Shown piece by piece: positions 1-64,000 of a stretch of DNA of 64,000 nt. Made by a program: the position numbers and the translations under genes. How positions within the stretch are numbered: the stretch's first letter is position 1; each line of letters opens with the position of its first letter. The DNA lies in contig CAMVKH010000001.1 of NCBI GenBank assembly GCA_947168065.1, forward strand, positions 186,001 through 250,000, given 5' to 3'. A model generated the notes under the pieces. The model did not search any database and was not told the DNA's origin. It saw only the letters and a list, made by a program, of their open reading frames with translations. The stretch comes from an uncultured Bacteroidales bacterium. Lineage in GTDB: Bacteria; Bacteroidota; Bacteroidia; Bacteroidales; UBA932.

Positions 1-972
1 TCCTTTGTAATCCTTGTCGTTCCACCAGTTGATCAGCACTTCGTAGTCTGCGGCAGGATAGCCGATGCGCCAATAGAGCTGCGGCACGATGTAGTCGATG
101 TAACCTTTCTCAGCCCAACCCGGCACGTCGGCGAAAAGCTGGTCGTAGTTCGACAGTCCGTTGGTTTCACTCCCCTCCGGATCATCTTTCTTGTTGCGAT
201 GGATGCCGAAAGGCGAGATACCGAAACGCACCCAGGGTTTGATGGCCTTGATCGTGTCGTTGACAGCGTGGATGAGCGTCTCCACGTTATTGCGCCGCCA
301 GTCATTCTTCTGCCAGTATTCGAAACCCTGCGCCGCACCGTAACGGGCGAAGGAGGTATCGTCGTGGAACTCCTCGAATTTCTCGGGGTAGGGATAGAAA
401 TAGTCGTCGAAATGGATGGCATCCACGTCGTAGCGCGTCACGATGTCGGCAATTACATTCACGGTATGGGCCACCGCTTCCGGCTCGCCCGGATCGAAGT
501 AGAGCTGCTTCCCATAGCGCTTGAAGATCTCGGGCTTGCGGAAATACAGATGGTCCGGATGGAGCTGCTCCTTGTCGTTGGATGTCACCCGGTAAGGATT
601 GAGCCAGGCGTGGAGTTCCATGCCCCGGGCATGGCATTGCTCGATCATGAACTGCAGCGGATCCCAGAGCGGATCGGGCGCAACTCCCTGCTCACCGGTC
701 ATAAAGCGGGTCCAGGGCTCGAGTTCCGACACATAGAAAGCGTCGGCCTGCGGGCGGACCTGGAAGATCACGGCATTGCAGCCCTGCGCCTGCAGCGCGT
801 CGAGCGTAGCGGTGAACCATTGCTGGATCTGCTCGCGCGAAAGGTTCTTGATTTGCTGGTTGCCTACGATGTGGAGCCAGGCACCGCGGAATTCGCGCTT
901 GGGCGGTTCCTGCGCGAAGGCAGGGGCAAAAGCCAGAAGGAGCGCAAGCAGGAAGGGAAGCGTTCTTTTCAT
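1..972 (-). CDS. GHL10-type glycoside hydrolase-like protein (3' end outside window)
   Basis: 324 codons are visible; the C-terminus lies beyond the window edge. Residues 1-20 form a signal peptide ending AFA before QE, so the protein is exported. The body fits the glycosyl hydrolase-like 10 family (PF02638 type): REFRGAW near residue 27, FQVRPQADAFY at 70-80, HAWLNPYR at 121-128 and FDDYFYPY at 188-195, where the paired Asp residues fit the active site of this TIM-barrel family. The ATG is 10 bases after the stop of the upstream alkaline phosphatase gene, so they are probably co-transcribed. The substrate cannot be read from the sequence; relatives act on cell-wall or polysaccharide glycans. 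Confidence 0.85.
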   Translation of the reverse strand, partial: MKRTLPFLLALLLAFAPAFAQEPPKREFRGAWLHIVGNQQIKNLSREQIQQWFTATLDALQAQGCNAVIFQVRPQADAFYVSELEPWTRFMTGEQGVAPDPLWDPLQFMIEQCHARGMELHAWLNPYRVTSNDKEQLHPDHLYFRKPEIFKRYGKQLYFDPGEPEAVAHTVNVIADIVTRYDVDAIHFDDYFYPYPEKFEEFHDDTSFARYGAAQGFEYWQKNDWRRNNVETLIHAVNDTIKAIKPWVRFGISPFGIHRNKKDDPEGSETNGLSNYDQLFADVPGWAEKGYIDYIVPQLYWRIGYPAADYEVLINWWNDKDYKG

Positions 973-981
973 CAGTGGGAA

Positions 982-2205
982 TTAAAACTGCACGCCCATG
1001 GCGGCACAGATCTTCTTGGGAATGTCGGTGTTGTCCTGACGTGCAGCGAACAATTCACTGCCCACGCCTTTGGCCCAGACCGGGACCGGACCGCCGCAAT
1101 GCGAGGTCGTGGTCCAGCCGATGCGGGCTTCCTCGTTGACGCTGTCGATCGATTTGGGATCGTTCATATACTGCTCCACATCGGTGGATGCCGAAGCGTT
1201 CTTGATCTTGTCGATGACCGTCAGGTCGAAGTTGTAGCCTTTGCGGCCCAGGGCGATACCGCCGGTCTCATGGTCGGCGGTCACGACGATCAGCGTCTCC
1301 TTGGGGTGACGCTCATAGAAGGCGTTCGCCACAGCGATGGCCTGGTCGAAATCGAGAATCTCGAAGATGGTGCCTGCCAGGTCCTGGCTATGCGCCGTCC
1401 AGTCGATCAGACCGCCTTCGGCCATCATGAAAAAGCCTTTCGGATTGCGCTCCAGCACGCTGATGGCGGCCTCCACGATCTGGGGAAGCGTCAACGCACC
1501 TTCAGGACGGCCCAGGGCATAGGGGCAGATCTCTTCCGAGTCTTCCGCCTGTACCAGGACGATGCGGTCAGCCTCTTTCTTGGCCTTGAAATCCTCATAG
1601 CCGTATGCCAGCGTATAGCCGCCTTCGGCAATCATATCGTAGAGAGACACGGGCTGATCCTTGTCCTTTCCTTTGGGATGGTAGAGTCCGCCGCCGGCGA
1701 AGAACTCGAAGCCGGTGGAAGGAATCTCCTTGCCGATCTCATAATAGTTGCCGCGTTTGATGTTGTGGCCGAAGAAAGCGGCCGGGGTGGCGTGGTTGAT
1801 CGGCGTGGTCGACATTACGCCCACACTGTAACCCGCCTCATGTATCTTGTATGCAATACTTTTCAAAAGGGTGGTCGAATCCGGGGCGATGCAGAGCATG
1901 CCGTTCTTGGTCTTCTCGCCCGTAGAGAGGGCGGTGCCGGCCGCCGAGGAGTCGGTAATGATACTGTTGGCCGAAAAACTGGTCGCTTCACCCATGACAG
2001 GGAATTGCGTGAAACACAGCGGATCCATGCCGATCACGCCGCGTTCCTGGGCCAGATAGGCCTCGGCAGCCGCCACATGGGTCGATCCCATGCCGTCGCC
2101 GATGAAATAGAACACGTATTTCGCCTTTGGAGCATCCTGCCGTCCGCAGGAGACCGCCATCAGGAGCAGGGCGGCCGCTGCCGTAATACGTAAAATCTTC
2201 TTCAT
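982..2205 (-). CDS. Alkaline phosphatase, lipoprotein
   Basis: 407 aa. The N-terminus has a lipobox ending at Cys20 (LMAVSC), so this is an exported, lipid-anchored enzyme. PhoA-superfamily metal and catalytic motifs are present: GDGMG at 36-40, TDSSAAGTA around 84-92 (catalytic Ser probably 86), EGGLIDWTAH at 263-272 and TADHETGG at 309-316. It hydrolyses phosphomonoesters in the periplasm or at the outer membrane to release phosphate. The length fits the compact bacterial form. A strong terminator separates it from the upstream exbD genes; the GHL10 gene follows closely. No Pho box was recognised. Confidence 0.92.
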   Translation of the reverse strand: MKKILRITAAAALLLMAVSCGRQDAPKAKYVFYFIGDGMGSTHVAAAEAYLAQERGVIGMDPLCFTQFPVMGEATSFSANSIITDSSAAGTALSTGEKTKNGMLCIAPDSTTLLKSIAYKIHEAGYSVGVMSTTPINHATPAAFFGHNIKRGNYYEIGKEIPSTGFEFFAGGGLYHPKGKDKDQPVSLYDMIAEGGYTLAYGYEDFKAKKEADRIVLVQAEDSEEICPYALGRPEGALTLPQIVEAAISVLERNPKGFFMMAEGGLIDWTAHSQDLAGTIFEILDFDQAIAVANAFYERHPKETLIVVTADHETGGIALGRKGYNFDLTVIDKIKNASASTDVEQYMNDPKSIDSVNEEARIGWTTTSHCGGPVPVWAKGVGSELFAARQDNTDIPKKICAAMGVQF

Positions 2206-2220
2206 AAATCAAACAGATAA

Positions 2221-2251
2221 AAGAAAGGGTGACACGAAGCCACCCTTTCTT
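2221..2251 (-). terminator. Rho-independent terminator after the exbB-exbD cluster
   Basis: A perfect 11-bp stem (AAGAAAGGGTG at 2221-2231 with its complement at 2241-2251) and a 9-base loop. On the minus strand a T-rich tail follows. It sits just past the stop of the last exbD gene and before the phosphatase gene, so it probably ends the Exb transcript. Confidence 0.75.
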
Positions 2252-2266
2252 TACGTCAAGCATTCG

Positions 2267-2752
2267 CTATTTCTGGACGCCGCCTTTGCGGGCGCCATAC
2301 ATGATCTTCAAGGCTGAGCACCGGCGAAGCTCCTGCTTCACATCGGTGATGATACCCATACGGGTATCCTGGTCGGCCTTGATGTTGACCTGCATGAACG
2401 GACGGTCGACCTCGGAGATCTTTTCACGTTCCGAGGCGATAAAGTCGCGGATCGGGCTCAGGTCGCTGTTGTCCTTGCAGATGACGTCGTTCAGCTGAAT
2501 ACGGGAATCTGTACCATACTCCTTCTGATACTGCTGCGAGGGAGTACCGATATAGATATAGGTAGCAAGATCCTTACGGTCGAGTTTCGCGATCTCGGAC
2601 GCCTGGGGCGTACGGACGCGCACTTTCGTCTCATTCTGACGCATGGAGGTACACACCATGAAGAACATCAGGATGATGAACACGATGTCCGGCAGGGACG
2701 AGGTATTCATCTGCGGAAGTTCGCCTTTGTTTTCTTTGATGAATTTAGCCAT
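2267..2752 (-). CDS. exbD: ExbD/TolR-family biopolymer transport protein
   Basis: 161 aa. A short cytoplasmic N-terminus is followed by one membrane segment at about residues 18-38 (PDIVFIILMFFMVCT), whose Asp is the proton-carrying residue expected in ExbD/TolR. A periplasmic domain follows (residues 40-161). With ExbB it would form the proton-driven motor that energises TonB-dependent outer-membrane transport or a Tol-like system. It is the second of two adjacent exbD genes, 11 bp apart, a doubling common in Bacteroidota. No tonB lies in the cluster, so the partner is encoded elsewhere. Confidence 0.88.
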   Translation of the reverse strand: MAKFIKENKGELPQMNTSSLPDIVFIILMFFMVCTSMRQNETKVRVRTPQASEIAKLDRKDLATYIYIGTPSQQYQKEYGTDSRIQLNDVICKDNSDLSPIRDFIASEREKISEVDRPFMQVNIKADQDTRMGIITDVKQELRRCSALKIMYGARKGGVQK

Positions 2753-2763
2753 ACTGAATCCTC

Positions 2764-3348
2764 CTATCTCTTTTTGACATCCTTAGGCTCGGCTTCGGAA
2801 ATACGCTGAGGGACTGCTTCGCGGACAGCGTCCTGCTGTTCCTCGTCGAGTTTCGCGTACTTTTTGCCGAAGGTCCTCATCGAGAAGTCGTCGCGGAGCT
2901 CATTGATGGCCTTCACCAGTTCGTTCTGGACGGTGATGTAGGCCTGGTATGTGGTACCGCGGTCATTCTGCAGCGAGATGACGCCTTTGGAAACAGGAAC
3001 CGGTCCGATGCCCTTGACTTCCTTGACTTCTTTCTCAGGGAGGTTGGGGTCATCGTTGGGGTTGGTCATGAATTCTTTAATCTTATCTTTCAGCTGGCTG
3101 ACATCCATCGGTACACCTCCGGCCAGAAGGCGGTCGTTCGAGTTGATCTTAACCTGGATGATGTTACGACGGTTGACTTGCTGGTCTTCCACCTTCTGAT
3201 CCTCAGGGGGAATCGGCGGGAGCTGGCGGGCAATACCCTCCTCCTTGTCCATCGTGGTCACCATCAGGAAGAAAATCAGCGCAATGAACGCGATATCCGC
3301 CATAGATGAGCCGTTAATTTCGGGAACCTTTTTCTTAGCCATAGCCAA
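2764..3348 (-). CDS. exbD: ExbD/TolR-family biopolymer transport protein, longer paralogue
   Basis: 194 aa. After a basic N-terminus (MAMAKKKVPEINGSS) comes a single membrane helix at about 17-36 (MADIAFIALIFFLMVTTMD) with the conserved Asp. The periplasmic part is longer than in the neighbouring paralogue and ends in a charged tail rich in Glu, Lys and Arg. The two ExbD proteins may form a hetero-oligomer with the ExbB encoded upstream. It starts 2 bp after the stop of the small membrane protein gene, so the cluster is tightly packed. Confidence 0.88.
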   Translation of the reverse strand: MAMAKKKVPEINGSSMADIAFIALIFFLMVTTMDKEEGIARQLPPIPPEDQKVEDQQVNRRNIIQVKINSNDRLLAGGVPMDVSQLKDKIKEFMTNPNDDPNLPEKEVKEVKGIGPVPVSKGVISLQNDRGTTYQAYITVQNELVKAINELRDDFSMRTFGKKYAKLDEEQQDAVREAVPQRISEAEPKDVKKR

Positions 3349-3350
3349 TA

Positions 3351-3809
3351 CTATTTTTTAACTGCGTTACGGATGGCGCTCCAGATCAGTGCCACGATGG
3401 CACCGCCCACAGCGAGATACGTGACAAAGAGCACTGCATCGGCAATCTTGAAGTCGCGCGGCGTGGTCGGCGTGTTGACGTCGATCGCGTTACCGGGCGC
3501 GAGCAGGAAGGCGCCGCCGACAATGACGACGATCGCCACAATGAGGAGGATCAGACGCAGAAGCTTCTTCTTGTTCTTGAACGCGGCAAAGAGCGGGAAC
3601 AGCAAGGTCACGCAGATTGCAAGAACAACCAGGGCATAGATCCAGTAAAGGAACGGGTTGAGCGAGGGCGCGTCGGTCGTCTTCGGATTGGCCGCGAAAA
3701 CGATGCCGAAGAGCACAAGCGAAACCACGAAGAGGATCAATTCCAGAATCTTCCAGGGTCTTGTCTCTCTTTTTTCGTTAGCTTCTTTCATAACAAAATC
3801 AAATGACAA
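3351..3809 (-). CDS. Small polytopic membrane protein between exbB and exbD
   Basis: 152 aa, no family recognised with certainty. Four hydrophobic segments are visible, at about residues 18-40, 50-72, 84-105 and 128-148, with short charged loops (KNKKK at about 75-80). It lies between exbB and two exbD genes with gaps of 16 and 2 bp, so it belongs to the same transcript. Comparable small membrane proteins occur at this position in other Bacteroidota Exb clusters. A role as an accessory of the motor complex is inferred only from this position. Confidence 0.7.
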   Translation of the reverse strand: MSFDFVMKEANEKRETRPWKILELILFVVSLVLFGIVFAANPKTTDAPSLNPFLYWIYALVVLAICVTLLFPLFAAFKNKKKLLRLILLIVAIVVIVGGAFLLAPGNAIDVNTPTTPRDFKIADAVLFVTYLAVGGAIVALIWSAIRNAVKK

Positions 3810-3825
3810 GTGTTGTTTTTGTTAT

Positions 3826-4623
3826 TTATTTGCTGTACTTGACAAGCATGTCGACGAGCGAGATGGAGGAGTCTTCCATATCCACGACGATCGTGTCGAT
3901 CTTGGAGATGATGTAGTTGTAGAACAGCTGCAGGATGATAGCGACGACCAGACCGCCGACGGTGGTGATCAGAGCGACTTTCATACCGCCAGCAACCAGT
4001 GCCGGGCTGATATCGCCGGCAACCTCGATGGCGTCGAATGCCTGGATCAGACCGAGCACCGTACCCATGAAGCCCAACTGCGGAGCGATACCGATAAACA
4101 GACCGATCCAGGAGAGGCCTTTTTCAAGTTTACCCATTTCAACGGAGCCGTACTCGATGACCGACTTCTCAGCTTTCTCGATGCCCTGGCCGTCCTTGAC
4201 GCGGAGCAGACCCTGGGTGAAGATACGGGCCACCGGGCCGGGGGTGTTCTTGCAGAGCTCGTAAGCTTTGTCGACACCGTCGTTCTTCAGGCAGTCTTCG
4301 ATCTTGTTGAGGAGTTTGGTGTTGTTGTTCTGTGCGATACTCAGTGTAATGATCTTCGCAATGGCGATGGCCAGACCGAGGATAAGGCACAACAGCACGA
4401 GGGCCATGAACGTAGCACCACCTTCGATGAACAGCTTCTTGAGCTGCTGGTGGATCGGCTGGTCATTCGGCGCGGCTGCGAACGGGTCGACGACCTCATC
4501 ATTGGCTTGTGCGACAGCTTCAGTCTGCTCGGCAGCCTGATTGTCCTGTGCAAAAGTCTTCTGGTACTCAGCAGAAATGGTCAGAAGGCCAATCACTGCC
4601 AAAAACATGAAAATTTTTTTCAT
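3826..4623 (-). CDS. exbB: MotA/TolQ/ExbB proton channel family protein
   Basis: 265 aa. A cleavable-looking signal peptide (residues 1-26) precedes a spacer and the ExbB core. Membrane segments lie at about 68-92, 158-185 and 208-232, with the conserved GTVLGLIQAF and TTVGGLVVAI stretches in the last two. The protein is the channel subunit of the ExbBD motor that uses the proton gradient to energise TonB-dependent receptors. It is the first gene of the cluster ExbB, small membrane protein, ExbD, ExbD. The 116-bp upstream gap is AT-rich and presumably holds the promoter; no clear TAnnTTTG box was fixed. Confidence 0.9.
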   Translation of the reverse strand: MKKIFMFLAVIGLLTISAEYQKTFAQDNQAAEQTEAVAQANDEVVDPFAAAPNDQPIHQQLKKLFIEGGATFMALVLLCLILGLAIAIAKIITLSIAQNNNTKLLNKIEDCLKNDGVDKAYELCKNTPGPVARIFTQGLLRVKDGQGIEKAEKSVIEYGSVEMGKLEKGLSWIGLFIGIAPQLGFMGTVLGLIQAFDAIEVAGDISPALVAGGMKVALITTVGGLVVAIILQLFYNYIISKIDTIVVDMEDSSISLVDMLVKYSK

Positions 4624-4739
4624 AGGTTTTTTGATTAATTATTAAACACTGTATTTAAATAGTTATAGTTTTCGGTCATTCTCGGCGCGGTCTCCGCCAA
4701 AAATTCTTTGCAATTTAACAATTTTTTCGGAAAGTATCA

Positions 4740-5774
4740 CTATTTCTCAGAAATTTCTCCACTTATGCTAATTTCCAGTTTTTTACTAACTTCCTTATTA
4801 TCAGAGTACTGACCCAAAAGAACAAATAATTTTGTCACGGCGGATTCGGTCGTCATGTCCCTTCCGCAGCAAACGCCGGCCTGGCGGAGGATGTCGCCGT
4901 TGGCATAGGCGCCCATATCGACGGCGCCTGCCTGGCACTGGGTGATGTTGACTACGATGCCGCCCCGGGCCGTGAAACCGGACAGCGCGTCGAGGAACCA
5001 GGGGTCCGAAAGCGAATTGCCCGAACCATAGGTCTCCAGCACCACGGCCCGCAGCCCCTCCGCAGAGAGGACGGCCCGCACAAAAGCCTCCGTGATGCCC
5101 GGAAAGATCTTCAGCACGGCTACCCGCGTATCGAGCTTCGTATGGATTTTAAGCGGCTTGCCCCATCTGCGCGGACGGTAGAGCGCCGTCGTATCGTATT
5201 TCACGTGGATACCCACTTCCGCCAGCACGGGATAATTGGCGGAGCGGAAGGCGCTGAAAGTCTCGGCGCTGTACTTGGTGGTGCGGTTGCCGCGGAACAG
5301 CTCGGTTTCGAAATAGATGCAGACCTCGCTTACATACGGGTGCCCCTGCGCGTCGCAGGCGGCGGCCAGTTCGAGCGAGTCGATGAGGTTCTCCTTGCCG
5401 TCGGTGCGCAGCATCCCGATCGGCAGCTGGCTCCCCGTGAAGATGACGGGCTTCTCGAGATTCTCGAGCATGAAGCTCAGCGCCGAGGCGGAATAGGCCA
5501 TGGTATCGGTCCCGTGCAGGACGACGAATCCAAAGTAGTCCTCGTAGTGGTCGCGGATGATGCCGGCCAGCTCCACCCAGAATTCCGGCCTGGCATCGGA
5601 CGAGTCGATGACCGGATCGAACGAGAGGGTGTCGATGTGGAAGTCGAACTTCCTGAGCTCGGGCACCTCCTCCAGGATCTGGGAGAAATTGAAGGGCTTC
5701 AGCAGCAGGGTTTCCGGGTCCTGCTTCATGCCGATGGTACCGCCGGTATAGATGAGGAGTATCTTTCTGTCCAT
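4740..5774 (-). CDS. ansA: Type I L-asparaginase
   Basis: 344 aa from the chosen ATG. The asparaginase signature TGGTIG is at residues 10-15 and HGTDTM at 87-92; TDGKEN near 124 completes the active-site region. The enzyme hydrolyses asparagine to aspartate and ammonia. There is no signal peptide, which fits a cytoplasmic type I enzyme. The ATG at 5774 is preferred because the family starts only a few residues before this motif; an ATG ten codons earlier would overlap tatD by 26 bp. The tatD stop is 4 bp upstream, so the genes are likely coupled. Confidence 0.9.
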   Translation of the reverse strand: MDRKILLIYTGGTIGMKQDPETLLLKPFNFSQILEEVPELRKFDFHIDTLSFDPVIDSSDARPEFWVELAGIIRDHYEDYFGFVVLHGTDTMAYSASALSFMLENLEKPVIFTGSQLPIGMLRTDGKENLIDSLELAAACDAQGHPYVSEVCIYFETELFRGNRTTKYSAETFSAFRSANYPVLAEVGIHVKYDTTALYRPRRWGKPLKIHTKLDTRVAVLKIFPGITEAFVRAVLSAEGLRAVVLETYGSGNSLSDPWFLDALSGFTARGGIVVNITQCQAGAVDMGAYANGDILRQAGVCCGRDMTTESAVTKLFVLLGQYSDNKEVSKKLEISISGEISEK

Positions 5775-5778
5775 CCAG

Positions 5779-6546
5779 TTATAGTTTGAAGAGTTTTTTC
5801 GCATTGGCGGAAGTCACGCCGGAGACGGTTTCCAACGGGAGATCCTTGATCAGGGCGACTTTTTCGGCGACGAGCCGCACATAGGAAGGTTCGTTGCGTT
5901 TTCCGCGGTAAGGTACGGGCGTCAGCCAGGGGCAGTCGGTCTCGAGAATCACATCCTCGAGCGACATCCGCTCCAAAGCGACGGCGACGCCGGCGTTCTT
6001 GTAGGTGACGACCCCACCGATGCCGAACTTGAAGTCGGCCAGGCCCAGCAGCCGCTTGTAGGACTCATAGCTCCCCGACCAGGCGTGCATCACGCCCCGG
6101 AAATCCACCCCTCGCAGGTCGTCGAGCACCCGGAAGAAGTCGTCGGTGGCTTCTCGCAGATGGATGATCACGGGCAGCCCGGCCTCGGCGGCCAGAGAGA
6201 TCTGTTCTTCCAGCACCCGGATCTGCTCCTTCACGAAGTCCTTCGACCAGTATTCGTCCAGACCGATTTCGCCGATGGCGTACCAGCGGCGGTCGGAAAG
6301 ATGCTGTTTGACGAAATCGAGTTCCTCCTGCCAGTTCTCCCCCACCGAGGTGGGATGCAGGCCGATGCAAGGATAGGCGAAGTCCGGCAACGCGTCGGCC
6401 ACGGCCAGCAGGGCGTCGTGGCAGGAGCGGTCGATGCCGGGCATCACGCAAGCCTCCAGACCGGCTTCGCGGGCACGCGAAAGCACCGCCTCGAAATCGT
6501 CGCGGAAAGCTTCGTCATAGAGGTGGCAATGGGTATCGATCAGCAT
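5779..6546 (-). CDS. tatD: TatD family metal-dependent hydrolase (DNase)
   Basis: 255 aa, the normal length of the family. Metal-ligand motifs are DTHCHLY at 4-10, IGEIGLDEYW near 97, the HLRE stretch near 130, and ETDCPWLTP near 203. TatD proteins are TIM-barrel, metal-dependent 3'-5' exonucleases or related phosphohydrolases in the cytoplasm, linked to DNA repair and turnover. It lies between dprA and the asparaginase gene with gaps of 15 and 4 bp, so the three are likely one transcript. Confidence 0.92.
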   Translation of the reverse strand: MLIDTHCHLYDEAFRDDFEAVLSRAREAGLEACVMPGIDRSCHDALLAVADALPDFAYPCIGLHPTSVGENWQEELDFVKQHLSDRRWYAIGEIGLDEYWSKDFVKEQIRVLEEQISLAAEAGLPVIIHLREATDDFFRVLDDLRGVDFRGVMHAWSGSYESYKRLLGLADFKFGIGGVVTYKNAGVAVALERMSLEDVILETDCPWLTPVPYRGKRNEPSYVRLVAEKVALIKDLPLETVSGVTSANAKKLFKL

Positions 6547-6561
6547 CGGAAGAAGAGTTTC

Positions 6562-7668
6562 CTACAAAGATAGCAAAAATTTGCTCCCATCGGCCACCAC
6601 ACGGCCCTCCAATTCGAGTTCCAGGAGCAGGATATTCGCCTCCCGGGCATCTACCCGCATCAGGGCTGCAAGCTCGTCGGCAGAGAGTGCCGTGCGGCTT
6701 TCCAGCTGTTTGAGCGCCTCCCGCCGCATAGGCGGGTCGTCGGGGCGCAGCAGCGAGGGACGGCGGGCGCGCGTGAGCGGCGCCGCCCAGCCCATCGCCG
6801 CGGGCAAGGTCCGCTCGTCAGCCACGAGCGTAGCCTCCTGCCGGGCGATCGCCCGGTTGCAGCCTTCGAACGATGCGTCCGTCGTCCGGCCGGGCACAGC
6901 GAAAGTCTCCCGGTTGTAGGAAGCGGCCAGCGACAGGGTGATCAGTCCCCCGCCCCGCAGGAATGACTCCGCCAGCAAAGTCGCGTCGGCCATCCCGGCG
7001 ATGATGCGGTTGCGGCGAAGGAAAGTGAACGCCACCGGCGCCGTTCCCCGCGGGAAATCGGTCACCAGTGCACCCCGCTCCAGAATCTGCCGGGCCATCT
7101 CGCGATGCTGCCGCGGATAAATCTCATCCAACCCACACGGCAACACCCCCACCGTCGGCAAATCCGAAGCAAGTGCCGCCTCGTGTGCACAGCCGTCGAT
7201 CCCCAGCGCAAGGCCGCTGACAATCAAGGGCTTTTCATCCAGTTCAGCCAGACTCTCCACCAGCCTGCGACAGGTTTCCCGGCCATACCATGTGGCCTTG
7301 CGCGTACCCACGACCGCCACGGCACGCGGCGCATTCAAATCGGCCGGCCCCTTGCAATAGAGCATCAGGGGCGCGTCCTCACACTCGGCCAAGCGGCGCG
7401 GATAATCCGTCTCCCCCAAGCCCAGCAAGCGGATGCCATACCGCTGCGCCCACGCTACTTCTCCGGCAGCCCACTCCAGCAACGCCGGATCACAAAGTTT
7501 GTCGACATACTCGCTTCCGCCTCGCAGCACATCAGAAAGGGCATCCCTCCCCGCTGCAAACACCCCTTCCGGACCCTCGAAAGCCGCCATCAACTGCCTC
7601 CCGACAGCACACTTGTACGCAAAGACCCGGCTCAACGCACAATAATAAACAGAAACACCGGACTCCAT
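6562..7668 (-). CDS. dprA: DNA-processing protein DprA
   Basis: 368 aa. The order is an N-terminal helical region, the Rossmann-like DprA core (VVGTRKATWYGR near 118, VSGLALGIDGCAHEAAL near 150-166, PCGLDEIYPRQH near 177), and a C-terminal winged-helix segment (about 305-368). DprA binds incoming single-stranded DNA and loads RecA during transformation; it is also kept in species not known to be competent. It heads the dprA-tatD-ansA group. The unusual hairpin at 7755-7899 lies upstream of its start. Confidence 0.92.
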   Translation of the reverse strand: MESGVSVYYCALSRVFAYKCAVGRQLMAAFEGPEGVFAAGRDALSDVLRGGSEYVDKLCDPALLEWAAGEVAWAQRYGIRLLGLGETDYPRRLAECEDAPLMLYCKGPADLNAPRAVAVVGTRKATWYGRETCRRLVESLAELDEKPLIVSGLALGIDGCAHEAALASDLPTVGVLPCGLDEIYPRQHREMARQILERGALVTDFPRGTAPVAFTFLRRNRIIAGMADATLLAESFLRGGGLITLSLAASYNRETFAVPGRTTDASFEGCNRAIARQEATLVADERTLPAAMGWAAPLTRARRPSLLRPDDPPMRREALKQLESRTALSADELAALMRVDAREANILLLELELEGRVVADGSKFLLSL

Positions 7669-7754
7669 ATCTTTTTTGGACGCAAGATACAGACTCCGGC
7701 CTCAACCCACCCGGCAAAAAAGCAATATCCTCCCGGAAGAAAAATCTAAAAAAA

Positions 7755-7899
7755 GCTTTTGCAGGAAGTCGAGTCAGCTATCGAGGCAAAAACCCATAGA
7801 CGCCCATGTCTCTGTGAATGGGAGGGGCCCAGCGAAGCTGGGAGGGATGAGCGAAGCGAAGGTTTTTGAATCGATAGCTGCGAGACTGAAGGCAAAAGC
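7755..7899 (-). ncRNA. Long imperfect hairpin with terminal T-run (candidate structured RNA or attenuator)
   Basis: Two arms of about 40 nt (7755-7794 and 7861-7899) are complementary in blocks of 8, 4, 10 and 8 pairs, separated by internal loops of 4x4, 4x3 and 2x2. A smaller hairpin (CCCAGC/GCTGGG) lies within the 66-nt apical part. Read on the minus strand, the last arm is followed directly by seven T residues, as in an intrinsic terminator. It lies between queA and dprA, so it could end the queA message, attenuate dprA, or be a stand-alone RNA. No known RNA family was recognised. Confidence 0.4.
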
Positions 7900-7917
7900 G
7901 CTCATAGTCCCCAGTAA

Positions 7918-8967
7918 TTAGATAATCAGCATAGCGTCACCGTAGGTGCCGAATTGATACTTTTCGTCGACGGCGACTTTGTAGGCGTTCATGATGTTGT
8001 GGTAGCCGCCGAAGGCGGCGGCGGTCATCAGCATCGTGCTGTAGGGCAGATGGAAATTGGTGACCATCGCGTCCGGAATCGAGAACTGGTAGGGCGGGAA
8101 GATGAACTTGTTGGTCCAGCCGTCGAAGGCGCGGATCTCACGCTTGGTGGTCACATACGTCTCCAGTGCGCGGACGACCGTGACGCCGACTGCGAACACT
8201 TTGTTGCCGCGGGCGCGGGCCCCGTTGACGGCCTGGGCCGTTTCCTCGGAGATCGAGTACTGCTCGGAGTCCATCTTGTGCTTGGAGAGGTCCTCCACGT
8301 CAACGTTGTGGAAATGCGCGTTGCCCATATAGAGCGTCAGGAAGGTGCGGTCGATGTCGTGGATCTCCATCTTCTTGAAGAGGATCTTGCTGAAATGCAG
8401 GCCGGCGGCCGGGCAGGCCACGGCGCCTTCCTTGCTGGCGAAGATGGTCTGGAAACGCTCCTTGTCGATTTCCTCGGCGTGCGGACGGATCCACTTGGGA
8501 ACCGGCAGCGAGCCCATCTGGTAGAGCGTCTGGCGGAACTCTTCGTAGGAACCGTCAAACAGGAAACGGAGCGTGCGGCCGCGGGAGGTCGTGTTGTCGA
8601 TGACCTCGGCGACCAGGGAGTCGTTCTCGCCGAAATAGAGCTTGTTGCCGATGCGGATCTTGCGTGCGGGATCGACCAGCACGTCCCATAGGCGCTGGTC
8701 GCGGTTGAGCTCGCGAAGCAGGAAGACGTCGATCTCGGCGCCGGTCTTTTCCTTGTTGCCGCTCATCCGGGCGGGAAATACCTTGGCGTCGTTGAAAACG
8801 AACAGGTCGTGCGGGGCAGCGTATTCGATGATATCCTTGAAAATCCGGTGCTCGATCTCGCCGGTGTCCTTGTGGACCACCATCAGACGGCACTCGTCGC
8901 GTTCTTCAGAAGGATATTTGGCAATCAGCTCATGGGGAAAATCAAATCCGAACTGTGATAATTTCAT
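7918..8967 (-). CDS. queA: tRNA preQ1(34) S-adenosylmethionine ribosyltransferase-isomerase
   Basis: 349 aa. The protein matches QueA along its length: the N-terminal KLSQFGFDFPHELIAKYPS stretch, an RDECRLMVV motif, VACPAAGLHFS near 185 and HLPYSTMLMTAAAFGG near 305. It transfers ribose from S-adenosylmethionine to preQ1 in the tRNA anticodon, giving epoxyqueuosine. No other queuosine genes lie nearby and no preQ1 riboswitch was recognised in the 62-bp upstream gap. Confidence 0.95.
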   Translation of the reverse strand: MKLSQFGFDFPHELIAKYPSEERDECRLMVVHKDTGEIEHRIFKDIIEYAAPHDLFVFNDAKVFPARMSGNKEKTGAEIDVFLLRELNRDQRLWDVLVDPARKIRIGNKLYFGENDSLVAEVIDNTTSRGRTLRFLFDGSYEEFRQTLYQMGSLPVPKWIRPHAEEIDKERFQTIFASKEGAVACPAAGLHFSKILFKKMEIHDIDRTFLTLYMGNAHFHNVDVEDLSKHKMDSEQYSISEETAQAVNGARARGNKVFAVGVTVVRALETYVTTKREIRAFDGWTNKFIFPPYQFSIPDAMVTNFHLPYSTMLMTAAAFGGYHNIMNAYKVAVDEKYQFGTYGDAMLII

Positions 8968-8968
8968 A

Positions 8969-9021
8969 TTTTTTAGATTTTATGCGAGAAAACAACAATT
9001 ATACGCAGCAAATCTAAAAAA
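8969..9021. repeat. 12-bp perfect inverted repeat in the queA leader
   Basis: Arms TTTTTTAGATTT at 8969-8980 and its complement at 9010-9021, separated by 29 bases, lie between the end of the S41 protease gene and the start of queA. It could be a weak terminator for the upstream gene or a regulator site for queA. No other support. Confidence 0.4.
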
Positions 9022-9029
9022 GTTTCAAA

Positions 9030-10616
9030 TTATCGGTCTTTCATCGCCGCTTCGAGCACATTGTCGATGGTCAGGTAGATGGGATAGAAAGCGTCGTCGT
9101 TGAGCGGCGTATTGCGCCCGATCAGGGCGCGCAGCTGCACCAGGATCGTCTCGCCGGAGACGGCCCACTCCTCCTCGGTGGGCTTGACGCCCTCGGCCGT
9201 GGTGAAAGCGATGAAGTCGGATTTGAGATTCTGTCCGTCGAGGAAACGGTAGAGCGAAGGCAGGTCGCGGATCTCGCGCAGGCGGCTTCGGTTGCGGTCG
9301 GCCACCTGATTGGCGAACTTCACCTGGAGGCTCTTGCGGTTGCACTGGCCCAGGTACTCGGTGTAATGCGTCGTATCGATCGGCACGAATACGTCGGGAA
9401 TGATACCTCCGCCGCCGTAAACCGTGCGGCCGCCCCGCGTAGTGAACTTCAGCGAGTCGTTGACGCGGATGCTGTCGACGCTCATCATCTCGCCGTGGAG
9501 ATAGCGTTCATAGATGTCGTAGCCGTAGTCGTCGCCATAGGGCTTCTGGATGCAGCGGCCGGAAGGCGTATGGTAGCGGGCCACCGTCAGACGGATGCCC
9601 GAACCGTCGCTGAAGAAGACCGGTTCCTGCACCAGTCCCTTGCCGAAGGAACGCAGGCCATAGAGCGTCGCCCGGTCGTTGTCCTGCATCGCCCCGGCGA
9701 AGATCTCGCTCGAAGAAGCGGAGCCTTCGTTGATCAGGACGGCCAGTTCGATGTCCCGGCAGCTGCCCTTGCCATCGGCGAATACATCGTTGCGCGGACG
9801 GTTGCGGCCTTCCATATAGACGATCAGGTCGCCTTTTTCCAGGAACTCGTTGCAAAGCATCAGGGCCTGGTCGAGATAGCCGCCCGTGTTGTCGCGCAAG
9901 TCGAAGATCAGGCGCTTCATGCCCTTTTCGCGCAGGCTGAGCGCCGCTTTGAGGAACTCAAGGTAGGTGCTGCGGGCAAACTTCGAGAGCTTGATGAAGC
10001 CGGTCGTATCGTCGACCATATAGGCCACGTCCACGCTGTTGACCGGAATCATGCCGCGTGTGATATTGAACTGGATGGGTTCGCGCACCCCCTCGCGTTG
10101 CACATAGATGCGGACTTTCGTGCCGCGCTGCCCCTTCATGAGCCGGACCATCGTGTCCTGCGGCGTGCTGTTGCCCGCAATCACGCGGTCGTCCACCTTG
10201 ACGATGCGGTCGCCCGAGAGAAGGCCCGCCTTTTCGGAAGGCCCGCCCGCAATCACGTGCGTGACCACGGCCGTGTCGTTGGGCACATTGAACTGGATGC
10301 CGATGCCGTCGAACCCGCCCTGCAGGTCCTGTTCGGCCGCCTCCAGCTCGACGGGCGGAAGGTAGACCGAATGCGGATCGAGTTTCGAGAGGATGTCGGG
10401 CAGGATCTTTTCGGTCACCGCGCCCTGGTCGATGGGATCCACGTAGTCGCGGTCCACGCTCTGGAGCACCAGCATCAGTTTGGACCAGTCCGACGCGGGA
10501 ATCCGGACTTCATTCCGTCTGTCGCGCTGCCACATGCGGCCCACGATGACCAGCAGGAGCGCCAGGACCACGCACCATCCGATGGTGATCAGGCGGTTTT
10601 GTATCTTGGGATCCAT
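9030..10616 (-). CDS. S41 family peptidase (C-terminal processing protease)
   Basis: 528 aa. A membrane anchor at about residues 11-28 is followed by the tail-specific protease N-terminal region, a PDZ domain (about 100-175, with GIGIQF and GDRIVKVDD) and the S41 catalytic core. The nucleophile is probably Ser303 in the GSASSSEIFAGA stretch and the general base Lys326 in SFGKG. A 150-residue C-terminal extension (about 380-528) exceeds the minimal CtpA form but is usual for Bacteroidota. It degrades or trims periplasmic proteins. Its ATG directly abuts the stop of the dCMP deaminase gene, so the two are probably translated together. Confidence 0.9.
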   Translation of the reverse strand: MDPKIQNRLITIGWCVVLALLLVIVGRMWQRDRRNEVRIPASDWSKLMLVLQSVDRDYVDPIDQGAVTEKILPDILSKLDPHSVYLPPVELEAAEQDLQGGFDGIGIQFNVPNDTAVVTHVIAGGPSEKAGLLSGDRIVKVDDRVIAGNSTPQDTMVRLMKGQRGTKVRIYVQREGVREPIQFNITRGMIPVNSVDVAYMVDDTTGFIKLSKFARSTYLEFLKAALSLREKGMKRLIFDLRDNTGGYLDQALMLCNEFLEKGDLIVYMEGRNRPRNDVFADGKGSCRDIELAVLINEGSASSSEIFAGAMQDNDRATLYGLRSFGKGLVQEPVFFSDGSGIRLTVARYHTPSGRCIQKPYGDDYGYDIYERYLHGEMMSVDSIRVNDSLKFTTRGGRTVYGGGGIIPDVFVPIDTTHYTEYLGQCNRKSLQVKFANQVADRNRSRLREIRDLPSLYRFLDGQNLKSDFIAFTTAEGVKPTEEEWAVSGETILVQLRALIGRNTPLNDDAFYPIYLTIDNVLEAAMKDR

Positions 10617-11030
10617 CTATACCTCGATTTTATCGACCTGGATGCCGGCGCGGCGCAGCAGGTCCGCCCCGTCGGTGATCCGGTATTCACGGGCATAGAC
10701 CACCCGCTTGATTCCGGCCTGGATAATCAGTTTGGCGCACTCCATACAGGGGGAATCCGTAATATACAGGGTAGCGCCCTCGCTGCTGTTGCTGCTCTTG
10801 GCCACCTTGGTGATGGCATTGGCCTCGGCATGGAGCACGTAGGGCTTGGTCACGCCGTCTTCCTCGCACACGTTCTCGAAACCCGAGGGGGTGCCGTTAT
10901 AGCCGTCCGAGATGATCATCCGGTCCTTGACCAGGATGGCACCGACCTGCCGGCGGATGCAGTATGAATTCTTCGCCCACACCGCCGCCATCTCCAGATA
11001 GCTTCTGTCAAATTTGTTTTCCTTGTCCAT
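10617..11030 (-). CDS. dCMP deaminase
   Basis: 137 aa. The zinc-binding deaminase motif is complete: HAE at 67-69 and PCMEC at 94-98. Deoxycytidylate deaminase converts dCMP to dUMP, the substrate of thymidylate synthase. An open frame continues upstream, but that part overlaps the ligase gene and has no family match; the ATG at 11030 gives a protein of normal length and lies 1 bp after the ligase stop. The order ligase, dCMP deaminase, S41 protease is tightly coupled. Confidence 0.92.
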   Translation of the reverse strand: MDKENKFDRSYLEMAAVWAKNSYCIRRQVGAILVKDRMIISDGYNGTPSGFENVCEEDGVTKPYVLHAEANAITKVAKSSNSSEGATLYITDSPCMECAKLIIQAGIKRVVYAREYRITDGADLLRRAGIQVDKIEV

Positions 11031-11031
11031 G

Positions 11032-12714
11032 TCAGTGCGTATCGACGCCTCGTTGATACAGGTAACGCTTGATGCTTCGCTTCGGGGTCTTTTCGAATTC
11101 CTGGTCCACCATCTCCACGTTGTGGATCTTGCAATACTGGTCGAGCTCCAGGTTGGCCAGCTGAACGCCTTCCTTGAGCTTTTCCAGCAGCTGCTCGCGG
11201 TCCAGGCCGTCTTCCGTTGCCTGCTCGAAGTCGGGGTACACGAGGGCGACGAGCTTGAAGTCGTCCTCCACCACCAGCGACTCCACCACATAGGGCATGT
11301 TGTTGAGGATGCTCTCGATCTCCTCGGGATAGATGTTCTGGCCGGAAGGTCCCAGGATCATGCTCTTGCAACGGCCTTTCAGATAAAGGTAACCGTCGCC
11401 GTCGATGACACCCATGTCCCCCGTGCGGAACCAGCCGTCCACAAAGGCGTCCTTGGTCGCCATCTCGTTCTTATAGTAGCCCAGGAACACGTTTTCACCC
11501 TTGACCAGCACCTCGCCCGGAATCTTCTTGGGATCGTCGGAATCGATCTTGATCTTCATCCGGGGCGCCGCCTTGCCGCAGGAATAGAGCTTGGTCTTGT
11601 CCCAGTGGACGTACGTGATGATCGGCGCGCATTCGGTCATGCCGTAGCCGATGGTGAAGGGAAAGTTGATGCGCTTGAAGAAGGCTTCCGCCTCGCGGTT
11701 GAACGGGGCGCCGCCGATGATCACTTCGCCGAACTTGCCGCCGAAAGCCTGGACGAGGTTGTCGCGGAACTTGTTCTTGACCATCTTGTCGAGCACGGGC
11801 AGGTTGAGCATCAGTTTGATGCGTTTCTTGCTGATGAACGGGACCAGCGTGTTCTTGTAGATCTTCTCGATGACCAGCGGGACGGCGATGATGGTGTCGG
11901 GCTTGACCGACCCCATCGCCTCGAGGATGATTTTCGGGCTGGGGAGGCGCGTCAGGAAGAACACGTGGGCACCGATCGTCATCTCGAACAGGAACTCGAA
12001 GATCATACCGTACATGTGGGCGGTCGGCAGCATCGAGACCATGCGGGAGTTGCAGTCCATCTGCGGCTCGGCCTCATGGGCGAACTGTACATTGGACAGG
12101 AGGGCCCGGTACGGGATCATAACGCCTTTCGAGAAGCCAGAAGTGCCTGAGGTATAGCTGATCAGCGCCAATTCTTCCGGCGAGTCGATGTAGTAGTTAA
12201 GGTTCTCAGGCGCGTATCCGCCGGGAAAACGTTCGGCCATCTTGGCATCGATCCCCTCCATCGCGGCGGTGGCCAGCGGATTGACGGACCGGACCACCGT
12301 AAAGTCGTTCATCGTGACGATCACCTCAACGCCGGGCAGGTCCAGTTCGGAAAGGCCCCGCCAGATAATGTCGCCCACGAAGAGGATGCGGGCATCGGAA
12401 TGGGCCACCAGATGCCGGAGGTTCACCGGCTGGAACTCGTGGAGGATCGGGACCACCACGGCGCCGTAAGTCATGGCGGCCAGATAGGAGATGGCCCAGT
12501 TGACCTGGTTGCGTCCACAGACGGCCACCTTGTCGCCCTGCCTAAGGCCGCAGGCCTCGAAGAAAAGGTGCAGGCGGGCTATTTCACGCGCCACGTCCTT
12601 ATAATAAAGGGTATTCTGATTGTAGTTCGATAAGGCGGGCCGGTTCCAGTTCTTCTTGAAACTGTTCTCAAAAAGGACGTTCAGCGACTTTTTCCGGGAA
12701 GGTTTCTTTGCCAT
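11032..12714 (-). CDS. AMP-dependent synthetase / long-chain acyl-CoA ligase
   Basis: 560 aa. The adenylate-forming signature YTSGTSGFSKGV is at 187-198, GYGMTECAP near 375, a GWFRTGDMG stretch near 425 and the hinge motif YLKGRCKSMI near 440. Such enzymes activate fatty acids to acyl-adenylates and then to acyl-CoA at the inner face of the membrane. The exact chain-length preference cannot be read. It is 9 bp downstream of the ABC exporter gene, which suggests a joint role in lipid or membrane metabolism. Confidence 0.88.
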   Translation of the reverse strand: MAKKPSRKKSLNVLFENSFKKNWNRPALSNYNQNTLYYKDVAREIARLHLFFEACGLRQGDKVAVCGRNQVNWAISYLAAMTYGAVVVPILHEFQPVNLRHLVAHSDARILFVGDIIWRGLSELDLPGVEVIVTMNDFTVVRSVNPLATAAMEGIDAKMAERFPGGYAPENLNYYIDSPEELALISYTSGTSGFSKGVMIPYRALLSNVQFAHEAEPQMDCNSRMVSMLPTAHMYGMIFEFLFEMTIGAHVFFLTRLPSPKIILEAMGSVKPDTIIAVPLVIEKIYKNTLVPFISKKRIKLMLNLPVLDKMVKNKFRDNLVQAFGGKFGEVIIGGAPFNREAEAFFKRINFPFTIGYGMTECAPIITYVHWDKTKLYSCGKAAPRMKIKIDSDDPKKIPGEVLVKGENVFLGYYKNEMATKDAFVDGWFRTGDMGVIDGDGYLYLKGRCKSMILGPSGQNIYPEEIESILNNMPYVVESLVVEDDFKLVALVYPDFEQATEDGLDREQLLEKLKEGVQLANLELDQYCKIHNVEMVDQEFEKTPKRSIKRYLYQRGVDTH

Positions 12715-12723
12715 AACGTAATT

Positions 12724-14553
12724 CTATGTAAAATCCTGCAAGTTGCAAAGATGCGAATAAAGACCGTTTTTTGCAACCAAATCTTCATGATTTCCGTGTT
12801 CGACGATACGTCCGTCCTGCACGACATAGATTTCATCGGCGTGCCGGATGGTGGAAAGCCGGTGCGCGATCACGAGCGAGGTACGGCTCTCCATCAGGCG
12901 GGAAAGCGCGTCCTGTACGAGCCTCTCGCTCTCGGTGTCAAGCGCGGAGGTAGCCTCGTCGAGGATCAGGATGGGCGGATTCTTGAGCACGGCACGGGCG
13001 ATGGCGATGCGTTGCCGCTGGCCGCCCGAGAGCTTTGCGCCCCGATCTCCGATGTTGGTGTCATAGCCTTGCGGCAGGGCACGGATGAACCCGTCGGCAT
13101 TCGCCACGCGGGCGGCCGCCTCAACGGCTTCCCGGCTGACCCCTTCCTGCCCGAAGGCGATGTTGCCGTAAACCGTGTCGTTGAACAGGAATGTCTCCTG
13201 GGTCACGATGCCCATCAGCGAATTGAGGCTCTCCAGCGAGAGGCTGCGGATATCCCTGCCGTCAATCCGGATGGCGCCATCTTCCACATCGTAGAAGCGC
13301 GGCAGCAGGTCGGCCATCGTGGACTTCCCCGCCCCGGACGGACCGACTACCGCAATCATCTTTCCCTTGGGAATCGTCAGACAGACGTCGCGCAGCACGG
13401 GTTCTCCGTCATAGGAGAAGGTCACATGGTCGAAAGTCACCGCTTCGCGGAATTCCGTCAGGTTCTCCGTGCCGTCCGGAATACTTGCCGGCTCGTCGAG
13501 GATGGCGAAGATCCGTTCGGCCGACACGAGTCCTTTCTGGACGAGGGCATACTGTTTGGCGATCGTCTTGGCCGGTTCGAGAACCTTCCAGTAGAACATG
13601 ATATAGACGATGAACTGCTGCCAGGTCATGCCCAGGCTGCCGTGATAGTTGAGCCAGCCGCCATAGAACAGGACACCCGCTGCGATCGTAATGCCCAGGA
13701 ACTCCGACAAGGGAGAAGCCAGTTCCTGCCGGTTGCGGACCTGCCGGAGCGTTTCGCGATGCTTGCGGTTGACCTCGTCGAACGAATGCTCGGCATAGCG
13801 ACGGGCACCGAACGCCTTGATGATCCGCGATCCGGAAATGGCCTCCTCGAAATGACTCAGGATACGCCCCATCAGCCGCTGCGTCTCGACGCTGCCGGAG
13901 CGCAGCTTGCGGGTAATGCGCGTCACGATGAAAGCCGAGATTGGCAGGGCGACGAGCGACACCAGCGTCAGTTGCGGCGACATGTAGATCAGCATGGCCA
14001 GGAAACCGATCACCAGCAGGGGCTCACGCAGGAACACATGGAAACTCCCCGCAACGGAACCCTGCACCTCTGCCACGTCATTCGAGATGCTCGAAAGCAC
14101 GTCGCCTTTGCGGCGGGCGGTAAACCAGCCAACCGGCAGCGAAAGGATCTTGGAAAAGAGTGCACCCCGGATATTCTGCATCAGCCGCGTCTCCACGCCC
14201 ACAATGATGCGCTGCGACAGGTAGCGGCACACGTTGGCAAGCAGGCATGCCGCCACGATGGCCCCGCATACCAGCAGAAGACCCCGGACAACCCCTCCGT
14301 CGCGGATGACGGAAGACAGCAGCCAGCGGAACCACTCCGTCAAGAAATCGACGGTCGGCGAAAAGTCGGGTCTGGCCACGGCGGCCGCCGCTTCCTGGTT
14401 GTCGAAGAGCACCGTCAGCAGCGGCCCTAAAAGCGCATAATTGACCACGCCGAAGACCACCGACAGCACCGACAGCAGCAGGTAGCCGGGAATCTTCCGG
14501 CCGTACGGCCGGGCAAAAGACAAGACACGTTGAAAGGTTTCCATGACAGGCAC
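12724..14553 (-). CDS. ABC transporter, fused permease and ATPase (MsbA-like)
   Basis: 609 aa. An N-terminal six-helix type IV exporter domain (about residues 15-325) is fused to an ATPase domain (about 355-600). The ATPase carries GPSGAGKST (Walker A), TQETFLF (Q-loop region), LSGGQRQR (signature), ILILDEAT (Walker B) and an AHRLST switch histidine. Length and order fit the lipid A/phospholipid flippase MsbA, but drug exporters look alike, so the substrate is inferred. It heads the transcript that continues into the acyl-CoA ligase gene. Confidence 0.88.
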   Translation of the reverse strand: MPVMETFQRVLSFARPYGRKIPGYLLLSVLSVVFGVVNYALLGPLLTVLFDNQEAAAAVARPDFSPTVDFLTEWFRWLLSSVIRDGGVVRGLLLVCGAIVAACLLANVCRYLSQRIIVGVETRLMQNIRGALFSKILSLPVGWFTARRKGDVLSSISNDVAEVQGSVAGSFHVFLREPLLVIGFLAMLIYMSPQLTLVSLVALPISAFIVTRITRKLRSGSVETQRLMGRILSHFEEAISGSRIIKAFGARRYAEHSFDEVNRKHRETLRQVRNRQELASPLSEFLGITIAAGVLFYGGWLNYHGSLGMTWQQFIVYIMFYWKVLEPAKTIAKQYALVQKGLVSAERIFAILDEPASIPDGTENLTEFREAVTFDHVTFSYDGEPVLRDVCLTIPKGKMIAVVGPSGAGKSTMADLLPRFYDVEDGAIRIDGRDIRSLSLESLNSLMGIVTQETFLFNDTVYGNIAFGQEGVSREAVEAAARVANADGFIRALPQGYDTNIGDRGAKLSGGQRQRIAIARAVLKNPPILILDEATSALDTESERLVQDALSRLMESRTSLVIAHRLSTIRHADEIYVVQDGRIVEHGNHEDLVAKNGLYSHLCNLQDFT

Positions 14554-14631
14554 TCACCGCAAAGATACGAAAAAACGCCCGCGCAGCAACTTCCCCGTTT
14601 CTGATTATCTGTCCCAGTCGGTATCTTCGAG

Positions 14632-14814
14632 TTAGAAGAGTTGTTCAACAGAGAGATTGAAGATGTTGGCAATCTTCAAAGCAAGTACGGTGGAAGGATT
14701 GAACCTCCTCTGTTCAATGGCGGCGATGGTCTGCCGGATGACTCCGGTCTTCTCGGCCAACTCCTGCTGCGACATACGGACCCGCGCCCGCTCTACCCCG
14801 ATGTTATTCTTCAT
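14632..14814 (-). CDS. Small Cro/CI-type helix-turn-helix regulator
   Basis: 60 aa, a stand-alone HTH_3 domain: SQQELAEKTGVIRQTIAAIE (helices 2-3, about residues 15-34) followed by NPSTVLALKIANIFNLSVEQLF. The form is that of the YozG/PlcR-like mini-repressors found near membrane or toxin genes. No signal or effector domain is present. The target is unknown; it is separated by 78 bp from the ABC transporter gene and by over 200 bp from the upstream envelope gene. Confidence 0.85.
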   Translation of the reverse strand: MKNNIGVERARVRMSQQELAEKTGVIRQTIAAIEQRRFNPSTVLALKIANIFNLSVEQLF

Positions 14815-14947
14815 CGCCCTGTCGTTTATGTCCAGCCATAAAAATATTCCGATGCAAATGCAAACAATAATTAATATTTAGCCAATAAAAAATATACTTT
14901 TAAGGCCGACAGCTCGGAGTTGCCTGTTTCCAATGCCATTTCCCGTC

Positions 14948-14978
14948 AGCGACGCAGACGAATAACTGCGATTCCGGC
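14948..14978 (+). repeat. Truncated copy of the 110-bp double-hairpin repeat
   Basis: The first stem box (AGCGACGCAGACGAAT, from 14948) runs directly into GCGATTCCG, a sequence that in complete copies occurs about 45 bases further on. It is therefore an internally deleted relic of the family found complete at 16878, 18928 and 20165. The rest of the 14815-15027 gap shows only AT-rich sequence. Confidence 0.6.
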
Positions 14979-15027
14979 CTAACGACCAACAAAAAGAAAT
15001 GGGAATGCAGCGATTGATTCTTTCAAT

Positions 15028-16782
15028 CTATTTCGCAGATAAGCAATACTGGAACCAGCGGCCATCCAATGTCAGGCCTTCCAGGCGGAGATAATAATTG
15101 TCGGGAAGATCCGGAAGGATGATATCAGCACAGCCTTGCACATCGGTGCGGATGCAAGGGTTCCAGTAGAGGGTTCCCTGGCGATCAGGATTTAGGGCGG
15201 GCGCGGCGTCGAAGGCCTTTGGCTGTTGCCAGCCGAGCGGGAGGAGGGCGATGGTGGTCTTGCGCTCGTTCTTCTTCTCTTCCAGCATCTTTTCATCGAA
15301 ATGACGGAGTTCGAGCAGCACCACGGCGGCCGCGCTATAGAGCGCAGCCTCGGTTCCGCGCAGGACATAGAGGTTCTGCACTTCACGGACCGTCATGATG
15401 GCCGCGCGCTCCCAGTCGGGCTCTTTCATGCCGTCAATATAAAGTGCGACAGGCCGGTAGCCTGCTTTATTGTTGTATTTTGCTTGTCCGTGGCTGACCG
15501 TCACACGCGAGGAGATGAAACCATCGCGTGTAGTGTACATCGTGCGTCCGGTGCGAAGGCCATTCTCCCCCCAGGTCGTGATCAGACCTGCGAAATGCGC
15601 GGAGATATAAGCCATCAGGTCCATGTCGTCCCATTTCTGCAGTTCTTCGCGCAGCTTGACCTGACGCCATTCGAAGACATTGGAGTAAGGTCCGACCAGC
15701 CGTGAGGGTTTGTAGAAGGCGGGCTTTCTTTCAGCGGTAATCCGGCTGGCAGAGATCGTATCGTCGGCCGGAAGTGGAGCAACGGTGCCGACGAAGCGCT
15801 CGCGAATGACGGTCGTGTCGCGTATTGTTTCGCGCACAGGATACGTCGGACCATAGTCGAAGGGGGCGGCAAAGGCGGCCTCGTCATTTTCCATTGCCGG
15901 ATAGAGGAACTTCGAACCTGTGACATTGACCGAAAAGAGCGTCTCTTCGGGATAGTCGAGGTCGGGTATGCGGAAAGACTGGCCAACTTCACCCTTGACC
16001 GAGCGGTCGCCGGGCACGTCGGTCGAATAGTAATAGCCTATATCCTGCGACATGATGGCCACATGATACTGCTCCGGCAGGCGGTTCCGGACACTCTTCA
16101 CACGGAAGTCAAGTTCCTGGGTGTATTCGCGGGTGCCCTCCGGAAGGTCAGCGACTGCCTCTGCCAGCACCGTCGGTGTGAATTGGAAATCGAAATCTGC
16201 GTAGCTGCCTTTCGTCACCGAGAGCGCGAAGTTGCCGATGACCGGATTGCCTTCCTTGTCAGTCAGCGTCACGGATAGATGTCCATCTTCAACCGCAGAC
16301 AGTTTGACCTTTACGTCAGCGGCCGGCGCTTCGGGATTCTCGCCAGCTTTCTTCTGCCCGGCGTAAAGTGCCGGCACCGCACCCACGCCCCGAATCAGCA
16401 GCCGCGTATGGAACAACGCTTCCGCCGGCCAGTCTTTTTGTGCCCGCGTATAGGCCCGCAATGTATACCATCCGCCTTCAAGGTCTTCCGGCAATTCCAT
16501 CTGTCCGAAAAACATCCCGCTCCGCTCCTTCAGCTTCAGGCGTCGCTCCACTCCGCCTACCCCGTCACGCAGCAGCTCGACATAGAGGAACCTGCTCGTG
16601 GGCATTTCCCCCACTACTCCTGCAGGAAAACCCGCCTCCGTCACCCAGCCCCGCAGCCAGATCGTCTCGCCCGCGGCATAGAGGGAACGGTCGCAGCTCA
16701 TCCGTACACGCTCCGTAGCCAGTGCGGAACCGGCGCTGAGCATTCCGAGGAAAACAAACAGAAAGATGCCGACCTTATTCAT
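15028..16782 (-). CDS. Exported MG2-like/TonB plug-like envelope protein
   Basis: 584 aa. The ATG at 16782 is chosen because a signal peptide follows at once (NKVGIFLFVFLGMLSAGSALA); a start 26 codons earlier would bury it. The N-terminal half has a macroglobulin MG2-like stretch (SLYAAGETIWLRGWV near 35, GWYTLRAYTRA near 105). The C-terminal half (about 385-510) resembles the TonB-receptor plug domain (VALYIDGM near 470, VREVQNLYVLRGTEAALY near 485) but has no beta-barrel. Comparable proteins are common in Bacteroidota; their role is unknown, possibly in surface protein handling. Confidence 0.6.
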   Translation of the reverse strand: MNKVGIFLFVFLGMLSAGSALATERVRMSCDRSLYAAGETIWLRGWVTEAGFPAGVVGEMPTSRFLYVELLRDGVGGVERRLKLKERSGMFFGQMELPEDLEGGWYTLRAYTRAQKDWPAEALFHTRLLIRGVGAVPALYAGQKKAGENPEAPAADVKVKLSAVEDGHLSVTLTDKEGNPVIGNFALSVTKGSYADFDFQFTPTVLAEAVADLPEGTREYTQELDFRVKSVRNRLPEQYHVAIMSQDIGYYYSTDVPGDRSVKGEVGQSFRIPDLDYPEETLFSVNVTGSKFLYPAMENDEAAFAAPFDYGPTYPVRETIRDTTVIRERFVGTVAPLPADDTISASRITAERKPAFYKPSRLVGPYSNVFEWRQVKLREELQKWDDMDLMAYISAHFAGLITTWGENGLRTGRTMYTTRDGFISSRVTVSHGQAKYNNKAGYRPVALYIDGMKEPDWERAAIMTVREVQNLYVLRGTEAALYSAAAVVLLELRHFDEKMLEEKKNERKTTIALLPLGWQQPKAFDAAPALNPDRQGTLYWNPCIRTDVQGCADIILPDLPDNYYLRLEGLTLDGRWFQYCLSAK

Positions 16783-16877
16783 TGCCTTAGCTAATAAAGA
16801 TTTGTAAAGATAATGTTTATCAGGCATTTCTCCAAACCGCCGAAACGCACGCTGCCGCATTTATCCCATTCCCCTGC

Positions 16878-16987
16878 AGCGACGCAGACGAATCATCCAT
16901 CTCGTTTGCGTCGCTGACAGAAAAGGGCGATTCCGAGCCAAAACCCGCAGGCGACACAAACCAAGCGGCGCCTTCATCTGCGTCGCT
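16878..16987 (+). repeat. 110-bp double-hairpin repeat, complete copy 1
   Basis: Four related boxes make two stem-loops. The first hairpin pairs AGCGACGCAGACGA (16878-16891) with TCGTTTGCGTCGCT (16902-16915) around a 10-base loop; the second pairs a GGCGAC-type box near 16950 with ATCTGCGTCGCT (16976-16987). The copy matches those at 18928-19036 and 20165-20274 nearly base for base and has the same orientation. It lies between the envelope protein gene and a TlpA-like gene. This double-unit layout resembles BIMEs formed from REP sequences. Confidence 0.8.
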
Positions 16988-17036
16988 CGCAAGGGAGCGG
17001 CGCAAGGCGCTTGCGGACATAATGATTCAGTTGTTA

Positions 17037-18311
17037 TTATTTAGCGTGTACTGCTTTAAGCATTTCCTCAATCTCTTCAACCGTGGGGTCGATGGCCAGG
17101 ATAATGCCGTCGCGGTCGAGCAGGAAAACCTTGGCGTGGTTACAGCGGATGCCGGGATTATCTTCGAGCTCGATCAGGTTGATCCAGGGATATCCGTCCC
17201 GCTTGAGGGCGGTACGCCACTTGGCATCATCATATTCATTGGCTACGCCCACAATCGTAAAGTCATCGCCGGCATATTTTTCATAGATAGGCTTGAGCGC
17301 TTTGCTGCGGATGCGGCAGGAACCGCACCAGGAAGCCCAGAAATCGACGACGGCCATCTTCCCCGCCACGAGCTCGGACAACTTATGAGAGACCCCGCCG
17401 GCATCCGGCAACGTGAAGTCGCGGATCTTCTCGCCAACATTATTCCCTGTAAGACTGGCTATCTCTGTGTGGTAAGGATGTCCGGGGAATCGCCCGGCAA
17501 AACAGGTATCATACAGGTCCATCCAAGGCTGGATGTCTTTTTCCTGTTGACGGGCGTATTCGATTCCTTGCCAGACCCGATAGAACGAACTCAACAGTGC
17601 GGGATGCTGTACAAGATAGTCCCGATTCAAGCTGTCTCCCCAAGCTTGGAATGCGTCCATTTCCCGCTTGGCGGCAAGACCCTCTACCGAGTAGCTCGCA
17701 TCGAGTTTCTGCATTTTATTGAACTGGCTCCACAATTCATTTGCCCTTTCCCGGGATGCCGTATCGGCCTCGGCAATCAGGGCATACACTTCCTCGTTGT
17801 AAAGATTCCGATCTTTCTGCAGCTGACTGAACTTTCGGTATATAGGGGCCGAAACGGGCTCAAGGTTCCGGCCAATCTCTTCATAAGCCATGAGATTGGC
17901 ATTTTCCGGTGAAGAAGATTGCAGAAGGATTTCTTCATACATATCTTCCGGACAGAAAACGCTGACCCCTGTCTGTGTAGGAACAAACGGCCTGACAATG
18001 GCCATCCCAGAGCCCGGAACCGTGAACATGAATTCATATACCAGCGTTGTGTCAAGAAGTACGACATCCTTGAAGCGGCCTTCCTTTACAGGGAATGTCG
18101 CCAAGGGATCTTCTTGTACCCAAGACTGGCCGGCCCGAAATAGATAGACCTCCTTGAATTCCTTGTTGTCCACCGTCCCGGAGACAGGACATTCAGCCAT
18201 ACACTCCTCACGCGTTACCGGGAGTTGGTCGGAGGCATTGTTATCGGAAGGACGGCATGCAAAAAGCATGGCGAATCCGAGTAAGCACGCTGAAACAGTT
18301 CGCGTTTTCAT
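17037..18311 (-). CDS. TlpA-family thioredoxin-like lipoprotein
   Basis: 424 aa from the ATG at 18311, which opens a lipoprotein signal (KTRTVSACLLGFAMLFAC); a start six codons upstream is possible. The N-terminal 260 residues are a DUF4369-like/helical region typical of Bacteroidota thioredoxins. The C-terminal redoxin domain (about 290-424) carries the CXXC motif WCGSC. The protein should act as a periplasmic thiol-disulfide reductase. It has no linked redox partners and is flanked by mobile repeats (copy 1 downstream, the IS30 remnant upstream). Confidence 0.85.
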   Translation of the reverse strand: MKTRTVSACLLGFAMLFACRPSDNNASDQLPVTREECMAECPVSGTVDNKEFKEVYLFRAGQSWVQEDPLATFPVKEGRFKDVVLLDTTLVYEFMFTVPGSGMAIVRPFVPTQTGVSVFCPEDMYEEILLQSSSPENANLMAYEEIGRNLEPVSAPIYRKFSQLQKDRNLYNEEVYALIAEADTASRERANELWSQFNKMQKLDASYSVEGLAAKREMDAFQAWGDSLNRDYLVQHPALLSSFYRVWQGIEYARQQEKDIQPWMDLYDTCFAGRFPGHPYHTEIASLTGNNVGEKIRDFTLPDAGGVSHKLSELVAGKMAVVDFWASWCGSCRIRSKALKPIYEKYAGDDFTIVGVANEYDDAKWRTALKRDGYPWINLIELEDNPGIRCNHAKVFLLDRDGIILAIDPTVEEIEEMLKAVHAK

Positions 18312-18350
18312 TTTACAATTCATTATCATTCGATAGCTAATATATGGTGA

Positions 18351-18872
18351 ATTCTAATTTGAAGTGCAACACACTTCAAAAGTCAAAAATAAATAATTGT
18401 TTGCAATATTCCAACGGTGTCCTGTAACCCAGTGACTTACGGGGCCTGTGGTTGAGTTTCCATTCGATCTCGGCAAGCATCTCATCCGTCAGCTCGCTGA
18501 AGTCCGTACCTTTCGGGATGTACTGGCCGTAGATGATGAACCTTCGCACGGTTCGTTTCCTCTCGTCGGTGAACTTCAGGTAGTGTCTCCTGGTCTTCAT
18601 CCTCCTTTCATATTTTTTCTGAGCCAGTTGCCATCGATACCGATGGTATCCTCTCATGTCGCAGTTCCTGCGAATCTCACGGCTCACCGTGCCTGTACTG
18701 ACTCCAATCACTTCCCCTATTTCCCTCAGGCTCATCGGTGTCTGCAGCAACGCCTCAATCGTATATCGCTGCTCCCTTGTCAAATGCTTATATCCCATCC
18801 TCTGTCGCTTTTCTGGTTATGACAGTAAAGTTATACTATCAGGCTTCAAAGCGTTGCACTTCAGAGTAGAAT
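18351..18872 (-). mobile_element. Internally deleted IS30-family element
   Basis: A 522-bp unit bounded by inverted repeats ATTCTAATTTGAAGTGCAAC (18351-18370) and the complement of 18853-18872, identical at 18 of 20 positions. It encloses a single 140-codon frame that joins the two ends of an IS30 transposase. No target duplication is obvious. A normal IS30 element is about 1-1.2 kb, so the middle has been lost. It could be mobilised only by a full-length relative. Confidence 0.75.
18376..18798 (-). pseudogene. IS30-family transposase with in-frame central deletion
   Basis: 140 aa, against roughly 320 or more for the family. Residues 1-75 are the N-terminal helix-turn-helix of IS30 transposases (GYKHLTREQRYTIEALL, then TGTVSREIRRN). 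From about residue 90 the sequence jumps to the extreme C-terminus of the integrase core (YIPKGTDFSELTDEMLAEIE, then LNHRPRKSLGYRTPLEY). The DDE catalytic region in between is missing, so it cannot transpose, yet the frame is open. A DNA-binding fragment could still occupy the inverted repeats as a repressor; that is speculation. Confidence 0.8.
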
Positions 18873-18927
18873 CCAGCTCAATATTTTCAATAATAAACGC
18901 CCTCCCTCTGCAACGAGGAAGCCTAAC

Positions 18928-19036
18928 GCGACGCAAACGTATCATCCATCTCGTTTGCGTCGCTGACAGAAAAGGGCGATTCCGAGCTGAAACCTGCGGG
19001 CGACGCAAACCAGGCGGCGCCTTCATCTGCGTCGCT
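18928..19036 (+). repeat. 109-bp double-hairpin repeat, complete copy 2 (upstream of the RAYT-like gene)
   Basis: Same four-box architecture as the copy at 16878, with the first box reading GCGACGCAAACG. It ends at 19036, 130 bp before the transposase start codon, and has the same orientation as the copy just downstream of that gene. A TAnnTTTG promoter-like box (TAACTTTG, 19078-19085) lies between the repeat and the gene. Confidence 0.8.
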
Positions 19037-19165
19037 GACAACCAAACGGCGCAATGCCGTTGCTTCTCGTTTTTTCGTAACTTTGCTTTGCATTTCGACT
19101 GTGGCGGAGATACGCGGCGGTAGAAAATGTGCGAACGGATTGTGTAACGAATAAATCGGAATGCG

Positions 19166-20125
19166 ATGCAAAAGCTCTATCACATCTCTCTGTCTTCTAC
19201 GGAAGACGAACTCCTGTTCAGAAGCGAATCCGACCTGGTTCGCGGTTTCAACTATCTGGCTGCGGCCATCCTCGAAATGGAGGCCCGGCTTCTGGCAGAC
19301 GGTATCCTGACCACACATCTTCACTGTCTGGCACTGACCGACAGTCCCAAAGAACTGATTACCCGGACACGCTATTCCCTGGCCCGCTTCTTCAATGCGA
19401 AGTACGCCCGCAAGGGAATGTGGGGCGAGCGGAATCCGTTCATACTGGAAGTCGACGGCTTTCATCATACGATTGCCGCCCTCAACTATGTCAACCGGCA
19501 GGCCCTGCACCATGGCCTTTCAGCTACGCCCTATGGCTATCGTCATTGTTCGGCAAATGCACTTTTCCGGAAACAGTTGGGGAAAGAACATGGTTTGCTG
19601 CTTCCTTCTGACCAGCGATACAGATACCTACCAAGCAGGGTTTCTCTGCCCGAACGATACCGGATGGACGATTCCGGCCTCCTTCTACGGGAAGACATTC
19701 TGGAAACCGCACACGTCGAATCCCTATACAGGACCCCGCGAAACTTCCTTTACCAGATGAACAAGATCGGTGACGAAAAGGGGCAGCAGGACCAGCGGGA
19801 AGAAAAATCTTCCAGCCCGATCATCACGCTGGAATTGATGGAAAAAGGCGTTCCTGAAAACGACATCAGTACCCTACTTCGCAACCAAAGCGGGAAACAC
19901 AATCCGAACAGGATTCTGGATCTGGAACTATGCTCGTTGATTGACACGACTTTCGTTCCGCAATTGTCAAAGAGCAAAGAGCATCTTTCCATCTACCAAA
20001 TCCCCTATGTCCGCCGTGTCGACCTATTCAATCATCTCCGGCAAAACCTCTGGCAGGACCAGAAGAAGTTCGCCACGGAAGATCAACTCAAGCGCTGCCT
20101 CGGTCTTGGCTACAAGCAGTCTTAG
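19166..20125 (+). CDS. REP-associated tyrosine transposase-like (Y1/HUH) protein
   Basis: 319 aa. The N-terminal 130 residues fit the Y1 transposase fold of IS200/RAYT proteins: the HUH metal-binding motif His51-Leu-His53 (THLHCLAL), a GERNPFI stretch near 87, and the candidate nucleophile Tyr108 in ALNYVNRQALHHGL, matching the YxxxNPxxxGL motif of RAYTs. The C-terminal half (about 140-319) has no family I recognise. No left or right IS ends are seen; instead complete 110-bp double-hairpin repeats lie 130 bp before and 40 bp after it. This is the typical setting of a RAYT with its REP elements, suggesting it nicks and spreads them. Confidence 0.75.
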   Translation: MQKLYHISLSSTEDELLFRSESDLVRGFNYLAAAILEMEARLLADGILTTHLHCLALTDSPKELITRTRYSLARFFNAKYARKGMWGERNPFILEVDGFHHTIAALNYVNRQALHHGLSATPYGYRHCSANALFRKQLGKEHGLLLPSDQRYRYLPSRVSLPERYRMDDSGLLLREDILETAHVESLYRTPRNFLYQMNKIGDEKGQQDQREEKSSSPIITLELMEKGVPENDISTLLRNQSGKHNPNRILDLELCSLIDTTFVPQLSKSKEHLSIYQIPYVRRVDLFNHLRQNLWQDQKKFATEDQLKRCLGLGYKQS

Positions 20126-20164
20126 CCAAACGTCATACACGGCATCTTCATCCCATTTTCCTTC

Positions 20165-20274
20165 AGCGACGCAGACGAATCATCCATCTCGTTTGCGTCG
20201 CTGACAGAAAAGGGCGATTCCGAGCCAAAACCCGCAGGCGACGCAAACCAAGCGGCATCCTCATCTGCGTCGCT
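20165..20274 (+). repeat. 110-bp double-hairpin repeat, complete copy 3 (downstream of the RAYT-like gene)
   Basis: Starts 40 bp after the transposase stop. First hairpin: AGCGACGCAGACGA (20165-20178) with TCGTTTGCGTCGCT (20189-20202), 10-base loop; second hairpin ends with CATCTGCGTCGCT at 20274. It differs from copy 1 at only a few positions. The remaining gap to creD is short and holds no gene. Confidence 0.8.
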
Positions 20275-20308
20275 GACGAATAACCGGGAATGCAGCATCT
20301 TGCGCTCG

Positions 20309-21541
20309 TTATTCCGGCTGGGTTTCTTCCTTTTTGTTGAGATTCCGGGTGAAGTACATGACGACGGCCAGGACGACGAAGAGGATCAGCGAACCGGAGA
20401 GGAGGGCGTAGGTCTCCATCTGGACCAGGACGTAGCTGACGATGTAGGCCAGGGCAACAAGCGCCACGAGCAAATAGGCGGTCTTGTCCTTGAGGATGCC
20501 CCGGAAGTATCCCAGAAGCGCGAGGGTCGTCATTGCCGCGGCCAGGGCGTAGGCGAGGCCGAAAGACATGAATTCGGAGAAGGAAAGCACCAGGGCATAG
20601 AACAGCACAAGCGAGAGTCCGATGACCAGGTACTGGATGATGCTGATTTCCCGCTTGCCCACAAGTTCCACGATGAGACCGGCGATGAAGACCAGCACGA
20701 TGATAAGGATGCCGTACTTCAGTGTGCGGGTCGCCTGCTGATACTGCGTGACCTTCTGGAGCAGGTCGACAAGGAAGACAGATTCCTCCGGTCCGCCCCG
20801 GTTGATCTGCGATACGACCCATTTGGCCGAGAATCCATCGTCACGGATTTCTCGTTCCGTGGGGAGGAAATCGCCCTTGAAGGACGGCGTCGGGCAGTCG
20901 CCGCGCACCGTCACTTCCGTGATCCCACCTACCGGCCTGAAGGACATGGATTCAGATCCTTTCAAGCGCAGGTTCATCTCAAAGGGGACGTTGGCTTCCT
21001 TCCCTTTCTCGCGAACCAGCTTCAATTCCCTGATCAGCACGGCGTTGTGACTGTCCGTGAAACGGTACGGTTCGCCCGCCACGGTAAAGACGGCTTCGCC
21101 TTCGATGCCGCGCAGGTCGGACAGTTCCATCTCCATCCGGACACGTGCATCCTGCGCCGCAAGATCTTCCGGAATCACAAAGTCACCAGAAAGCGCCAGA
21201 TCGGAGTGATACACCATCACATCGTAGATGGACCTGTGCAACAACTGCGTGGCGATGGCGGCGTCCACTTTCAGATGGTCGGGATAAACTTTACGGGTGG
21301 TTTTCCGGACTTGCGGTTTTCCGTCCGCATCCTTATCCGTGACCTCGTATTCAAAGACCAGACGCGGTCCCGAAACGGTCTGCGCCTGGCTCCATTCATT
21401 GGAAATAGCCTGTGCCGTCCAGTCCGCATTACGCTGCCGTTCGTCGATCAGCCCGGAGATCATCGCCAGCGGAATCAGCATGGCGAGTGCCAGCACACCC
21501 ACCAGCACGATTTTCAAAATCAGGGAATTGTTGGATTTCAT
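20309..21541 (-). CDS. creD: CreD-family inner membrane protein
   Basis: 410 aa from the ATG at 21541, followed by a basic start and the first membrane helix (about residues 8-30). A large periplasmic domain (about 35-280) precedes five or six membrane helices in the C-terminal third. The TRTLKYGILIIVLVFIAG and IIQYLVIGLSLVLFY stretches match CreD/colicin E2 tolerance proteins (PF06123). CreD contributes to envelope stability; its molecular activity is unknown. No CreBC-type two-component genes are nearby. A longer frame starting 11 codons upstream is less likely. Confidence 0.85.
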   Translation of the reverse strand: MKSNNSLILKIVLVGVLALAMLIPLAMISGLIDERQRNADWTAQAISNEWSQAQTVSGPRLVFEYEVTDKDADGKPQVRKTTRKVYPDHLKVDAAIATQLLHRSIYDVMVYHSDLALSGDFVIPEDLAAQDARVRMEMELSDLRGIEGEAVFTVAGEPYRFTDSHNAVLIRELKLVREKGKEANVPFEMNLRLKGSESMSFRPVGGITEVTVRGDCPTPSFKGDFLPTEREIRDDGFSAKWVVSQINRGGPEESVFLVDLLQKVTQYQQATRTLKYGILIIVLVFIAGLIVELVGKREISIIQYLVIGLSLVLFYALVLSFSEFMSFGLAYALAAAMTTLALLGYFRGILKDKTAYLLVALVALAYIVSYVLVQMETYALLSGSLILFVVLAVVMYFTRNLNKKEETQPE

Positions 21542-21658
21542 AATAAGAGGGAATAATGTATCCCGCCGCTGCAAGAATCAGACCATGCAACCGCACGGAG
21601 AAAGGCTCCTCTCATTTATATTTTTTCGCGCATGTATGGCATTCTTATTATGATTTGT

Positions 21659-21666
21659 TATCTTTG
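21659..21666 (+). promoter_or_regulatory. -7 promoter element of glnA
   Basis: TATCTTTG fits the Bacteroidota -7 consensus TAnnTTTG. Transcription would start near 21673, which favours the ATG at 21688 over one at 21676. No good -33 TTTG was found at the usual distance. Confidence 0.55.
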
Positions 21667-21687
21667 ATGCTTTAAATGATATCAACC

Positions 21688-23190
21688 ATGAGCACTTTCT
21701 GCGACTATAACATCAATCCACTGGTGCAGGCCATCGGCAAGGAGCCGGCGGCTTTCACGAAAAAAGACCTGACCGACTACATCGTCAACCACGAAGTCCG
21801 CATCGTCAATTTCCGCTACGTGGCGGCCGACGGGCGGCTCAAGACCCTGAACTTCCCGGTCACCAACCGCCAGTACCTCGACACGATCCTCTCCTACGGC
21901 GAACGGGTGGATGGCTCCAGCCTCTTCCCCTATATCGCCGCCGACAGCAGCGACCTCTACGTGATCCCGCGCTTCAGCACGGCCTATCTCGATCCGTTCC
22001 AGGAGATTCCGACCATCGGTTTCCTCTGCAGCTATTTCACCAAGGACGGCGAACCGCTCGAAAGCGCGCCGGAGTTCACGCTCCGCAAGGCGCACAAAGC
22101 CTTCCAGGAGCGCACCGGCTACACCTTCGAAGCCATGGGCGAGCTGGAATTCTACATCGTGGCCGACGATGACGAGCGTTTCCCGGCAGAAGACCAGCAC
22201 GGCTACCACGAGTCCACGCCTTTCGCCAAGTTCGAAGCCTTCCGTGCCGAAGCTATCCGCTGCATCGCGCAGGTAGGCGGCCAGATCAAATACGGCCACT
22301 GCGAGGTGGGCAACTTCACCCTCGACGGCAAGATCTACGAGCAGAACGAGATCGAGTTCCTGGTCAACCCCGTCGAATCGGCCGCCGACCAGCTGATGAT
22401 GGCCAAGTGGATCCTCCGCTCGCTGGCCTACGAATACGGCCTCGACATCACTTTCGCCCCGAAGATCACCACCGGCAAGGCAGGCAGCGGCCTGCACTTC
22501 CACACCCGGATGATGAAGGGCGACCGCTCGGTGATGATCAAGGACGGCTCCCTGTCGGACGACGCCCGCCGCGCCATCGCCGGCTATATGAAGTTCGCCT
22601 CGTCACTGACGGCCTTCGGCAACACCAACCCTACCTCCTACTTCCGCCTCGTGCCGCACCAGGAGGCGCCGACCAGCGTCTGCTGGGGCGACCGCAACCG
22701 CTCGGTGCTCGTTCGCGTACCGCTGGGCTGGAGCGTCGGCCACAGTATGTGCGCCCTGGCCAATCCGCTGGAAGATCCCGCCGACTTCGTCGTCCCTGAC
22801 AAGCAGACCGTGGAAATGCGCTCCGGCGACGGCAGCGCCGACATCTACAACATGCTCGCCGGCCTGGTGACCGCCGCCCGCACCGGATTCGAAATGCCCG
22901 ACGCCCTGGAAGTTGCTGAAAGCACCTACGTGGACGTCAACATCCACGACAAGAAAAACGAAGCGCTCCTCAAATCGCTCGAGCAGCTCCCCGCCTCCTG
23001 CCACGAATCCGCGCTCTGCCTCGAGAAAAACCGCGCCCTCTACGAGAAGGACGGCATCTTCTCCCCCAGCCTGATCGACGGCACCATCGCCAAACTGAAA
23101 GCCTACAAAGACCAGCGCATCCGCCACGAAGCCACCAACGACCCCAAGAAGATGGCCGAACTGGTCCGGAAATACTATTACTGCGGATAG
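21688..23190 (+). CDS. glnA: Glutamine synthetase
   Basis: 500 aa from the ATG at 21688. The N-terminal beta-grasp region is followed by the catalytic domain, with GELEFYIV near 150, the EQNEIEF metal-ligand stretch near 223, GSGLHFHTRM near 269 and a NRSVLVRVP arginine/ATP region near 340. It condenses glutamate and ammonia into glutamine. The length is near that of GSI, and there is no regulatory adenylylation loop that I can identify. It stands alone with its own promoter, opposite creD. Confidence 0.88.
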   Translation: MSTFCDYNINPLVQAIGKEPAAFTKKDLTDYIVNHEVRIVNFRYVAADGRLKTLNFPVTNRQYLDTILSYGERVDGSSLFPYIAADSSDLYVIPRFSTAYLDPFQEIPTIGFLCSYFTKDGEPLESAPEFTLRKAHKAFQERTGYTFEAMGELEFYIVADDDERFPAEDQHGYHESTPFAKFEAFRAEAIRCIAQVGGQIKYGHCEVGNFTLDGKIYEQNEIEFLVNPVESAADQLMMAKWILRSLAYEYGLDITFAPKITTGKAGSGLHFHTRMMKGDRSVMIKDGSLSDDARRAIAGYMKFASSLTAFGNTNPTSYFRLVPHQEAPTSVCWGDRNRSVLVRVPLGWSVGHSMCALANPLEDPADFVVPDKQTVEMRSGDGSADIYNMLAGLVTAARTGFEMPDALEVAESTYVDVNIHDKKNEALLKSLEQLPASCHESALCLEKNRALYEKDGIFSPSLIDGTIAKLKAYKDQRIRHEATNDPKKMAELVRKYYYCG

Positions 23191-23302
23191 CCACTTGTCT
23201 GCCACCCCTCAACACGATAAACCTTTTCCACCAATTTGCTCTCTTCCTTGGTTTTCGCGTTTCTATGCCACACCTCTATACGAGCCGCATAGTAATCCTC
23301 AA

Positions 23303-23354
23303 AATCGTTTTCACAACTGGTGAAGCTCTGTTTCTTCACGAGTTGTGAAAACGA
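23303..23354. repeat. 21-bp inverted repeat between glnA and the BACON gene
   Basis: Arms at 23303-23323 (beginning ATCGTTTTCACAACT) and 23334-23354 are complementary at 20 of 21 positions around a 10-base loop. There is no T-run, so it is not an ordinary terminator. The 229-bp gap between glnA and the BACON gene contains no other recognised feature apart from a start-less open frame on the minus strand. Confidence 0.55.
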
Positions 23355-23419
23355 TGAAGTAGAATCGACAGCTATTTTGCCGCTTGATAAGAGCTCATCT
23401 TCTGAAAGAGGAACTATAT

Positions 23420-24091
23420 TTATTTCTGTCGGCCAGCCTGATGGATTACGAAGGTGTCGAAGACTGTGGTGCGCTGCTTGTCGGTCAGTTGGAGCGTGAA
23501 TGTCCGTGATTCGGAAGAGGTATTGGAAGGAATTTCTGCCGCGACAGTGCCAGAATAGACTTCCTGTTCTTTATTGGAATCTTCACGGATACTGATCTGA
23601 ACGGAATCAGACTGTTCGGACGGGGCGACCCCCACCCTGTAATCAAGCGTGTTGAAAGAAAAAGGGACTGAAACGGCTCCACCATAGTAAGGAACTGTTT
23701 CCGATTCTTCGAACATAAACACCGCCATCGGTTCCCGGGGTTCCTGGACTACTTGTATGAAAGACAATCGGGTTTCTTCTCCATTTCCATATTCTATCTC
23801 GATGACACCCAGTTTTTTGTAGTTCATGACATTTTTCCAAGCGGAGAGACGGATGATGCCGTCGGCTTGTCCGCAGTCAGGAGAAAGCGAAAAGAAACCG
23901 GAGTCGGTCTTCATTTGCGCTGTGGCTTTCCACGTGCAATTGGATTTTACTTGAATGGTAAAACTGCCACCATCCTTATCGATGAGAACAGGCCCCTCAA
24001 CGTCGGTCATCAACTGCGGTTCCGGCGTTACCGGGTTACAGGCGCAGGCAAGAAAAGCAAGACTGAGCAGGAGAAAAAGATACTGTTTCAT
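23420..24091 (-). CDS. BACON-domain lipoprotein, paralogue 1
   Basis: 223 aa. Lipobox ending at Cys18 (LAFLACAC). Residues 28-118 look like a BACON beta-sandwich (GGSFTIQVKSNCTWKA near 41-56, IEIEYGNGEETRLSFIQVVQE near 96), a domain that in Bacteroidota often binds mucin or glycans or acts as a spacer. The rest is a second beta-rich region. It is a close paralogue of the product of 29014-29688; both end in VIHQAGRQK. The upstream region is also conserved between the copies. It follows the ECF sigma gene (146-bp gap). Confidence 0.75.
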   Translation of the reverse strand: MKQYLFLLLSLAFLACACNPVTPEPQLMTDVEGPVLIDKDGGSFTIQVKSNCTWKATAQMKTDSGFFSLSPDCGQADGIIRLSAWKNVMNYKKLGVIEIEYGNGEETRLSFIQVVQEPREPMAVFMFEESETVPYYGGAVSVPFSFNTLDYRVGVAPSEQSDSVQISIREDSNKEQEVYSGTVAAEIPSNTSSESRTFTLQLTDKQRTTVFDTFVIHQAGRQK

Positions 24092-24118
24092 ATATCAATC
24101 CGTTGATGTGTTTCTATT

Positions 24119-24146
24119 AAGATGCAACAAGGAGGGAAAACGTTGA
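24119..24146 (-). promoter_or_regulatory. Candidate ECF sigma promoter of BACON paralogue 1
   Basis: On the minus strand TCAAC, 16 bases, then GCATCTT. The same pattern with identical spacing lies before BACON paralogue 2 (28933) and at 41341, where it reads GCAAC-N16-GCATCTA. The C-rich spacer (CCC-CC) is conserved too. It sits about 30 bp before the start codon. Confidence 0.6.
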
Positions 24147-24237
24147 GTCAGTATTTCTATTTATTAAGACGGGAAATAGAAGACAAGTGACTATTCTCAA
24201 TTATGGTTTTTTTACGATGACGGTCAATCGTGACTAC

Positions 24238-24744
24238 TTACCAAAGGAATATTTTGAAGAATATCTGGTCGGCGCCGTCTCGGAGGGTTTGCATGGCTTT
24301 GGTCAGCTGGTTGTGGACGGTGCTTTCGGAGATCCCCATCTTTCGGGCGATTTCTGCGTGGGAGAGTCCGTCGCGCTTACTCATGAGCAGGATCTGGCGT
24401 CTTTTCTCGGGCAGGCTGTCGATGGCCGTCCAGAGGCGTGCCCAGACGAAGGAGCGATCGACGGTCTCTTCATCGGGGACGTCTTCCTTCAGATGCTCCA
24501 GGTCGATGGTGGCTTCCTGTCCGCCTTTCCGGAGCGCGTCAATGCAGCGGTTGTGGACGATCCGGTAGAGGTAGGGTTTCGGTAACTCCGGCTGCTTCCC
24601 GCTTTCCGTCTTCTCCCAATATGTGACGAAAGCGCCCTGGACGATGTCCTCAACTGCGTCAGCATCATGTAGATACCGTGCCGCATACAAGCACAGCGGC
24701 CTGTAATACATCCGGAACAGATTGTCTATTTCTTGCTTTCCCAT
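24238..24744 (-). CDS. ECF RNA polymerase sigma factor
   Basis: 168 aa from the ATG at 24744. Region 2 covers about residues 8-75 (LFRMYYRPLCLYAARYL, AVEDIVQGAFVTYW) and region 4 about 110-160 (LPEKRRQILLMSKRDGLSHA, then MGISESTVHNQLTKAM). It fits the Bacteroidota FecI-like ECF class that works with FecR anti-sigma factors and TonB-dependent receptors. No FecR gene is adjacent; the nearest FecR-like gene is at 30294 on the other strand. The next gene downstream is BACON paralogue 1, which has its own ECF-like promoter. Confidence 0.9.
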   Translation of the reverse strand: MGKQEIDNLFRMYYRPLCLYAARYLHDADAVEDIVQGAFVTYWEKTESGKQPELPKPYLYRIVHNRCIDALRKGGQEATIDLEHLKEDVPDEETVDRSFVWARLWTAIDSLPEKRRQILLMSKRDGLSHAEIARKMGISESTVHNQLTKAMQTLRDGADQIFFKIFLW

Positions 24745-24759
24745 CACGCCAAAGATGCA

Positions 24760-24767
24760 CAAAGATA
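24760..24767 (-). promoter_or_regulatory. -7 promoter element of the ECF sigma gene
   Basis: TATCTTTG on the minus strand matches TAnnTTTG and ends 15 bases before the ATG at 24744, leaving a leader of about 10 nt. This supports that ATG and excludes the upstream non-ATG start. Confidence 0.55.
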
Positions 24768-24849
24768 GCGAAATGTTGCGTCACTCCATGCAAGCTTCTT
24801 CCCGAAGCCTGTGCGTGCCACACGCCGCCGGCGTCATACCGCGCAGCAG

Positions 24850-27063
<2,214 letters not shown>

Positions 27064-27126
27064 AGCACTAAATTACAAAAAAATCCGGAAATTCCAGCGA
27101 TTCGGAACAATTTTTTGAACTTTTGT

Positions 27127-27134
27127 TATCTTTG
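27127..27134 (+). promoter_or_regulatory. -7 promoter element of the FKBP gene
   Basis: TATCTTTG (TAnnTTTG type) 33 bases before the ATG, in the 103-bp gap between the divergent recQ and FKBP genes. A -33 element at normal spacing was not found. Confidence 0.5.
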
Positions 27135-27166
27135 CAGCCCGTATTGAGAATAATTATTCCAACGAT

Positions 27167-27895
27167 ATGAAAAAGTTTATTGCTATCGCAGTTCTCTGCG
27201 CATCCGTCGCAATGATGTTCTCTTCTTGCGACAAGAAGACGTCCGCCGGCTCCCAGCCGGCCGGCATCTCGAAATCCGACATCGACTCGGTCAGCTACAT
27301 GATCGGCTATTCCACCGGCATGCAGATCAAACAGAACAACATGGGCCCCCTGAGCGCCAACAACATCATCAAGGGCATCCAGGACGCCTGCAAGGGTGTC
27401 GAGGTCGACTACGCCACGTTCCAGAACGTGCTGAACGGCTTCATGGAAAAACGCATGGAGTCGATCGCCGACGACAACAAGGCCCGGAGCGAAAAGATGC
27501 TTGCTGACAATGCCAAGAAAGAAGGTGTGGTTACCACCGAATCCGGCCTGCAGTACAAGATCGTCCGCGAAGGTGCCGGCGTCAAACCGAGCGAGCGCGA
27601 CACGGTTGAAGTCAACTATGAGGGCAAGAACCTCGCGGGTGTCGTCTTCGACTCTTCCTACGATCGTGGCGTCACGGCCAAGTTCCCGCTCAACGGCGTG
27701 ATCAAAGGCTGGACCGAAGGTATGCAGTACATCGGCGAAGGCGGTGAGATCCAGCTCTGGATCCCGGCCGAACTGGCTTACGGCGACCGCAACGTCGGTT
27801 CCGACATCGGCCCGAACGAAGCCCTCACCTTCAAGGTGGAACTCATCTCGGTCCGCCCGTTCGTCGAGCAGCCCGCCGAAGAAGTGAAGAAGTAA
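27167..27895 (+). CDS. FKBP-type peptidyl-prolyl cis-trans isomerase, lipoprotein
   Basis: 242 aa. Lipobox ending at Cys24 (MMFSSC). An N-terminal dimerisation domain (about 35-130, SYMIGYSTGMQIKQN) is followed by the FKBP fold (about 140-235: DTVEVNYEGKNLAGVVFDSS, ELAYGDRNVGSDIGPNEALTF). The arrangement is that of FkpA/Mip proteins, which help fold outer-membrane and periplasmic proteins. It is monocistronic with its own -7 element and a strong terminator. Confidence 0.92.
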   Translation: MKKFIAIAVLCASVAMMFSSCDKKTSAGSQPAGISKSDIDSVSYMIGYSTGMQIKQNNMGPLSANNIIKGIQDACKGVEVDYATFQNVLNGFMEKRMESIADDNKARSEKMLADNAKKEGVVTTESGLQYKIVREGAGVKPSERDTVEVNYEGKNLAGVVFDSSYDRGVTAKFPLNGVIKGWTEGMQYIGEGGEIQLWIPAELAYGDRNVGSDIGPNEALTFKVELISVRPFVEQPAEEVKK

Positions 27896-27940
27896 CAGAC
27901 CCGATACCATAGCTCCCGGTAACCCCGGGAGCACAAGAAC

Positions 27941-27975
27941 AAGGCCCACCAGGTATACCCGGTGGGCCTTTTTTG
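27941..27975 (+). terminator. Rho-independent terminator of the FKBP gene
   Basis: AAGGCCCACC and GGTGGGCCTT form a perfect 10-bp stem with a short loop, followed by TTTTT. On the opposite strand the flank is also T-rich, so it may serve the converging toxin-antitoxin operon as well. Confidence 0.85.
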
Positions 27976-27988
27976 GGGACGATGCTGC

Positions 27989-28402
27989 CTATTCAACTGT
28001 ATCAGACGACCACGATTCTATCCTGATATTCTCCAGCCGACTCATGTGCTTCGTGTTGTCGGATATCAGTGTCAGGTCGTTCTCAATTGCCGTACAGCCG
28101 ATAAGGAGATCGATATCTTCTATGAGCAGGCCGAGTTTGCGGAGACGGCATTTCTGGCGAGCCGCCTCCATATAGGCGGGAGAAGAAGGAAGTGTACAGA
28201 TAGCCTTTGACAGATTGCTGATCATTTGAAGGTTAGCCTCACGTTGTTCACTGTTGAAAGCGCCATACAGCAGTTCGAAGACTGTCATATCCGCAATCGC
28301 GCATCGATAAAGTCCTACTGCCATCAATCGTTTCGACGGCATGCTCTCCTTGTCTCGAATGATATCAACAATCGTATTTGTATCAAGCAGGTATTTAATC
28401 AT
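27989..28402 (-). CDS. vapC: PIN-domain toxin (VapC-like)
   Basis: 137 aa, a single PIN domain. Acidic residues expected for Mg2+-dependent RNA cleavage are visible: Asp7 in LLDTNTIVDII, Glu43 in TVFELLYGA, and an Asp in IEDIDLLIGC near 98, with a further acidic stretch at LISDNTKH. VapC toxins cut tRNA or rRNA when free of antitoxin. Its first codons overlap the last codons of the antitoxin gene by 4 bp, the usual coupling in such pairs. Confidence 0.85.
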   Translation of the reverse strand: MIKYLLDTNTIVDIIRDKESMPSKRLMAVGLYRCAIADMTVFELLYGAFNSEQREANLQMISNLSKAICTLPSSPAYMEAARQKCRLRKLGLLIEDIDLLIGCTAIENDLTLISDNTKHMSRLENIRIESWSSDTVE

Positions 28403-28698
28403 AATTCTACGGGAGATGAGATGGACTTGTTGCTTTGGATAACGGATTTCAGGTCTTCGTCGCTCTCTGAACCGATCCAGGCTCCGCCAAACCGGTCCAA
28501 AAAAGCCTGGGTTTCTCTCTTGTGGTTTTCCATTTCCTCTTGCGTTTCAATGTCTTTTGTCGCCAAAGCCAATGTGGCGCAGACATAATCGTTGACACTG
28601 GTCCCTGCCGTTTTAGCAGCGATTTTCACTTTTTCGATCAATGACAATGGAAGGCGGAACCCCGCCAGTTTTCTGGCCTCCTTAATACCCGTTAACAT
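28399..28698 (-). CDS. Ribbon-helix-helix antitoxin of the PIN toxin
   Basis: 99 aa. Residues 10-50 fit a ribbon-helix-helix DNA-binding unit (AGFRLPLSLIEKVKIAAKTA, then GTSVNDYVCATLALA). The acidic, Ser-rich C-terminus would wrap the toxin. It is the first gene of the pair and lies behind a very good Bacteroidota promoter with two GTTAAC sites, as expected for a module that represses itself. Confidence 0.8.
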   Translation of the reverse strand: MLTGIKEARKLAGFRLPLSLIEKVKIAAKTAGTSVNDYVCATLALATKDIETQEEMENHKRETQAFLDRFGGAWIGSESDEDLKSVIQSNKSISSPVEL

Positions 28699-28748
28699 AA
28701 TTGCTAGCGTTTTTCACAAAAATACGTTAACTTCATTGAAAAACCAAA
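28690..28748 (-). promoter_or_regulatory. Promoter and candidate operators of the toxin-antitoxin pair
   Basis: On the minus strand TTTG (28745-28748), 20 bases, TATTTTTG (28717-28724): a full match to TTTG-N19-21-TAnnTTTG. Two CGTTAAC copies, 28690-28696 over the start codon and 28725-28731 next to the -7 box, are 35 bp apart and contain the palindrome GTTAAC. They are likely antitoxin-binding sites. Confidence 0.65.
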
Positions 28749-28844
28749 TACTGGCCACTTGATTTCTTGTCGTGTCTGAGTCGGACATTCATCTTTTCTG
28801 TTTTTGCAGCAAGATAGTGCAATAAGAATTGGAAAGGAATAGGC

Positions 28845-28875
28845 TAAACGTTTATAAACGAATATAAACGTTTAT
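28845..28875. promoter_or_regulatory. Paired palindromic operator-like sites
   Basis: Two TAAACGTTTA palindromes (28845-28854 and 28865-28874) have centres exactly 20 bp apart, two helical turns, with a related half-site ATAAACGAATA between them. They lie in the 315-bp gap between the antitoxin gene and BACON paralogue 2, about 60 bp before the ECF-like promoter. A dimeric regulator could bind here; which gene it controls is unknown. Confidence 0.5.
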
Positions 28876-28932
28876 TGAGGATAGTCATTTTTCTCCTTTT
28901 TCCCGTTATAGTTAAAAACAAGCAATTCTGAC

Positions 28933-28960
28933 GCAACGTTTCCCCACCTAGTTGCATCTA
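28933..28960 (+). promoter_or_regulatory. Candidate ECF sigma promoter of the BACON-2/FecR/receptor operon
   Basis: GCAAC (28933-28937), 16 bases, GCATCTA (28954-28960), about 54 bp before the ATG at 29014. The motif and much of the spacer are shared with the region before BACON paralogue 1 and with 41341-41368. The form fits an ECF -35/-10 pair. Confidence 0.6.
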
Positions 28961-29013
28961 TATATTGAAACTGAGTTAATCAGCAAATCGTGAACACATC
29001 CACAGCTTGACCC

Positions 29014-29688
29014 ATGAAACAGCTTATTTTCCTCCTGCTCAGTCTTGCCTTTTTGGCCAGCGCCTGTAACCCGGTGAGCCTGGAACCTCAGTTGCTAACC
29101 GACGTTGACGGGCCAATAATCATCAATAAGGATGGAGGCACTTTCAACATTCAAGTAAAAGCAAATTGCACTTGGAAAGCAACAGTACATCTGAACTCCG
29201 GCGTCGAATTCTTTTCTCTTACTCCTGACTCCGGTCAGGCTGACGGTACCATTCAGATAGATTCCCGGATGAATGCCATGAACTACGAAAAGCTTGGTAC
29301 TATTGAGATAGAATACGGAAATAAAGAAGAAACCAGATTGCATTGCATTAAAGTAGTCCAGGAGCCTCGGGAACCGTTTATGGTTTTCTTGTCTGATGAA
29401 TCATCTGATGCATTACCCGCTTATGGCGGTACCGCCGAGGTCTGGTTCTGTGCCAATACCCCGTACATGAATTGCACGGTGGCGGATACTGAGCAGTCTG
29501 AATCCGTGCAAATCCGTATTCGACAGATTCCGTTCATTGAACAAGAAATCATTGAGGGCTTTATCATAGCGAAAATTCCCGTCAACACTACCTATGAAGC
29601 GCGGACTTTCACCCTGGAACTGACCGACCTACAGCATACCACAGTCTTCGACACTTACGTCATTCATCAGGCTGGCCGACAGAAATGA
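29014..29688 (+). CDS. BACON-domain lipoprotein, paralogue 2
   Basis: 224 aa. Lipobox ending at Cys18 (LAFLASAC), BACON-like domain at about 28-118 (GGTFNIQVKANCTWKA), and a C-terminal beta-rich region ending VIHQAGRQK, all aligned without large gaps to the product of 23420-24091. The middle (about 125-165) is the most diverged part, which may be a ligand-facing region. It opens a plus-strand operon with a second lipoprotein, a FecR-like protein, a TonB receptor and a third lipoprotein. Confidence 0.75.
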   Translation: MKQLIFLLLSLAFLASACNPVSLEPQLLTDVDGPIIINKDGGTFNIQVKANCTWKATVHLNSGVEFFSLTPDSGQADGTIQIDSRMNAMNYEKLGTIEIEYGNKEETRLHCIKVVQEPREPFMVFLSDESSDALPAYGGTAEVWFCANTPYMNCTVADTEQSESVQIRIRQIPFIEQEIIEGFIIAKIPVNTTYEARTFTLELTDLQHTTVFDTYVIHQAGRQK

Positions 29689-29713
29689 TACCCTACACCT
29701 AAAGAACAATACC

Positions 29714-30211
29714 ATGAAACGCTTAGGAATTGCTTTGTTCGCGGCGACGATGGTTTTGTGCGCTTGCGAAAAGATCTATACGACCGAAGAACTGGGCGCA
29801 ATCGTGGAATGGAATAGCAGCGGATGGAGCATCGCGCAAAACGATTTGAGTGAAACGGTCACGCTAGTCACCACCTATCGTCCGATGGCTTTTCGTTCAA
29901 GAGACACCATTACATCCATCCTCACGCCAGGAGACACGGTGCAACTTCACATGGGGGCATCCGTACCCGGCGTATCCATCGATGAGTGTCTCACGGCAAC
30001 CATAAAGCGGCGTGACGAGACGGATATCGTGTGTACACGCGGAGCGGACGATCCCTGTTCTAAGCATTTCTTCCAAAACTTCCAGCAACGCAGCACGTAT
30101 GAAGTGGTGGAATTGCACGGAAAGAAAGTCCGGCATGATATGGTGATTCGTACGTACCACATAGACAAGGCCCTTGTCGATCTCTGGAATGAGGGAATGA
30201 AAGGCCAATAA
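29714..30211 (+). CDS. Lipoprotein of unknown function in a FecR/receptor operon
   Basis: 165 aa with a lipobox ending at Cys18 (TMVLCAC). No domain recognised. The mature part is beta-rich in its first half and ends in a helical segment (ALVDLWNEGMK); two further cysteines (about 103 and 114) could pair in the periplasm. It sits 25 bp after BACON paralogue 2 and 82 bp before the FecR-like gene, so it is probably part of the same surface system. Confidence 0.7.
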   Translation: MKRLGIALFAATMVLCACEKIYTTEELGAIVEWNSSGWSIAQNDLSETVTLVTTYRPMAFRSRDTITSILTPGDTVQLHMGASVPGVSIDECLTATIKRRDETDIVCTRGADDPCSKHFFQNFQQRSTYEVVELHGKKVRHDMVIRTYHIDKALVDLWNEGMKGQ

Positions 30212-30293
30212 CTGACTTCTTGCAATTTTTTTGAGGATCCGAGTAGTCACTTTCAGCGGTTTGTCCGTCATAGGGGTAAACAATGGATGACCG

Positions 30294-30752
30294 ATGACGG
30301 ATTTTAACGAGACTGATCTTTCTTTTGTAGCCCGTCGCTACAGGGAGGGTCGCTATGATACCCGGAAGGCGATTGCGCGCTTCCATGAAACGAACAAGGT
30401 GATGACGACGCACCGCCGCTGGTGGGCTACCGCCGCGGCGGTCGCTGCGTCCGTCGCGCTGGTCTTCGCGGCTGGCTACGGCATCCGCACCTGGGTGCGG
30501 AACACACAGGAGCCGTCGCCTGTGGAGCAGCAGCTCACCTTGAATCCCAATGTCGCCGAAACGCACCTGTTCGTGTACGAAAACGCACCGCTCGACCAGG
30601 TGCTGGCCGAACTCTCTGCTTACTACGGCTGCACGCTGACCGCCGCGCCGACCGACAAGCGCCTGACCGCCACCTTCCCCGACGACGACATCGAACTGAT
30701 TGTCTCGACCATCGAAGCCGCCCTTCAAATCAAAATTACATTGGAGCGATGA
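30294..30752 (+). CDS. Short FecR-like membrane protein (anti-sigma remnant or variant)
   Basis: 152 aa, under half the length of a normal Bacteroidota FecR. A cytoplasmic N-terminus (residues 1-40) would be the sigma-binding part, a membrane helix lies at about 43-63 (WWATAAAVAASVALVFAAGYG), and the C-terminal 70 residues match the DUF4974/STN-like domain (ETHLFVYENAPLDQVLAELS). The central FecR beta-domain is absent. Its stop overlaps the receptor start (ATGA). It is likely to pass a signal from the receptor to an ECF sigma factor, yet no sigma gene is adjacent. Confidence 0.7.
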   Translation: MTDFNETDLSFVARRYREGRYDTRKAIARFHETNKVMTTHRRWWATAAAVAASVALVFAAGYGIRTWVRNTQEPSPVEQQLTLNPNVAETHLFVYENAPLDQVLAELSAYYGCTLTAAPTDKRLTATFPDDDIELIVSTIEAALQIKITLER

Positions 30753-33112
30753 AAAGACTACTTGTATTGCTGGCCCTCCTTCTGCCGGCGGCGGCCCCAG
30801 CCCAGACTGCTTCGACCGTCAAGGACGCGATGGAGAGCATCGAAAAGACGTTCAGCGTGTATTTCGTGTACAACGCTGGCCTTCCGGTTGACGGCCCGAC
30901 GACCTTCCGCATCGACCCGGAAGGAAACCTGCAGAAAAACCTCCGGGACTTGTTCGCGGATACCGGCATCAGCTGGTATGTAAAAAAGAAATATGTGGTA
31001 CTGAACGAATGCTGCGCGACCCTGCGACAGGCACCTGTCTGGCCCGAACCGACTGCCGATTTCCGCGTAGATACCCTGGTGGAAGCGGTCAAGACCGCAG
31101 TGCTGCCGTTGGATCGTTATGAAACGGGGAGTTACCAGATCGACCCCGTGCTGACCCGGCGCATCGTGACGCCGCTGGGTGACGGGGATGCCTTCAAATA
31201 CATCCAGCAACTGCCAGGCATCTCCACGGGAGGCGAAAGCGGGTTGGCGTATCATGTCCGGGGTGGCAATATGGGATCGAATCTTGTGTCGCTCGACGGC
31301 GTTCCGGTTTATGGCCTCAGCCACCTGATGGGCCTGGCGTCAGTCGTCCCGGGCGATGTTGTCGGTACTTCGGAATTCCGCACCGGCGGTTTCCGCGCCG
31401 ATGAAAGCAACCTGACTGCCTCGCACCTACGACTTCAGAGTTACAACGGCGATTTCGAGCGGTCCCGGGCACGGTTCTCCTTCAATCCCTTCCTGATATC
31501 GGCTTCGGTGAGTACGCCGATGGAGAAAGGCAAGAGTTCTTTTCTCGGTTCGGCGCGCATCTCTCCCATCGGGCTGGAATACAAGGCACTGCGCAACGTG
31601 GTCAACAAGTATATGGGGGATTACTCCGATTTCGGCGCGACGGTGGGCGACCTCTACGGCAAGTTCACTTGGCGGCGGGACGCCCGCAGCGAGACAGCCC
31701 TCTCCCTCTTCAGCAGCCTCGACCAATACCGGTTCGACATCCCGGAACAGAGCTGCAGCGAACAGCTCTTGTGGAGTAACCTGATGGCCAACCTCAGCTG
31801 GAAGAAGCGCCGCGTGCTGGGATTCGACGAGATCTATACCGCCCTCTCCTTCACCGACCATCTCTGGCAGAACGACAGGGTCGAACATCGGGGATATGGC
31901 AACGCCATCTCTACCAGCGATTATCGGGTATCCAGCCGTCTCGACGAAATCACGTTCCGGAGCACAGCCTGCAAACGGTACGACCGATGGACATTCCGGG
32001 CGGGCTTGAAGGTAAGTGGTGCGCGGTTCAATCCGAATGCTTTCATCTCCTATCATAAACAATTCCGGAGCAGGACGATAGATAGCCGGATAGACCATAT
32101 CATCCATACACTGACCCCTACGGTCTATGGCGAGGTCGGCTACGAGATTCCCGAAAAGCTGGAGGTGCGGCTCGCCTTGCGGGCCAACGGCTATTTTGCC
32201 ATGCAAAAGGAGGCGGAACCCAATCCCGGAGAAATCGGCAAGGAGCCTGAGCGCGTCCGTCTCTTCCACCCCGAAGCCAGCCTCTCCGTCCGGGCCTACC
32301 TGCTGCCGCAACTCGGCATCGAGGGGACCTTCGACTACCTGACGCAATACTATCACTGCCTTGAGGAGATCTCGCTCGGCTGGACGCTCGATCCGGTCGT
32401 TCCTTCCATGGCTGCCGCACCGCCCGAGCGCGCCCTGCAAGGATATCTGGGGCTCTTCGGCAACATCGAAGGACACAGCTTCCGAGCGGGTGGCTTCTAC
32501 AAGCAGATGTACGATGTCGTCCACTATCCGAAAATAACTCAGGTTTACCACGTAAAAACCAATACGTACAACTTCTTGCTGACCGGTGACGGCAACGCAT
32601 ACGGCGCGGAATTTCTTTATGAAAAAGAGGGACCAAATCTCTCCTGGAAGATTGCTTATACCTGGGCAAAAACAGAGCGAATCTTCGAGAAAGTGAATGG
32701 AGGCGAGGCCTTCCCGGCCAAGTACGACCGGCGGCATATGATGAATGCCAATATCTGTTGGAAGGGGCTGACAGCCACCTTTACCCTCCAGAGCGGCCAC
32801 CGTGAGACCATCACCGCTTTTCAATACGATGACGAACGCTACTATCCGGTCGATCAAGAGACATTGTCAGGGTACGAACCCTACAACGTGGCTGTCCCGG
32901 CTCACATCCGTCTTGACCTGGGTTATCAGTTCGCCTTCCGCTCCGGCCGAGAGCACGCACACCCGCTCAACCACAACCTTACCGTCGGAGTCTATAACGT
33001 GCTCAACCGGCACAATCCCTCCATGCTCCGGTTCGACTCCTCCATCCACCAGTGGAAATACGTATCCTTCTTCCCCATCATGCCCAGCATCCGTTATATC
33101 CTGGAACTATGA
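30749..33112 (+). CDS. TonB-dependent receptor with STN signalling domain
   Basis: 787 aa. A signal peptide (1-19) precedes an STN domain (about 22-88: MESIEKTFSVYFVYNAGL, then FADTGISWYVKKKYVVL), the mark of receptors that signal through FecR. A plug follows (about 150-235: GLAYHVRGGNMGSNLVSLDG) and then a 22-strand-type barrel to the C-terminus. It imports an unknown ligand across the outer membrane and reports its presence. Start ATG overlaps the FecR-like stop; the next lipoprotein gene overlaps its own stop, so three genes are translationally coupled. Confidence 0.85.
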   Translation: MKRLLVLLALLLPAAAPAQTASTVKDAMESIEKTFSVYFVYNAGLPVDGPTTFRIDPEGNLQKNLRDLFADTGISWYVKKKYVVLNECCATLRQAPVWPEPTADFRVDTLVEAVKTAVLPLDRYETGSYQIDPVLTRRIVTPLGDGDAFKYIQQLPGISTGGESGLAYHVRGGNMGSNLVSLDGVPVYGLSHLMGLASVVPGDVVGTSEFRTGGFRADESNLTASHLRLQSYNGDFERSRARFSFNPFLISASVSTPMEKGKSSFLGSARISPIGLEYKALRNVVNKYMGDYSDFGATVGDLYGKFTWRRDARSETALSLFSSLDQYRFDIPEQSCSEQLLWSNLMANLSWKKRRVLGFDEIYTALSFTDHLWQNDRVEHRGYGNAISTSDYRVSSRLDEITFRSTACKRYDRWTFRAGLKVSGARFNPNAFISYHKQFRSRTIDSRIDHIIHTLTPTVYGEVGYEIPEKLEVRLALRANGYFAMQKEAEPNPGEIGKEPERVRLFHPEASLSVRAYLLPQLGIEGTFDYLTQYYHCLEEISLGWTLDPVVPSMAAAPPERALQGYLGLFGNIEGHSFRAGGFYKQMYDVVHYPKITQVYHVKTNTYNFLLTGDGNAYGAEFLYEKEGPNLSWKIAYTWAKTERIFEKVNGGEAFPAKYDRRHMMNANICWKGLTATFTLQSGHRETITAFQYDDERYYPVDQETLSGYEPYNVAVPAHIRLDLGYQFAFRSGREHAHPLNHNLTVGVYNVLNRHNPSMLRFDSSIHQWKYVSFFPIMPSIRYILEL

Positions 33113-33570
33113 AACGATTCTTCCCTCTCCTTACTCTCCTCATGCTGCTGCCGTCAGCCGGCTGTAATGAAATAGCCATCGACAAGGAACCCGTCGTGCG
33201 AATGGTTTTCAGCGGAAGTGTAACCAATATGAATGGCCAGCCGATTCCTGGACTGAAGGTGGAACCCTACGCCGTCAACTGGTTGACAGAGGACCCGTCC
33301 CGTGAACTTATGTCCATCGGTGATCCCGTTCTGACCGACCAGGCGGGTGTTTACCGGTTCGACATCACCACCAAACCCTGGCGGAATGTCGTCTTCGAAG
33401 TATGGGATATTGACGGCCCGGAAAACGGCTCTTTTCAGCAACCTGCCCAACTCTGGTGGTACATCGACTATTCCAAGACCCACCTTGAAGTCGGCGATGA
33501 CACCTGGGACTTTGGAACCATTTCGTTCGAGGTTCCTCGAATTATCCTGAACGACAATAATCTGGATTGA
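33109..33570 (+). CDS. Lipoprotein with carboxypeptidase-regulatory-like beta-sandwich
   Basis: 153 aa from the ATG that overlaps the receptor stop. Lipobox ending at Cys19 (PSAGC). The mature part reads like a CarboxypepD_reg/transthyretin-type fold: FSGSVTNMNGQPIPGLKVE near 34, DQAGVYRFDITTKPW near 77. It resembles the family named 'radical SAM-associated putative lipoprotein', though no radical SAM gene is present. It is probably a surface partner of the receptor. Confidence 0.7.
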   Translation: MKRFFPLLTLLMLLPSAGCNEIAIDKEPVVRMVFSGSVTNMNGQPIPGLKVEPYAVNWLTEDPSRELMSIGDPVLTDQAGVYRFDITTKPWRNVVFEVWDIDGPENGSFQQPAQLWWYIDYSKTHLEVGDDTWDFGTISFEVPRIILNDNNLD

Positions 33571-33628
33571 CGACGCAACCAGCGCTAATGCCCGACATCA
33601 AGCTCAAGAAGCAGCCAGCCGAGTAAAA

Positions 33629-33660
33629 CCACGAAATGGGGGCCAAGATTCATTTCGTGG
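33629..33660. terminator. Hairpin after the receptor operon
   Basis: CCACGAAATG (33629-33638) and CATTTCGTGG (33651-33660) form a perfect 10-bp stem with a 12-base loop, 58 bp after the last gene. No T-run follows. The outer sequence CGTGGCCGG is shared with the repeats at 39029 and 41739, so it may be a relative of those elements instead of a terminator. Confidence 0.45.
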
Positions 33661-33674
33661 CCGGAAAAGCTCAG

Positions 33675-33772
33675 ATTTTGCGCAGAGCCGGATTTTCTTG
33701 TAAAAAATTTTGCGCAGAGCATGAATTTCTTGTGTTAAAATTTTGCGCAGTCGATTTATTGTACTATCTTTG
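33675..33772 (+). promoter_or_regulatory. Promoter with three spaced direct repeats before the DUF4143 ATPase gene
   Basis: ATTTTGCGCAG occurs at 33675, 33707 and 33740 (steps of 32 and 33 bp, close to three helical turns); the first two copies continue with AGC. The last copy supplies a -33 TTTG (33742-33745), and 19 bases on lies TATCTTTG (33765-33772), a full Bacteroidota promoter. A protein bound to the repeats would cover the -33 box and so control the gene. Confidence 0.65.
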
Positions 33773-33795
33773 TGCAAGATAACCGACAGCATTCT

Positions 33796-35133
33796 ATGGA
33801 AGAACGGGTATTCAAAAGAAAATTCTATGAGAAGATGCTCGTGTGGAAGCGGGACAAGGACGGTAGTACGGCCCTTATGATCAAAGGTGCGCGCCGCGTC
33901 GGCAAATCCACCATTGCGGAAGCGTTCGCAAAGAACGAGTATGAGTCATATATCTTAGTAGATTTTACCAAAGTAGGGCCGGAGATCCCGGCGCTTTTCG
34001 ATGACGTCTCCAACTTGGATCGTATTTTTTTGGCGTTGCAGTTTTACTTCAATGTCACATTGATTCCCCGTAAATCAGTTATTATCCTGGATGAAATCCA
34101 AGAATGCCCGAAAGCCCGTCAAGCAATTAAAGAACTCGTTGCCGATCACCGCTACGATTATATAGAGACGGGCTCACTGATAAGCGTCAGGCGCAAAACC
34201 CGGGGGATTCGTATTCCTAGTGAGGAAACTCGTTTGACGATGTACCCGATGGACTACGAAGAATTCCGTTGGGCATTGGGAGACCAAACGACAGTTCCGC
34301 TTCTTCAACAGGCTTTCTCCGCCAGGCAACCGTTGGGCGAAGCCGCTCATCGAAAGATCATGTTCGACCTTCGACTTTATATGCTGGTAGGAGGAATGCC
34401 GCAAGCCGTGAATACTTATCTCGATACGCTGAACCTGTCTCTCGTGGATGCAACAAAGAGAGGAATACTGGAGCTCTATAACGATGACTTTTACAAAATA
34501 GACCCGACAGGAAAAGCCGCGACGCTGTTTAAAGCCATTCCTGCCCAGTTATCAGGGAATGCACATCGATACCAGACCACTCCGGTAGTAGGAGACGTAG
34601 AGAGAGATTCCCTTTTGGCCCTGCTGCACGAAATGGAGGAGAGCAAGACGGTGAACATCGCCCATCATGTCGATGATCCCAATGTGGGTTTTTCGATGAC
34701 GGACAATCTGGATACCTTCAAGATGTACGTGGGAGATACCGGTCTTTTCGTTACTTTGGCCTTTGCTGACAAGGAAGTGACAGAGAACATCATCTACCAG
34801 AAACTCCTTTCCGACAAGCTCTCTGCAAACATGGGCTATGTTTATGAGAATGTCATCGCTCAGATGCTGACGGCATCGGGTAATAAACTCTTCTATCATT
34901 CATTCCCGGACGAGAATCGGCACTACTATGAGATCGACTTCCTTCTTTTCAGGGCACAGAAGATATGCCCCATCGAGGTGAAAGCATCTGGATATAAGAC
35001 GCACAAATCGTTGGATATGTTTTGTGAAAAATATTCGGACAGAATCAAAGACCGCTATCTGATGTATACCAAGGAAACGAGGAAGGATGGGCAGCTTTTG
35101 ATGGTGCCGGTATATATGGCTCCGTTCTTGTGA
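33796..35133 (+). CDS. ATP-binding protein of the AAA/DUF4143 family
   Basis: 445 aa. The N-terminal P-loop is KGARRVGKST (about 28-37), followed by the Walker-B-like VIILDEIQECP near 102 and an AAA_14 sensor region (YIETGSLISVRRK). The C-terminal part (about 210-380) is DUF4143, which has a nuclease-like fold ending with an EIDFLLF and CPIEVKASG stretch. The family is widespread in gut Bacteroidota, often in variable regions; its role is unknown. The ATG at 33796 is chosen because an in-frame ATG at 33772 would lie within the -7 box. Confidence 0.85.
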   Translation: MEERVFKRKFYEKMLVWKRDKDGSTALMIKGARRVGKSTIAEAFAKNEYESYILVDFTKVGPEIPALFDDVSNLDRIFLALQFYFNVTLIPRKSVIILDEIQECPKARQAIKELVADHRYDYIETGSLISVRRKTRGIRIPSEETRLTMYPMDYEEFRWALGDQTTVPLLQQAFSARQPLGEAAHRKIMFDLRLYMLVGGMPQAVNTYLDTLNLSLVDATKRGILELYNDDFYKIDPTGKAATLFKAIPAQLSGNAHRYQTTPVVGDVERDSLLALLHEMEESKTVNIAHHVDDPNVGFSMTDNLDTFKMYVGDTGLFVTLAFADKEVTENIIYQKLLSDKLSANMGYVYENVIAQMLTASGNKLFYHSFPDENRHYYEIDFLLFRAQKICPIEVKASGYKTHKSLDMFCEKYSDRIKDRYLMYTKETRKDGQLLMVPVYMAPFL

Positions 35134-35191
35134 AGCACCTCTGGAACAACGTCAGCATTTTATTGATAAACAGGCAGAAACAGGATATATT

Positions 35192-37189
35192 ATGAAACAC
35201 TTCCTTCCTTTGCTTTTGTTGTTTGCATTCGTGGCCGGCAGTTCCGGATCCGTATCTGCGCAGGAGATTCCGGTTAATCCGAAGTTCGGAGCTGTGTCGG
35301 ATGCGGAAATCGACATGACTGTCTATCCTCGGGATTCGTCGGCTGCGGCGGTACTATTGTATCGAAGCTACACTGTACAGATCGGTATCTCTGCCGCGGC
35401 AAGGCTTAACCGGACGGTCTGGGTCCACGACAGGTGGAAGATCCTCAAGGATGCGGGAAAGGATGCCGCCGATTACGAAATTGTCTATGCAACCAATTAC
35501 GAGGACAAGGAGGTCGTTTCGGGCATCAAGGCCACGACTTTCAACCGGGGAGCGGACGGCAAGGTGCAGCAGACGAAAATGTCGAAGAAGAGCCAGTTCA
35601 ACGAGAAATACGCGAACGATCTCAGCAAGATTTCCTTCGCGGCCGAGGATGTCCGGGAGGGTTCTGTCGTCGAAGTCGCCTTTGAAATCCAGTCGCCTAC
35701 CGTCACGATCCCGGACATCTATCTGCAGCGGTCGGATTATCCGGTCAACAAGATTGACGTGGAGGTCTCCTATGCCGATTATTTCACCTACAACCGGGTG
35801 ACCCGCGGTTTCCTTTCGGCCGATTTCCGTCAGGAAGTGGTAAACGAGACCGTCACCACGCCTGCGACCGGACTGCTGAGTTTCAGTATGTATCACGACT
35901 ACTTCACCGCGACCAATGTGCCGGTCATGAAAAGCGAGGCTTACAGTTTTTGCCCCGACCAGTACAAATTATCGGTAATCTACGACCTGCGCAGCATCGC
36001 AATCCCTGGCGTCATAACGCAGAATTACAATGCTGACTGGGTGGATGTGGACCGGCGCTTCGCCGAGACCAATCTTCTGACCCAGGTCAAGCAAAAGTTC
36101 CGGGATGCGGATGCGCTTCAGGCTGCCACCAGCGGCAAGGAGATGGCCGACGAGAAGATCGTCGCCGTTTGGCAGTACATCCTAGACCAGGTGAAATGGA
36201 ACAAGGATATCCATCTGCTTCCCCAGGACAACAAGCAGACCCTCAAGGAGGGAACAGGCAGTTCCGCAGACATGAACGCCCTGATGGCCAGTGCCCTGAA
36301 TACAATCGGCATGGTTGCGGAGCCTGTGCTGGTGAAGTCACGCGCGGACGGGGCCTTGCTTGATTACCATATCTCTTCTTCGGAATTCACCACGTTCATC
36401 CTTCGCGTCCAGGCGCCGGACGGGACCGTCCGTTATCTCGACGCTTCCCGAAGGGACAGCTACCTCGACGTCCTTCCTCCTGCTTATCTGGTGACCCGGG
36501 GACGACTCTTGCATCTGGACGGCCATGGGGAATGGGTGGACCTGACGGCGATCCCCGTCACGAACACACTGACGCAGGTGGTAAAACTCTCACCCGTTCC
36601 GGCGGAAGGAGTGGCGAAGGGATCGGCCGAAATCTCGGCCGTCAACCAGATTGCCAGTGCGGTCAAGACCAACTACCATAGTTTTGACACGCCCGAAGCA
36701 TGGATAGAAGACACGGAAAATGACGAAGGCATCGAAGTAATCGAGATGACGCTCGACGAGCCCGACAAACTCGGGAATGTCGCTCACGTGACCTACTCCT
36801 TTGAAAAGCCAGTGGAGAACGCCGGAGACTTCCTGTACATCCGGCCTTTCCTGTCCGCCTGGCACGACGCCCAGGCGTTCCGCAACGAGAATCGCAAGCT
36901 GCCCGTAGATTTCCCCTACAAGCAGCGCATCAATTACATGTGTCTCGTTGAGATTCCGGATGGCTTTGCCGTGGAACAGCTTCCGGCCACGACGCGGGGC
37001 AGTATGCCCGCTGCGGGCGGAAGCGCCTACATCATCCAATGCCAGCAGGCGGGGAACCTTGTCCAGATGTCATTCCGCATGGACCTGAACACCCTGCTGG
37101 TGCAGGAGAACGACTATGCTGACTTCCGGGCGTTCTGGGAGCATCTCTGCAAGACCGAAGAATCCGTCATCGTCCTCAAGAAACAATGA
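35192..37189 (+). CDS. DUF3857 protein with transglutaminase-like domain lacking the catalytic Cys
   Basis: 665 aa. Signal peptide at 1-23 (SSGSVSAQ). DUF3857 covers about 55-230; a transglutaminase-like domain follows (about 285-430), in which GSSADMNALMASALNTIG stands where active enzymes have a GDCKDK-type motif. The nucleophilic Cys is thus missing, as in other Bacteroidota members. A beta-rich C-terminal domain completes it. It is exported and its function is unknown. Its stop overlaps the start of the next DUF3857-type gene by 4 bp. Confidence 0.8.
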   Translation: MKHFLPLLLLFAFVAGSSGSVSAQEIPVNPKFGAVSDAEIDMTVYPRDSSAAAVLLYRSYTVQIGISAAARLNRTVWVHDRWKILKDAGKDAADYEIVYATNYEDKEVVSGIKATTFNRGADGKVQQTKMSKKSQFNEKYANDLSKISFAAEDVREGSVVEVAFEIQSPTVTIPDIYLQRSDYPVNKIDVEVSYADYFTYNRVTRGFLSADFRQEVVNETVTTPATGLLSFSMYHDYFTATNVPVMKSEAYSFCPDQYKLSVIYDLRSIAIPGVITQNYNADWVDVDRRFAETNLLTQVKQKFRDADALQAATSGKEMADEKIVAVWQYILDQVKWNKDIHLLPQDNKQTLKEGTGSSADMNALMASALNTIGMVAEPVLVKSRADGALLDYHISSSEFTTFILRVQAPDGTVRYLDASRRDSYLDVLPPAYLVTRGRLLHLDGHGEWVDLTAIPVTNTLTQVVKLSPVPAEGVAKGSAEISAVNQIASAVKTNYHSFDTPEAWIEDTENDEGIEVIEMTLDEPDKLGNVAHVTYSFEKPVENAGDFLYIRPFLSAWHDAQAFRNENRKLPVDFPYKQRINYMCLVEIPDGFAVEQLPATTRGSMPAAGGSAYIIQCQQAGNLVQMSFRMDLNTLLVQENDYADFRAFWEHLCKTEESVIVLKKQ

Positions 37190-39027
37190 AACGGCTGACG
37201 ATACTGCTGGGGCTGCTCCTGTCGCTGCATGCCGGGGCCCAGGAACATGCCGTCGTGGTCTGCGACGAGGAGACCTTCACCATGCAGTCGGTGGCTGCAG
37301 GCACCCTGCAGGTGAAGCGTGTCGTCACCGTGAACGACGAGCACGGACTAGGCGAGGCAACGTTCAGCGTCTTAACGAATCAGTCCGAAGCGCTGTCAGC
37401 CTTCAAGGGTACGCTGGATCTGCCAGGCGGGAAATCCTTGAAGATCAAGAAGAGCGACCTGCAGACCGTCGCCATCGGAAGCGGCCTGGCCGAAGACGGA
37501 TACCTGACAGGCTATGTCCCTTCCGGACGCTATCCCTTCACCGTCACATACGAGTATTCCGTGCAGCATCGCAATGGATTCGCCGTTTTCCCGGCCTACT
37601 CGCCGGTCCGTACCGAAAAGACGCGGCTGCAGCACGGCTCCTACACCCTCGTAGTTCCAGCCGGAACCCGTGTGAACTATCACGCGACTGGATTTGATGC
37701 GCCCCGGACAAACGCGACGACCTTTGTCTGGACGCTCGACGATTATGCCGGTTTCACCGAAGAGCATTTGATGCCCGACGTCCGAGCGGTCGTACCGCAT
37801 GTACAGGCTTCCCCGGAGGAATTCATGTATGACGGATTTTCGGGCCAGCAGTACAGCTGGGAGGCGCTGGGATACTGGTTGAATGAACTGCTGGCAGGCA
37901 CGGATGACCTCCCGACCGAGCGAATCGACGAAATAGCTGCCCTGACGGCGGACTGCAAGACCAATCTGGAAAAGGTTAAAATCGTGTATGACTATCTTTG
38001 CAACAAGACGCGCTACGTCAGCATCCAGTACGGCATCGGCGGGTTCCGGCCTTTCCCCTGCTCCTCAGTCGACAAGACGGGATACGGCGACTGCAAGGCG
38101 TTAGGCAACTATTTCCGCTGCCTGCTCCAGGCCGCCGGCGTGGAGTCCGTGTACACGGTGCTCAACACCCGGCAGGCCCATCCGTATCCGGGCTACTGTT
38201 CAATCGGGCAGCACGACCATGTAATGGTCGCCGTCCCCTTGAAAGAGACCGGCGACACACTGCTGGTCGAATGCACCCACCGCCTGCCGCTCGGTTACAG
38301 GCCCGGCCATGTCGCCGGCCATGACATCCTGCTGGTCACGCCGCATGGCGGCCGGATGACCGCCGTGCCCGGTTACGCTGATTCATTGCGCCGTACCGAC
38401 ATCCGCGCTGCCGTCCAACTGCGCGAAGACGGGTCGGCGCATGTCACCGTCACCGACGAATATCATCTCGACCTCGTCGAGTCCTGGCTGGAGTTTCGCA
38501 ACTGGGATGCTGACAAACAGAAGAACCGGCTGACTGCCGGCATCGGCTTCCAACCGCAGAACCTCGCGGTCACGTCGGTCGAAGACAATTTCAATTCCTA
38601 CGATGGCGAGGCCAGCTGGTGCCCCGTCCTGAAAATCGGCTATGAGATGGACAGCCGTACATTCAGCCGGGTGACGGGAACACGTCTGTTCATTCCGGTG
38701 AACCTTTTCGCCAAACGGCTCTACATCCAGCGAAGCGACCGAATCAATCCGCTCCAGAACAAAGAAGGACACTGCAGCCACGACGTGGTCACCTACCAGC
38801 TTCCGGCCGGCTACAAGGTCGAAAGTATCCCCCAACCCGTCCGTTTGGACGAAGGCTGGGGGTCCTTCACTTCCGATATCACGATTGGAGACGGCACCGT
38901 GACGGTCGACCAGTTCCTGCATCTGAAAGCCTTCGACGCCGACCGCTCCCGCTATCCCGACTACCGCAGCTTCGCCCGCACGCTCAACAAGGCGTTCGAT
39001 GCCTCCATCGTGCTGGTGGCCGAGTAA
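37186..39027 (+). CDS. DUF3857 protein with intact-looking transglutaminase core
   Basis: 613 aa. Short signal peptide (1-18, SLHAGAQ). N-terminal DUF3857-like beta domain (about 20-190), then a transglutaminase-like core at about 235-400 with the Cys motif TGYGDCKALGNYF near 298, a His in QHDHVMVAVPL near 345 and ECTHRLPLGY near 362. Unlike its upstream partner it keeps Cys and His, so it could cleave or cross-link peptides in the periplasm. ATGA coupling suggests that the two products work together, perhaps as a complex of an active and an inactive subunit. Confidence 0.78.
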   Translation: MKRLTILLGLLLSLHAGAQEHAVVVCDEETFTMQSVAAGTLQVKRVVTVNDEHGLGEATFSVLTNQSEALSAFKGTLDLPGGKSLKIKKSDLQTVAIGSGLAEDGYLTGYVPSGRYPFTVTYEYSVQHRNGFAVFPAYSPVRTEKTRLQHGSYTLVVPAGTRVNYHATGFDAPRTNATTFVWTLDDYAGFTEEHLMPDVRAVVPHVQASPEEFMYDGFSGQQYSWEALGYWLNELLAGTDDLPTERIDEIAALTADCKTNLEKVKIVYDYLCNKTRYVSIQYGIGGFRPFPCSSVDKTGYGDCKALGNYFRCLLQAAGVESVYTVLNTRQAHPYPGYCSIGQHDHVMVAVPLKETGDTLLVECTHRLPLGYRPGHVAGHDILLVTPHGGRMTAVPGYADSLRRTDIRAAVQLREDGSAHVTVTDEYHLDLVESWLEFRNWDADKQKNRLTAGIGFQPQNLAVTSVEDNFNSYDGEASWCPVLKIGYEMDSRTFSRVTGTRLFIPVNLFAKRLYIQRSDRINPLQNKEGHCSHDVVTYQLPAGYKVESIPQPVRLDEGWGSFTSDITIGDGTVTVDQFLHLKAFDADRSRYPDYRSFARTLNKAFDASIVLVAE

Positions 39028-39028
39028 C

Positions 39029-39092
39029 GCCCGGCCACGCTGGGGCATAAAAACGTGGCCGGGAGCCGGTTTTAGGGCTCCTCGGCCACGAA
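39029..39092. repeat. 64-bp double-hairpin repeat, copy 1
   Basis: Perfect stem CCCGGCCACG/CGTGGCCGGG with an A-rich loop, then a second stem GGAGCC/GGCTCC, then CGGCCACGAA. The copy at 41739-41803 differs at only a few positions. It follows the stop of the DUF3857 gene by 2 bp and could end transcription. The rest of the gap to 39214 is unremarkable. Confidence 0.65.
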
Positions 39093-39213
39093 AGGGATGT
39101 ACGGGTTCCATGATTCACTTCATGCCAGGGAGGGCACCCGGTAAATAGTTCAATTATTCAAGACGTATTCTGACTATTTGTGTGTTTATCATATAGAACA
39201 TACAAGAATAGAG

Positions 39214-39597
39214 ATGAAAACGCTTCGTACAATCGTAATAGCCGCCTGCCTGGGAATGATGGCCATATCATGTACTGCATTCAATGATGATTATGCAGGT
39301 TCGTCCTGGTATGGCGAATACTATGCAGGGCAAGATGATATACTGGGAAATCTGATATACATCACAACCCTCTATTTTTGGGACGATAATCAAGTGTGCT
39401 CGGTTACCGAAGGTGTTAAGGGCGCCATTGGGTTTTCCTCCGAGAAGTACAATGTCCAATGGTCGTCAAGGAATGCTTTTTCATTGATGCAAACGGCAGA
39501 AGGGCAAACTGTTGTGAGCTACACCGGGAAGATTACCGGGAAAAAGATGACCCTGGATGTTTTCAGTCGCTATCGAGTTGAACTGACCGAACAATAG
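39214..39597 (+). CDS. Small lipoprotein of unknown function
   Basis: 127 aa from the ATG at 39214, which begins a lipoprotein signal (KTLRTIVIAACLGMMAISC, Cys20). The mature 107 residues are rich in aromatic residues and Gly, with a lipocalin-like beta pattern (GSSWYGEYYAG, then VVSYTGKITGKKMTLDVF). No family identified. It lies 41 bp before the ECF sigma gene and may belong to that operon. Confidence 0.65.
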   Translation: MKTLRTIVIAACLGMMAISCTAFNDDYAGSSWYGEYYAGQDDILGNLIYITTLYFWDDNQVCSVTEGVKGAIGFSSEKYNVQWSSRNAFSLMQTAEGQTVVSYTGKITGKKMTLDVFSRYRVELTEQ

Positions 39598-39638
39598 AAG
39601 GGAACCAGCTACCTTCGTTTGAGATATTGAATATGTAG

Positions 39639-40199
39639 GTGTATCAGGAGTGGGAAGAGCAGGAGCTGGCCAGGCAATGCTCTGAGAAGAATAGATTGGC
39701 AGAGGAAGAGCTGTATAATAGATATGCGGCCAGGATCTTTACGCTCTGCCGTCGCTATACCGACAACTCCGATGATGCAAAGGACTTGATGCAGGAAACA
39801 TTGATCAAGGCCCTGGGCAAGATTTCAACCTACAGATATAGCGGAAGAGGCTCTTTGTATGGCTGGATCAGCCGGATTGCCATCAACTGTGCACTGAACC
39901 AAACCCGCCGGAAGCGGGGGAAAACCGTTTCGCTGGATATCCGGGAACAAGACACTATTCCGGAACCGACGGAAGAGGAGATGGAAACGATACCGCAGGA
40001 GAAACTGCTGGAATGGATCTCCAGACTTCCGGGGTTGAGAAAAGCCGTATTCAACTTGTACTGCATCGACGGATACTCCCATAAGGATATTGGAAAATTG
40101 CTCGGAATCAGTGAAAAAGGATCTGCCGGCGTACTGGCGAAAGCCCGGAGACAATTGAAAGAAGAAATCTACAGCTATTTGAGGGACAAGGAACAATGA
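39639..40199 (+). CDS. ECF sigma factor (partner of a barrel-fused anti-sigma)
   Basis: 186 aa, starting with GTG. Region 2 spans about 20-90 (EELYNRYAARIFTLCRRYT, DLMQETLIKALGKI) and region 4 about 125-180 (LPGLRKAVFNLYCIDGYSHK, DIGKLLGISEKGSAGVL). It differs clearly from the other two ECF sigma factors in this window. Its last codons overlap the start of the fusion protein gene by 4 bp, the order expected when sigma and anti-sigma are made together. Confidence 0.9.
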   Translation: MYQEWEEQELARQCSEKNRLAEEELYNRYAARIFTLCRRYTDNSDDAKDLMQETLIKALGKISTYRYSGRGSLYGWISRIAINCALNQTRRKRGKTVSLDIREQDTIPEPTEEEMETIPQEKLLEWISRLPGLRKAVFNLYCIDGYSHKDIGKLLGISEKGSAGVLAKARRQLKEEIYSYLRDKEQ

Positions 40200-41332
40200 A
40201 CCATTGGGAAGACATCGTAAAAGACAAGCTGGAAGGGTACGAAAGCCCCCTTCCGGAGGGAAGTCTTGCCGAATTCCGTGTGCTTCGAGATAGCAAGACA
40301 ACGCGCCCTTACAAAAAGATTGTACCCTGGATTCTGGGAATAACCGCTGCCGCTGCCGCTGCCGCAGCCATCCTCGCAGCGGTCCTGTTCCTTCGCCAGC
40401 CCGCTTCTCCGGAAGGTGGCGTTCAGCTCATCCATCCGCCAAAACCCCTCGTTGCAACGATCGCTGATTCTACCAGTGTTACAGATCCTTTTCAGTCTGC
40501 GTGGTCATTCGCGCAGGCAGTAACCTCCAAGGCATCGGCAGAGGATGTCGAAGCAATCACCCCGGAAGAAGACGGAAAAATGCCTGAGATAACGAATGTG
40601 ACCACACCAGAATCCACGAAGGAAGAGACAATTGACAGGCCTCCCGTAACAGCCACAGCCCCTTTTATTTCAGCAAACACTGACTCCAATCCTATGAGAA
40701 TAAAGGTCGGAGCCGCTGCTGGTGTCGTTGCCGGCGGCGGCCTGCTGACAGCGCTGATGGCAAACGTGTTCACGACGAATCAAGGGAATCCTGAACCGAT
40801 CGATCCCTACGGAATTGGAATAGGGATTGGAATTGACCCCCTCCCAACAGATGAAGGAATTGTCGCGGCGCACTATTTCCCGCTCAAACTGGGTCTTTCA
40901 ACGCGGATTCCGCTCGCGGGCCAGTTATATCTTACGACGGGATTGGAGTATTCCAGATATCAGTCTTCATTTACCTACCGATCTACCGAAGAGAAGAGAC
41001 AAGTTGCTCATTATTTAGGTATACCGCTTCGATTAGATTGGCTCATCGCCTCTGGGAGATTCTTCGATGTATATGCAGGCTGTGGCTTGCTTGGGGATAT
41101 TTGCATGGAAGCGAGCCTTGCCGGTATCAGTATCCCCAAAGACGGTCCAAGCCTTTCTTTGTTGGGTGCCGGAGGCATTCAGATGAATGTGACAAAAAAA
41201 CTGGGGCTTTATGTCGAACCGGAACTAAGCTGGCGAATCTCTTCCGAAAAGAATAAGCTTGAAACATACCGGAGCGAGCATCCCTTCATGTTCTCGTTGG
41301 CAGCCGGACTTCGTATCAATCTGGGCCAATAA
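40196..41332 (+). CDS. Dual membrane-spanning anti-sigma-like protein with C-terminal outer-membrane barrel
   Basis: 378 aa. A cytoplasmic N-terminus (1-42, MNHWEDIVKDKLEGYESPLP) precedes a membrane helix at about 45-67 that is mostly Ala, Ile and Leu. A Pro/Thr/Glu-rich linker (about 70-215) would cross the periplasm; it contains a second hydrophobic stretch at 165-185. The C-terminal 155 residues have the alternating pattern of a small outer-membrane beta-barrel (LKLGLSTRIPLAGQLYLTTG, ending FMFSLAAGLRINLG). Together with the adjacent ECF sigma gene this matches the Dma/Das pairs described in Bacteroides thetaiotaomicron. Confidence 0.7.
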   Translation: MNHWEDIVKDKLEGYESPLPEGSLAEFRVLRDSKTTRPYKKIVPWILGITAAAAAAAAILAAVLFLRQPASPEGGVQLIHPPKPLVATIADSTSVTDPFQSAWSFAQAVTSKASAEDVEAITPEEDGKMPEITNVTTPESTKEETIDRPPVTATAPFISANTDSNPMRIKVGAAAGVVAGGGLLTALMANVFTTNQGNPEPIDPYGIGIGIGIDPLPTDEGIVAAHYFPLKLGLSTRIPLAGQLYLTTGLEYSRYQSSFTYRSTEEKRQVAHYLGIPLRLDWLIASGRFFDVYAGCGLLGDICMEASLAGISIPKDGPSLSLLGAGGIQMNVTKKLGLYVEPELSWRISSEKNKLETYRSEHPFMFSLAAGLRINLGQ

Positions 41333-41340
41333 CCATTCAC

Positions 41341-41368
41341 GCAACATTCGCCCTCCGTTTTGCATCTA
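41341..41368 (+). promoter_or_regulatory. Orphan ECF-like promoter motif
   Basis: GCAAC (41341-41345), 16 bases, GCATCTA (41362-41368), the same as before the two BACON genes. It begins 8 bp after the anti-sigma stop. No plus-strand gene follows for over 500 bp, so it either drives a non-coding transcript or marks a lost gene. Confidence 0.45.
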
Positions 41369-41556
41369 TAACATTGCACTTTGAACACATCCCATTGTTT
41401 TGCAGCAGTCGGATTGATTGTGTATTTTTGTTAAGAATCTTAATGGAAATCCATTGGTGTTGCAACAATTAAAACAGTGGCTCCGAAAGCGTTTCTTTAA
41501 ATGATAAGGACAGGCGGCTACTGGTTATAAAAATCGGAATAATCTCATTTTGATGC

Positions 41557-41664
41557 AGCGACGCAAATAGATCACTTGTCTCATTTGCGTCGCTGCGGCA
41601 AAAAGAACGGTTTCACTAGAAAACTGTGGTCGACGCAGACAAAGCGGCACCCCCATCTGCGTCA
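41557..41664 (+). repeat. Diverged copy of the 110-bp double-hairpin repeat
   Basis: AGCGACGCAAAT (from 41557), CATTTGCGTCGCT, GTCGACGCAGAC and CATCTGCGTCA boxes keep the order and spacing of the family at 16878/18928/20165, 21 kb away, but loop and spacer have drifted. The 532-bp gap 41333-41864 contains this, the ECF-like motif and the repeat at 41739, and no gene. Confidence 0.65.
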
Positions 41665-41738
41665 TGCCCAATCATCTGCCTATCTGGTTTTGCCGCTGAT
41701 TCCGTATTTCCTCCCTGTTTCGGCGTGGCGGGCGGAAG

Positions 41739-41803
41739 GCCCGGCCACGCTGGGGCATAAAAAACGTGGCCGGGAGCCGGTTGAAAGGCTCCTCGGCCAC
41801 GAA
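41739..41803. repeat. 64-bp double-hairpin repeat, copy 2
   Basis: Same two stems as at 39029 (CCCGGCCACG/CGTGGCCGGG and GGAGCC/GGCTCC), again between genes, 61 bp from the stop of the minus-strand DUF6515 gene. The two copies are 2.7 kb apart in the same orientation. Confidence 0.65.
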
Positions 41804-41864
41804 TTGACAGCGAAATGTGCCAGCGGGCTACGGTGACCTCAACGAGGCTACCGACATTTCTCTC

Positions 41865-43130
41865 CTACAGGTTGCAGGCAACTTCGAAACGGAGTTTGCC
41901 GTCGATGATGGTGGGCTTGAAGAGCGTGTCTTCGACCTGGTAGTAGGTCTTGCCGCCGAGTTCGACCTCGTCGTAATCTTCGGGGATTTCATCGACAAGG
42001 GCGCCGATCGGGGCCTCGATCACGCAGTACTCCCCATTCTTGAGGGTGTAGAACACCCCGTCCTGGTAGTAGTAGTCCTGGCCGGCCTGACTGAGCAGGT
42101 TCGTGTTGTAGTAGTCGTCGCTGGTGCGGACCGTGTAGCTGGCGTTCCGGGCGGCGTAGATGCTAGAAAGCTCGGCTGCGGCCCGGGCACGCTCGATTTC
42201 ATTGCGGATGGTGTTGATCGCAATGGTCGTCATGGCCACGTCGAAGAGGGTCGCGGCAATGCGCGTTCCCAGCGGCGGACGGCAGACGTAGTAGCCGCCG
42301 TCCCAGTACGGCCGATAATAGATGCCGTCGTAATAGTAGTAGTCACGGTAGCCGACCCTGACCAGCGAGTAGCCGATGGGAAGGGTATGGATCCGATGGC
42401 CGAAGTAATGGTAGCCACGGTGATAGGACGGCATCGGTCGGTGACGGGGCTCCAGATACGGACGGGAATAGATCGGTGCACGATGCGCCGGACGGTGGAT
42501 GGGCGCGACATGGCTCGGACGGTGGTTGTGCCCTACTGCCGGACCATGGCCTGGACGGGAGTTGCGGGCAATCGCGGAGCTGTGGTTTGAACCGGACCGC
42601 GGACGAGGGGCGTTGTTGCGGGTAACGGCGGAGCCGGATCCGCGGGGCGAGCGTGTGACGCTGGGCCGGTCGCTCGGCCGGTTGCTCCGCGCGACGCTGC
42701 CACTGTGGCTGCGGTTCACGCGAGGGGCCTGGCTGCGGTTCACGCGAGGTGCCTGGCTACGGTTGACCTGAGGAGCCTGGCTGCGGTTCACGCGAGGTGC
42801 CTGGCTGCGGTTGACCTGAGGGGTCTGGCTGCGGCTCACGCGAGGTGCCTGGCTGCGGTTGACCTGAGGAGCCTGGCTGCGACTCACGCGAGGTGCCTGG
42901 CTACGGTTGACCTGAGGGCTGGCGCTGCGGCTGACGCTGCCGTGGTTATTGCTGCAGGGCGACGACATCTTCGTAGTCGGCCCGCTGTGCCCCGATGGGG
43001 CGCGGTGCTCCGTCCTCGGCGAATGGGAAGAACCACCACCGGAACGACGACTCTGGCCTTGTGCCTCAAACGAGGTGGTACACATCATTACGATGCAAAG
43101 CATCAGTACCACTTCTATCAATCTTTTCAT
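41865..43130 (-). CDS. DUF6515-type exported protein with octapeptide repeats
   Basis: 421 aa. Signal peptide 1-25. Residues 27-70 are Ser/Gly/His-rich, then come nine octapeptides of the form APxVNRSQ (about 69-140), then a basic, His- and Pro-rich region to about 230. A Tyr-rich stretch (YRDYYYYDGIYYRPYWDGGYY, about 250-270, read as YR, DYYYYDG and YYRPYW units) and the C-terminal YYQDGVFYTLKNGEY domain fit DUF6515. A hydrophobic segment lies near 285-300. Such proteins are exported in Bacteroidota; the role is unknown. Confidence 0.7.
   Translation of the reverse strand: MKRLIEVVLMLCIVMMCTTSFEAQGQSRRSGGGSSHSPRTEHRAPSGHSGPTTKMSSPCSNNHGSVSRSASPQVNRSQAPRVSRSQAPQVNRSQAPRVSRSQTPQVNRSQAPRVNRSQAPQVNRSQAPRVNRSQAPRVNRSHSGSVARSNRPSDRPSVTRSPRGSGSAVTRNNAPRPRSGSNHSSAIARNSRPGHGPAVGHNHRPSHVAPIHRPAHRAPIYSRPYLEPRHRPMPSYHRGYHYFGHRIHTLPIGYSLVRVGYRDYYYYDGIYYRPYWDGGYYVCRPPLGTRIAATLFDVAMTTIAINTIRNEIERARAAAELSSIYAARNASYTVRTSDDYYNTNLLSQAGQDYYYQDGVFYTLKNGEYCVIEAPIGALVDEIPEDYDEVELGGKTYYQVEDTLFKPTIIDGKLRFEVACNL
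42711..42926 (-). repeat. Nine tandem 24-bp repeats within the DUF6515 gene
   Basis: Nine units of 24 bp encode (A/S/T)P(Q/R)V(N/S)RSQ. Units alternate between the Gln and Arg forms, pointing to an older 48-bp unit. In-frame units allow length change by slippage or recombination without breaking the frame. Confidence 0.8.
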
Positions 43131-43196
43131 CTCAAATAAGGGTGTTTTCGGTAGCTGGTTGAAAGCTTATACCGGGAAAAGAGAAAACCGTGCCAA

Positions 43197-44051
43197 TCAT
43201 AAGTCGATCCAGCGGATCGACGGATCACGCGCCCACCAGGTAAGCTGTTTCTTGGCGTAGTGGCGGGTATTGCGCTTGATCAAGCGGACCGCTTCGGCGA
43301 GGTCGTAGCGGCCGTCGAAATAATCAAACAATTCCTTGTAGCCCACCGTATTGAGTGCAGGAAGGCTGCGGTTCGGGAGCAGCGCGCGCGCTTCCTCAAG
43401 CAGGCCTTCCTCCATCATCCGGTCCACGCGGGCGTCGATGCGGGCGTAAAGCTCGGGGCGCGGGCGCTTGAGTCCGGTCTTTACGATGGTGAAGGAACGT
43501 TCTTTGGCGGGATGTGTCTTGAACGAGGAATACTTGCGGCCCGTGGCGATGGTCACTTCCAAGGCGCGGACGATGCGCTGGCCATTGGCCGGATCGATGG
43601 TCGCATAGGTTTCCGGGTCCAGGACGCGGAGATCGGCCCGCAGCGCGGCGACACCTTCTGTGCGAAGGCGCTCGGAAAGTTGCGCCCGCAGCTCCGGGTC
43701 TGCATCGGGGAAATCGTCCAGCCCGTTGCACAGGGCGTCGATGTAGAGACCGGAGCCGCCGGCCATGACCACGGTTTCGTGGTCACGGAACAGCTTCTCC
43801 AGCAGTTGCAGCGCCTCCAGCTCATAGGCTCCGGCCGAACAGGGTTCCGAAATGCTGCGGTCGGCGATGAAGTAATGTGGCACAGCGGCGAGCTGCGCGT
43901 CGTCGGGACGCGCCACGCCGATGCGCAGCTCGCGGTAGAGCTGGCGCGAGTCGCAAGAGACGACCGGCGAGCCGACGCGGAGCGCCTCGGCGATCGCATA
44001 GTCCGTCTTTCCGACCGCGGTCGGTCCCAATATGATTCGCAGGGTGGGCAT
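43197..44051 (-). CDS. miaA: tRNA dimethylallyltransferase
   Basis: 284 aa. P-loop GPTAVGKTDYA near 9-19, the DSRQLYR motif near 34-40, AGGSGLYIDALCNGLDD near 97 and the C-terminal NTRHYAKKQLTWW stretch are those of MiaA, which adds the isopentenyl group to A37 of tRNAs reading U-starting codons. The length is near the lower end of the family (about 300). It lies 9 bp after the pRiA4b-ORF3-like gene. Confidence 0.95.
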   Translation of the reverse strand: MPTLRIILGPTAVGKTDYAIAEALRVGSPVVSCDSRQLYRELRIGVARPDDAQLAAVPHYFIADRSISEPCSAGAYELEALQLLEKLFRDHETVVMAGGSGLYIDALCNGLDDFPDADPELRAQLSERLRTEGVAALRADLRVLDPETYATIDPANGQRIVRALEVTIATGRKYSSFKTHPAKERSFTIVKTGLKRPRPELYARIDARVDRMMEEGLLEEARALLPNRSLPALNTVGYKELFDYFDGRYDLAEAVRLIKRNTRHYAKKQLTWWARDPSIRWIDL

Positions 44052-44060
44052 CCGGGGTTG

Positions 44061-44636
44061 CTATTCCTTCCCTTCGCTCTCGTCGTAGAGTTCCTCTCCT
44101 TCACCGTCGTCGAAGATCCGGTCTTCGGCGTCATCGTCTTCCTCCTCGTCGTCGAGATCGTCCAGTTCGTCATCCAAGCTGGGGAAGTTGTCCGCCACGC
44201 GGGAAGGATGAAGCTTGGGAACGGCGGGCTCCTCTTCGAAGCGGACGTGGAACTGGTCGGGATTCTGGCCTTTCTCTTCCACGAGGGCCGGATAGGCTCG
44301 CATAGGCAGGTACGGCACCTGACCTTCATACACCAGTTTGATGTAGCGGTCGTTGCGGAGGTCGAACACGAAGTGGAGTTCCGTCTCGCCACGCTCGAGT
44401 ACCTTGTCGAAGGTGACGGTGTCCATGGCGCCGTCGCCCATGTCGAAGAGTCCGTACTCGCTGCAGAGCTTGCCCTTCTCGTCGAAACCTTCGAAGATGA
44501 CCATCTGGTCGGGAGAGAACGCCAGGTTGTCGGTGATGAAACTGTTGAAGCGGAACAGCGTCATCTCGCCCTTAATCTCATATACCCGGTAAAAGACCTT
44601 GCTTTCGGGTATCGTTGCTCTGAATTGATGTACCAT
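44061..44636 (-). CDS. pRiA4b ORF-3-like protein
   Basis: 191 aa. The N-terminal 140 residues match the pRiA4b ORF-3/IS1096 TnpR-like family (FRATIPESKVFYRVYEIKGE, then ERGETELHFVFDLRNDRYIKL). The C-terminal 45 residues are almost entirely acidic (DDELDDLDDEEEDDDAEDR and on). The family is of unknown function; in Bacteroidota it is chromosomal and often near tRNA or nucleic-acid genes, as here with miaA. A -7 box ends only 5 bp before the ATG. Confidence 0.75.
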   Translation of the reverse strand: MVHQFRATIPESKVFYRVYEIKGEMTLFRFNSFITDNLAFSPDQMVIFEGFDEKGKLCSEYGLFDMGDGAMDTVTFDKVLERGETELHFVFDLRNDRYIKLVYEGQVPYLPMRAYPALVEEKGQNPDQFHVRFEEEPAVPKLHPSRVADNFPSLDDELDDLDDEEEDDDAEDRIFDDGEGEELYDESEGKE

Positions 44637-44640
44637 AACA

Positions 44641-44648
44641 CAAATATA
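44641..44648 (-). promoter_or_regulatory. -7 element very close to the pRiA4b-ORF3-like start
   Basis: TATATTTG on the minus strand (TAnnTTTG type) is separated from the ATG by 4 bases, so a transcript from it would have almost no leader. No -33 box at normal spacing was seen. Confidence 0.45.
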
Positions 44649-44673
44649 CCAAATTTTTGCGTACTTTTACCAC

Positions 44674-45273
44674 ATGAATGCAATTTCCGACACCTACCGC
44701 TCGATTGCCGCGCCCGCCAAGGGTATCTACAAAGAGCTGGGCAGTAAGTTTTTGGCTTTTGCCCACCCGGTCGAGACGGAAGATCAGGCCAAAGAGATTC
44801 TCGCAGCCGTACGCAAGGAATACTTCGACGCGCGGCACCATTGCTTCGCCTGGCGCCTCGGGCTGACGGGCGAGCCGTACCGGCTGAGCGACGACGGGGA
44901 GCCTTCCTCCACGGCCGGCCGGCCCATCCACGGGCAGTTGCTGAGCCAGGAGCTGAGCGACATCCTCGTGGTAGTGGTACGCTATTTCGGCGGCGTGAAA
45001 CTCGGCGTCCCGGGGCTCATCCGCGCCTACCGCACCGCCACGCAGGATGCGCTCGCGAACGCCCGCATCGTGGAAAAAGTGGCCGGCGAGCACTTCACCC
45101 TGAAGTTTGGTTATCTGCAGATGAACGACGTGATGAAAGTCCTCAAAGACATGGGAATCACCCCCCTGCGACAGTCCTTCGACCTCGACTGCAGCCTCGA
45201 AGTGCGGGTGCGTCTCTCGCAGATCGAAGACTTTCGCAAGCAATTGTCATTTTGTCAAATAATTGTCAAATAA
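44674..45273 (+). CDS. YigZ/IMPACT family protein
   Basis: 199 aa. The N-terminal UPF0029/IMPACT domain has EPYRLSDDGEPSSTAGRPI near 68-86 and VVVVRYFGGVKLGVPGLIRAY near 104-124 (read as VVVVRYFGG and KLGVPGLIRAY), followed by a DUF1949-like ferredoxin-fold domain (about 135-199). Bacterial YigZ is a conserved cytoplasmic protein of uncertain role; the eukaryotic relative regulates Gcn2. It is divergent from the pRiA4b-like gene with a 37-bp gap. Confidence 0.9.
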   Translation: MNAISDTYRSIAAPAKGIYKELGSKFLAFAHPVETEDQAKEILAAVRKEYFDARHHCFAWRLGLTGEPYRLSDDGEPSSTAGRPIHGQLLSQELSDILVVVVRYFGGVKLGVPGLIRAYRTATQDALANARIVEKVAGEHFTLKFGYLQMNDVMKVLKDMGITPLRQSFDLDCSLEVRVRLSQIEDFRKQLSFCQIIVK

Positions 45274-45279
45274 TTTGAT

Positions 45280-45287
45280 TACATTTG
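45280..45287 (+). promoter_or_regulatory. -7 promoter element of the serine operon
   Basis: TACATTTG (TAnnTTTG type) 52 bases before the serC ATG. Upstream are three close TTGTCAAAT/AATTTG-like repeats (45245-45276), partly within the end of the yigZ gene, that might bind a regulator. Confidence 0.5.
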
Positions 45288-45338
45288 CGGATTACGTAAA
45301 CCATTTTTTCAAAAACACTTTAATACAACCATAATTTT

Positions 45339-46412
45339 ATGAAAAAAGCTTACAATTTCAACGCAGGTCCCTGCGTTCTGCCCCAACAGGCCATCGACGC
45401 AGCGATCGCAGCATTGCAAGACTTCAAAGGTACCGGGATGCCGGTCATATCTGTTTCTCACCGTTCGAAGGAATGGGAGGAGACGATGAACGAGTGCCGC
45501 GCACTCTGGAAAGAACTCCTCAACATCCCCGACAACTACGAAGTGGTCTTCCTCGGCGGCGGCGCTTCGCTCCAGTTCCTCTATGTGGCGATGAACCTCC
45601 TTGAGAACAAGGCCGGCTACCTGGAGACGGGTGTCTGGGCCAAGAAGGCGCTCAAGGAAGCCAAGGGCATCGGCAACGCCATCTGCATCGCTTCTTCCGC
45701 CGACAAGACCTACAGCTACATCCCGAAGGGCTATGAGATTCCGAAAGATCTCGACTACTTCCATATCACGACCAACAACACGATCTACGGCACGGAGATC
45801 AAATACGACATGGACTGCCCGGTGAACCTCGTGGCCGACATGTCCTCCGACATCATGAGCCGTCCTGTCGACGTCTCGAAGTACGCCCTCATCTACGGCG
45901 GCGCGCAGAAGAACGTGGGCCCTGCCGGCGTGATCTTCGCCATCATCCGCAAGGACATCCTGGGCAAGGTCTCCCGCTACCTCCCTACGATGCTCGACTA
46001 CCGCACTCACATCGAGAAAGAGTCGATGTTCAACACCCCGCCGGTGTTCCCGATCTTCGTCATGACCGAGACCCTGAAGTGGCTCAAGGGCATCGGCGGC
46101 GTCGAGGCCATCCACAAGATCAACGTCGAGAAAGCCCAGTTGCTCTACGACGAGATCGACCGCAACCCGCTCTTCGTGGGCACCGCCGCCAAGGAGGACC
46201 GTTCGATCATGAACGTCTGCTTTGTCATGGCTCCGGGTTATGAGAACCTCCAGGACGAGTTCCTCGCCTTCGCCAAGGAACGCGGCATGGTCGGCATCAA
46301 GGGCCACCGCAGCGTCGGCGGCTTCCGCGCCTCCCTCTACAACGCCTGCCCGAAAGAGGCCGTCCAGGCCCTCGTCGCCTGCATGCAGGATTTCGAGAAA
46401 CTTCACAAATAG
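45339..46412 (+). CDS. serC: Phosphoserine aminotransferase
   Basis: 357 aa, the usual length. [10 protein letters not shown] at 5-14, SHRSKEWEE near 41 and the PLP-lysine region [15 protein letters not shown] near 183-197 identify SerC, which converts 3-phosphohydroxypyruvate and glutamate to phosphoserine. It is followed after 7 bp by serA, so the first two steps of serine synthesis are encoded together. Confidence 0.96.
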
Positions 46413-46419
46413 GACTGCC

Positions 46420-47340
46420 ATGAAGATCTTAGTCGCTACGCAGAAACCCTTTGCGAAGGCCGCCGTGGACGGCATCCGCAAGATTGCCGAGGAAAACGGA
46501 CATACCCTCGCCCTGCTTGAAAAATATCCGGGTGAAGCCGAACTGATCGCTGCCGTCGCCGATGCCGACGCCCTGATCGTCCGCTCCGACAAAGTGACCG
46601 CCGCCGTGGTGGAGGCCGCTAAAAAACTGAAGATCGTCGTGCGCGCCGGCGCCGGTTTCGACAACCTCGACCTGGCCGCCTGCACCGCCCATAACGTGGT
46701 CGCGATGAACACCCCGGGCCAGAACTCCAACGCCGTGGCGGAACTCGCCATCGGCCTGATGATCTATATGAACCGCAACCAGTTCACGCCGGGCACCGGC
46801 AGTGAGCTGAAGGGCAAGACCCTCGGCATCCAGGCCTACGGCAACGTCGGCCGCCTCGTGGGCAAGCTCGCCATGGGCTTCGGCATGAATGTCATCGCCT
46901 TCGACCCCTATCTCCCCAATGAGAAGATCGAAGCCACCGGTGCCAAGGTCGCCCCGTCCCTGGAAGCGCTCTACGAAAACTCCGACTTCGTGTCGCTGCA
47001 CATTCCGGCCACGCCGGAGACCAAAGGCTCCATCGGCCGCAATCTCGTGGGCCGCATGCCCAAGGGTGCCTGCCTGATCAACACCGCCCGCAAGGAAGTC
47101 ATCAACGAGGCTGAACTCTTCGACCTGATGAGCGAGCGCGAAGACCTCCGCTACGTCGCCGACGTCGCGCCCGAGCGCGCTGCCGAGTTCGCCGAGAAGT
47201 TTGGCAAACGCTATTTCGGAACGCCCAAGAAGATGGGTGCCGAGACCGCCGAAGCCAACATCAACGCCGGCCTGGCCGCCGCGAACCAGATCTGCAAGTT
47301 CTTCGCTACGGGTGACCGTACCTTCCAACTCAACAAATAA
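46420..47340 (+). CDS. serA: D-3-phosphoglycerate dehydrogenase, short form
   Basis: 306 aa. Rossmann motif GIQAYGNVGRLVGKLA near 138-153, active-site Arg in VVRAGAGFDN near 76, and an INTARKEVINE stretch near 221 are those of D-isomer 2-hydroxyacid dehydrogenases. No ACT domain follows, so feedback control by serine is not expected by that route. It oxidises 3-phosphoglycerate for SerC. An upstream extension of the frame overlaps serC and is rejected; the ATG is 7 bp after the serC stop. Confidence 0.94.
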   Translation: MKILVATQKPFAKAAVDGIRKIAEENGHTLALLEKYPGEAELIAAVADADALIVRSDKVTAAVVEAAKKLKIVVRAGAGFDNLDLAACTAHNVVAMNTPGQNSNAVAELAIGLMIYMNRNQFTPGTGSELKGKTLGIQAYGNVGRLVGKLAMGFGMNVIAFDPYLPNEKIEATGAKVAPSLEALYENSDFVSLHIPATPETKGSIGRNLVGRMPKGACLINTARKEVINEAELFDLMSEREDLRYVADVAPERAAEFAEKFGKRYFGTPKKMGAETAEANINAGLAAANQICKFFATGDRTFQLNK

Positions 47341-47349
47341 GACGAGATT

Positions 47350-48645
47350 ATGGTAAAGGTTAAACCGTTCGCCGCCATCCGCCCGCCGAAGGCCATCGCC
47401 AAAGAAGTCTCCGCCCGCCCCTACGACGTGATGAACTCCGTCGAAGCAAAGGCCGAGGCCGGTGAGAAATCCCTGCTCCACATCACCAAGCCCGAGATCG
47501 ATTTCGATCCGATTGCCGGCGAGCACGAGCAGCGCACCTACGACAAGGCCGTCGAGAACTTCAAGAAATGGCAGGAGCGCGGCTGGCTGAAGCAGGATGA
47601 CCGTGAGTACTACTACGTGTACGCCCAGACGATGGAAGGCCGCACCCAGTACGGCATCATCCTCTGCGCCAACACCGACGACTACGCCACGGGCGCCATC
47701 AAGAAGCACGAGCTCACCCGCAAGGAGAAGGAAGATGACCGCATGGTCCACGTCCAGATCCAGAGCGCAAACATCGAGCCGGTGTTCTTCGCCTACCCCG
47801 ACAACGCCGAGCTCGACGCCATCATGTTCCGCTACATCGCCCGCGTGCCCGAATACGACTTCATCGCCGATGAAGACGGTTTCGGCCACAAACTCTGGGT
47901 GATCGACGACCAGAAGGACATCGACCGCATCACCGAAATCTTCGCCTCGATTCCGGCCTTCTACGTGGCCGACGGACACCACCGCACCGCGGCAGCCGCC
48001 CGCGTGGGCGCCGAGCGCCGCGCAAAGAACCCGAACCACACCGGCAACGAAGAGTACAACTACTTCATGGCCGTGTGCTTCCCCGACAACCAGCTGAAGA
48101 TCATCGACTACAATCGCGTGGTCAAAGACCTCAACGGCCTGACGGGCAAACAGTTCTTCGAAGCCCTGCAGAAAGACTTCATCGTGGAGTGCAAGTGCGA
48201 CTGCACGAAGGACGGCGGCAAGTGCGAATGCGAGTTCCCGTGCCACTGCAACTGCAGCGAGGCCTACAAACCCGCCGGCCTGCACAACTTCTCGATGTAC
48301 TTCGAAGGCGTGTGGTATTCGCTCACCGCGAAACCCGGCACGTACAACGACAACGACCCGATCGGCGTGCTGGACGTGACGATTCTCTCGAACCTCGTGT
48401 TCGACAAGATCCTCAACCTCGGCGACCTGCGCACCTCCAACCGCATCGACTTCGTCGGCGGCATCCGCGGCCTGGGCGAGCTGAAGCGGAGAGTGGACAG
48501 CGGCGAGATGAAAGTAGCTTTCGCACTCTACCCGGTCTCGATGAAGCAGTTGATCGACATTGCCGACACCGGCAACATTATGCCCCCGAAGACCACCTGG
48601 TTCGAGCCGAAGCTCCGCAGCGGCCTGGCAATCCACAAGTTCTGA
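47350..48645 (+). CDS. DUF1015 family protein with Cys-rich insert
   Basis: 431 aa. The DUF1015 hallmarks are VKPFAAIRPPK at the start, a FYVADGHHRTAAA motif near 206-218 and FVGGIRGLGEL near 372. The protein is the third gene of serC-serA-DUF1015, an order common in Bacteroidota, which hints at a link to serine metabolism; its reaction is unproven here. Residues 281-302 form an insert with eight cysteines in CxCxC, CxC and CxCxC groups plus one His, which I do not expect in this family and which could bind metal. Confidence 0.88.
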   Translation: MVKVKPFAAIRPPKAIAKEVSARPYDVMNSVEAKAEAGEKSLLHITKPEIDFDPIAGEHEQRTYDKAVENFKKWQERGWLKQDDREYYYVYAQTMEGRTQYGIILCANTDDYATGAIKKHELTRKEKEDDRMVHVQIQSANIEPVFFAYPDNAELDAIMFRYIARVPEYDFIADEDGFGHKLWVIDDQKDIDRITEIFASIPAFYVADGHHRTAAAARVGAERRAKNPNHTGNEEYNYFMAVCFPDNQLKIIDYNRVVKDLNGLTGKQFFEALQKDFIVECKCDCTKDGGKCECEFPCHCNCSEAYKPAGLHNFSMYFEGVWYSLTAKPGTYNDNDPIGVLDVTILSNLVFDKILNLGDLRTSNRIDFVGGIRGLGELKRRVDSGEMKVAFALYPVSMKQLIDIADTGNIMPPKTTWFEPKLRSGLAIHKF

Positions 48646-48656
48646 TGGACGACGTC

Positions 48657-48677
48657 ATGCCCGGCTTGACCGGGCAT
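48657..48677. repeat. Short palindromic repeat, copy 1
   Basis: ATGCCCGG and CCGGGCAT arms around a 5-base loop, preceded by CGTC. A near copy with ATACCCGG/CCGGGTAT lies at 55738-55758; both lie at the end of plus-strand operons, between convergent genes. Confidence 0.6.
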
Positions 48678-48682
48678 CAGAG

Positions 48683-48713
48683 AACCGGGAGCCTCGAAAG
48701 ACTCCCGGTTTTT
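48683..48713 (+). terminator. Terminator of the serine operon
   Basis: AACCGGGAG, a CTCGAAAGA-type loop region, and CTCCCGGTT followed by TTTT. It lies 37 bp after the DUF1015 stop and just before the end of the convergent lipoprotein gene. Confidence 0.85.
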
Positions 48714-48715
48714 AA

Positions 48716-50911
48716 TTATTCTGTGACGGGACGGACATTGAGCCCGGCATAACGGTCGGCGGTTAACCACCTGGAACCTGAATCTAATACCTCCACGCCC
48801 ATGGCGAACAAAGCTGTATCAAGAGAAGAGGACCAATAAAACCCCTGGGAACCCCCATAGAGCCATTGGGACTCGAACCAGCGCCCAGCGGCGGGAAGGA
48901 ATATGCTGTTTCCGGCGCAAGGGCCGGTTCCTTCCTTGCGGGTCACAAGCATGCCATTCTTGCCGGAACCGTTGTAATTGGTTTCCCACTTCCAGGTGTA
49001 GAGCTTCTCGTCGCGTAGCGCCGCCCATTCTCCTTCCGTCGGCATACGCCAGGGATCCTTCCAAAGGCTCGTCGCAGCATCGTCTTCAGGAAACAACGTC
49101 TTATACGAGTCTTCTTCGGAATACTTCTTCACCCCATTACTATAATCAGAAGGGTCTTTGGCAAAGATGTAGTTGGTCCAAGCATAACTTCCCTTCGTGG
49201 CCGTCTCGCCCCAGGCGTAGTAGTCGCCGTAGTCCCACGGATTCTCCGCGCCGATGTTGCAGGTGGCCCATTTGAGGTTCTTTTTCAATTGATTAGCTCC
49301 ATCAACGATCGTCACTTCGCCCATGTCCACGTAGGCGTGGCCGTTGATCTTGCCCGGATCATCGATGGCCGTCTTGATGGCGTCGAGAATCGCGCTGTAG
49401 TCCTTCATTCCCTGGATCGCATTGAAGATCTCCGTCAGTTTTTGGGACAGGTCCCCCGTCAGCGCCGTCGAGACCTTACCGACCGCTTCTGTCACTTCGT
49501 CGATCTTGCCCTTCAGGTCTGTGTCCACGCCGTCCACGCTGTCTTTCAGCGTGTCCAGCGCCTGTTTGACCAGGTCGAGGGCTTTACCTTCGCCCACGAA
49601 ACCGTCTTCCACAGCCTTCGCGATGGCGCCCAGCTTCGTCTCCAGCCCGCTTGTCTGGCTCGTCATCGCACGCTCAAGGGCATCCAGTTTATCCTTCACG
49701 TCACCGTCCAGCGTACCGAGGGCCTGCGAGATCAGATCCAGCTCCTTCTTCTCGTCAGCCAATCCGTTCTTCACCGCCGTCTCGATCAGGCCCAGTTTCG
49801 CCGACAGCGAAGTCGTCTGACTGCCGATGGCTTGCTCGATCGCCGCAATCTTCTCGCCCAGAGAGGTTCCTGCTCCGTCGATCGCCTGGCGGATCAGGTC
49901 CTGTGCCTGCTTGATGTCTGTCACGCCGCTGCTGACAGCGGCTTCGATCAGGTCGAGTTTCGTCTCCAGGTTCTTCGTCTGGTCCGACACCGCCTTCTCG
50001 ATCGCAGACAGTTTCGACGACAGGTTGCCGTTCATCGATTCAATCGCCTTGCGGATCAGCTCCAGCGCTTCTTCTCCCGCAACGTTGTTTCCCGCCGCAG
50101 CTTCCGCCACCGCATCCAGCTTCGTCTCCAGACTGACCGTCTGGCTTTCCATGGCCGCCTCCAGGGCTGCCAGTTTATCTTCCACGCTGCCCGTCAGCGA
50201 ATCCAGCGCCGTCCTGATCAGCTCCTGAGAGGCCGCCTGACCGGCGAACCCCTGCTCGACCGCAGCTTCAATCAGCGCCAGCTTCGCCGCCAGACTCGTT
50301 GTCTGGCTGCTGACCGCCTTCTCGATGGCCGCTATCTTCTCTCCAAGCGTTTCGCCCAGCGAGTCAATCGCTTCCTGCAGCAGCTCCTGCGCAGTGGTCA
50401 CGTCGGCAAATCCGCTCTGCACCGCCCCTTCGATCAGGCCCAGTTTCGCCATCAGCGAAGTCGTCTGGCTGCCGATGGCTTCTTCGATTGCTGAGAGTTT
50501 ATCCTCCATAGAACCGCCCAGCGATTCAAGGGCCGTACGCAAAAGGTCCTGCTGGGCCTGGCCGTCCGCAAACCCTGCCGCAACCGCCGCCTCGATCAGC
50601 GACAGCTTCGTCTCCAGGCTAGTCGTCTGCGCGTTCAACGCCGCCTCGATGGCAGCGAGTTTCTCCGACATCGAGCCATTGAGCGAGGACACGGCCGTCT
50701 CAATCAACTTCATCGCAGCCTCGTTGTCTGCCATTCCGTCACGCACCGACGCCTCGATCAGCGCCAGCTTGTCCGCCAGCGACTGGTTCGACTGCCGGAT
50801 AGCCGCAATGACTTCGCTGTAATCCGTTTCCAGCGTGAGGGTGATCTCAGGATGCGGGTTCTCACAGGCTGAAAACAGCAGAAGTGTCAAAAACAAAACG
50901 ACTCTTTTCAT
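48716..50911 (-). CDS. Coiled-coil repeat lipoprotein with C-terminal FISUMP domain
   Basis: 731 aa. Lipobox ending at Cys16 (LLLFSAC). Residues 48 to about 470 are 7-8 copies of a 54-residue helical repeat (KLxLIEAAVxxGFAD ... SQTTSLxx). From about 545 a different domain begins: KWATCNIGAENPWDYGDYYA, WRMPTEGEWAALRD, and a C-terminal GFYWSSS ... NVRPVTE, which match the FISUMP (Fibrobacter major paralogous) domain. It would be a long surface rod with a globular tip. The first 510 residues are almost identical to the neighbour at 50914. The start is 3 bp from that gene's end. Confidence 0.8.
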   Translation of the reverse strand: MKRVVLFLTLLLFSACENPHPEITLTLETDYSEVIAAIRQSNQSLADKLALIEASVRDGMADNEAAMKLIETAVSSLNGSMSEKLAAIEAALNAQTTSLETKLSLIEAAVAAGFADGQAQQDLLRTALESLGGSMEDKLSAIEEAIGSQTTSLMAKLGLIEGAVQSGFADVTTAQELLQEAIDSLGETLGEKIAAIEKAVSSQTTSLAAKLALIEAAVEQGFAGQAASQELIRTALDSLTGSVEDKLAALEAAMESQTVSLETKLDAVAEAAAGNNVAGEEALELIRKAIESMNGNLSSKLSAIEKAVSDQTKNLETKLDLIEAAVSSGVTDIKQAQDLIRQAIDGAGTSLGEKIAAIEQAIGSQTTSLSAKLGLIETAVKNGLADEKKELDLISQALGTLDGDVKDKLDALERAMTSQTSGLETKLGAIAKAVEDGFVGEGKALDLVKQALDTLKDSVDGVDTDLKGKIDEVTEAVGKVSTALTGDLSQKLTEIFNAIQGMKDYSAILDAIKTAIDDPGKINGHAYVDMGEVTIVDGANQLKKNLKWATCNIGAENPWDYGDYYAWGETATKGSYAWTNYIFAKDPSDYSNGVKKYSEEDSYKTLFPEDDAATSLWKDPWRMPTEGEWAALRDEKLYTWKWETNYNGSGKNGMLVTRKEGTGPCAGNSIFLPAAGRWFESQWLYGGSQGFYWSSSLDTALFAMGVEVLDSGSRWLTADRYAGLNVRPVTE
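49383..50911 (-). repeat. 1.53-kb near-identical duplication, unit A
   Basis: Matches 51710-53238 at an offset of 2327 bp. It covers the start codon, signal peptide and all 54-residue repeats and stops abruptly after the MKDYSAIL codons. By eye only about sixteen residues differ in the protein. Inside it, the 162-bp units form a lower-order tandem array. Confidence 0.85.
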
Positions 50912-50913
50912 TT

Positions 50914-53238
50914 TCAGTTTCCGGTTATTTCCACCGTCAAGTCGAAGCGGAACTGCATTTGTTTGGCGCTGAATGATAAGTCCATCTCGCTGGGTTGGAA
51001 AAAGACCATAATTGTCCCGACCAAACCGAAACGGTCACCTGCCTTAAAATCGTCGGTAAACGTCACCTCCAACGCAGTCTCCTGCAGCTTGAAATCGCAA
51101 GCGACAAATTTTTCAGATCCGAGCTTCGCGTACTCTTGCTGTATCCTGTACCGGCAACCCTTCAACTTATCATAGTCGAAGCCGAGGACCCTGGAAAATT
51201 CATCCAACACGATGGTCACTTTGTTTTCGTTGATCTGGCTGATGGACACTTTCTTACGCCAGGAAAAACCCGAGGCGTTGAACCAACTGATCTTGAACAG
51301 TTTTTCCCCACGCGGAGTCACCATGTTGGAAATCGTGTCCTTCGTCTTCCAACGGTCAGTCACGATCAGGTGACCTGACACACCTTCATTCTTAAACCCG
51401 GAGGAATCCTGAAAACTGCGCCAAACCCGGCTTCCGGCCGTATCGGGATGGAAACGGATGAAATGCTTGTCCTTTTCAAAAGTAACTTGAATCGGTGCGA
51501 TAGAGTCATTCAAAGGCAGGAACTCAACGGTCTCGATGTTTTCGGCCGTATAGGATCCGTCCTGCGACGCATCGAGCGCGCAATAGATATCGCTGACCAA
51601 CACGGACTTTGACAGATCGAGGTCAAAGGTCGCATTGGGATAACACCAGACTGTAAGGTCTTTCGGGGAGCCTTGGGGATCCAATTTTCCCAAAGCCTTC
51701 AAGATCTCCTCGAGAATCGCACTGTAGTCTTTCATTCCCTGGATCGCATTGAAGATCTCCGTCAGTTTCTGGGAAAGGTCCCCCGTCAGCGCCGTCGAGA
51801 TTTTGCCGACCGCTTCTGTCACTTTGTCGATCTTGCCCTTCAGGTCTGTGTCCACGCCGTCCACGCTGTCTTTCAGCGTGTCCAGCGCCTGTTTGACCAG
51901 GTCGAGGGCTTTACCTTCGCCCACGAAACCGTCTTCCACAGCCTTCGCGATGGCGCCCAGCTTCGTCTCCAGCCCGCTTGTCTGGCTCGTCATCGCACGC
52001 TCAAGGGCATCCAGTTTATCCTTCACGTCACCGTCCAGCGTACCGAGGGCCTGCGAGATCAGATCCAGCTCCTTCTTCTCGTCAGCCAATCCGTTCTTCA
52101 CCGCCGTCTCGATCAGGCCCAGTTTCGCCGACAGCGAAGTCGTCTGACTGCCGATGGCTTGCTCGATCGCCGCAATCTTCTCGCCCAGAGAGGTTCCTGC
52201 TCCGTCGATCGCCTGGCGGATCAGGTCCTGTGCCTGCTTGATGTCTGTCACGCCGCTGCTGACAGCGGCTTCGATCAGGTCGAGTTTCGTCTCCAGGTTC
52301 TTCGTCTGGTCCGACACCGCCTTCTCGATCGCAGACAGTTTCGACGACAGGTTGCCGTTCATCGATTCAATCGCCTTGCGGATCAGCTCCAGCGCTTCTT
52401 CTCCCGCAACGTTGTTTCCCGCCGCAGCTTCCGCCACCGCATCCAGCTTCGTCTCCAGACTGACCGTCTGGCTTTCCATGGCCGCCTCCAGGGCCGCCAG
52501 TTTATCTTCCACGCTGCCCGTCAGCGAATCCAGCGCCGTCCTGATCAGTTCCTGAGAGGCCGCCTGGCCGGCGAACCCCTGCTCGACCGCCGCTTCAATC
52601 AGCGCCAGCTTCGCCGCCAGACTCGTCGTCTGGCTGCCAACCGCTTTCTCGATGGCCGCTATCTTCTCTCCAAGCGTCTCTCCCAACGAGTCAATCACTT
52701 CCTGCAGCAGCTCCTGCGCCGTGGCCACGTCGGCAAATCCGCTCTGCACCGCCCCTTCGATCAGGCTCAGTTTCGCCGTCAGCGAAGTCGTCTGGCTGCC
52801 GATGGCTTCTTCGATTGCCGCGAGTTTATCCTCCATAGAACCACCCAGCGATTCGATGGCCGTACGCAAAAGGTCCTGCTGGGCCTGGCCGTCCGCAAAC
52901 CCTGCCGCAACCGCCGCCTCGATCAGCGACAGCTTCGTCTCCAGGCTAGTCGTCTGCGCGTTCAACGCCGCCTCGATGGCAGCGAGTTTCTCCGACATCG
53001 AGCCATTGAGCGAGGACACGGCCGTCTCAATCAACTTCATCGCAGCCTCGTTGTCTGCCATTCCGTCACGCACCGACGCCTCGATCAGCGCCAGCTTGTC
53101 CGCCAGCGACTGGTTCGACTGCCGGATAGCCGCAATGACTTCGCTGAAATCCGATTCCAGCGTGATGGTAATCTCAGGTTGCGGGGTTTCACAGGCCGCA
53201 AACAGCAGGAGCGCCAAAAACAAAACGACTCTTTTCAT
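50914..53238 (-). CDS. Coiled-coil repeat lipoprotein with a different C-terminal beta domain
   Basis: 774 aa. Lipobox ending at Cys16 (LLLFAAC), then the same 54-residue coiled repeats as its neighbour to about residue 510. After MKDYSAILEEIL the sequence diverges fully: residues 530-774 form a beta-rich region (VWCYPNATFDLDLSKSVLVS, then RFHPDTAGSRVWRSF and a terminal FRFDLTVEITG) with no family I recognise and no FISUMP motif. The pair thus shows one stalk with two tips. It is 18 bp downstream of the beta-barrel gene, in one operon. Confidence 0.78.
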   Translation of the reverse strand: MKRVVLFLALLLFAACETPQPEITITLESDFSEVIAAIRQSNQSLADKLALIEASVRDGMADNEAAMKLIETAVSSLNGSMSEKLAAIEAALNAQTTSLETKLSLIEAAVAAGFADGQAQQDLLRTAIESLGGSMEDKLAAIEEAIGSQTTSLTAKLSLIEGAVQSGFADVATAQELLQEVIDSLGETLGEKIAAIEKAVGSQTTSLAAKLALIEAAVEQGFAGQAASQELIRTALDSLTGSVEDKLAALEAAMESQTVSLETKLDAVAEAAAGNNVAGEEALELIRKAIESMNGNLSSKLSAIEKAVSDQTKNLETKLDLIEAAVSSGVTDIKQAQDLIRQAIDGAGTSLGEKIAAIEQAIGSQTTSLSAKLGLIETAVKNGLADEKKELDLISQALGTLDGDVKDKLDALERAMTSQTSGLETKLGAIAKAVEDGFVGEGKALDLVKQALDTLKDSVDGVDTDLKGKIDKVTEAVGKISTALTGDLSQKLTEIFNAIQGMKDYSAILEEILKALGKLDPQGSPKDLTVWCYPNATFDLDLSKSVLVSDIYCALDASQDGSYTAENIETVEFLPLNDSIAPIQVTFEKDKHFIRFHPDTAGSRVWRSFQDSSGFKNEGVSGHLIVTDRWKTKDTISNMVTPRGEKLFKISWFNASGFSWRKKVSISQINENKVTIVLDEFSRVLGFDYDKLKGCRYRIQQEYAKLGSEKFVACDFKLQETALEVTFTDDFKAGDRFGLVGTIMVFFQPSEMDLSFSAKQMQFRFDLTVEITGN
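51710..53238 (-). repeat. 1.53-kb near-identical duplication, unit B
   Basis: The partner of 49383-50911 in direct orientation. Recombination between the units would delete 2327 bp and join this gene's promoter and stalk to the FISUMP tip. Confidence 0.85.
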
Positions 53239-53256
53239 GGGTGTATCCTTTATGCT

Positions 53257-53976
53257 TTATTTCGAAAGATTGAAACGAAGGCCCAGTGTAGCATACGCCT
53301 GGCCTTTCGGTGCGTATCCGTTTCCCCGGGCCATGATGAAGCGATAGCCTCCGCCGAAGCTGAGCGCCACCTGCGGGAGGAAGGCGTATTCCAGCGACAG
53401 TGTCGCCGGGATGAAGGGTGCGACATAGCGATGCCCTTCATTATGGCCCGTGATACTGATCGTATTGCCCGTTCCATCAGCCTTGACCTCATTCTTCACC
53501 CTGATCGTGTACGCATGGCCAGAAGCGGACAGAAAGCCTGCACCGGCACCGACATACAGCGAAAGACGGCTGCCGACGGAGCCCAGCACATTGTACTCAG
53601 CCAGCACTGTCGCCCCGTGGAAGTTCATCTTCAGGTCGCGGAAGGCCTCGCTCTCCACGCCGCCTCCCGGCAGCGGCTTCAGGGTGCTGTCGAACTGTTC
53701 GCGCAGCATCCGCGTGTAACTGTAATCCAGTCCAAGACGGAAAGACGGGCTGAAATTGAAGAACAGGCCCACGCCGCCCTGTGGCTGGACCACCGACGCC
53801 GGACTAATCCGCTCATTGGCAAAGACACGACCTTGCGACCACGAAACACCGCCATCCAGCCGGATGCCGAGCGTGCCTGTCCGCGATGTCAGATAAGATT
53901 GCTGGGACTGTGCAGAAGCCGGCAGCAGGAGCAGCATAACCAGCAATATGACTGTACCGAATTGTTTAGTTCCCAT
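53257..53976 (-). CDS. Outer-membrane beta-barrel protein
   Basis: 239 aa. Signal peptide 1-23 (LLLPASAQS). The rest alternates hydrophobic and polar residues in 8-10 strands, with Gly-rich turns (RLGLDYSYTRML near 80, LSLYVGAGAGFLSASG near 135) and a C-terminus typical of OmpA-like/porin barrels (YATLGLRFNLSK). It opens the operon with the two coiled-coil lipoproteins and is divergent from an ECF sigma gene, which may control it. It could anchor or export the lipoproteins; that is inference. Confidence 0.8.
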   Translation of the reverse strand: MGTKQFGTVILLVMLLLLPASAQSQQSYLTSRTGTLGIRLDGGVSWSQGRVFANERISPASVVQPQGGVGLFFNFSPSFRLGLDYSYTRMLREQFDSTLKPLPGGGVESEAFRDLKMNFHGATVLAEYNVLGSVGSRLSLYVGAGAGFLSASGHAYTIRVKNEVKADGTGNTISITGHNEGHRYVAPFIPATLSLEYAFLPQVALSFGGGYRFIMARGNGYAPKGQAYATLGLRFNLSK

Positions 53977-54047
53977 AATACCCCAATTTGTCGCTAAGTT
54001 ACTGAATTCTCTGAAACTCTCACGCTTTATTTTTTCTTTTTTTTCAC

Positions 54048-54055
54048 TAAATTTG
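54048..54055 (+). promoter_or_regulatory. -7 element directly before the GTG of an ECF sigma gene
   Basis: TAAATTTG fits TAnnTTTG and ends 5 bases before the GTG at 54060. Transcription would begin about at the start codon, giving a leaderless or nearly leaderless mRNA. Confidence 0.5.
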
Positions 54056-54059
54056 CATT

Positions 54060-54638
54060 GTGCCTCCGTACTACAACAGCAGCGACCGGGAGATTCTCCG
54101 CCTTTTTTCCGAAGCCATCAAGGCTTCGGACACCGAAGCGTACGAAGTGCTGTTCCGGGCAGAATACGAAAATGTAAAGTTTTTCATCCGCCACTACGTG
54201 CACGACGGGCCCGAATCCGAAGACCTCGCCCAGGAGACTTTCGCTTCCCTCTGGACCAACCGTGACCGGATCGACCCGCAGCGCAACATCCGTTCGTTCC
54301 TCTTCACGATTGCCCGCAACCGGGCGCTCAACCACCTGACGATGCTCCGGACCCGGCTCACCGATCCGCTGGAAAAGAGCAGCGTCAACCTCGCTATCGA
54401 AAGCTTGGACAGCGAGGCCATCATCTCGCGCATCGACGCCCTCGACATGAAACGGATCATCGACATGGTGTATGAGAAGATGCCCGAATTGACGCGCAGG
54501 ATCTTCATCATGAACCGCGACGAAAACATGACCTACGAGGAGATTGCCGAATCGACCGGATTGACGGTCAAAAAGGTGGAATACAATATGGTAAAAGCGC
54601 TGAAACAATTCAGAAGCAAATTGTCGATTTTTAAATGA
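54060..54638 (+). CDS. ECF RNA polymerase sigma factor of a sigma/FecR pair
   Basis: 192 aa from a GTG start; no in-frame ATG occurs before region 2 begins, so a later start would cut the domain. Region 2 (about 14-85: LFSEAIKASDTEAYEVLF, DLAQETFASLWTNRDRI) and region 4 (about 125-190: MPELTRRIFIMNRDENMTYE, ESTGLTVKKVEYNMVKAL) are those of Bacteroidota FecI-type sigma factors. The FecR gene follows after 44 bp. Likely targets are the divergent barrel/lipoprotein operon or the converging SusCD operon. Confidence 0.9.
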   Translation: MPPYYNSSDREILRLFSEAIKASDTEAYEVLFRAEYENVKFFIRHYVHDGPESEDLAQETFASLWTNRDRIDPQRNIRSFLFTIARNRALNHLTMLRTRLTDPLEKSSVNLAIESLDSEAIISRIDALDMKRIIDMVYEKMPELTRRIFIMNRDENMTYEEIAESTGLTVKKVEYNMVKALKQFRSKLSIFK

Positions 54639-54682
54639 TATTTTGAGGGGAAAGGCGTAGACTCCGGTATTATTGGAACAGA

Positions 54683-55705
54683 ATGAAACAAGAGATACTC
54701 CATAAATACTTCAACGGCACCGCTTCGGACGACGAGCGGCGGGAAGTCCTTGCCTGGGTGGATGCCTCACCCGCGAACAAGGAGGAATTCCTGCAGCGCG
54801 AAGCCGACTTCGTTTTCGGCAACCTGCCCGACAACGAACCTTCCCAGGCGGCCCGGGCCCAGATCATGCACGTGGTCGAGCCCAAGCGCAAGCGCCTGCG
54901 CATCCTCAGTGCCGTGGCCAGCGCCGCCGCCATCTTTGTCGTCGGCGCCTTTATCTGGGTCCTGCACGACAACAACCGACTCAACAACCAGGTTGCCAGC
55001 CTGACCGCCCAGAACCAGAAGCTCATCGCCATCCCCGAACTCGTCCAGGGCGAATCCGTCCTCAGCTACAAAGTCAATCCGGGCGTCAAAGGCACGATCG
55101 TCCTTCCCGACGGAAGCGAGGTCATCCTCAACAGCGCCAGCACGCTCCGTACACCCGCCCGCTTCGAGAACGGCAAGCGCGTGGTGGAGCTGGAAGGCGA
55201 AGGCTATTTCAAAGTCGAATCGAATCCCGACTGGCCGATGTACGTCCGCACGAGCCGGGGCGTCACCGTCAAGGTCACCGGTACGGAATTCAATCTCTCC
55301 ACGTATAGCGACGATGCCGCCCTCAAGCTGACGCTGGTCCGCGGCAAGGTCTCCCTGCTCGATGAAAAGTCTGAGACAGAAGTCGTTGTCCGGGAGAAGG
55401 AAGAAGTGGTCGTCGGCGCCAGGGCCCAGCTGGAGAAACCCACCCGCAAGACAGCCGACATGAAGCTCAACACCTCCTGGAAAGACGGCTATCTGGTGTT
55501 CGATAACACGCCCATCCGCGAGGTCATCAAGAAAATGGAACGCTGGTACGGCGTCGATATCACCGTAGCCGACGCCAGCGTGATGAACAACACCTTCACC
55601 GCCAGCTTCCGCAGCGAATCCCTCCAGCAGGTCCTCACCCTCCTCGACATCACCTGCAGCATCAAGTCAAAAATAAAGAGCCCCACCGAAGTGGAGCTCA
55701 GATAG
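54683..55705 (+). CDS. FecR-family anti-sigma factor
   Basis: 340 aa, full length. Cytoplasmic sigma-binding part (1-75), membrane helix at about 77-95 (LSAVASAAAIFVVGAFIWVL), FecR periplasmic domain (about 130-235: GTIVLPDGSEVILNSASTLR, GYFKVESN) and a C-terminal DUF4974 domain (about 270-340: VFDNTPIREVIKKME). It would hold the adjacent sigma factor until a TonB/SusC-type receptor signals. It is convergent with the TlpA gene of the SusCD cluster. Confidence 0.92.
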   Translation: MKQEILHKYFNGTASDDERREVLAWVDASPANKEEFLQREADFVFGNLPDNEPSQAARAQIMHVVEPKRKRLRILSAVASAAAIFVVGAFIWVLHDNNRLNNQVASLTAQNQKLIAIPELVQGESVLSYKVNPGVKGTIVLPDGSEVILNSASTLRTPARFENGKRVVELEGEGYFKVESNPDWPMYVRTSRGVTVKVTGTEFNLSTYSDDAALKLTLVRGKVSLLDEKSETEVVVREKEEVVVGARAQLEKPTRKTADMKLNTSWKDGYLVFDNTPIREVIKKMERWYGVDITVADASVMNNTFTASFRSESLQQVLTLLDITCSIKSKIKSPTEVELR

Positions 55706-55737
55706 CAGATCCGCGAATGCGGACTTTTCCGTTCGTC

Positions 55738-55758
55738 ATACCCGGCTCGACCGGGTAT
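55738..55758. repeat. Short palindromic repeat, copy 2, between convergent operons
   Basis: ATACCCGG/CCGGGTAT around a 5-base loop, the counterpart of 48657-48677. It lies between the fecR stop and the converging TlpA gene stop and could act as a two-way terminator, although the T-run is only three bases. Confidence 0.55.
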
Positions 55759-55760
55759 CT

Positions 55761-56984
55761 TTAGAATTTGTTGCCGTACAGGTTCACCAACTGACGATCC
55801 AGACGTGCATCGCGGCAGTTGGTTTCCACGACTTCACCTTCGGGACCGATGAGCACACAATACGGAATACCGTTGAAATTGTAGACCCGGGCAACCTCCC
55901 CGAAGCCGTCCTCGCATCCGAGTTGCGTCCAGGGCATCTGCTCTTCGTCGACTGCCTTTTTCCAGGCATCCAGCTTGTCGTCCATCGAGACACTCACGAT
56001 GTCGAAGCCCTGCGGATGATAGAGCGCATACACTTCTTTGAGATGCGGAATCGAACTGCGGCAAGGGCCACACCACGAAGCCCAGAATTCCAGCAGGGTA
56101 TAATTCCCCTTCCCCAGATATTCGGAAAGCTGATGATGATTGTCCGAAGGATCGATGAGGGTGACATCGGCGAACTGCGACCCGACAGCCGTATTGGCAA
56201 TAACGGCCGCACGTTCAACTACGGCTTTCCCCAGTGGCGTGTCTTTCATCTTTTGGGAGAGCGCAGCCACCAGATTCTCGATTTCGCTCTTACTGAACTT
56301 GTCAAGCGTCTCGGAAAGAGCCATCAAGCCTGCGGCATTGTCCCGGTTACGGGTGATGAAATCCGTCAGGAAAGACCGCACGTCAGCCTTGGCGGCATCC
56401 AGCCTGCCCAATTCGGATACGATGTAATCGATAGTCGCATCTTTCTTATAATAATAGCGCTGGTTGAATTGCTGCGTGATATCCGAAGAAATGCTACTCA
56501 GCCGGCTACTTTCCCGTTGGTACTCCTGGTAAAGGTCGGCCAGGCGGGATCCTGTGACTGTTGCATTCCGATAGTCATAGTTGCCGTAAGCATACAGTTC
56601 GAAGTCACTCGGCAGGCTGTCAACAGCGGCCTCCACCTGGATGTTCCCGCCATCGATCAGCAGCGGAACGACCGGGTGCATAAGTACACCCCGGTCATCG
56701 GCGAGCGCCCTCCTTTCATCAGGAAAGTACTTGAGGATCAGCAGTGTCGGCTCTTCGAGCGTACCGCTGAATGCAAAGCAGCCATCTCGGATGACCGTGC
56801 TGTCGAGGACTTCCGGCTGCCAGCGGCTCTCGGGTTCAATGCTGGCGCGGGTCAGATAAACTGTCTTGCCTTCCACATCGCCGGTAAATCGACCGTCGAT
56901 CTGGTACTTGTGGGTTTCCTGCCCGCAGGCGGAAACAAGCAGGGCGGCCCCCAGGGCCGCCGCTGCGAGTATGTTCGTTCTCAT
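55761..56984 (-). CDS. TlpA-family thioredoxin-like lipoprotein (SusCD cluster, last gene)
   Basis: 407 aa. Lipobox ending at Cys20 (LLVSAC). DUF4369-like N-terminal domain (about 25-130), a helical spacer (140-255) and a redoxin domain (about 270-407) with the active site WCGPC near 306. It should reduce disulfides in the periplasm. It follows a paralogue after 15 bp, so two such reductases are made together from the SusC-SusD operon. Confidence 0.88.
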   Translation of the reverse strand: MRTNILAAAALGAALLVSACGQETHKYQIDGRFTGDVEGKTVYLTRASIEPESRWQPEVLDSTVIRDGCFAFSGTLEEPTLLILKYFPDERRALADDRGVLMHPVVPLLIDGGNIQVEAAVDSLPSDFELYAYGNYDYRNATVTGSRLADLYQEYQRESSRLSSISSDITQQFNQRYYYKKDATIDYIVSELGRLDAAKADVRSFLTDFITRNRDNAAGLMALSETLDKFSKSEIENLVAALSQKMKDTPLGKAVVERAAVIANTAVGSQFADVTLIDPSDNHHQLSEYLGKGNYTLLEFWASWCGPCRSSIPHLKEVYALYHPQGFDIVSVSMDDKLDAWKKAVDEEQMPWTQLGCEDGFGEVARVYNFNGIPYCVLIGPEGEVVETNCRDARLDRQLVNLYGNKF

Positions 56985-56999
56985 ATTCGAGAGATGGGA

Positions 57000-58172
57000 T
57001 TAGTCGAGCAGTTCCGCGAGTTTGGCTTCCAGTTCCTCGTGTTCCATCTTGCCGATGACCTTGCCTTCCTTGTCGAGCAGGAAGTAGGACGGGATATAAT
57101 GGACGCCATAGAGTAAACCGACTCGTGCGGGTTTGTTTTCAATCGGGAATTCGTCGACCACGTGGATCCATGGGGTCTGGTCCTGTTCGATGGCCTTTTT
57201 CCAGGCGGCGTGGTCGGAGTCGTCAGAAACGCCGATAATCTCGAGGCCCTTGGGATGGTACTTCTTGTAGAGTTCCTTCATGGCAGGCATTCCGGCGCGG
57301 CAGGGCTTGCACCAGGATGCCCAGAAATCCACGATGACATACTGGCCGCGGAGCGACGACAGCGTCACAGGCTTGCCGTCCGGGTCGTTCAGCGTGAAAT
57401 CCGGAGCCTGGGCGCCGGGCTGCGTCGCTTTGCGGGCGGCGAGTTCTTCGCGGGCTTCCGCTGCCAGGAAACTGTTGCGGACTTTCTCGCTATACTGATT
57501 GAAGGCTTCTTCAAAATCTTCCGTGCTGGCATCGTTGTAATAGCGGTTGAACATATAGGCCGCAGCCTCGACATCCGGATTCCCGGCGATGACCTTTTTC
57601 GTCTCTTCTTGGAGGGCATCGTAATAGGCCGGAAGCTGTTCGGCGAACTTGCTCTGGATTTCAGCCTGTTTCTGCTGATAGGCGGCCATGTCGGCATAGC
57701 CCATCGACTCCACTTCCTCGACGGCGGCAGCCAGTTCCTTGAGTTCAGGGCGTTGGGCAATGACCGTACGTACATTCTGCATCTGGTTCGCGAATTCGTT
57801 GTTCGGGCCGCCGGTCGTCGTGACATCGTTGAGGATCTTGCCGCCGTATTGCGCATAGTCAACCACCTTGTCCACGTTGACATTCATCGCCAGCGGGCAG
57901 TTTTCGACATAGACATTGGCACGCAGGGGGTCCTCACCGGCAGGGAGCAGGGTAACGGAACCGAGCACAACATCGGGCACCGAGCCCTTGAAAGTGAACT
58001 TGCCCTTGTTCATCGCCACCGTGTCGCTGACTGGCGTTCCATCAGGCAGGTTATAAGCAAGTACAGCCTTGCCGTCGAGATCGCCGGCCTGGCCCTTGAT
58101 GACATAGCCGGGTTGCTTCGTGCAGGCGATGAGAGCGGCCAGGCCGAGGATAAATACAAATATCTTTTTCAT
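57000..58172 (-). CDS. TlpA-family thioredoxin-like lipoprotein (SusCD cluster)
   Basis: 390 aa. Lipobox ending at Cys17 (LAALIAC). DUF4369-like N-terminus, helical middle region (about 120-245) and a C-terminal redoxin domain with WCKPC near 287, in which Lys replaces the common Gly. The difference in the CXXC dipeptide from its neighbour (WCGPC) suggests distinct redox potentials. It is 3 bp after the DsbD-alpha-type gene. Confidence 0.88.
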   Translation of the reverse strand: MKKIFVFILGLAALIACTKQPGYVIKGQAGDLDGKAVLAYNLPDGTPVSDTVAMNKGKFTFKGSVPDVVLGSVTLLPAGEDPLRANVYVENCPLAMNVNVDKVVDYAQYGGKILNDVTTTGGPNNEFANQMQNVRTVIAQRPELKELAAAVEEVESMGYADMAAYQQKQAEIQSKFAEQLPAYYDALQEETKKVIAGNPDVEAAAYMFNRYYNDASTEDFEEAFNQYSEKVRNSFLAAEAREELAARKATQPGAQAPDFTLNDPDGKPVTLSSLRGQYVIVDFWASWCKPCRAGMPAMKELYKKYHPKGLEIIGVSDDSDHAAWKKAIEQDQTPWIHVVDEFPIENKPARVGLLYGVHYIPSYFLLDKEGKVIGKMEHEELEAKLAELLD

Positions 58173-58175
58173 TAT

Positions 58176-60149
58176 TTATAATTTGACGGTAAATGTTTTG
58201 GTTTCGGGGACCAGGCAGGTGTTGTTGTTGCAGCACTGGTAGGTCACCGTGACGGTAGCCTCGCCTTCGCCTTCACCCTTGACGGCCTGACGGAACTCGC
58301 CGGTACCGCGATACACGGTCGTACCGGAAGCATCCAGCAGCTGGGCTTCGGGGACGTAGAGCGGACCGACCTTCTCATAGCCGGCGGGCAGCTCGATCTC
58401 GACGGTTGTCACCACAAAGACTTCATCGGAAGGAACCACGGCGTAGGTGTGGTAGCCCGGATGGATCTTCTGGAAGACCACGATGTCCTTCCCTTTCTCC
58501 GTTTTCACGGCCTCAACCTGGAGGTAGACCGGATTTCGGTCGTCAGTCAGCTGAACGGGAGCACCCGGACGGCCTCCGGCGCGTTTCATAGCCATATAGG
58601 CCTCTTCTTCCTCGGCAAGACGGACACGGTAATCGTTGCCCGGCACATTTTCGAAGGTGTTGACCAGCCAGAGATAGCCGCCACTCTCGGTGAAGAAGAG
58701 TTTGTCGTGATAGCGGTTGTACCAGTCGCGCCACTCTTTCGCAGTTTTGAAACGGCAGAGCGTGTAACGCTTCAGGATGGTCTCGGCAATGTCTTTTTCC
58801 GGATCGTTCTTTTCGAGCATCGAGATGCACTTGTCGAGGATGCGGATGTCGTTGTTCGGAATGCCCAGATAGCGGACCTCGTCGTCGATGGCCAGCTCAT
58901 AGGAGCCTTCCGGACACCAGAACCAGCCGTAATTCTTGTCGTAGTAGTCCTGATACGCCTTTTCGTCGGTACCGAACACGGCATAGAGGCCTTTGCCACG
59001 GTCCTGCTGCAGCAGGAATTCCCGGTAGGTCACCATTTTCTGAGCGGGGAAATTCTCGTAGATGGCGATGTTGGGGTCAACCTTCTCGCCCCGCGCCTTC
59101 TGGTCTTTGATAACAGTCTTCAGACTATCGACCAACTGGTTGAACTGGCGGTTCTGCTCGTTGTAGGCTTCCCACATCGAGCGGCTCATCCGGTTGCGCT
59201 CCATCCCGATATGGTCGCGGGTGGAAACACCGTCGTTGAATTTCCGGGCGATCGGATGCTGTCCGGCAAATTGTTTCATATAGACCACAGCGTTGACAAA
59301 GAGCGCCTTGGCGGTCTCAGTCATATAAGCCGGCGATGCGGCGAAGCCCCAGGTCAGCCAGTTGGCGTGACGACCGATAGCCACGGCATCGATACTCTTG
59401 GCACACTTGCCGCCCGTGATGACTTCCGTTTCCGGAGAATCCAGATAGCCGCCGGGACGGGAAACCATACCGACACGATACGTGTAATTATCTTTCACCT
59501 TATCGGTATAGTTGATGGTCTGCATCAGGAACATCTCGGTCTCGGCAGGAAGCGCCTCACCCATCATCTCCGCGATTTCAGCAGCAGCTGCGGGCGTCGG
59601 TTGCATCGAGGTTTCCAGTTTCACTTTCACAGGGCCCTGGAAGATGGGATGCGAGGCATTCCAGCCGAGGGCAAGGTCTTCCAGGCAGAGGCAGTACCAG
59701 TCGTTCTTCGTGCCGATGCGGCGGCCCATATTCTCGCCGGCTTCGGCGATGGTGATGACCGGCCGGTTGAAGTCGAGCGGGAAATACTGCGGCCTGGCAT
59801 AGCGGATCATACGGCCGTGTTCATCCACATCACGGATGCCCGGCGCAATCTCAGCAGGCGTTCCGTCGATGATGGTTACGTCGTAGTAATCGGACATCGA
59901 GAAATGATAGTCTTTGGCATCGACGACTTTGACCGTCTTGAAATTCTTTTTCAGGAATTTCTCGAAAGCGGCCATACGCTCGGCAGCGCTCTTGGCCACA
60001 ATGGCCGGATCCGGCGGCGTGCCGATCCCGATGGTCTCGATTTCAGGCGAGCCGCCCACGAAGAGCACGCTCACCGCCTGCTTTTTCTGGGCGTTGAGGC
60101 CCAGAAAACAGCAGAACAGCAGGGAAAGGGTAAGAAATAACCTTTTCAT
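58176..60149 (-). CDS. Large exported protein with C-terminal DsbD-alpha-like domain
   Basis: 657 aa. Signal peptide 1-20 (FLGLNA). The N-terminal 290 residues resemble an amidotransferase/ThuA-like alpha-beta fold (VSVLFVGGSP near 27, DYYDVTIIDGTP near 89, FNRPVITIAEAG near 127). A helical middle follows. The C-terminal 110 residues fit the DsbD alpha domain, with YQCCNNNTCLVPE near 640 supplying the cysteine pair that carries electrons. It lies between SusD and two TlpA genes, so it may relay reductant to them or to a bound substrate. The N-terminal call is tentative. Confidence 0.65.
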   Translation of the reverse strand: MKRLFLTLSLLFCCFLGLNAQKKQAVSVLFVGGSPEIETIGIGTPPDPAIVAKSAAERMAAFEKFLKKNFKTVKVVDAKDYHFSMSDYYDVTIIDGTPAEIAPGIRDVDEHGRMIRYARPQYFPLDFNRPVITIAEAGENMGRRIGTKNDWYCLCLEDLALGWNASHPIFQGPVKVKLETSMQPTPAAAAEIAEMMGEALPAETEMFLMQTINYTDKVKDNYTYRVGMVSRPGGYLDSPETEVITGGKCAKSIDAVAIGRHANWLTWGFAASPAYMTETAKALFVNAVVYMKQFAGQHPIARKFNDGVSTRDHIGMERNRMSRSMWEAYNEQNRQFNQLVDSLKTVIKDQKARGEKVDPNIAIYENFPAQKMVTYREFLLQQDRGKGLYAVFGTDEKAYQDYYDKNYGWFWCPEGSYELAIDDEVRYLGIPNNDIRILDKCISMLEKNDPEKDIAETILKRYTLCRFKTAKEWRDWYNRYHDKLFFTESGGYLWLVNTFENVPGNDYRVRLAEEEEAYMAMKRAGGRPGAPVQLTDDRNPVYLQVEAVKTEKGKDIVVFQKIHPGYHTYAVVPSDEVFVVTTVEIELPAGYEKVGPLYVPEAQLLDASGTTVYRGTGEFRQAVKGEGEGEATVTVTYQCCNNNTCLVPETKTFTVKL

Positions 60150-60158
60150 TTCAATAGC

Positions 60159-61589
60159 TTAAAGATTGTTCGGAACGATGTTGGCGTTGTTGCTCATCGC
60201 GTTCTTCGGGAACGGGAAGATCCACATCTTGGAATCCGGCGCCAGGGTATAGGTCTTGCCTACGAGTTCGCGGGTAAAGGTCTCCTTCATATCGTCGAGC
60301 TGGTTCCAGCGCTTGCGGATGATGAAGTTGTACGGCGTGTAAACGAATTCGCCGTGAGACACCTGCTTCAGGTGGGCGATCGCATCAGCCTTCGTGGAAA
60401 CGTTGCCCTGCAGCGGGGCATACATCGCGGGCTCGACGCGTTTCACGCGGACGGCGTCGAGATACTTCATGGCTTCGTCGAAATTGCCTTTGCGGATTTC
60501 GCACTCGGCAATGGTCAGGTACATATGCGGTGTCTTCAGGCCGTACGTGTTCCAGCTGGAGTTCAGGTCGAAAGTCATGAAGCAAGGTACACCTGTCATG
60601 GTTTCGCCGCCCATGAAGTAATCGTACATCATATCCATGCTGGACATACGGGAATACGTAGCATAGCCCGGCTCGAAACGGGTGATGCCTTCCTGGCTGA
60701 CGGCCTCGTAGAAAATGATGTCGTAGGTGTGGAAATAATCCTCTTCCTGCTCGAGCTTGGCCAGATACAGGGAAGGATACTGTCCGCCGATCATATAGCC
60801 GGTGGTGATGGTCGTATGCGCGGCATCCAGGTAATCGGAAACGGTGCTGTTGATGTCAAGCGCCTGCTTGGCGACGGACTCCGCCTCGTCGAATTTCTGC
60901 ATGGCCATCAGCGCCAGTGCTTTGACAGCATACGGGCAAGCCTTGCTCATGCGCATCCGGTTGACATTGTTCAGCGGAAGGGCGTTCAGGGCGATGGCGG
61001 CGTCACAGTCGGCGATAATCTGGTCGTACACCTGGGCAACCGTCCAGACTTCGGTAGGCTCGGAAATGTCCCAATCTTCCAGCAGGATGGGGATGCCCGG
61101 TGTATTGGCGGCGGTAGAAGGATTGTAAGCGGCCGCGAACTTGTTGACCAGGATGTACTGGGCCCAGGCGCGGATGGTATAGGCCTCGGCCTTCAGCTGG
61201 TTCTTTTTGGCCTCGTCTCCCGTTGCGTCGCCGATACGGCTGAGGATCGGGTTGCAGACCCGGCCGATGAAGCCGTACATGGAAGTATAATCGCCGTCGC
61301 TGGCCGTCAGGTCATTGAAAGTCTCGATTTTCGACTCGTCCCAGGTCAGCATGATGGTATAGCGCGACGGCGTCGGCGAAGCCAGTTCGTTGGGAATGTT
61401 GGCATAGCTGATCATATCGCCGCACATCCGTTTCATGTCCGTTGTGGGGCCTTCAAACTCGGCGTTGAGCAGGAGTTCCAGCTCATCGACGGTGGAAAGC
61501 AAGTTCATGCCTTTGGGCTGCAGTTCGGTGAACTCGGCGCAGGAGGCCAGCAGCAGGCAGGTGGTCAGGATAACAAATATCTTTTTCAT
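60159..61589 (-). CDS. SusD/RagB family outer-membrane lipoprotein
   Basis: 476 aa. Lipobox ending at Cys17 (LLLASC). Starts with the usual FTELQPKGMN region and has TPR-like helices (AYTIRAWAQYILVNKFA near 130, AVKALALMAMQKFDEAESVA near 220) and the C-terminal FIIRKRWNQLDDMKETFTRE end region. It forms the lid of the SusC barrel and binds the nutrient. Here the cargo is probably a cysteine-containing peptide or redox-sensitive compound, judging from the DsbD/TlpA neighbours; that is inference. 12 bp follow the SusC stop. Confidence 0.92.
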   Translation of the reverse strand: MKKIFVILTTCLLLASCAEFTELQPKGMNLLSTVDELELLLNAEFEGPTTDMKRMCGDMISYANIPNELASPTPSRYTIMLTWDESKIETFNDLTASDGDYTSMYGFIGRVCNPILSRIGDATGDEAKKNQLKAEAYTIRAWAQYILVNKFAAAYNPSTAANTPGIPILLEDWDISEPTEVWTVAQVYDQIIADCDAAIALNALPLNNVNRMRMSKACPYAVKALALMAMQKFDEAESVAKQALDINSTVSDYLDAAHTTITTGYMIGGQYPSLYLAKLEQEEDYFHTYDIIFYEAVSQEGITRFEPGYATYSRMSSMDMMYDYFMGGETMTGVPCFMTFDLNSSWNTYGLKTPHMYLTIAECEIRKGNFDEAMKYLDAVRVKRVEPAMYAPLQGNVSTKADAIAHLKQVSHGEFVYTPYNFIIRKRWNQLDDMKETFTRELVGKTYTLAPDSKMWIFPFPKNAMSNNANIVPNNL

Positions 61590-61601
61590 AGCTCGGATGT
61601 C

Positions 61602-64000
61602 TTAGAAGTTGATGTGAAGACCGAAGATATAGGAACTGCGCTGCGGGATGCCGAGTGTCTCGGGATCGAAGCGGACACCCTTTTCATAATACGGGATGTC
61701 GCGACCCGGGTTGAAAGCCGTCCAGAGAGCCGGCAGATTGTCGACCTGGAACTGCAGGTTCACGCGGGAAGCACCGATCTTGCGGGCCCAGTTTTCGGGC
61801 AGTTCATAACCCAGCACGATGTTGCGGATCTTCAGGAAAGCTGCGTTGCGGACGGAGATGTCGCTGTAGAGGCACTCGGAGCCGATGGCGTTCGAGGAAT
61901 ACCGGCCGATACCCGGGGTGTCGGTCTTGTGTTCAGGCGTCCAGGCATTGAGGAAATAACTGGGGACAGCCTGACCCGAAGCCACACCGAATGTTTCATT
62001 TTCATTCAGCGCGCGCATCACGTGGCCGCCGTAGTAAGCCATCAGGATGCTCAGGCTCAAACCATTCCAAGTGAAACGGTTGTCGAGGCCGGCGATAACC
62101 ACCGGTTCAGCCTGTCCGGAGTATTTCATGATGTCGACACTTCCGCTTTGGGCACTGTGCGTCTTGCGGTCGTTATCGGAGTACCAGAGGGTCTGGCCTT
62201 TTTCGCCATCGGCCTCGCTGATGCCGGCGAACTGCCAGCTCCAGAGGGCACTGGTCGGATAACCCACGACATACGGATTGGAAATCAGTTCATAGGCCCG
62301 GGTGGAAGCGTTCTCCACATTGGTGATCTTGTTCTTGTTGACGGCGAAGGTCAGAGTGCTGCTCCAACCGAAATCGCTGCGCCGGCGTTCACGGATCCAG
62401 TCGCCCGTGAAGGTGAGTTCCACACCGTTGTTGACCATATCGGCCACGTTCATGAACATCGAGGTGAAACCGGTGGTCGGGTCGAGGGTCTTGTAGGAGA
62501 AGAGGTCCTTGCCGACTTTGCGGTAGTAGTCGAGGGAACCGCGGAAACGGTTTTCAACGAACGAGAAATCGAGACCCACATTGGTCGTCAGCGTCCGCTC
62601 CCACTTGAGGTTCGGGTTGGCCGGGCTCTGGATGGTACCGAACGGCTCGTTGGTATAGTAGTTCAGGCCCGTGCTGGTAGCCGTCATATAGCTGGTGGCA
62701 CCCTGGTAGATGTTACCGGTGACACCGTAGCTGAAACGGAGCTTGAGTGCGTTGATCCAGTCGACCGGCTTGAGGAATTCCTCGTTGTTGATGTTCCAGG
62801 CCACACCGGCCGACCAGAGCGGACGGCCGCGGAGTTTGACATTCAGGCCGTACACGTCAGCATAGTCCTTACGGAAGGAACCGAAGAGGTTGTACTTCTC
62901 GTCATAGGTATAGGTAAAGTTTGCGTAACCGGAAGCGTAGCGGTGATGCTGTTCGACCACAGGGTCCATATTGCTGCGGATATACGGGTCGTAGGCGAAC
63001 TGAACGGCCGGGAAGCCACCGCCAAGTGCCATATAGTTGTTGCTATAACGCATCTGGCTGATGGTAGCGAAGTCGATGGTCGCCGTCGAAGCGTTCTGCA
63101 GCTGGTCGTCATAGCCCAGCATCAGGGCGCTGGTGCCGGAATAGAGCGTTTCGCGGAATTCCAGACCAGCCAGGGCCACGATTTCGTGCTTGCCGAAGGT
63201 GCCTGCATAGTTGAGCTGGCCACGGGCCGTCCAATAACGGCCGTCCACATTCTGGGCTGCACGGAAACCGCCGGATGCAGGAGTAAGGTGCGTCACGTTT
63301 CCGTAGGGATCGATCTCCGTATAGGCATTGTAGATCGTCTTGGCAGCCTGGCTTTCCTGGGTAGCGTACCAGTCGGCGGTGCGGTGGTCGGTCTCATAGA
63401 CGAACTGTGCGTTGGCGGTCAGGCCCTTGAAGATCTTAAAGAGCAGGTCGCCGTGATAACGCATATACTGGCGCTTGGTGTTGATCACATTGTTGTAGTA
63501 TTCGTCCACCAGGTTGATGCCGGTTTCCTTGAAGTAACCCCCTTCGGTATTGTCGCGGTACTGATTGCCGTTGAACCAGGTATAGAGCAGTTTGTCGGTT
63601 CCATCCGTATTGTAGAGGCTCTCATAGGCAGGCGCCATCCAAGGGCTGTCGAAACCGTTGTACGTATAGCCCTTCGCACGCTGGTTGCCGTAGATGCCGT
63701 TGACGGCCACCGTGGCGGTCAGCCACTTGGTGACGTCGTAGGAACCTTTGTAGCTGATCTGCATCTGCCGGTCGAAAGTATTGATGACGCCGGCGTTGTC
63801 GTTGCGCCAGTTCACGACGAAGTTGCTCTGGAAACGGTCGGAGCGGCTGCGCAGGGCCAGGTTGTACTGCTGCATCAGCTGACGGCGGTAGACCGCGTCG
63901 GCATACTGCTGGGCGAAATTGTTCTTCGCGAGCTGGTTGCAGAGCTGGTCGATCTCGCTCTGCGACCCCTGGCCGGTATACATCCGGTAGTAGGCATAGT
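61602..64000 (-). CDS. SusC/RagA family TonB-linked outer-membrane protein (N-terminus outside window)
   Basis: About 799 codons visible; the frame stays open to the window edge (YAYYR before the first Met seen), so the signal peptide, CarboxypepD_reg domain and most of the plug are missing. The visible part is the 22-strand barrel of SusC proteins (LRFSYGVTGN near the middle, SLDYYRKVGKDLFSYKTL, LKIRNIVLGYELPENWARKI) and ends with ... SSYIFGLHINF, the usual aromatic terminus. With SusD it imports a large substrate using TonB energy. It is the first visible gene of a five-gene cluster. Confidence 0.93.
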   Translation of the reverse strand, partial: YAYYRMYTGQGSQSEIDQLCNQLAKNNFAQQYADAVYRRQLMQQYNLALRSRSDRFQSNFVVNWRNDNAGVINTFDRQMQISYKGSYDVTKWLTATVAVNGIYGNQRAKGYTYNGFDSPWMAPAYESLYNTDGTDKLLYTWFNGNQYRDNTEGGYFKETGINLVDEYYNNVINTKRQYMRYHGDLLFKIFKGLTANAQFVYETDHRTADWYATQESQAAKTIYNAYTEIDPYGNVTHLTPASGGFRAAQNVDGRYWTARGQLNYAGTFGKHEIVALAGLEFRETLYSGTSALMLGYDDQLQNASTATIDFATISQMRYSNNYMALGGGFPAVQFAYDPYIRSNMDPVVEQHHRYASGYANFTYTYDEKYNLFGSFRKDYADVYGLNVKLRGRPLWSAGVAWNINNEEFLKPVDWINALKLRFSYGVTGNIYQGATSYMTATSTGLNYYTNEPFGTIQSPANPNLKWERTLTTNVGLDFSFVENRFRGSLDYYRKVGKDLFSYKTLDPTTGFTSMFMNVADMVNNGVELTFTGDWIRERRRSDFGWSSTLTFAVNKNKITNVENASTRAYELISNPYVVGYPTSALWSWQFAGISEADGEKGQTLWYSDNDRKTHSAQSGSVDIMKYSGQAEPVVIAGLDNRFTWNGLSLSILMAYYGGHVMRALNENETFGVASGQAVPSYFLNAWTPEHKTDTPGIGRYSSNAIGSECLYSDISVRNAAFLKIRNIVLGYELPENWARKIGASRVNLQFQVDNLPALWTAFNPGRDIPYYEKGVRFDPETLGIPQRSSYIFGLHINF

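Follow-up and report, generated by a model that had tools for sequence, protein, structure and literature searches.

A predicted RAYT-like Y1 HUH transposase flanked by double-hairpin elements of constant pitch in an uncultured Bacteroidales bacterium

REPtrons, in which a RAYT (TnpAREP) gene is accompanied by its cognate REP doublets, are the closest described systems to the locus reported here. The inverted orientation of REPs and the coevolution of RAYTs with REPs have been described (Nunvar 2010; PMC2817692), and in the GI REPINs of P. fluorescens the first bases of the two 16-mers are 71 bp apart, against 110 in GII (PMC3116915). According to the TnpAY1 survey (Quentin 2018; PMC6006769), each tnpAREP has its own REP family, the genes of five subclasses have REPs with the motif GT[AG]G, and the Bacteroidetes subclass 2.6 has atypical structures. 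Cognate recognition has been studied in vitro by Corneloup (2021; PMC8266576), and that report states that there is no evidence for tnpAREP mobility.

We analyzed a stretch of 64,000 nucleotides (the window) from an uncultured Bacteroidales bacterium (contig CAMVKH010000001.1, positions 186,001 to 250,000), in which a gene for a RAYT-like protein lies between two double-hairpin elements (Table 1). The reading that we favor, with a probability of about 0.6, is a REPtron-like unit in which a Y1 HUH enzyme acts on its own private double hairpin. Positions below are those of the window unless a contig is named; genomes, contigs and gene loci carry our own handles (G, C and L), the genome of the window being G000.

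Table 1. Coordinates of the features described in the window.
Feature	Position	Strand	Remark
Truncated element copy, first arm joined to spacer	~14947..14987	+	read by eye
Third element copy, both hairpins, beyond the thioredoxin-like gene	16879..16986	+	
Upstream element, hairpin 1	18928..18963	+	arms GCGACGCAAACG; loop includes ATCATCCATCT
Upstream element, hairpin 2	19000..19035	+	loop includes AGGCGGCGCC
Upstream element, right box GGCGCA	19048..19053	+	left box absent from upstream copy
Candidate -7 box, TAACTTTG	19078..19085	+	4 nt before leader; putative promoter
Putative structured mRNA leader	19090..19165	+	9-bp closing helix with one T-G pair (GCATTTCGA..TCGGAATGC); ends one base before ATG
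Predicted Y1/HUH RAYT-like transposase gene, 319 aa (H51xH53, Tyr108)	19166..20125	+	ORF, alignment, model
Downstream element, left box TTCATCCCATT	20147..20157	+	right box absent from downstream copy
Downstream element, hairpin 1	20166..20201	+	
Downstream element, hairpin 2	20238..20273	+	
Diverged fourth element copy, 73% identical, 22 kb off	41558..41663	+	

The preliminary description of this DNA had placed an open reading frame here, with a His-Leu-His motif, a YxxxN setting of the tyrosine and a C-terminal extension of about 180 residues. The reading frame is present and the histidines are found as T-H51-L-H53, H51 and Tyr108 being invariant and H53 kept in at least 90% of 28 aligned family members. 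The residue at Tyr+4 had been misread: it is Q112, in the context Y108-V-N-R-Q112-A-L-H-H-G. Among 42 aligned full-length members most have YVNRQ or a close variant, and N at this position is restricted to the more distant members L101, L103 and L104, so Q may be derived or convergent. An AlphaFold2 model of the protein (mean pLDDT 90.9, pTM 0.90) predicts that the C-terminal part is real and folded, with block pLDDT values of at least 81. The order of its elements (E3-10, H21-37, E41-47, E51-58 with the HxH motif, H61-80, E92-95 and H99-110 with Tyr108) is what we take to be that of Y1 enzymes.

In Pfam the protein finds nothing at E up to 1, nor does any NCBIfam model match it above the cut-off, and only 2 of the 28 aligned relatives reach Y1_Tnp at E up to 0.1 in Pfam. 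The homology to Y1_Tnp becomes apparent through subfamily B, whose profile (A3, built from five proteins) matches that of the family by hhalign with a probability of 99.5% (E 3e-23, 267 columns); both scanned members of this subfamily exceed the Pfam Y1_Tnp cut-off of 23 bits (L011, 23.4; L054, 25.8). Alignment and model together indicate a Y1/HUH family with a single predicted catalytic tyrosine. Compared directly by hhalign, E. coli RayT gives no significant match (probability 0.2% for A1 and 0.6% for A3), although the Tyr motif is in register in that alignment. A search by sequence for a relative of solved structure gave one match, to YhcH at E 0.34, which we do not regard as credible. The neighboring genes are, by Pfam, CreD-like, redoxin/thioredoxin-like and glutamine synthetase genes, and a remnant of an IS30-like transposase adjoins the unit at 18376-18798 on the minus strand (HTH_38 and the end of the IS30 model).

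Of 395 phylum genomes, the family profile matched one, the own one, with an E value of 1e-15 or better. A relative at least 77% identical is present in 4 of 37 genus genomes, drafts of varying completeness: G000, G036, G008 and G018 (in G018 a fragment). The comparison of repeat and gene across relatives, which had been proposed earlier, showed the hairpin in all four of these and in 3 of the 33 others (Fisher one-sided 5e-4; the near-identity of G000 and G036 means that they do not count as independent). Gene and hairpin thus go together, with exceptions: the three genomes with orphan GCGACGC hairpins are G029 (5), G015 (5) and G011 (1). Neither such a relative nor the hairpin occurs in any of 24 genomes from other genera. 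In the genus-labelled searches (these 61 genomes and the 395 phylum genomes) the family was found confined to one genus; the statement rests on those searches, since a wider genome scan, which carries no genus labels, includes a Bacteroidaceae bacterium (L179, 39%). Many relatives from that scan are labelled as coming from ruminant stomachs or horse faeces, and one as Candidatus Cryptobacteroides. The lack of a Pfam or NCBIfam match and the single genome among 395 bear out the suggestion of a distinct branch with its own repeat. Among the open-licence PMC papers listed for RAYTs in general, for RAYTs or REPs in Bacteroidetes/Bacteroidales and for transposases of Cryptobacteroides, none describes this family in its title or the start of its abstract.

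The two repeats that had been noted around the gene are in direct orientation as claimed, with 122 nt each (18928-19049 and 20166-20287), 89% identity and 1238 nt from start to start. Each consists of a 36-nt hairpin, a 36-nt spacer and a second 36-nt hairpin, the two hairpins having identical arms and differing loops (TCATCCATCT in one, GCGGC in the other). Among 28 distinct elements, termed group I and picked by their loop motifs, an outer left box close to TTTATCCCATT occurs in 15 and a right box GGCGCA in 21; as the set was chosen by the loops, their conservation is selected and the boxes alone are free evidence. The two copies at the gene each keep just the box that faces it, the right one upstream and the left one downstream, and the third copy (16879-17004 with its boxes) has both. 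In group I and in the window (18928-20287), the left box resembles loop 1 and the right box loop 2, in the same sense (TCATCC-AT and GCGGCGC), a likeness in sequence that perhaps reflects a guide-like relation. Minisatellites with units of 13, 22, 23 and 25 nt adjoin the elements of L006, L007 and L008, and some of these units are similar to the right box GCGGCGCA, from which tandem growth may have started.

The association of gene and hairpins extends across the family. We assembled 85 loci (80 kept of 159 genome-scan relatives, minus four partial ones, plus six from the own genome and three others), and in 63 of them two or more hairpins built on the same arm lie beside the gene, within 600 nt upstream and 500 nt downstream. 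Block-shuffled flanks gave such a pair in 0 of 85 cases and distant flanks of the same loci in 6 of 58; no pair was detected in 22 loci, some of which are cut by contig ends. A repeat common to both flanks was found in 32 of 44 tested loci, which are the best 46 of 75 matches in the 61 relative genomes less two whose flanks were too short. The earlier description of a Y1/HUH RAYT-like protein flanked, as in a REPtron, by palindrome doublets is supported.

The flanking repeats also bear on an alternative, that of an autonomous IS200/IS605-like transposon which moves as an insertion sequence and whose left and right ends are the upstream and downstream elements. Direct orientation in 23 of the 32 repeat-flanked loci is what such ends would give, and Q at Tyr+4 is the residue listed for TnpA of IS200 in the motif table of PMC6006769. 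Against it, the repeats are inverted in the other 9 loci, and the protein has 319 aa, whereas members of the IS200 class have a median length of 152 in the same source.

The spacing of the hairpins is nearly invariant. Equal arms follow each other at a pitch of exactly 72 nt in 44 of the 63 loci and at 70-74 nt in 59, in a search that covered 12-300 nt; the four exceptions are L151, L177, L103 and L104. Seven loci are near-duplicates: L160 and six from G036, whose genome is nearly identical to the own one. They remain in the counts of 63/85 and 44/63 and were left out of the neighbor, Mantel, leader and stem-pairing analyses; without them the pitch values are 41 and 55 of 59. L157, L158, L165, L176 and L180 contain whole arrays at this pitch. 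Sister subfamily B has a pitch of 51-52 nt (readable in 4 of 14 loci), and in subfamily C, readable in 5 of 15 loci, the values are 51, 51, 52, 71, 73 and one 82. The difference between 72 and 51 is 21 nt, or two helical turns, and these few loci may thus hint at helical phasing.

The stems vary in sequence and keep their pairing. In 34 distinct arms the stem is about 12 bp, with a zone 9-20 nt from the hairpin center that is 78-99% paired, while the positions up to 7 nt from the center form an unpaired loop (pairing at most 48%). Nearly every stem position shows several pair types, so that pairs are kept while bases change; pairing as such is partly selected by the arm search, the register of the paired zone is not. 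The farther apart two proteins are, the farther apart are their arms (43 loci; Mantel r 0.44, 0 of 2000 permutations). This correlation is no proof of recognition, because linkage of element and gene, or common descent, also predicts it. The Mantel and stem-pairing analyses took only elements preselected for a pitch of 71-73 nt and thus constitute no test of pitch. Arm sequences differ by paralogue while the geometry stays constant. A GT[AG]G foot is not enriched at the hairpins (19 of 170, 11.2%, against 11.0% at random positions).

Hairpins between genes can terminate transcription, and these could be terminators or attenuators unconnected with the protein. Their pairs are, however, rare in the distant flanks, and such a role would leave no place for the fixed pitch or for the correlation of arms with proteins, which makes this explanation very improbable.

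The own genome encodes five paralogues of the protein, 52-62% identical to it, and their stems read CGCGARAGG, GACGCTCGGTCC, GACACAGACG and GGCCACAGAATG. Own arm types are 0.31-0.60 apart in the three pairs compared, and each gene has a palindrome family private to it. The idea of a single domesticated enzyme therefore needs to be changed, since beyond the five paralogues the genome encodes no fewer than seven more distant members, long Y1 proteins or relatives of these, at G000 C1:333093, C1:311982, C1:430483, C6:48352, C4:65409, C4:111146 and C12:23409. The paralogue at C1:150486 (L018) has R in place of H53 and hairpins only downstream, and its G036 counterpart L072 keeps HLH; from its sequence, this copy is perhaps decaying.

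A scan blind to arm sequence of contigs C1 and C3 (793,914 bases, with all six genes) found 12 elements, of which 10 are two at each of five genes and none is at the sixth, C1:150486. The remaining two are the GCGACGC copy 22 kb from the gene and, at C1:535213 where that contig ends, a copy whose arms are GCGACGACA. In G036 arms of this type accompany the gene L099, and the contig may therefore break off before a corresponding gene. Weaker copies such as 16879-16986 escape the scan. It found none in 220 kb of three other genera (two tiny G050 contigs excluded), none in shuffled C1 and one in all at five other pitch ranges. With at most two mismatches, the own hairpin pattern has 9 matches in the own genome, 7 with the own arms and 2 with arms of type GACACAGA, and the reversed pattern has no match in the 61 genomes; the own assembly, which is 77% complete, holds 7 GCGACGC hairpins. 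By these counts the elements stay close to their genes and show no REP-like dispersal. An abundant REP family is ruled out by the copy numbers, and the preliminary description's picture of an ordinary RAYT spreading REPs is not supported, given both the low copy number and the missing GT[AG]G foot. An IS200/IS605-like transposon would be expected to leave near-identical copies, and the own genome has none, the best other copy being 62% identical. It also has no match to the TnpB-type family PF07282; many IS605 elements carry such a gene, and tnpA-only elements exist.

The position of the gene differs between relatives. Where two proteins are at least 80% identical, the neighbors are common in all 10 pairs with full flanks, and movement is thus not frequent; at 70-80% identity, 34 of 40 pairs have no common neighbors. 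The own gene lies between the IS30-like fragment and the CreD-like gene. In G061 (which holds L106; RUG12415), the paralogue C1_113 is in place (L122, 92.6%, both sides common with the own genome), and the counterpart of the gene (81%) is at a different locus. At the own site, G061 has the CreD end joined to the ABC-transporter side, with neither gene nor element, near a contig end. In G061 the gene and both its elements come after a stretch that is collinear with own C1 as far up as 181636, and in G008 the gene (77%) comes after one that is collinear with it as far down as 181673. These two points are only 37 nt apart in the own genome, and the site used in G061 and G008 is therefore empty there. 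At the own site, G029 has a single solo element; window 14891-20146 is missing from this genome, and about 450 nt peculiar to it lie close by. The units of G061 and G008 are rearranged on their other sides, a second solo element of G029 stands at a rearranged junction, and G061 and G029 have a further one in common at one place. Inspection of seven elements and two gene sites showed no clean target-site junction. The empty sites came from a DNA search; a search for CreD neighbors in 37 genomes was too sparse, with 7 matched and two of these other genus members.

The simplest reading of the different loci is movement of the gene, or recombination, at its elements; they could also stem from ancestral duplication and reciprocal loss. 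That the gene occurs at different loci together with its elements would suit an IS200/IS605-like transposon as well, but orthologues stay at one locus in several species, and the absence of near-identical copies, the protein size and the lack of a PF07282 match make an ordinary element of that kind less likely; overall we consider it unlikely. A second alternative holds that the enzyme has been domesticated and stays in place, or that the family is in decay, with elements that are remnants or sites of recombination or regulation, and with locus differences caused by homologous recombination, rearrangement, or duplication and reciprocal loss. The low copy number, the common neighbors at 80% identity and above, and the rearranged junctions around the elements of G061, G008 and G029 are in keeping with this, as is the solo element found at one place in both G061 and G029; the one at the own site in G029 fits recombination between direct repeats. 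Decay would, however, erase both the stem pairing and the 72-nt pitch, which recur with diverged stems, and the predicted catalytic residues are retained (H51 and Tyr108 in 28 of 28 aligned members, H53 in at least 90%). We regard this alternative as improbable too, and return to the REPtron-like unit.

The segment between the upstream element and the start codon may act as RNA. It is preceded by the octamer TAACTTTG, which fits TAnnTTTG, the consensus of the Bacteroidetes -7 box, and which is a candidate promoter element. The complementary motifs GCATTTC..GAAATGC, around the ~60 nt before the ATG, were found in 38 of 76 members, four of them doubtful. For 29 of these leaders (all but four near-duplicates, L127 and the four doubtful ones) the ends were paired directly at the best-pairing 3' offset, and every one has a closing helix of at least 7 bp. 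At position 6 the pairs are T-A (17), C-G (6) and T-G (6), at position 7 C-G (26), T-A (2) and T-G (1), and at position 8 G-C (11), T-A (8) and five other standard pairs, with 5 leaders unpaired; position 9 is paired in 7. Positions 6-8 thus vary in compensated ways, and they alone are free evidence, since picking leaders by GCATT..AATGC-like motifs selects pairs 1-5. On the MAFFT alignment, in which the 3' arm was misplaced, RNAalifold for this reason gave only 3 pairs and none of those of the closing helix. An Rfam search of the locus gave no match above the gathering score, and one far below it. The 3' arm ends at most 4 bases from the start codon in all 29 leaders, and one base from it in most, so that a role in translation control is plausible; the structure probably keeps expression low.

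The mechanism we propose is as follows. The gene product would be a Y1 HUH single-strand DNA nuclease and strand transferase, and its target the own double hairpin, most likely exposed as folded single-stranded DNA, e.g., in the template of lagging-strand synthesis. With a constant pitch of 72 nt, one protein assembly could hold both hairpins. Loops common to a paralogue group, together with the outer boxes of many copies, may provide a general grip and the context of cleavage, and the stem sequence may serve as the paralogue-specific address. Cleavage beside two elements could then excise or shift one element or the whole element-gene-element unit, which would yield relocated genes, solo elements and rearranged junctions. 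Such an enzyme would mainly maintain or move its own locus rather than flood the genome, because the copy number stays low.

These pairs of protein and stem bear on how RAYT proteins choose their palindromes and on how REP doublets move. As dozens of them (34 distinct arms) share one geometry and differ in the stem, a recognition code should be readable by comparison and by arm swaps, and the enzyme-tag pairs of a gut bacterium offer a natural test of target finding. That stems of unrelated sequence keep one pitch suggests a protein-DNA assembly of defined architecture. If the gene truly moves with its elements, the family would be a link between stationary RAYTs and IS200/IS605 transposons. 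More tentatively, we propose a genus-confined clan of HUH transposases with several parallel enzyme-hairpin pairs per genome on one invariant chassis (~12-bp stem, 14-16-nt loop, 72-nt pitch, 51 nt in sister clades), in which the stem alone carries the address and the gene, unlike known RAYTs, travels with its elements.

Among described systems, IS200/IS605 transposons share the type of catalytic core, Q at Tyr+4 and hairpins near both ends, whereas, as described in PMC6006769, they have a small TnpA, near-identical copies and single subterminal hairpins; the family does not appear to fall among IS200/IS605 transposases with standard ends. In the same survey, TnpAY1 subclass 1.2, of Cyanobacteria and Bacteroidetes, has the similar signature Y---Q--HH, but measures 148 aa and has no associated palindromes, against 319 aa and the elements seen here. 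Subclass 2.6 (Bertels group 5) also belongs to Bacteroidetes and has atypical gene-flanking structures without GT[AG]G; as described, it differs in a median of 179 aa and the motif YIH[QN]NP, against 319 aa and YVNRQALHHG (PMC6006769). The closest likeness is to RAYT/TnpAREP proteins with their REPs or REPINs (PMC2817692, PMC3116915, PMC6006769, PMC8266576). Both kinds combine a Y1 HUH protein with gene-flanking palindromes or doublets, a palindrome family private to each gene, and covariation of protein and palindrome. The 72-nt pitch resembles the 71 bp of the GI REPINs of P. fluorescens (PMC3116915), as a likeness only. Relative to RAYT/REP systems, our family lacks GT[AG]G and high copy number, has Q rather than N at Tyr+4 and a 180-residue C-terminal part in a protein of 319 aa, varies in gene location, and has several paralogue-element pairs per genome on one geometry. 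By the strict definition of a REP it is not a RAYT/REP system, because the foot motif and the copy number fail and the Tyr motif differs; by analogy, the unit appears to work most like a REPtron, as a variant of the RAYT/REP kind.
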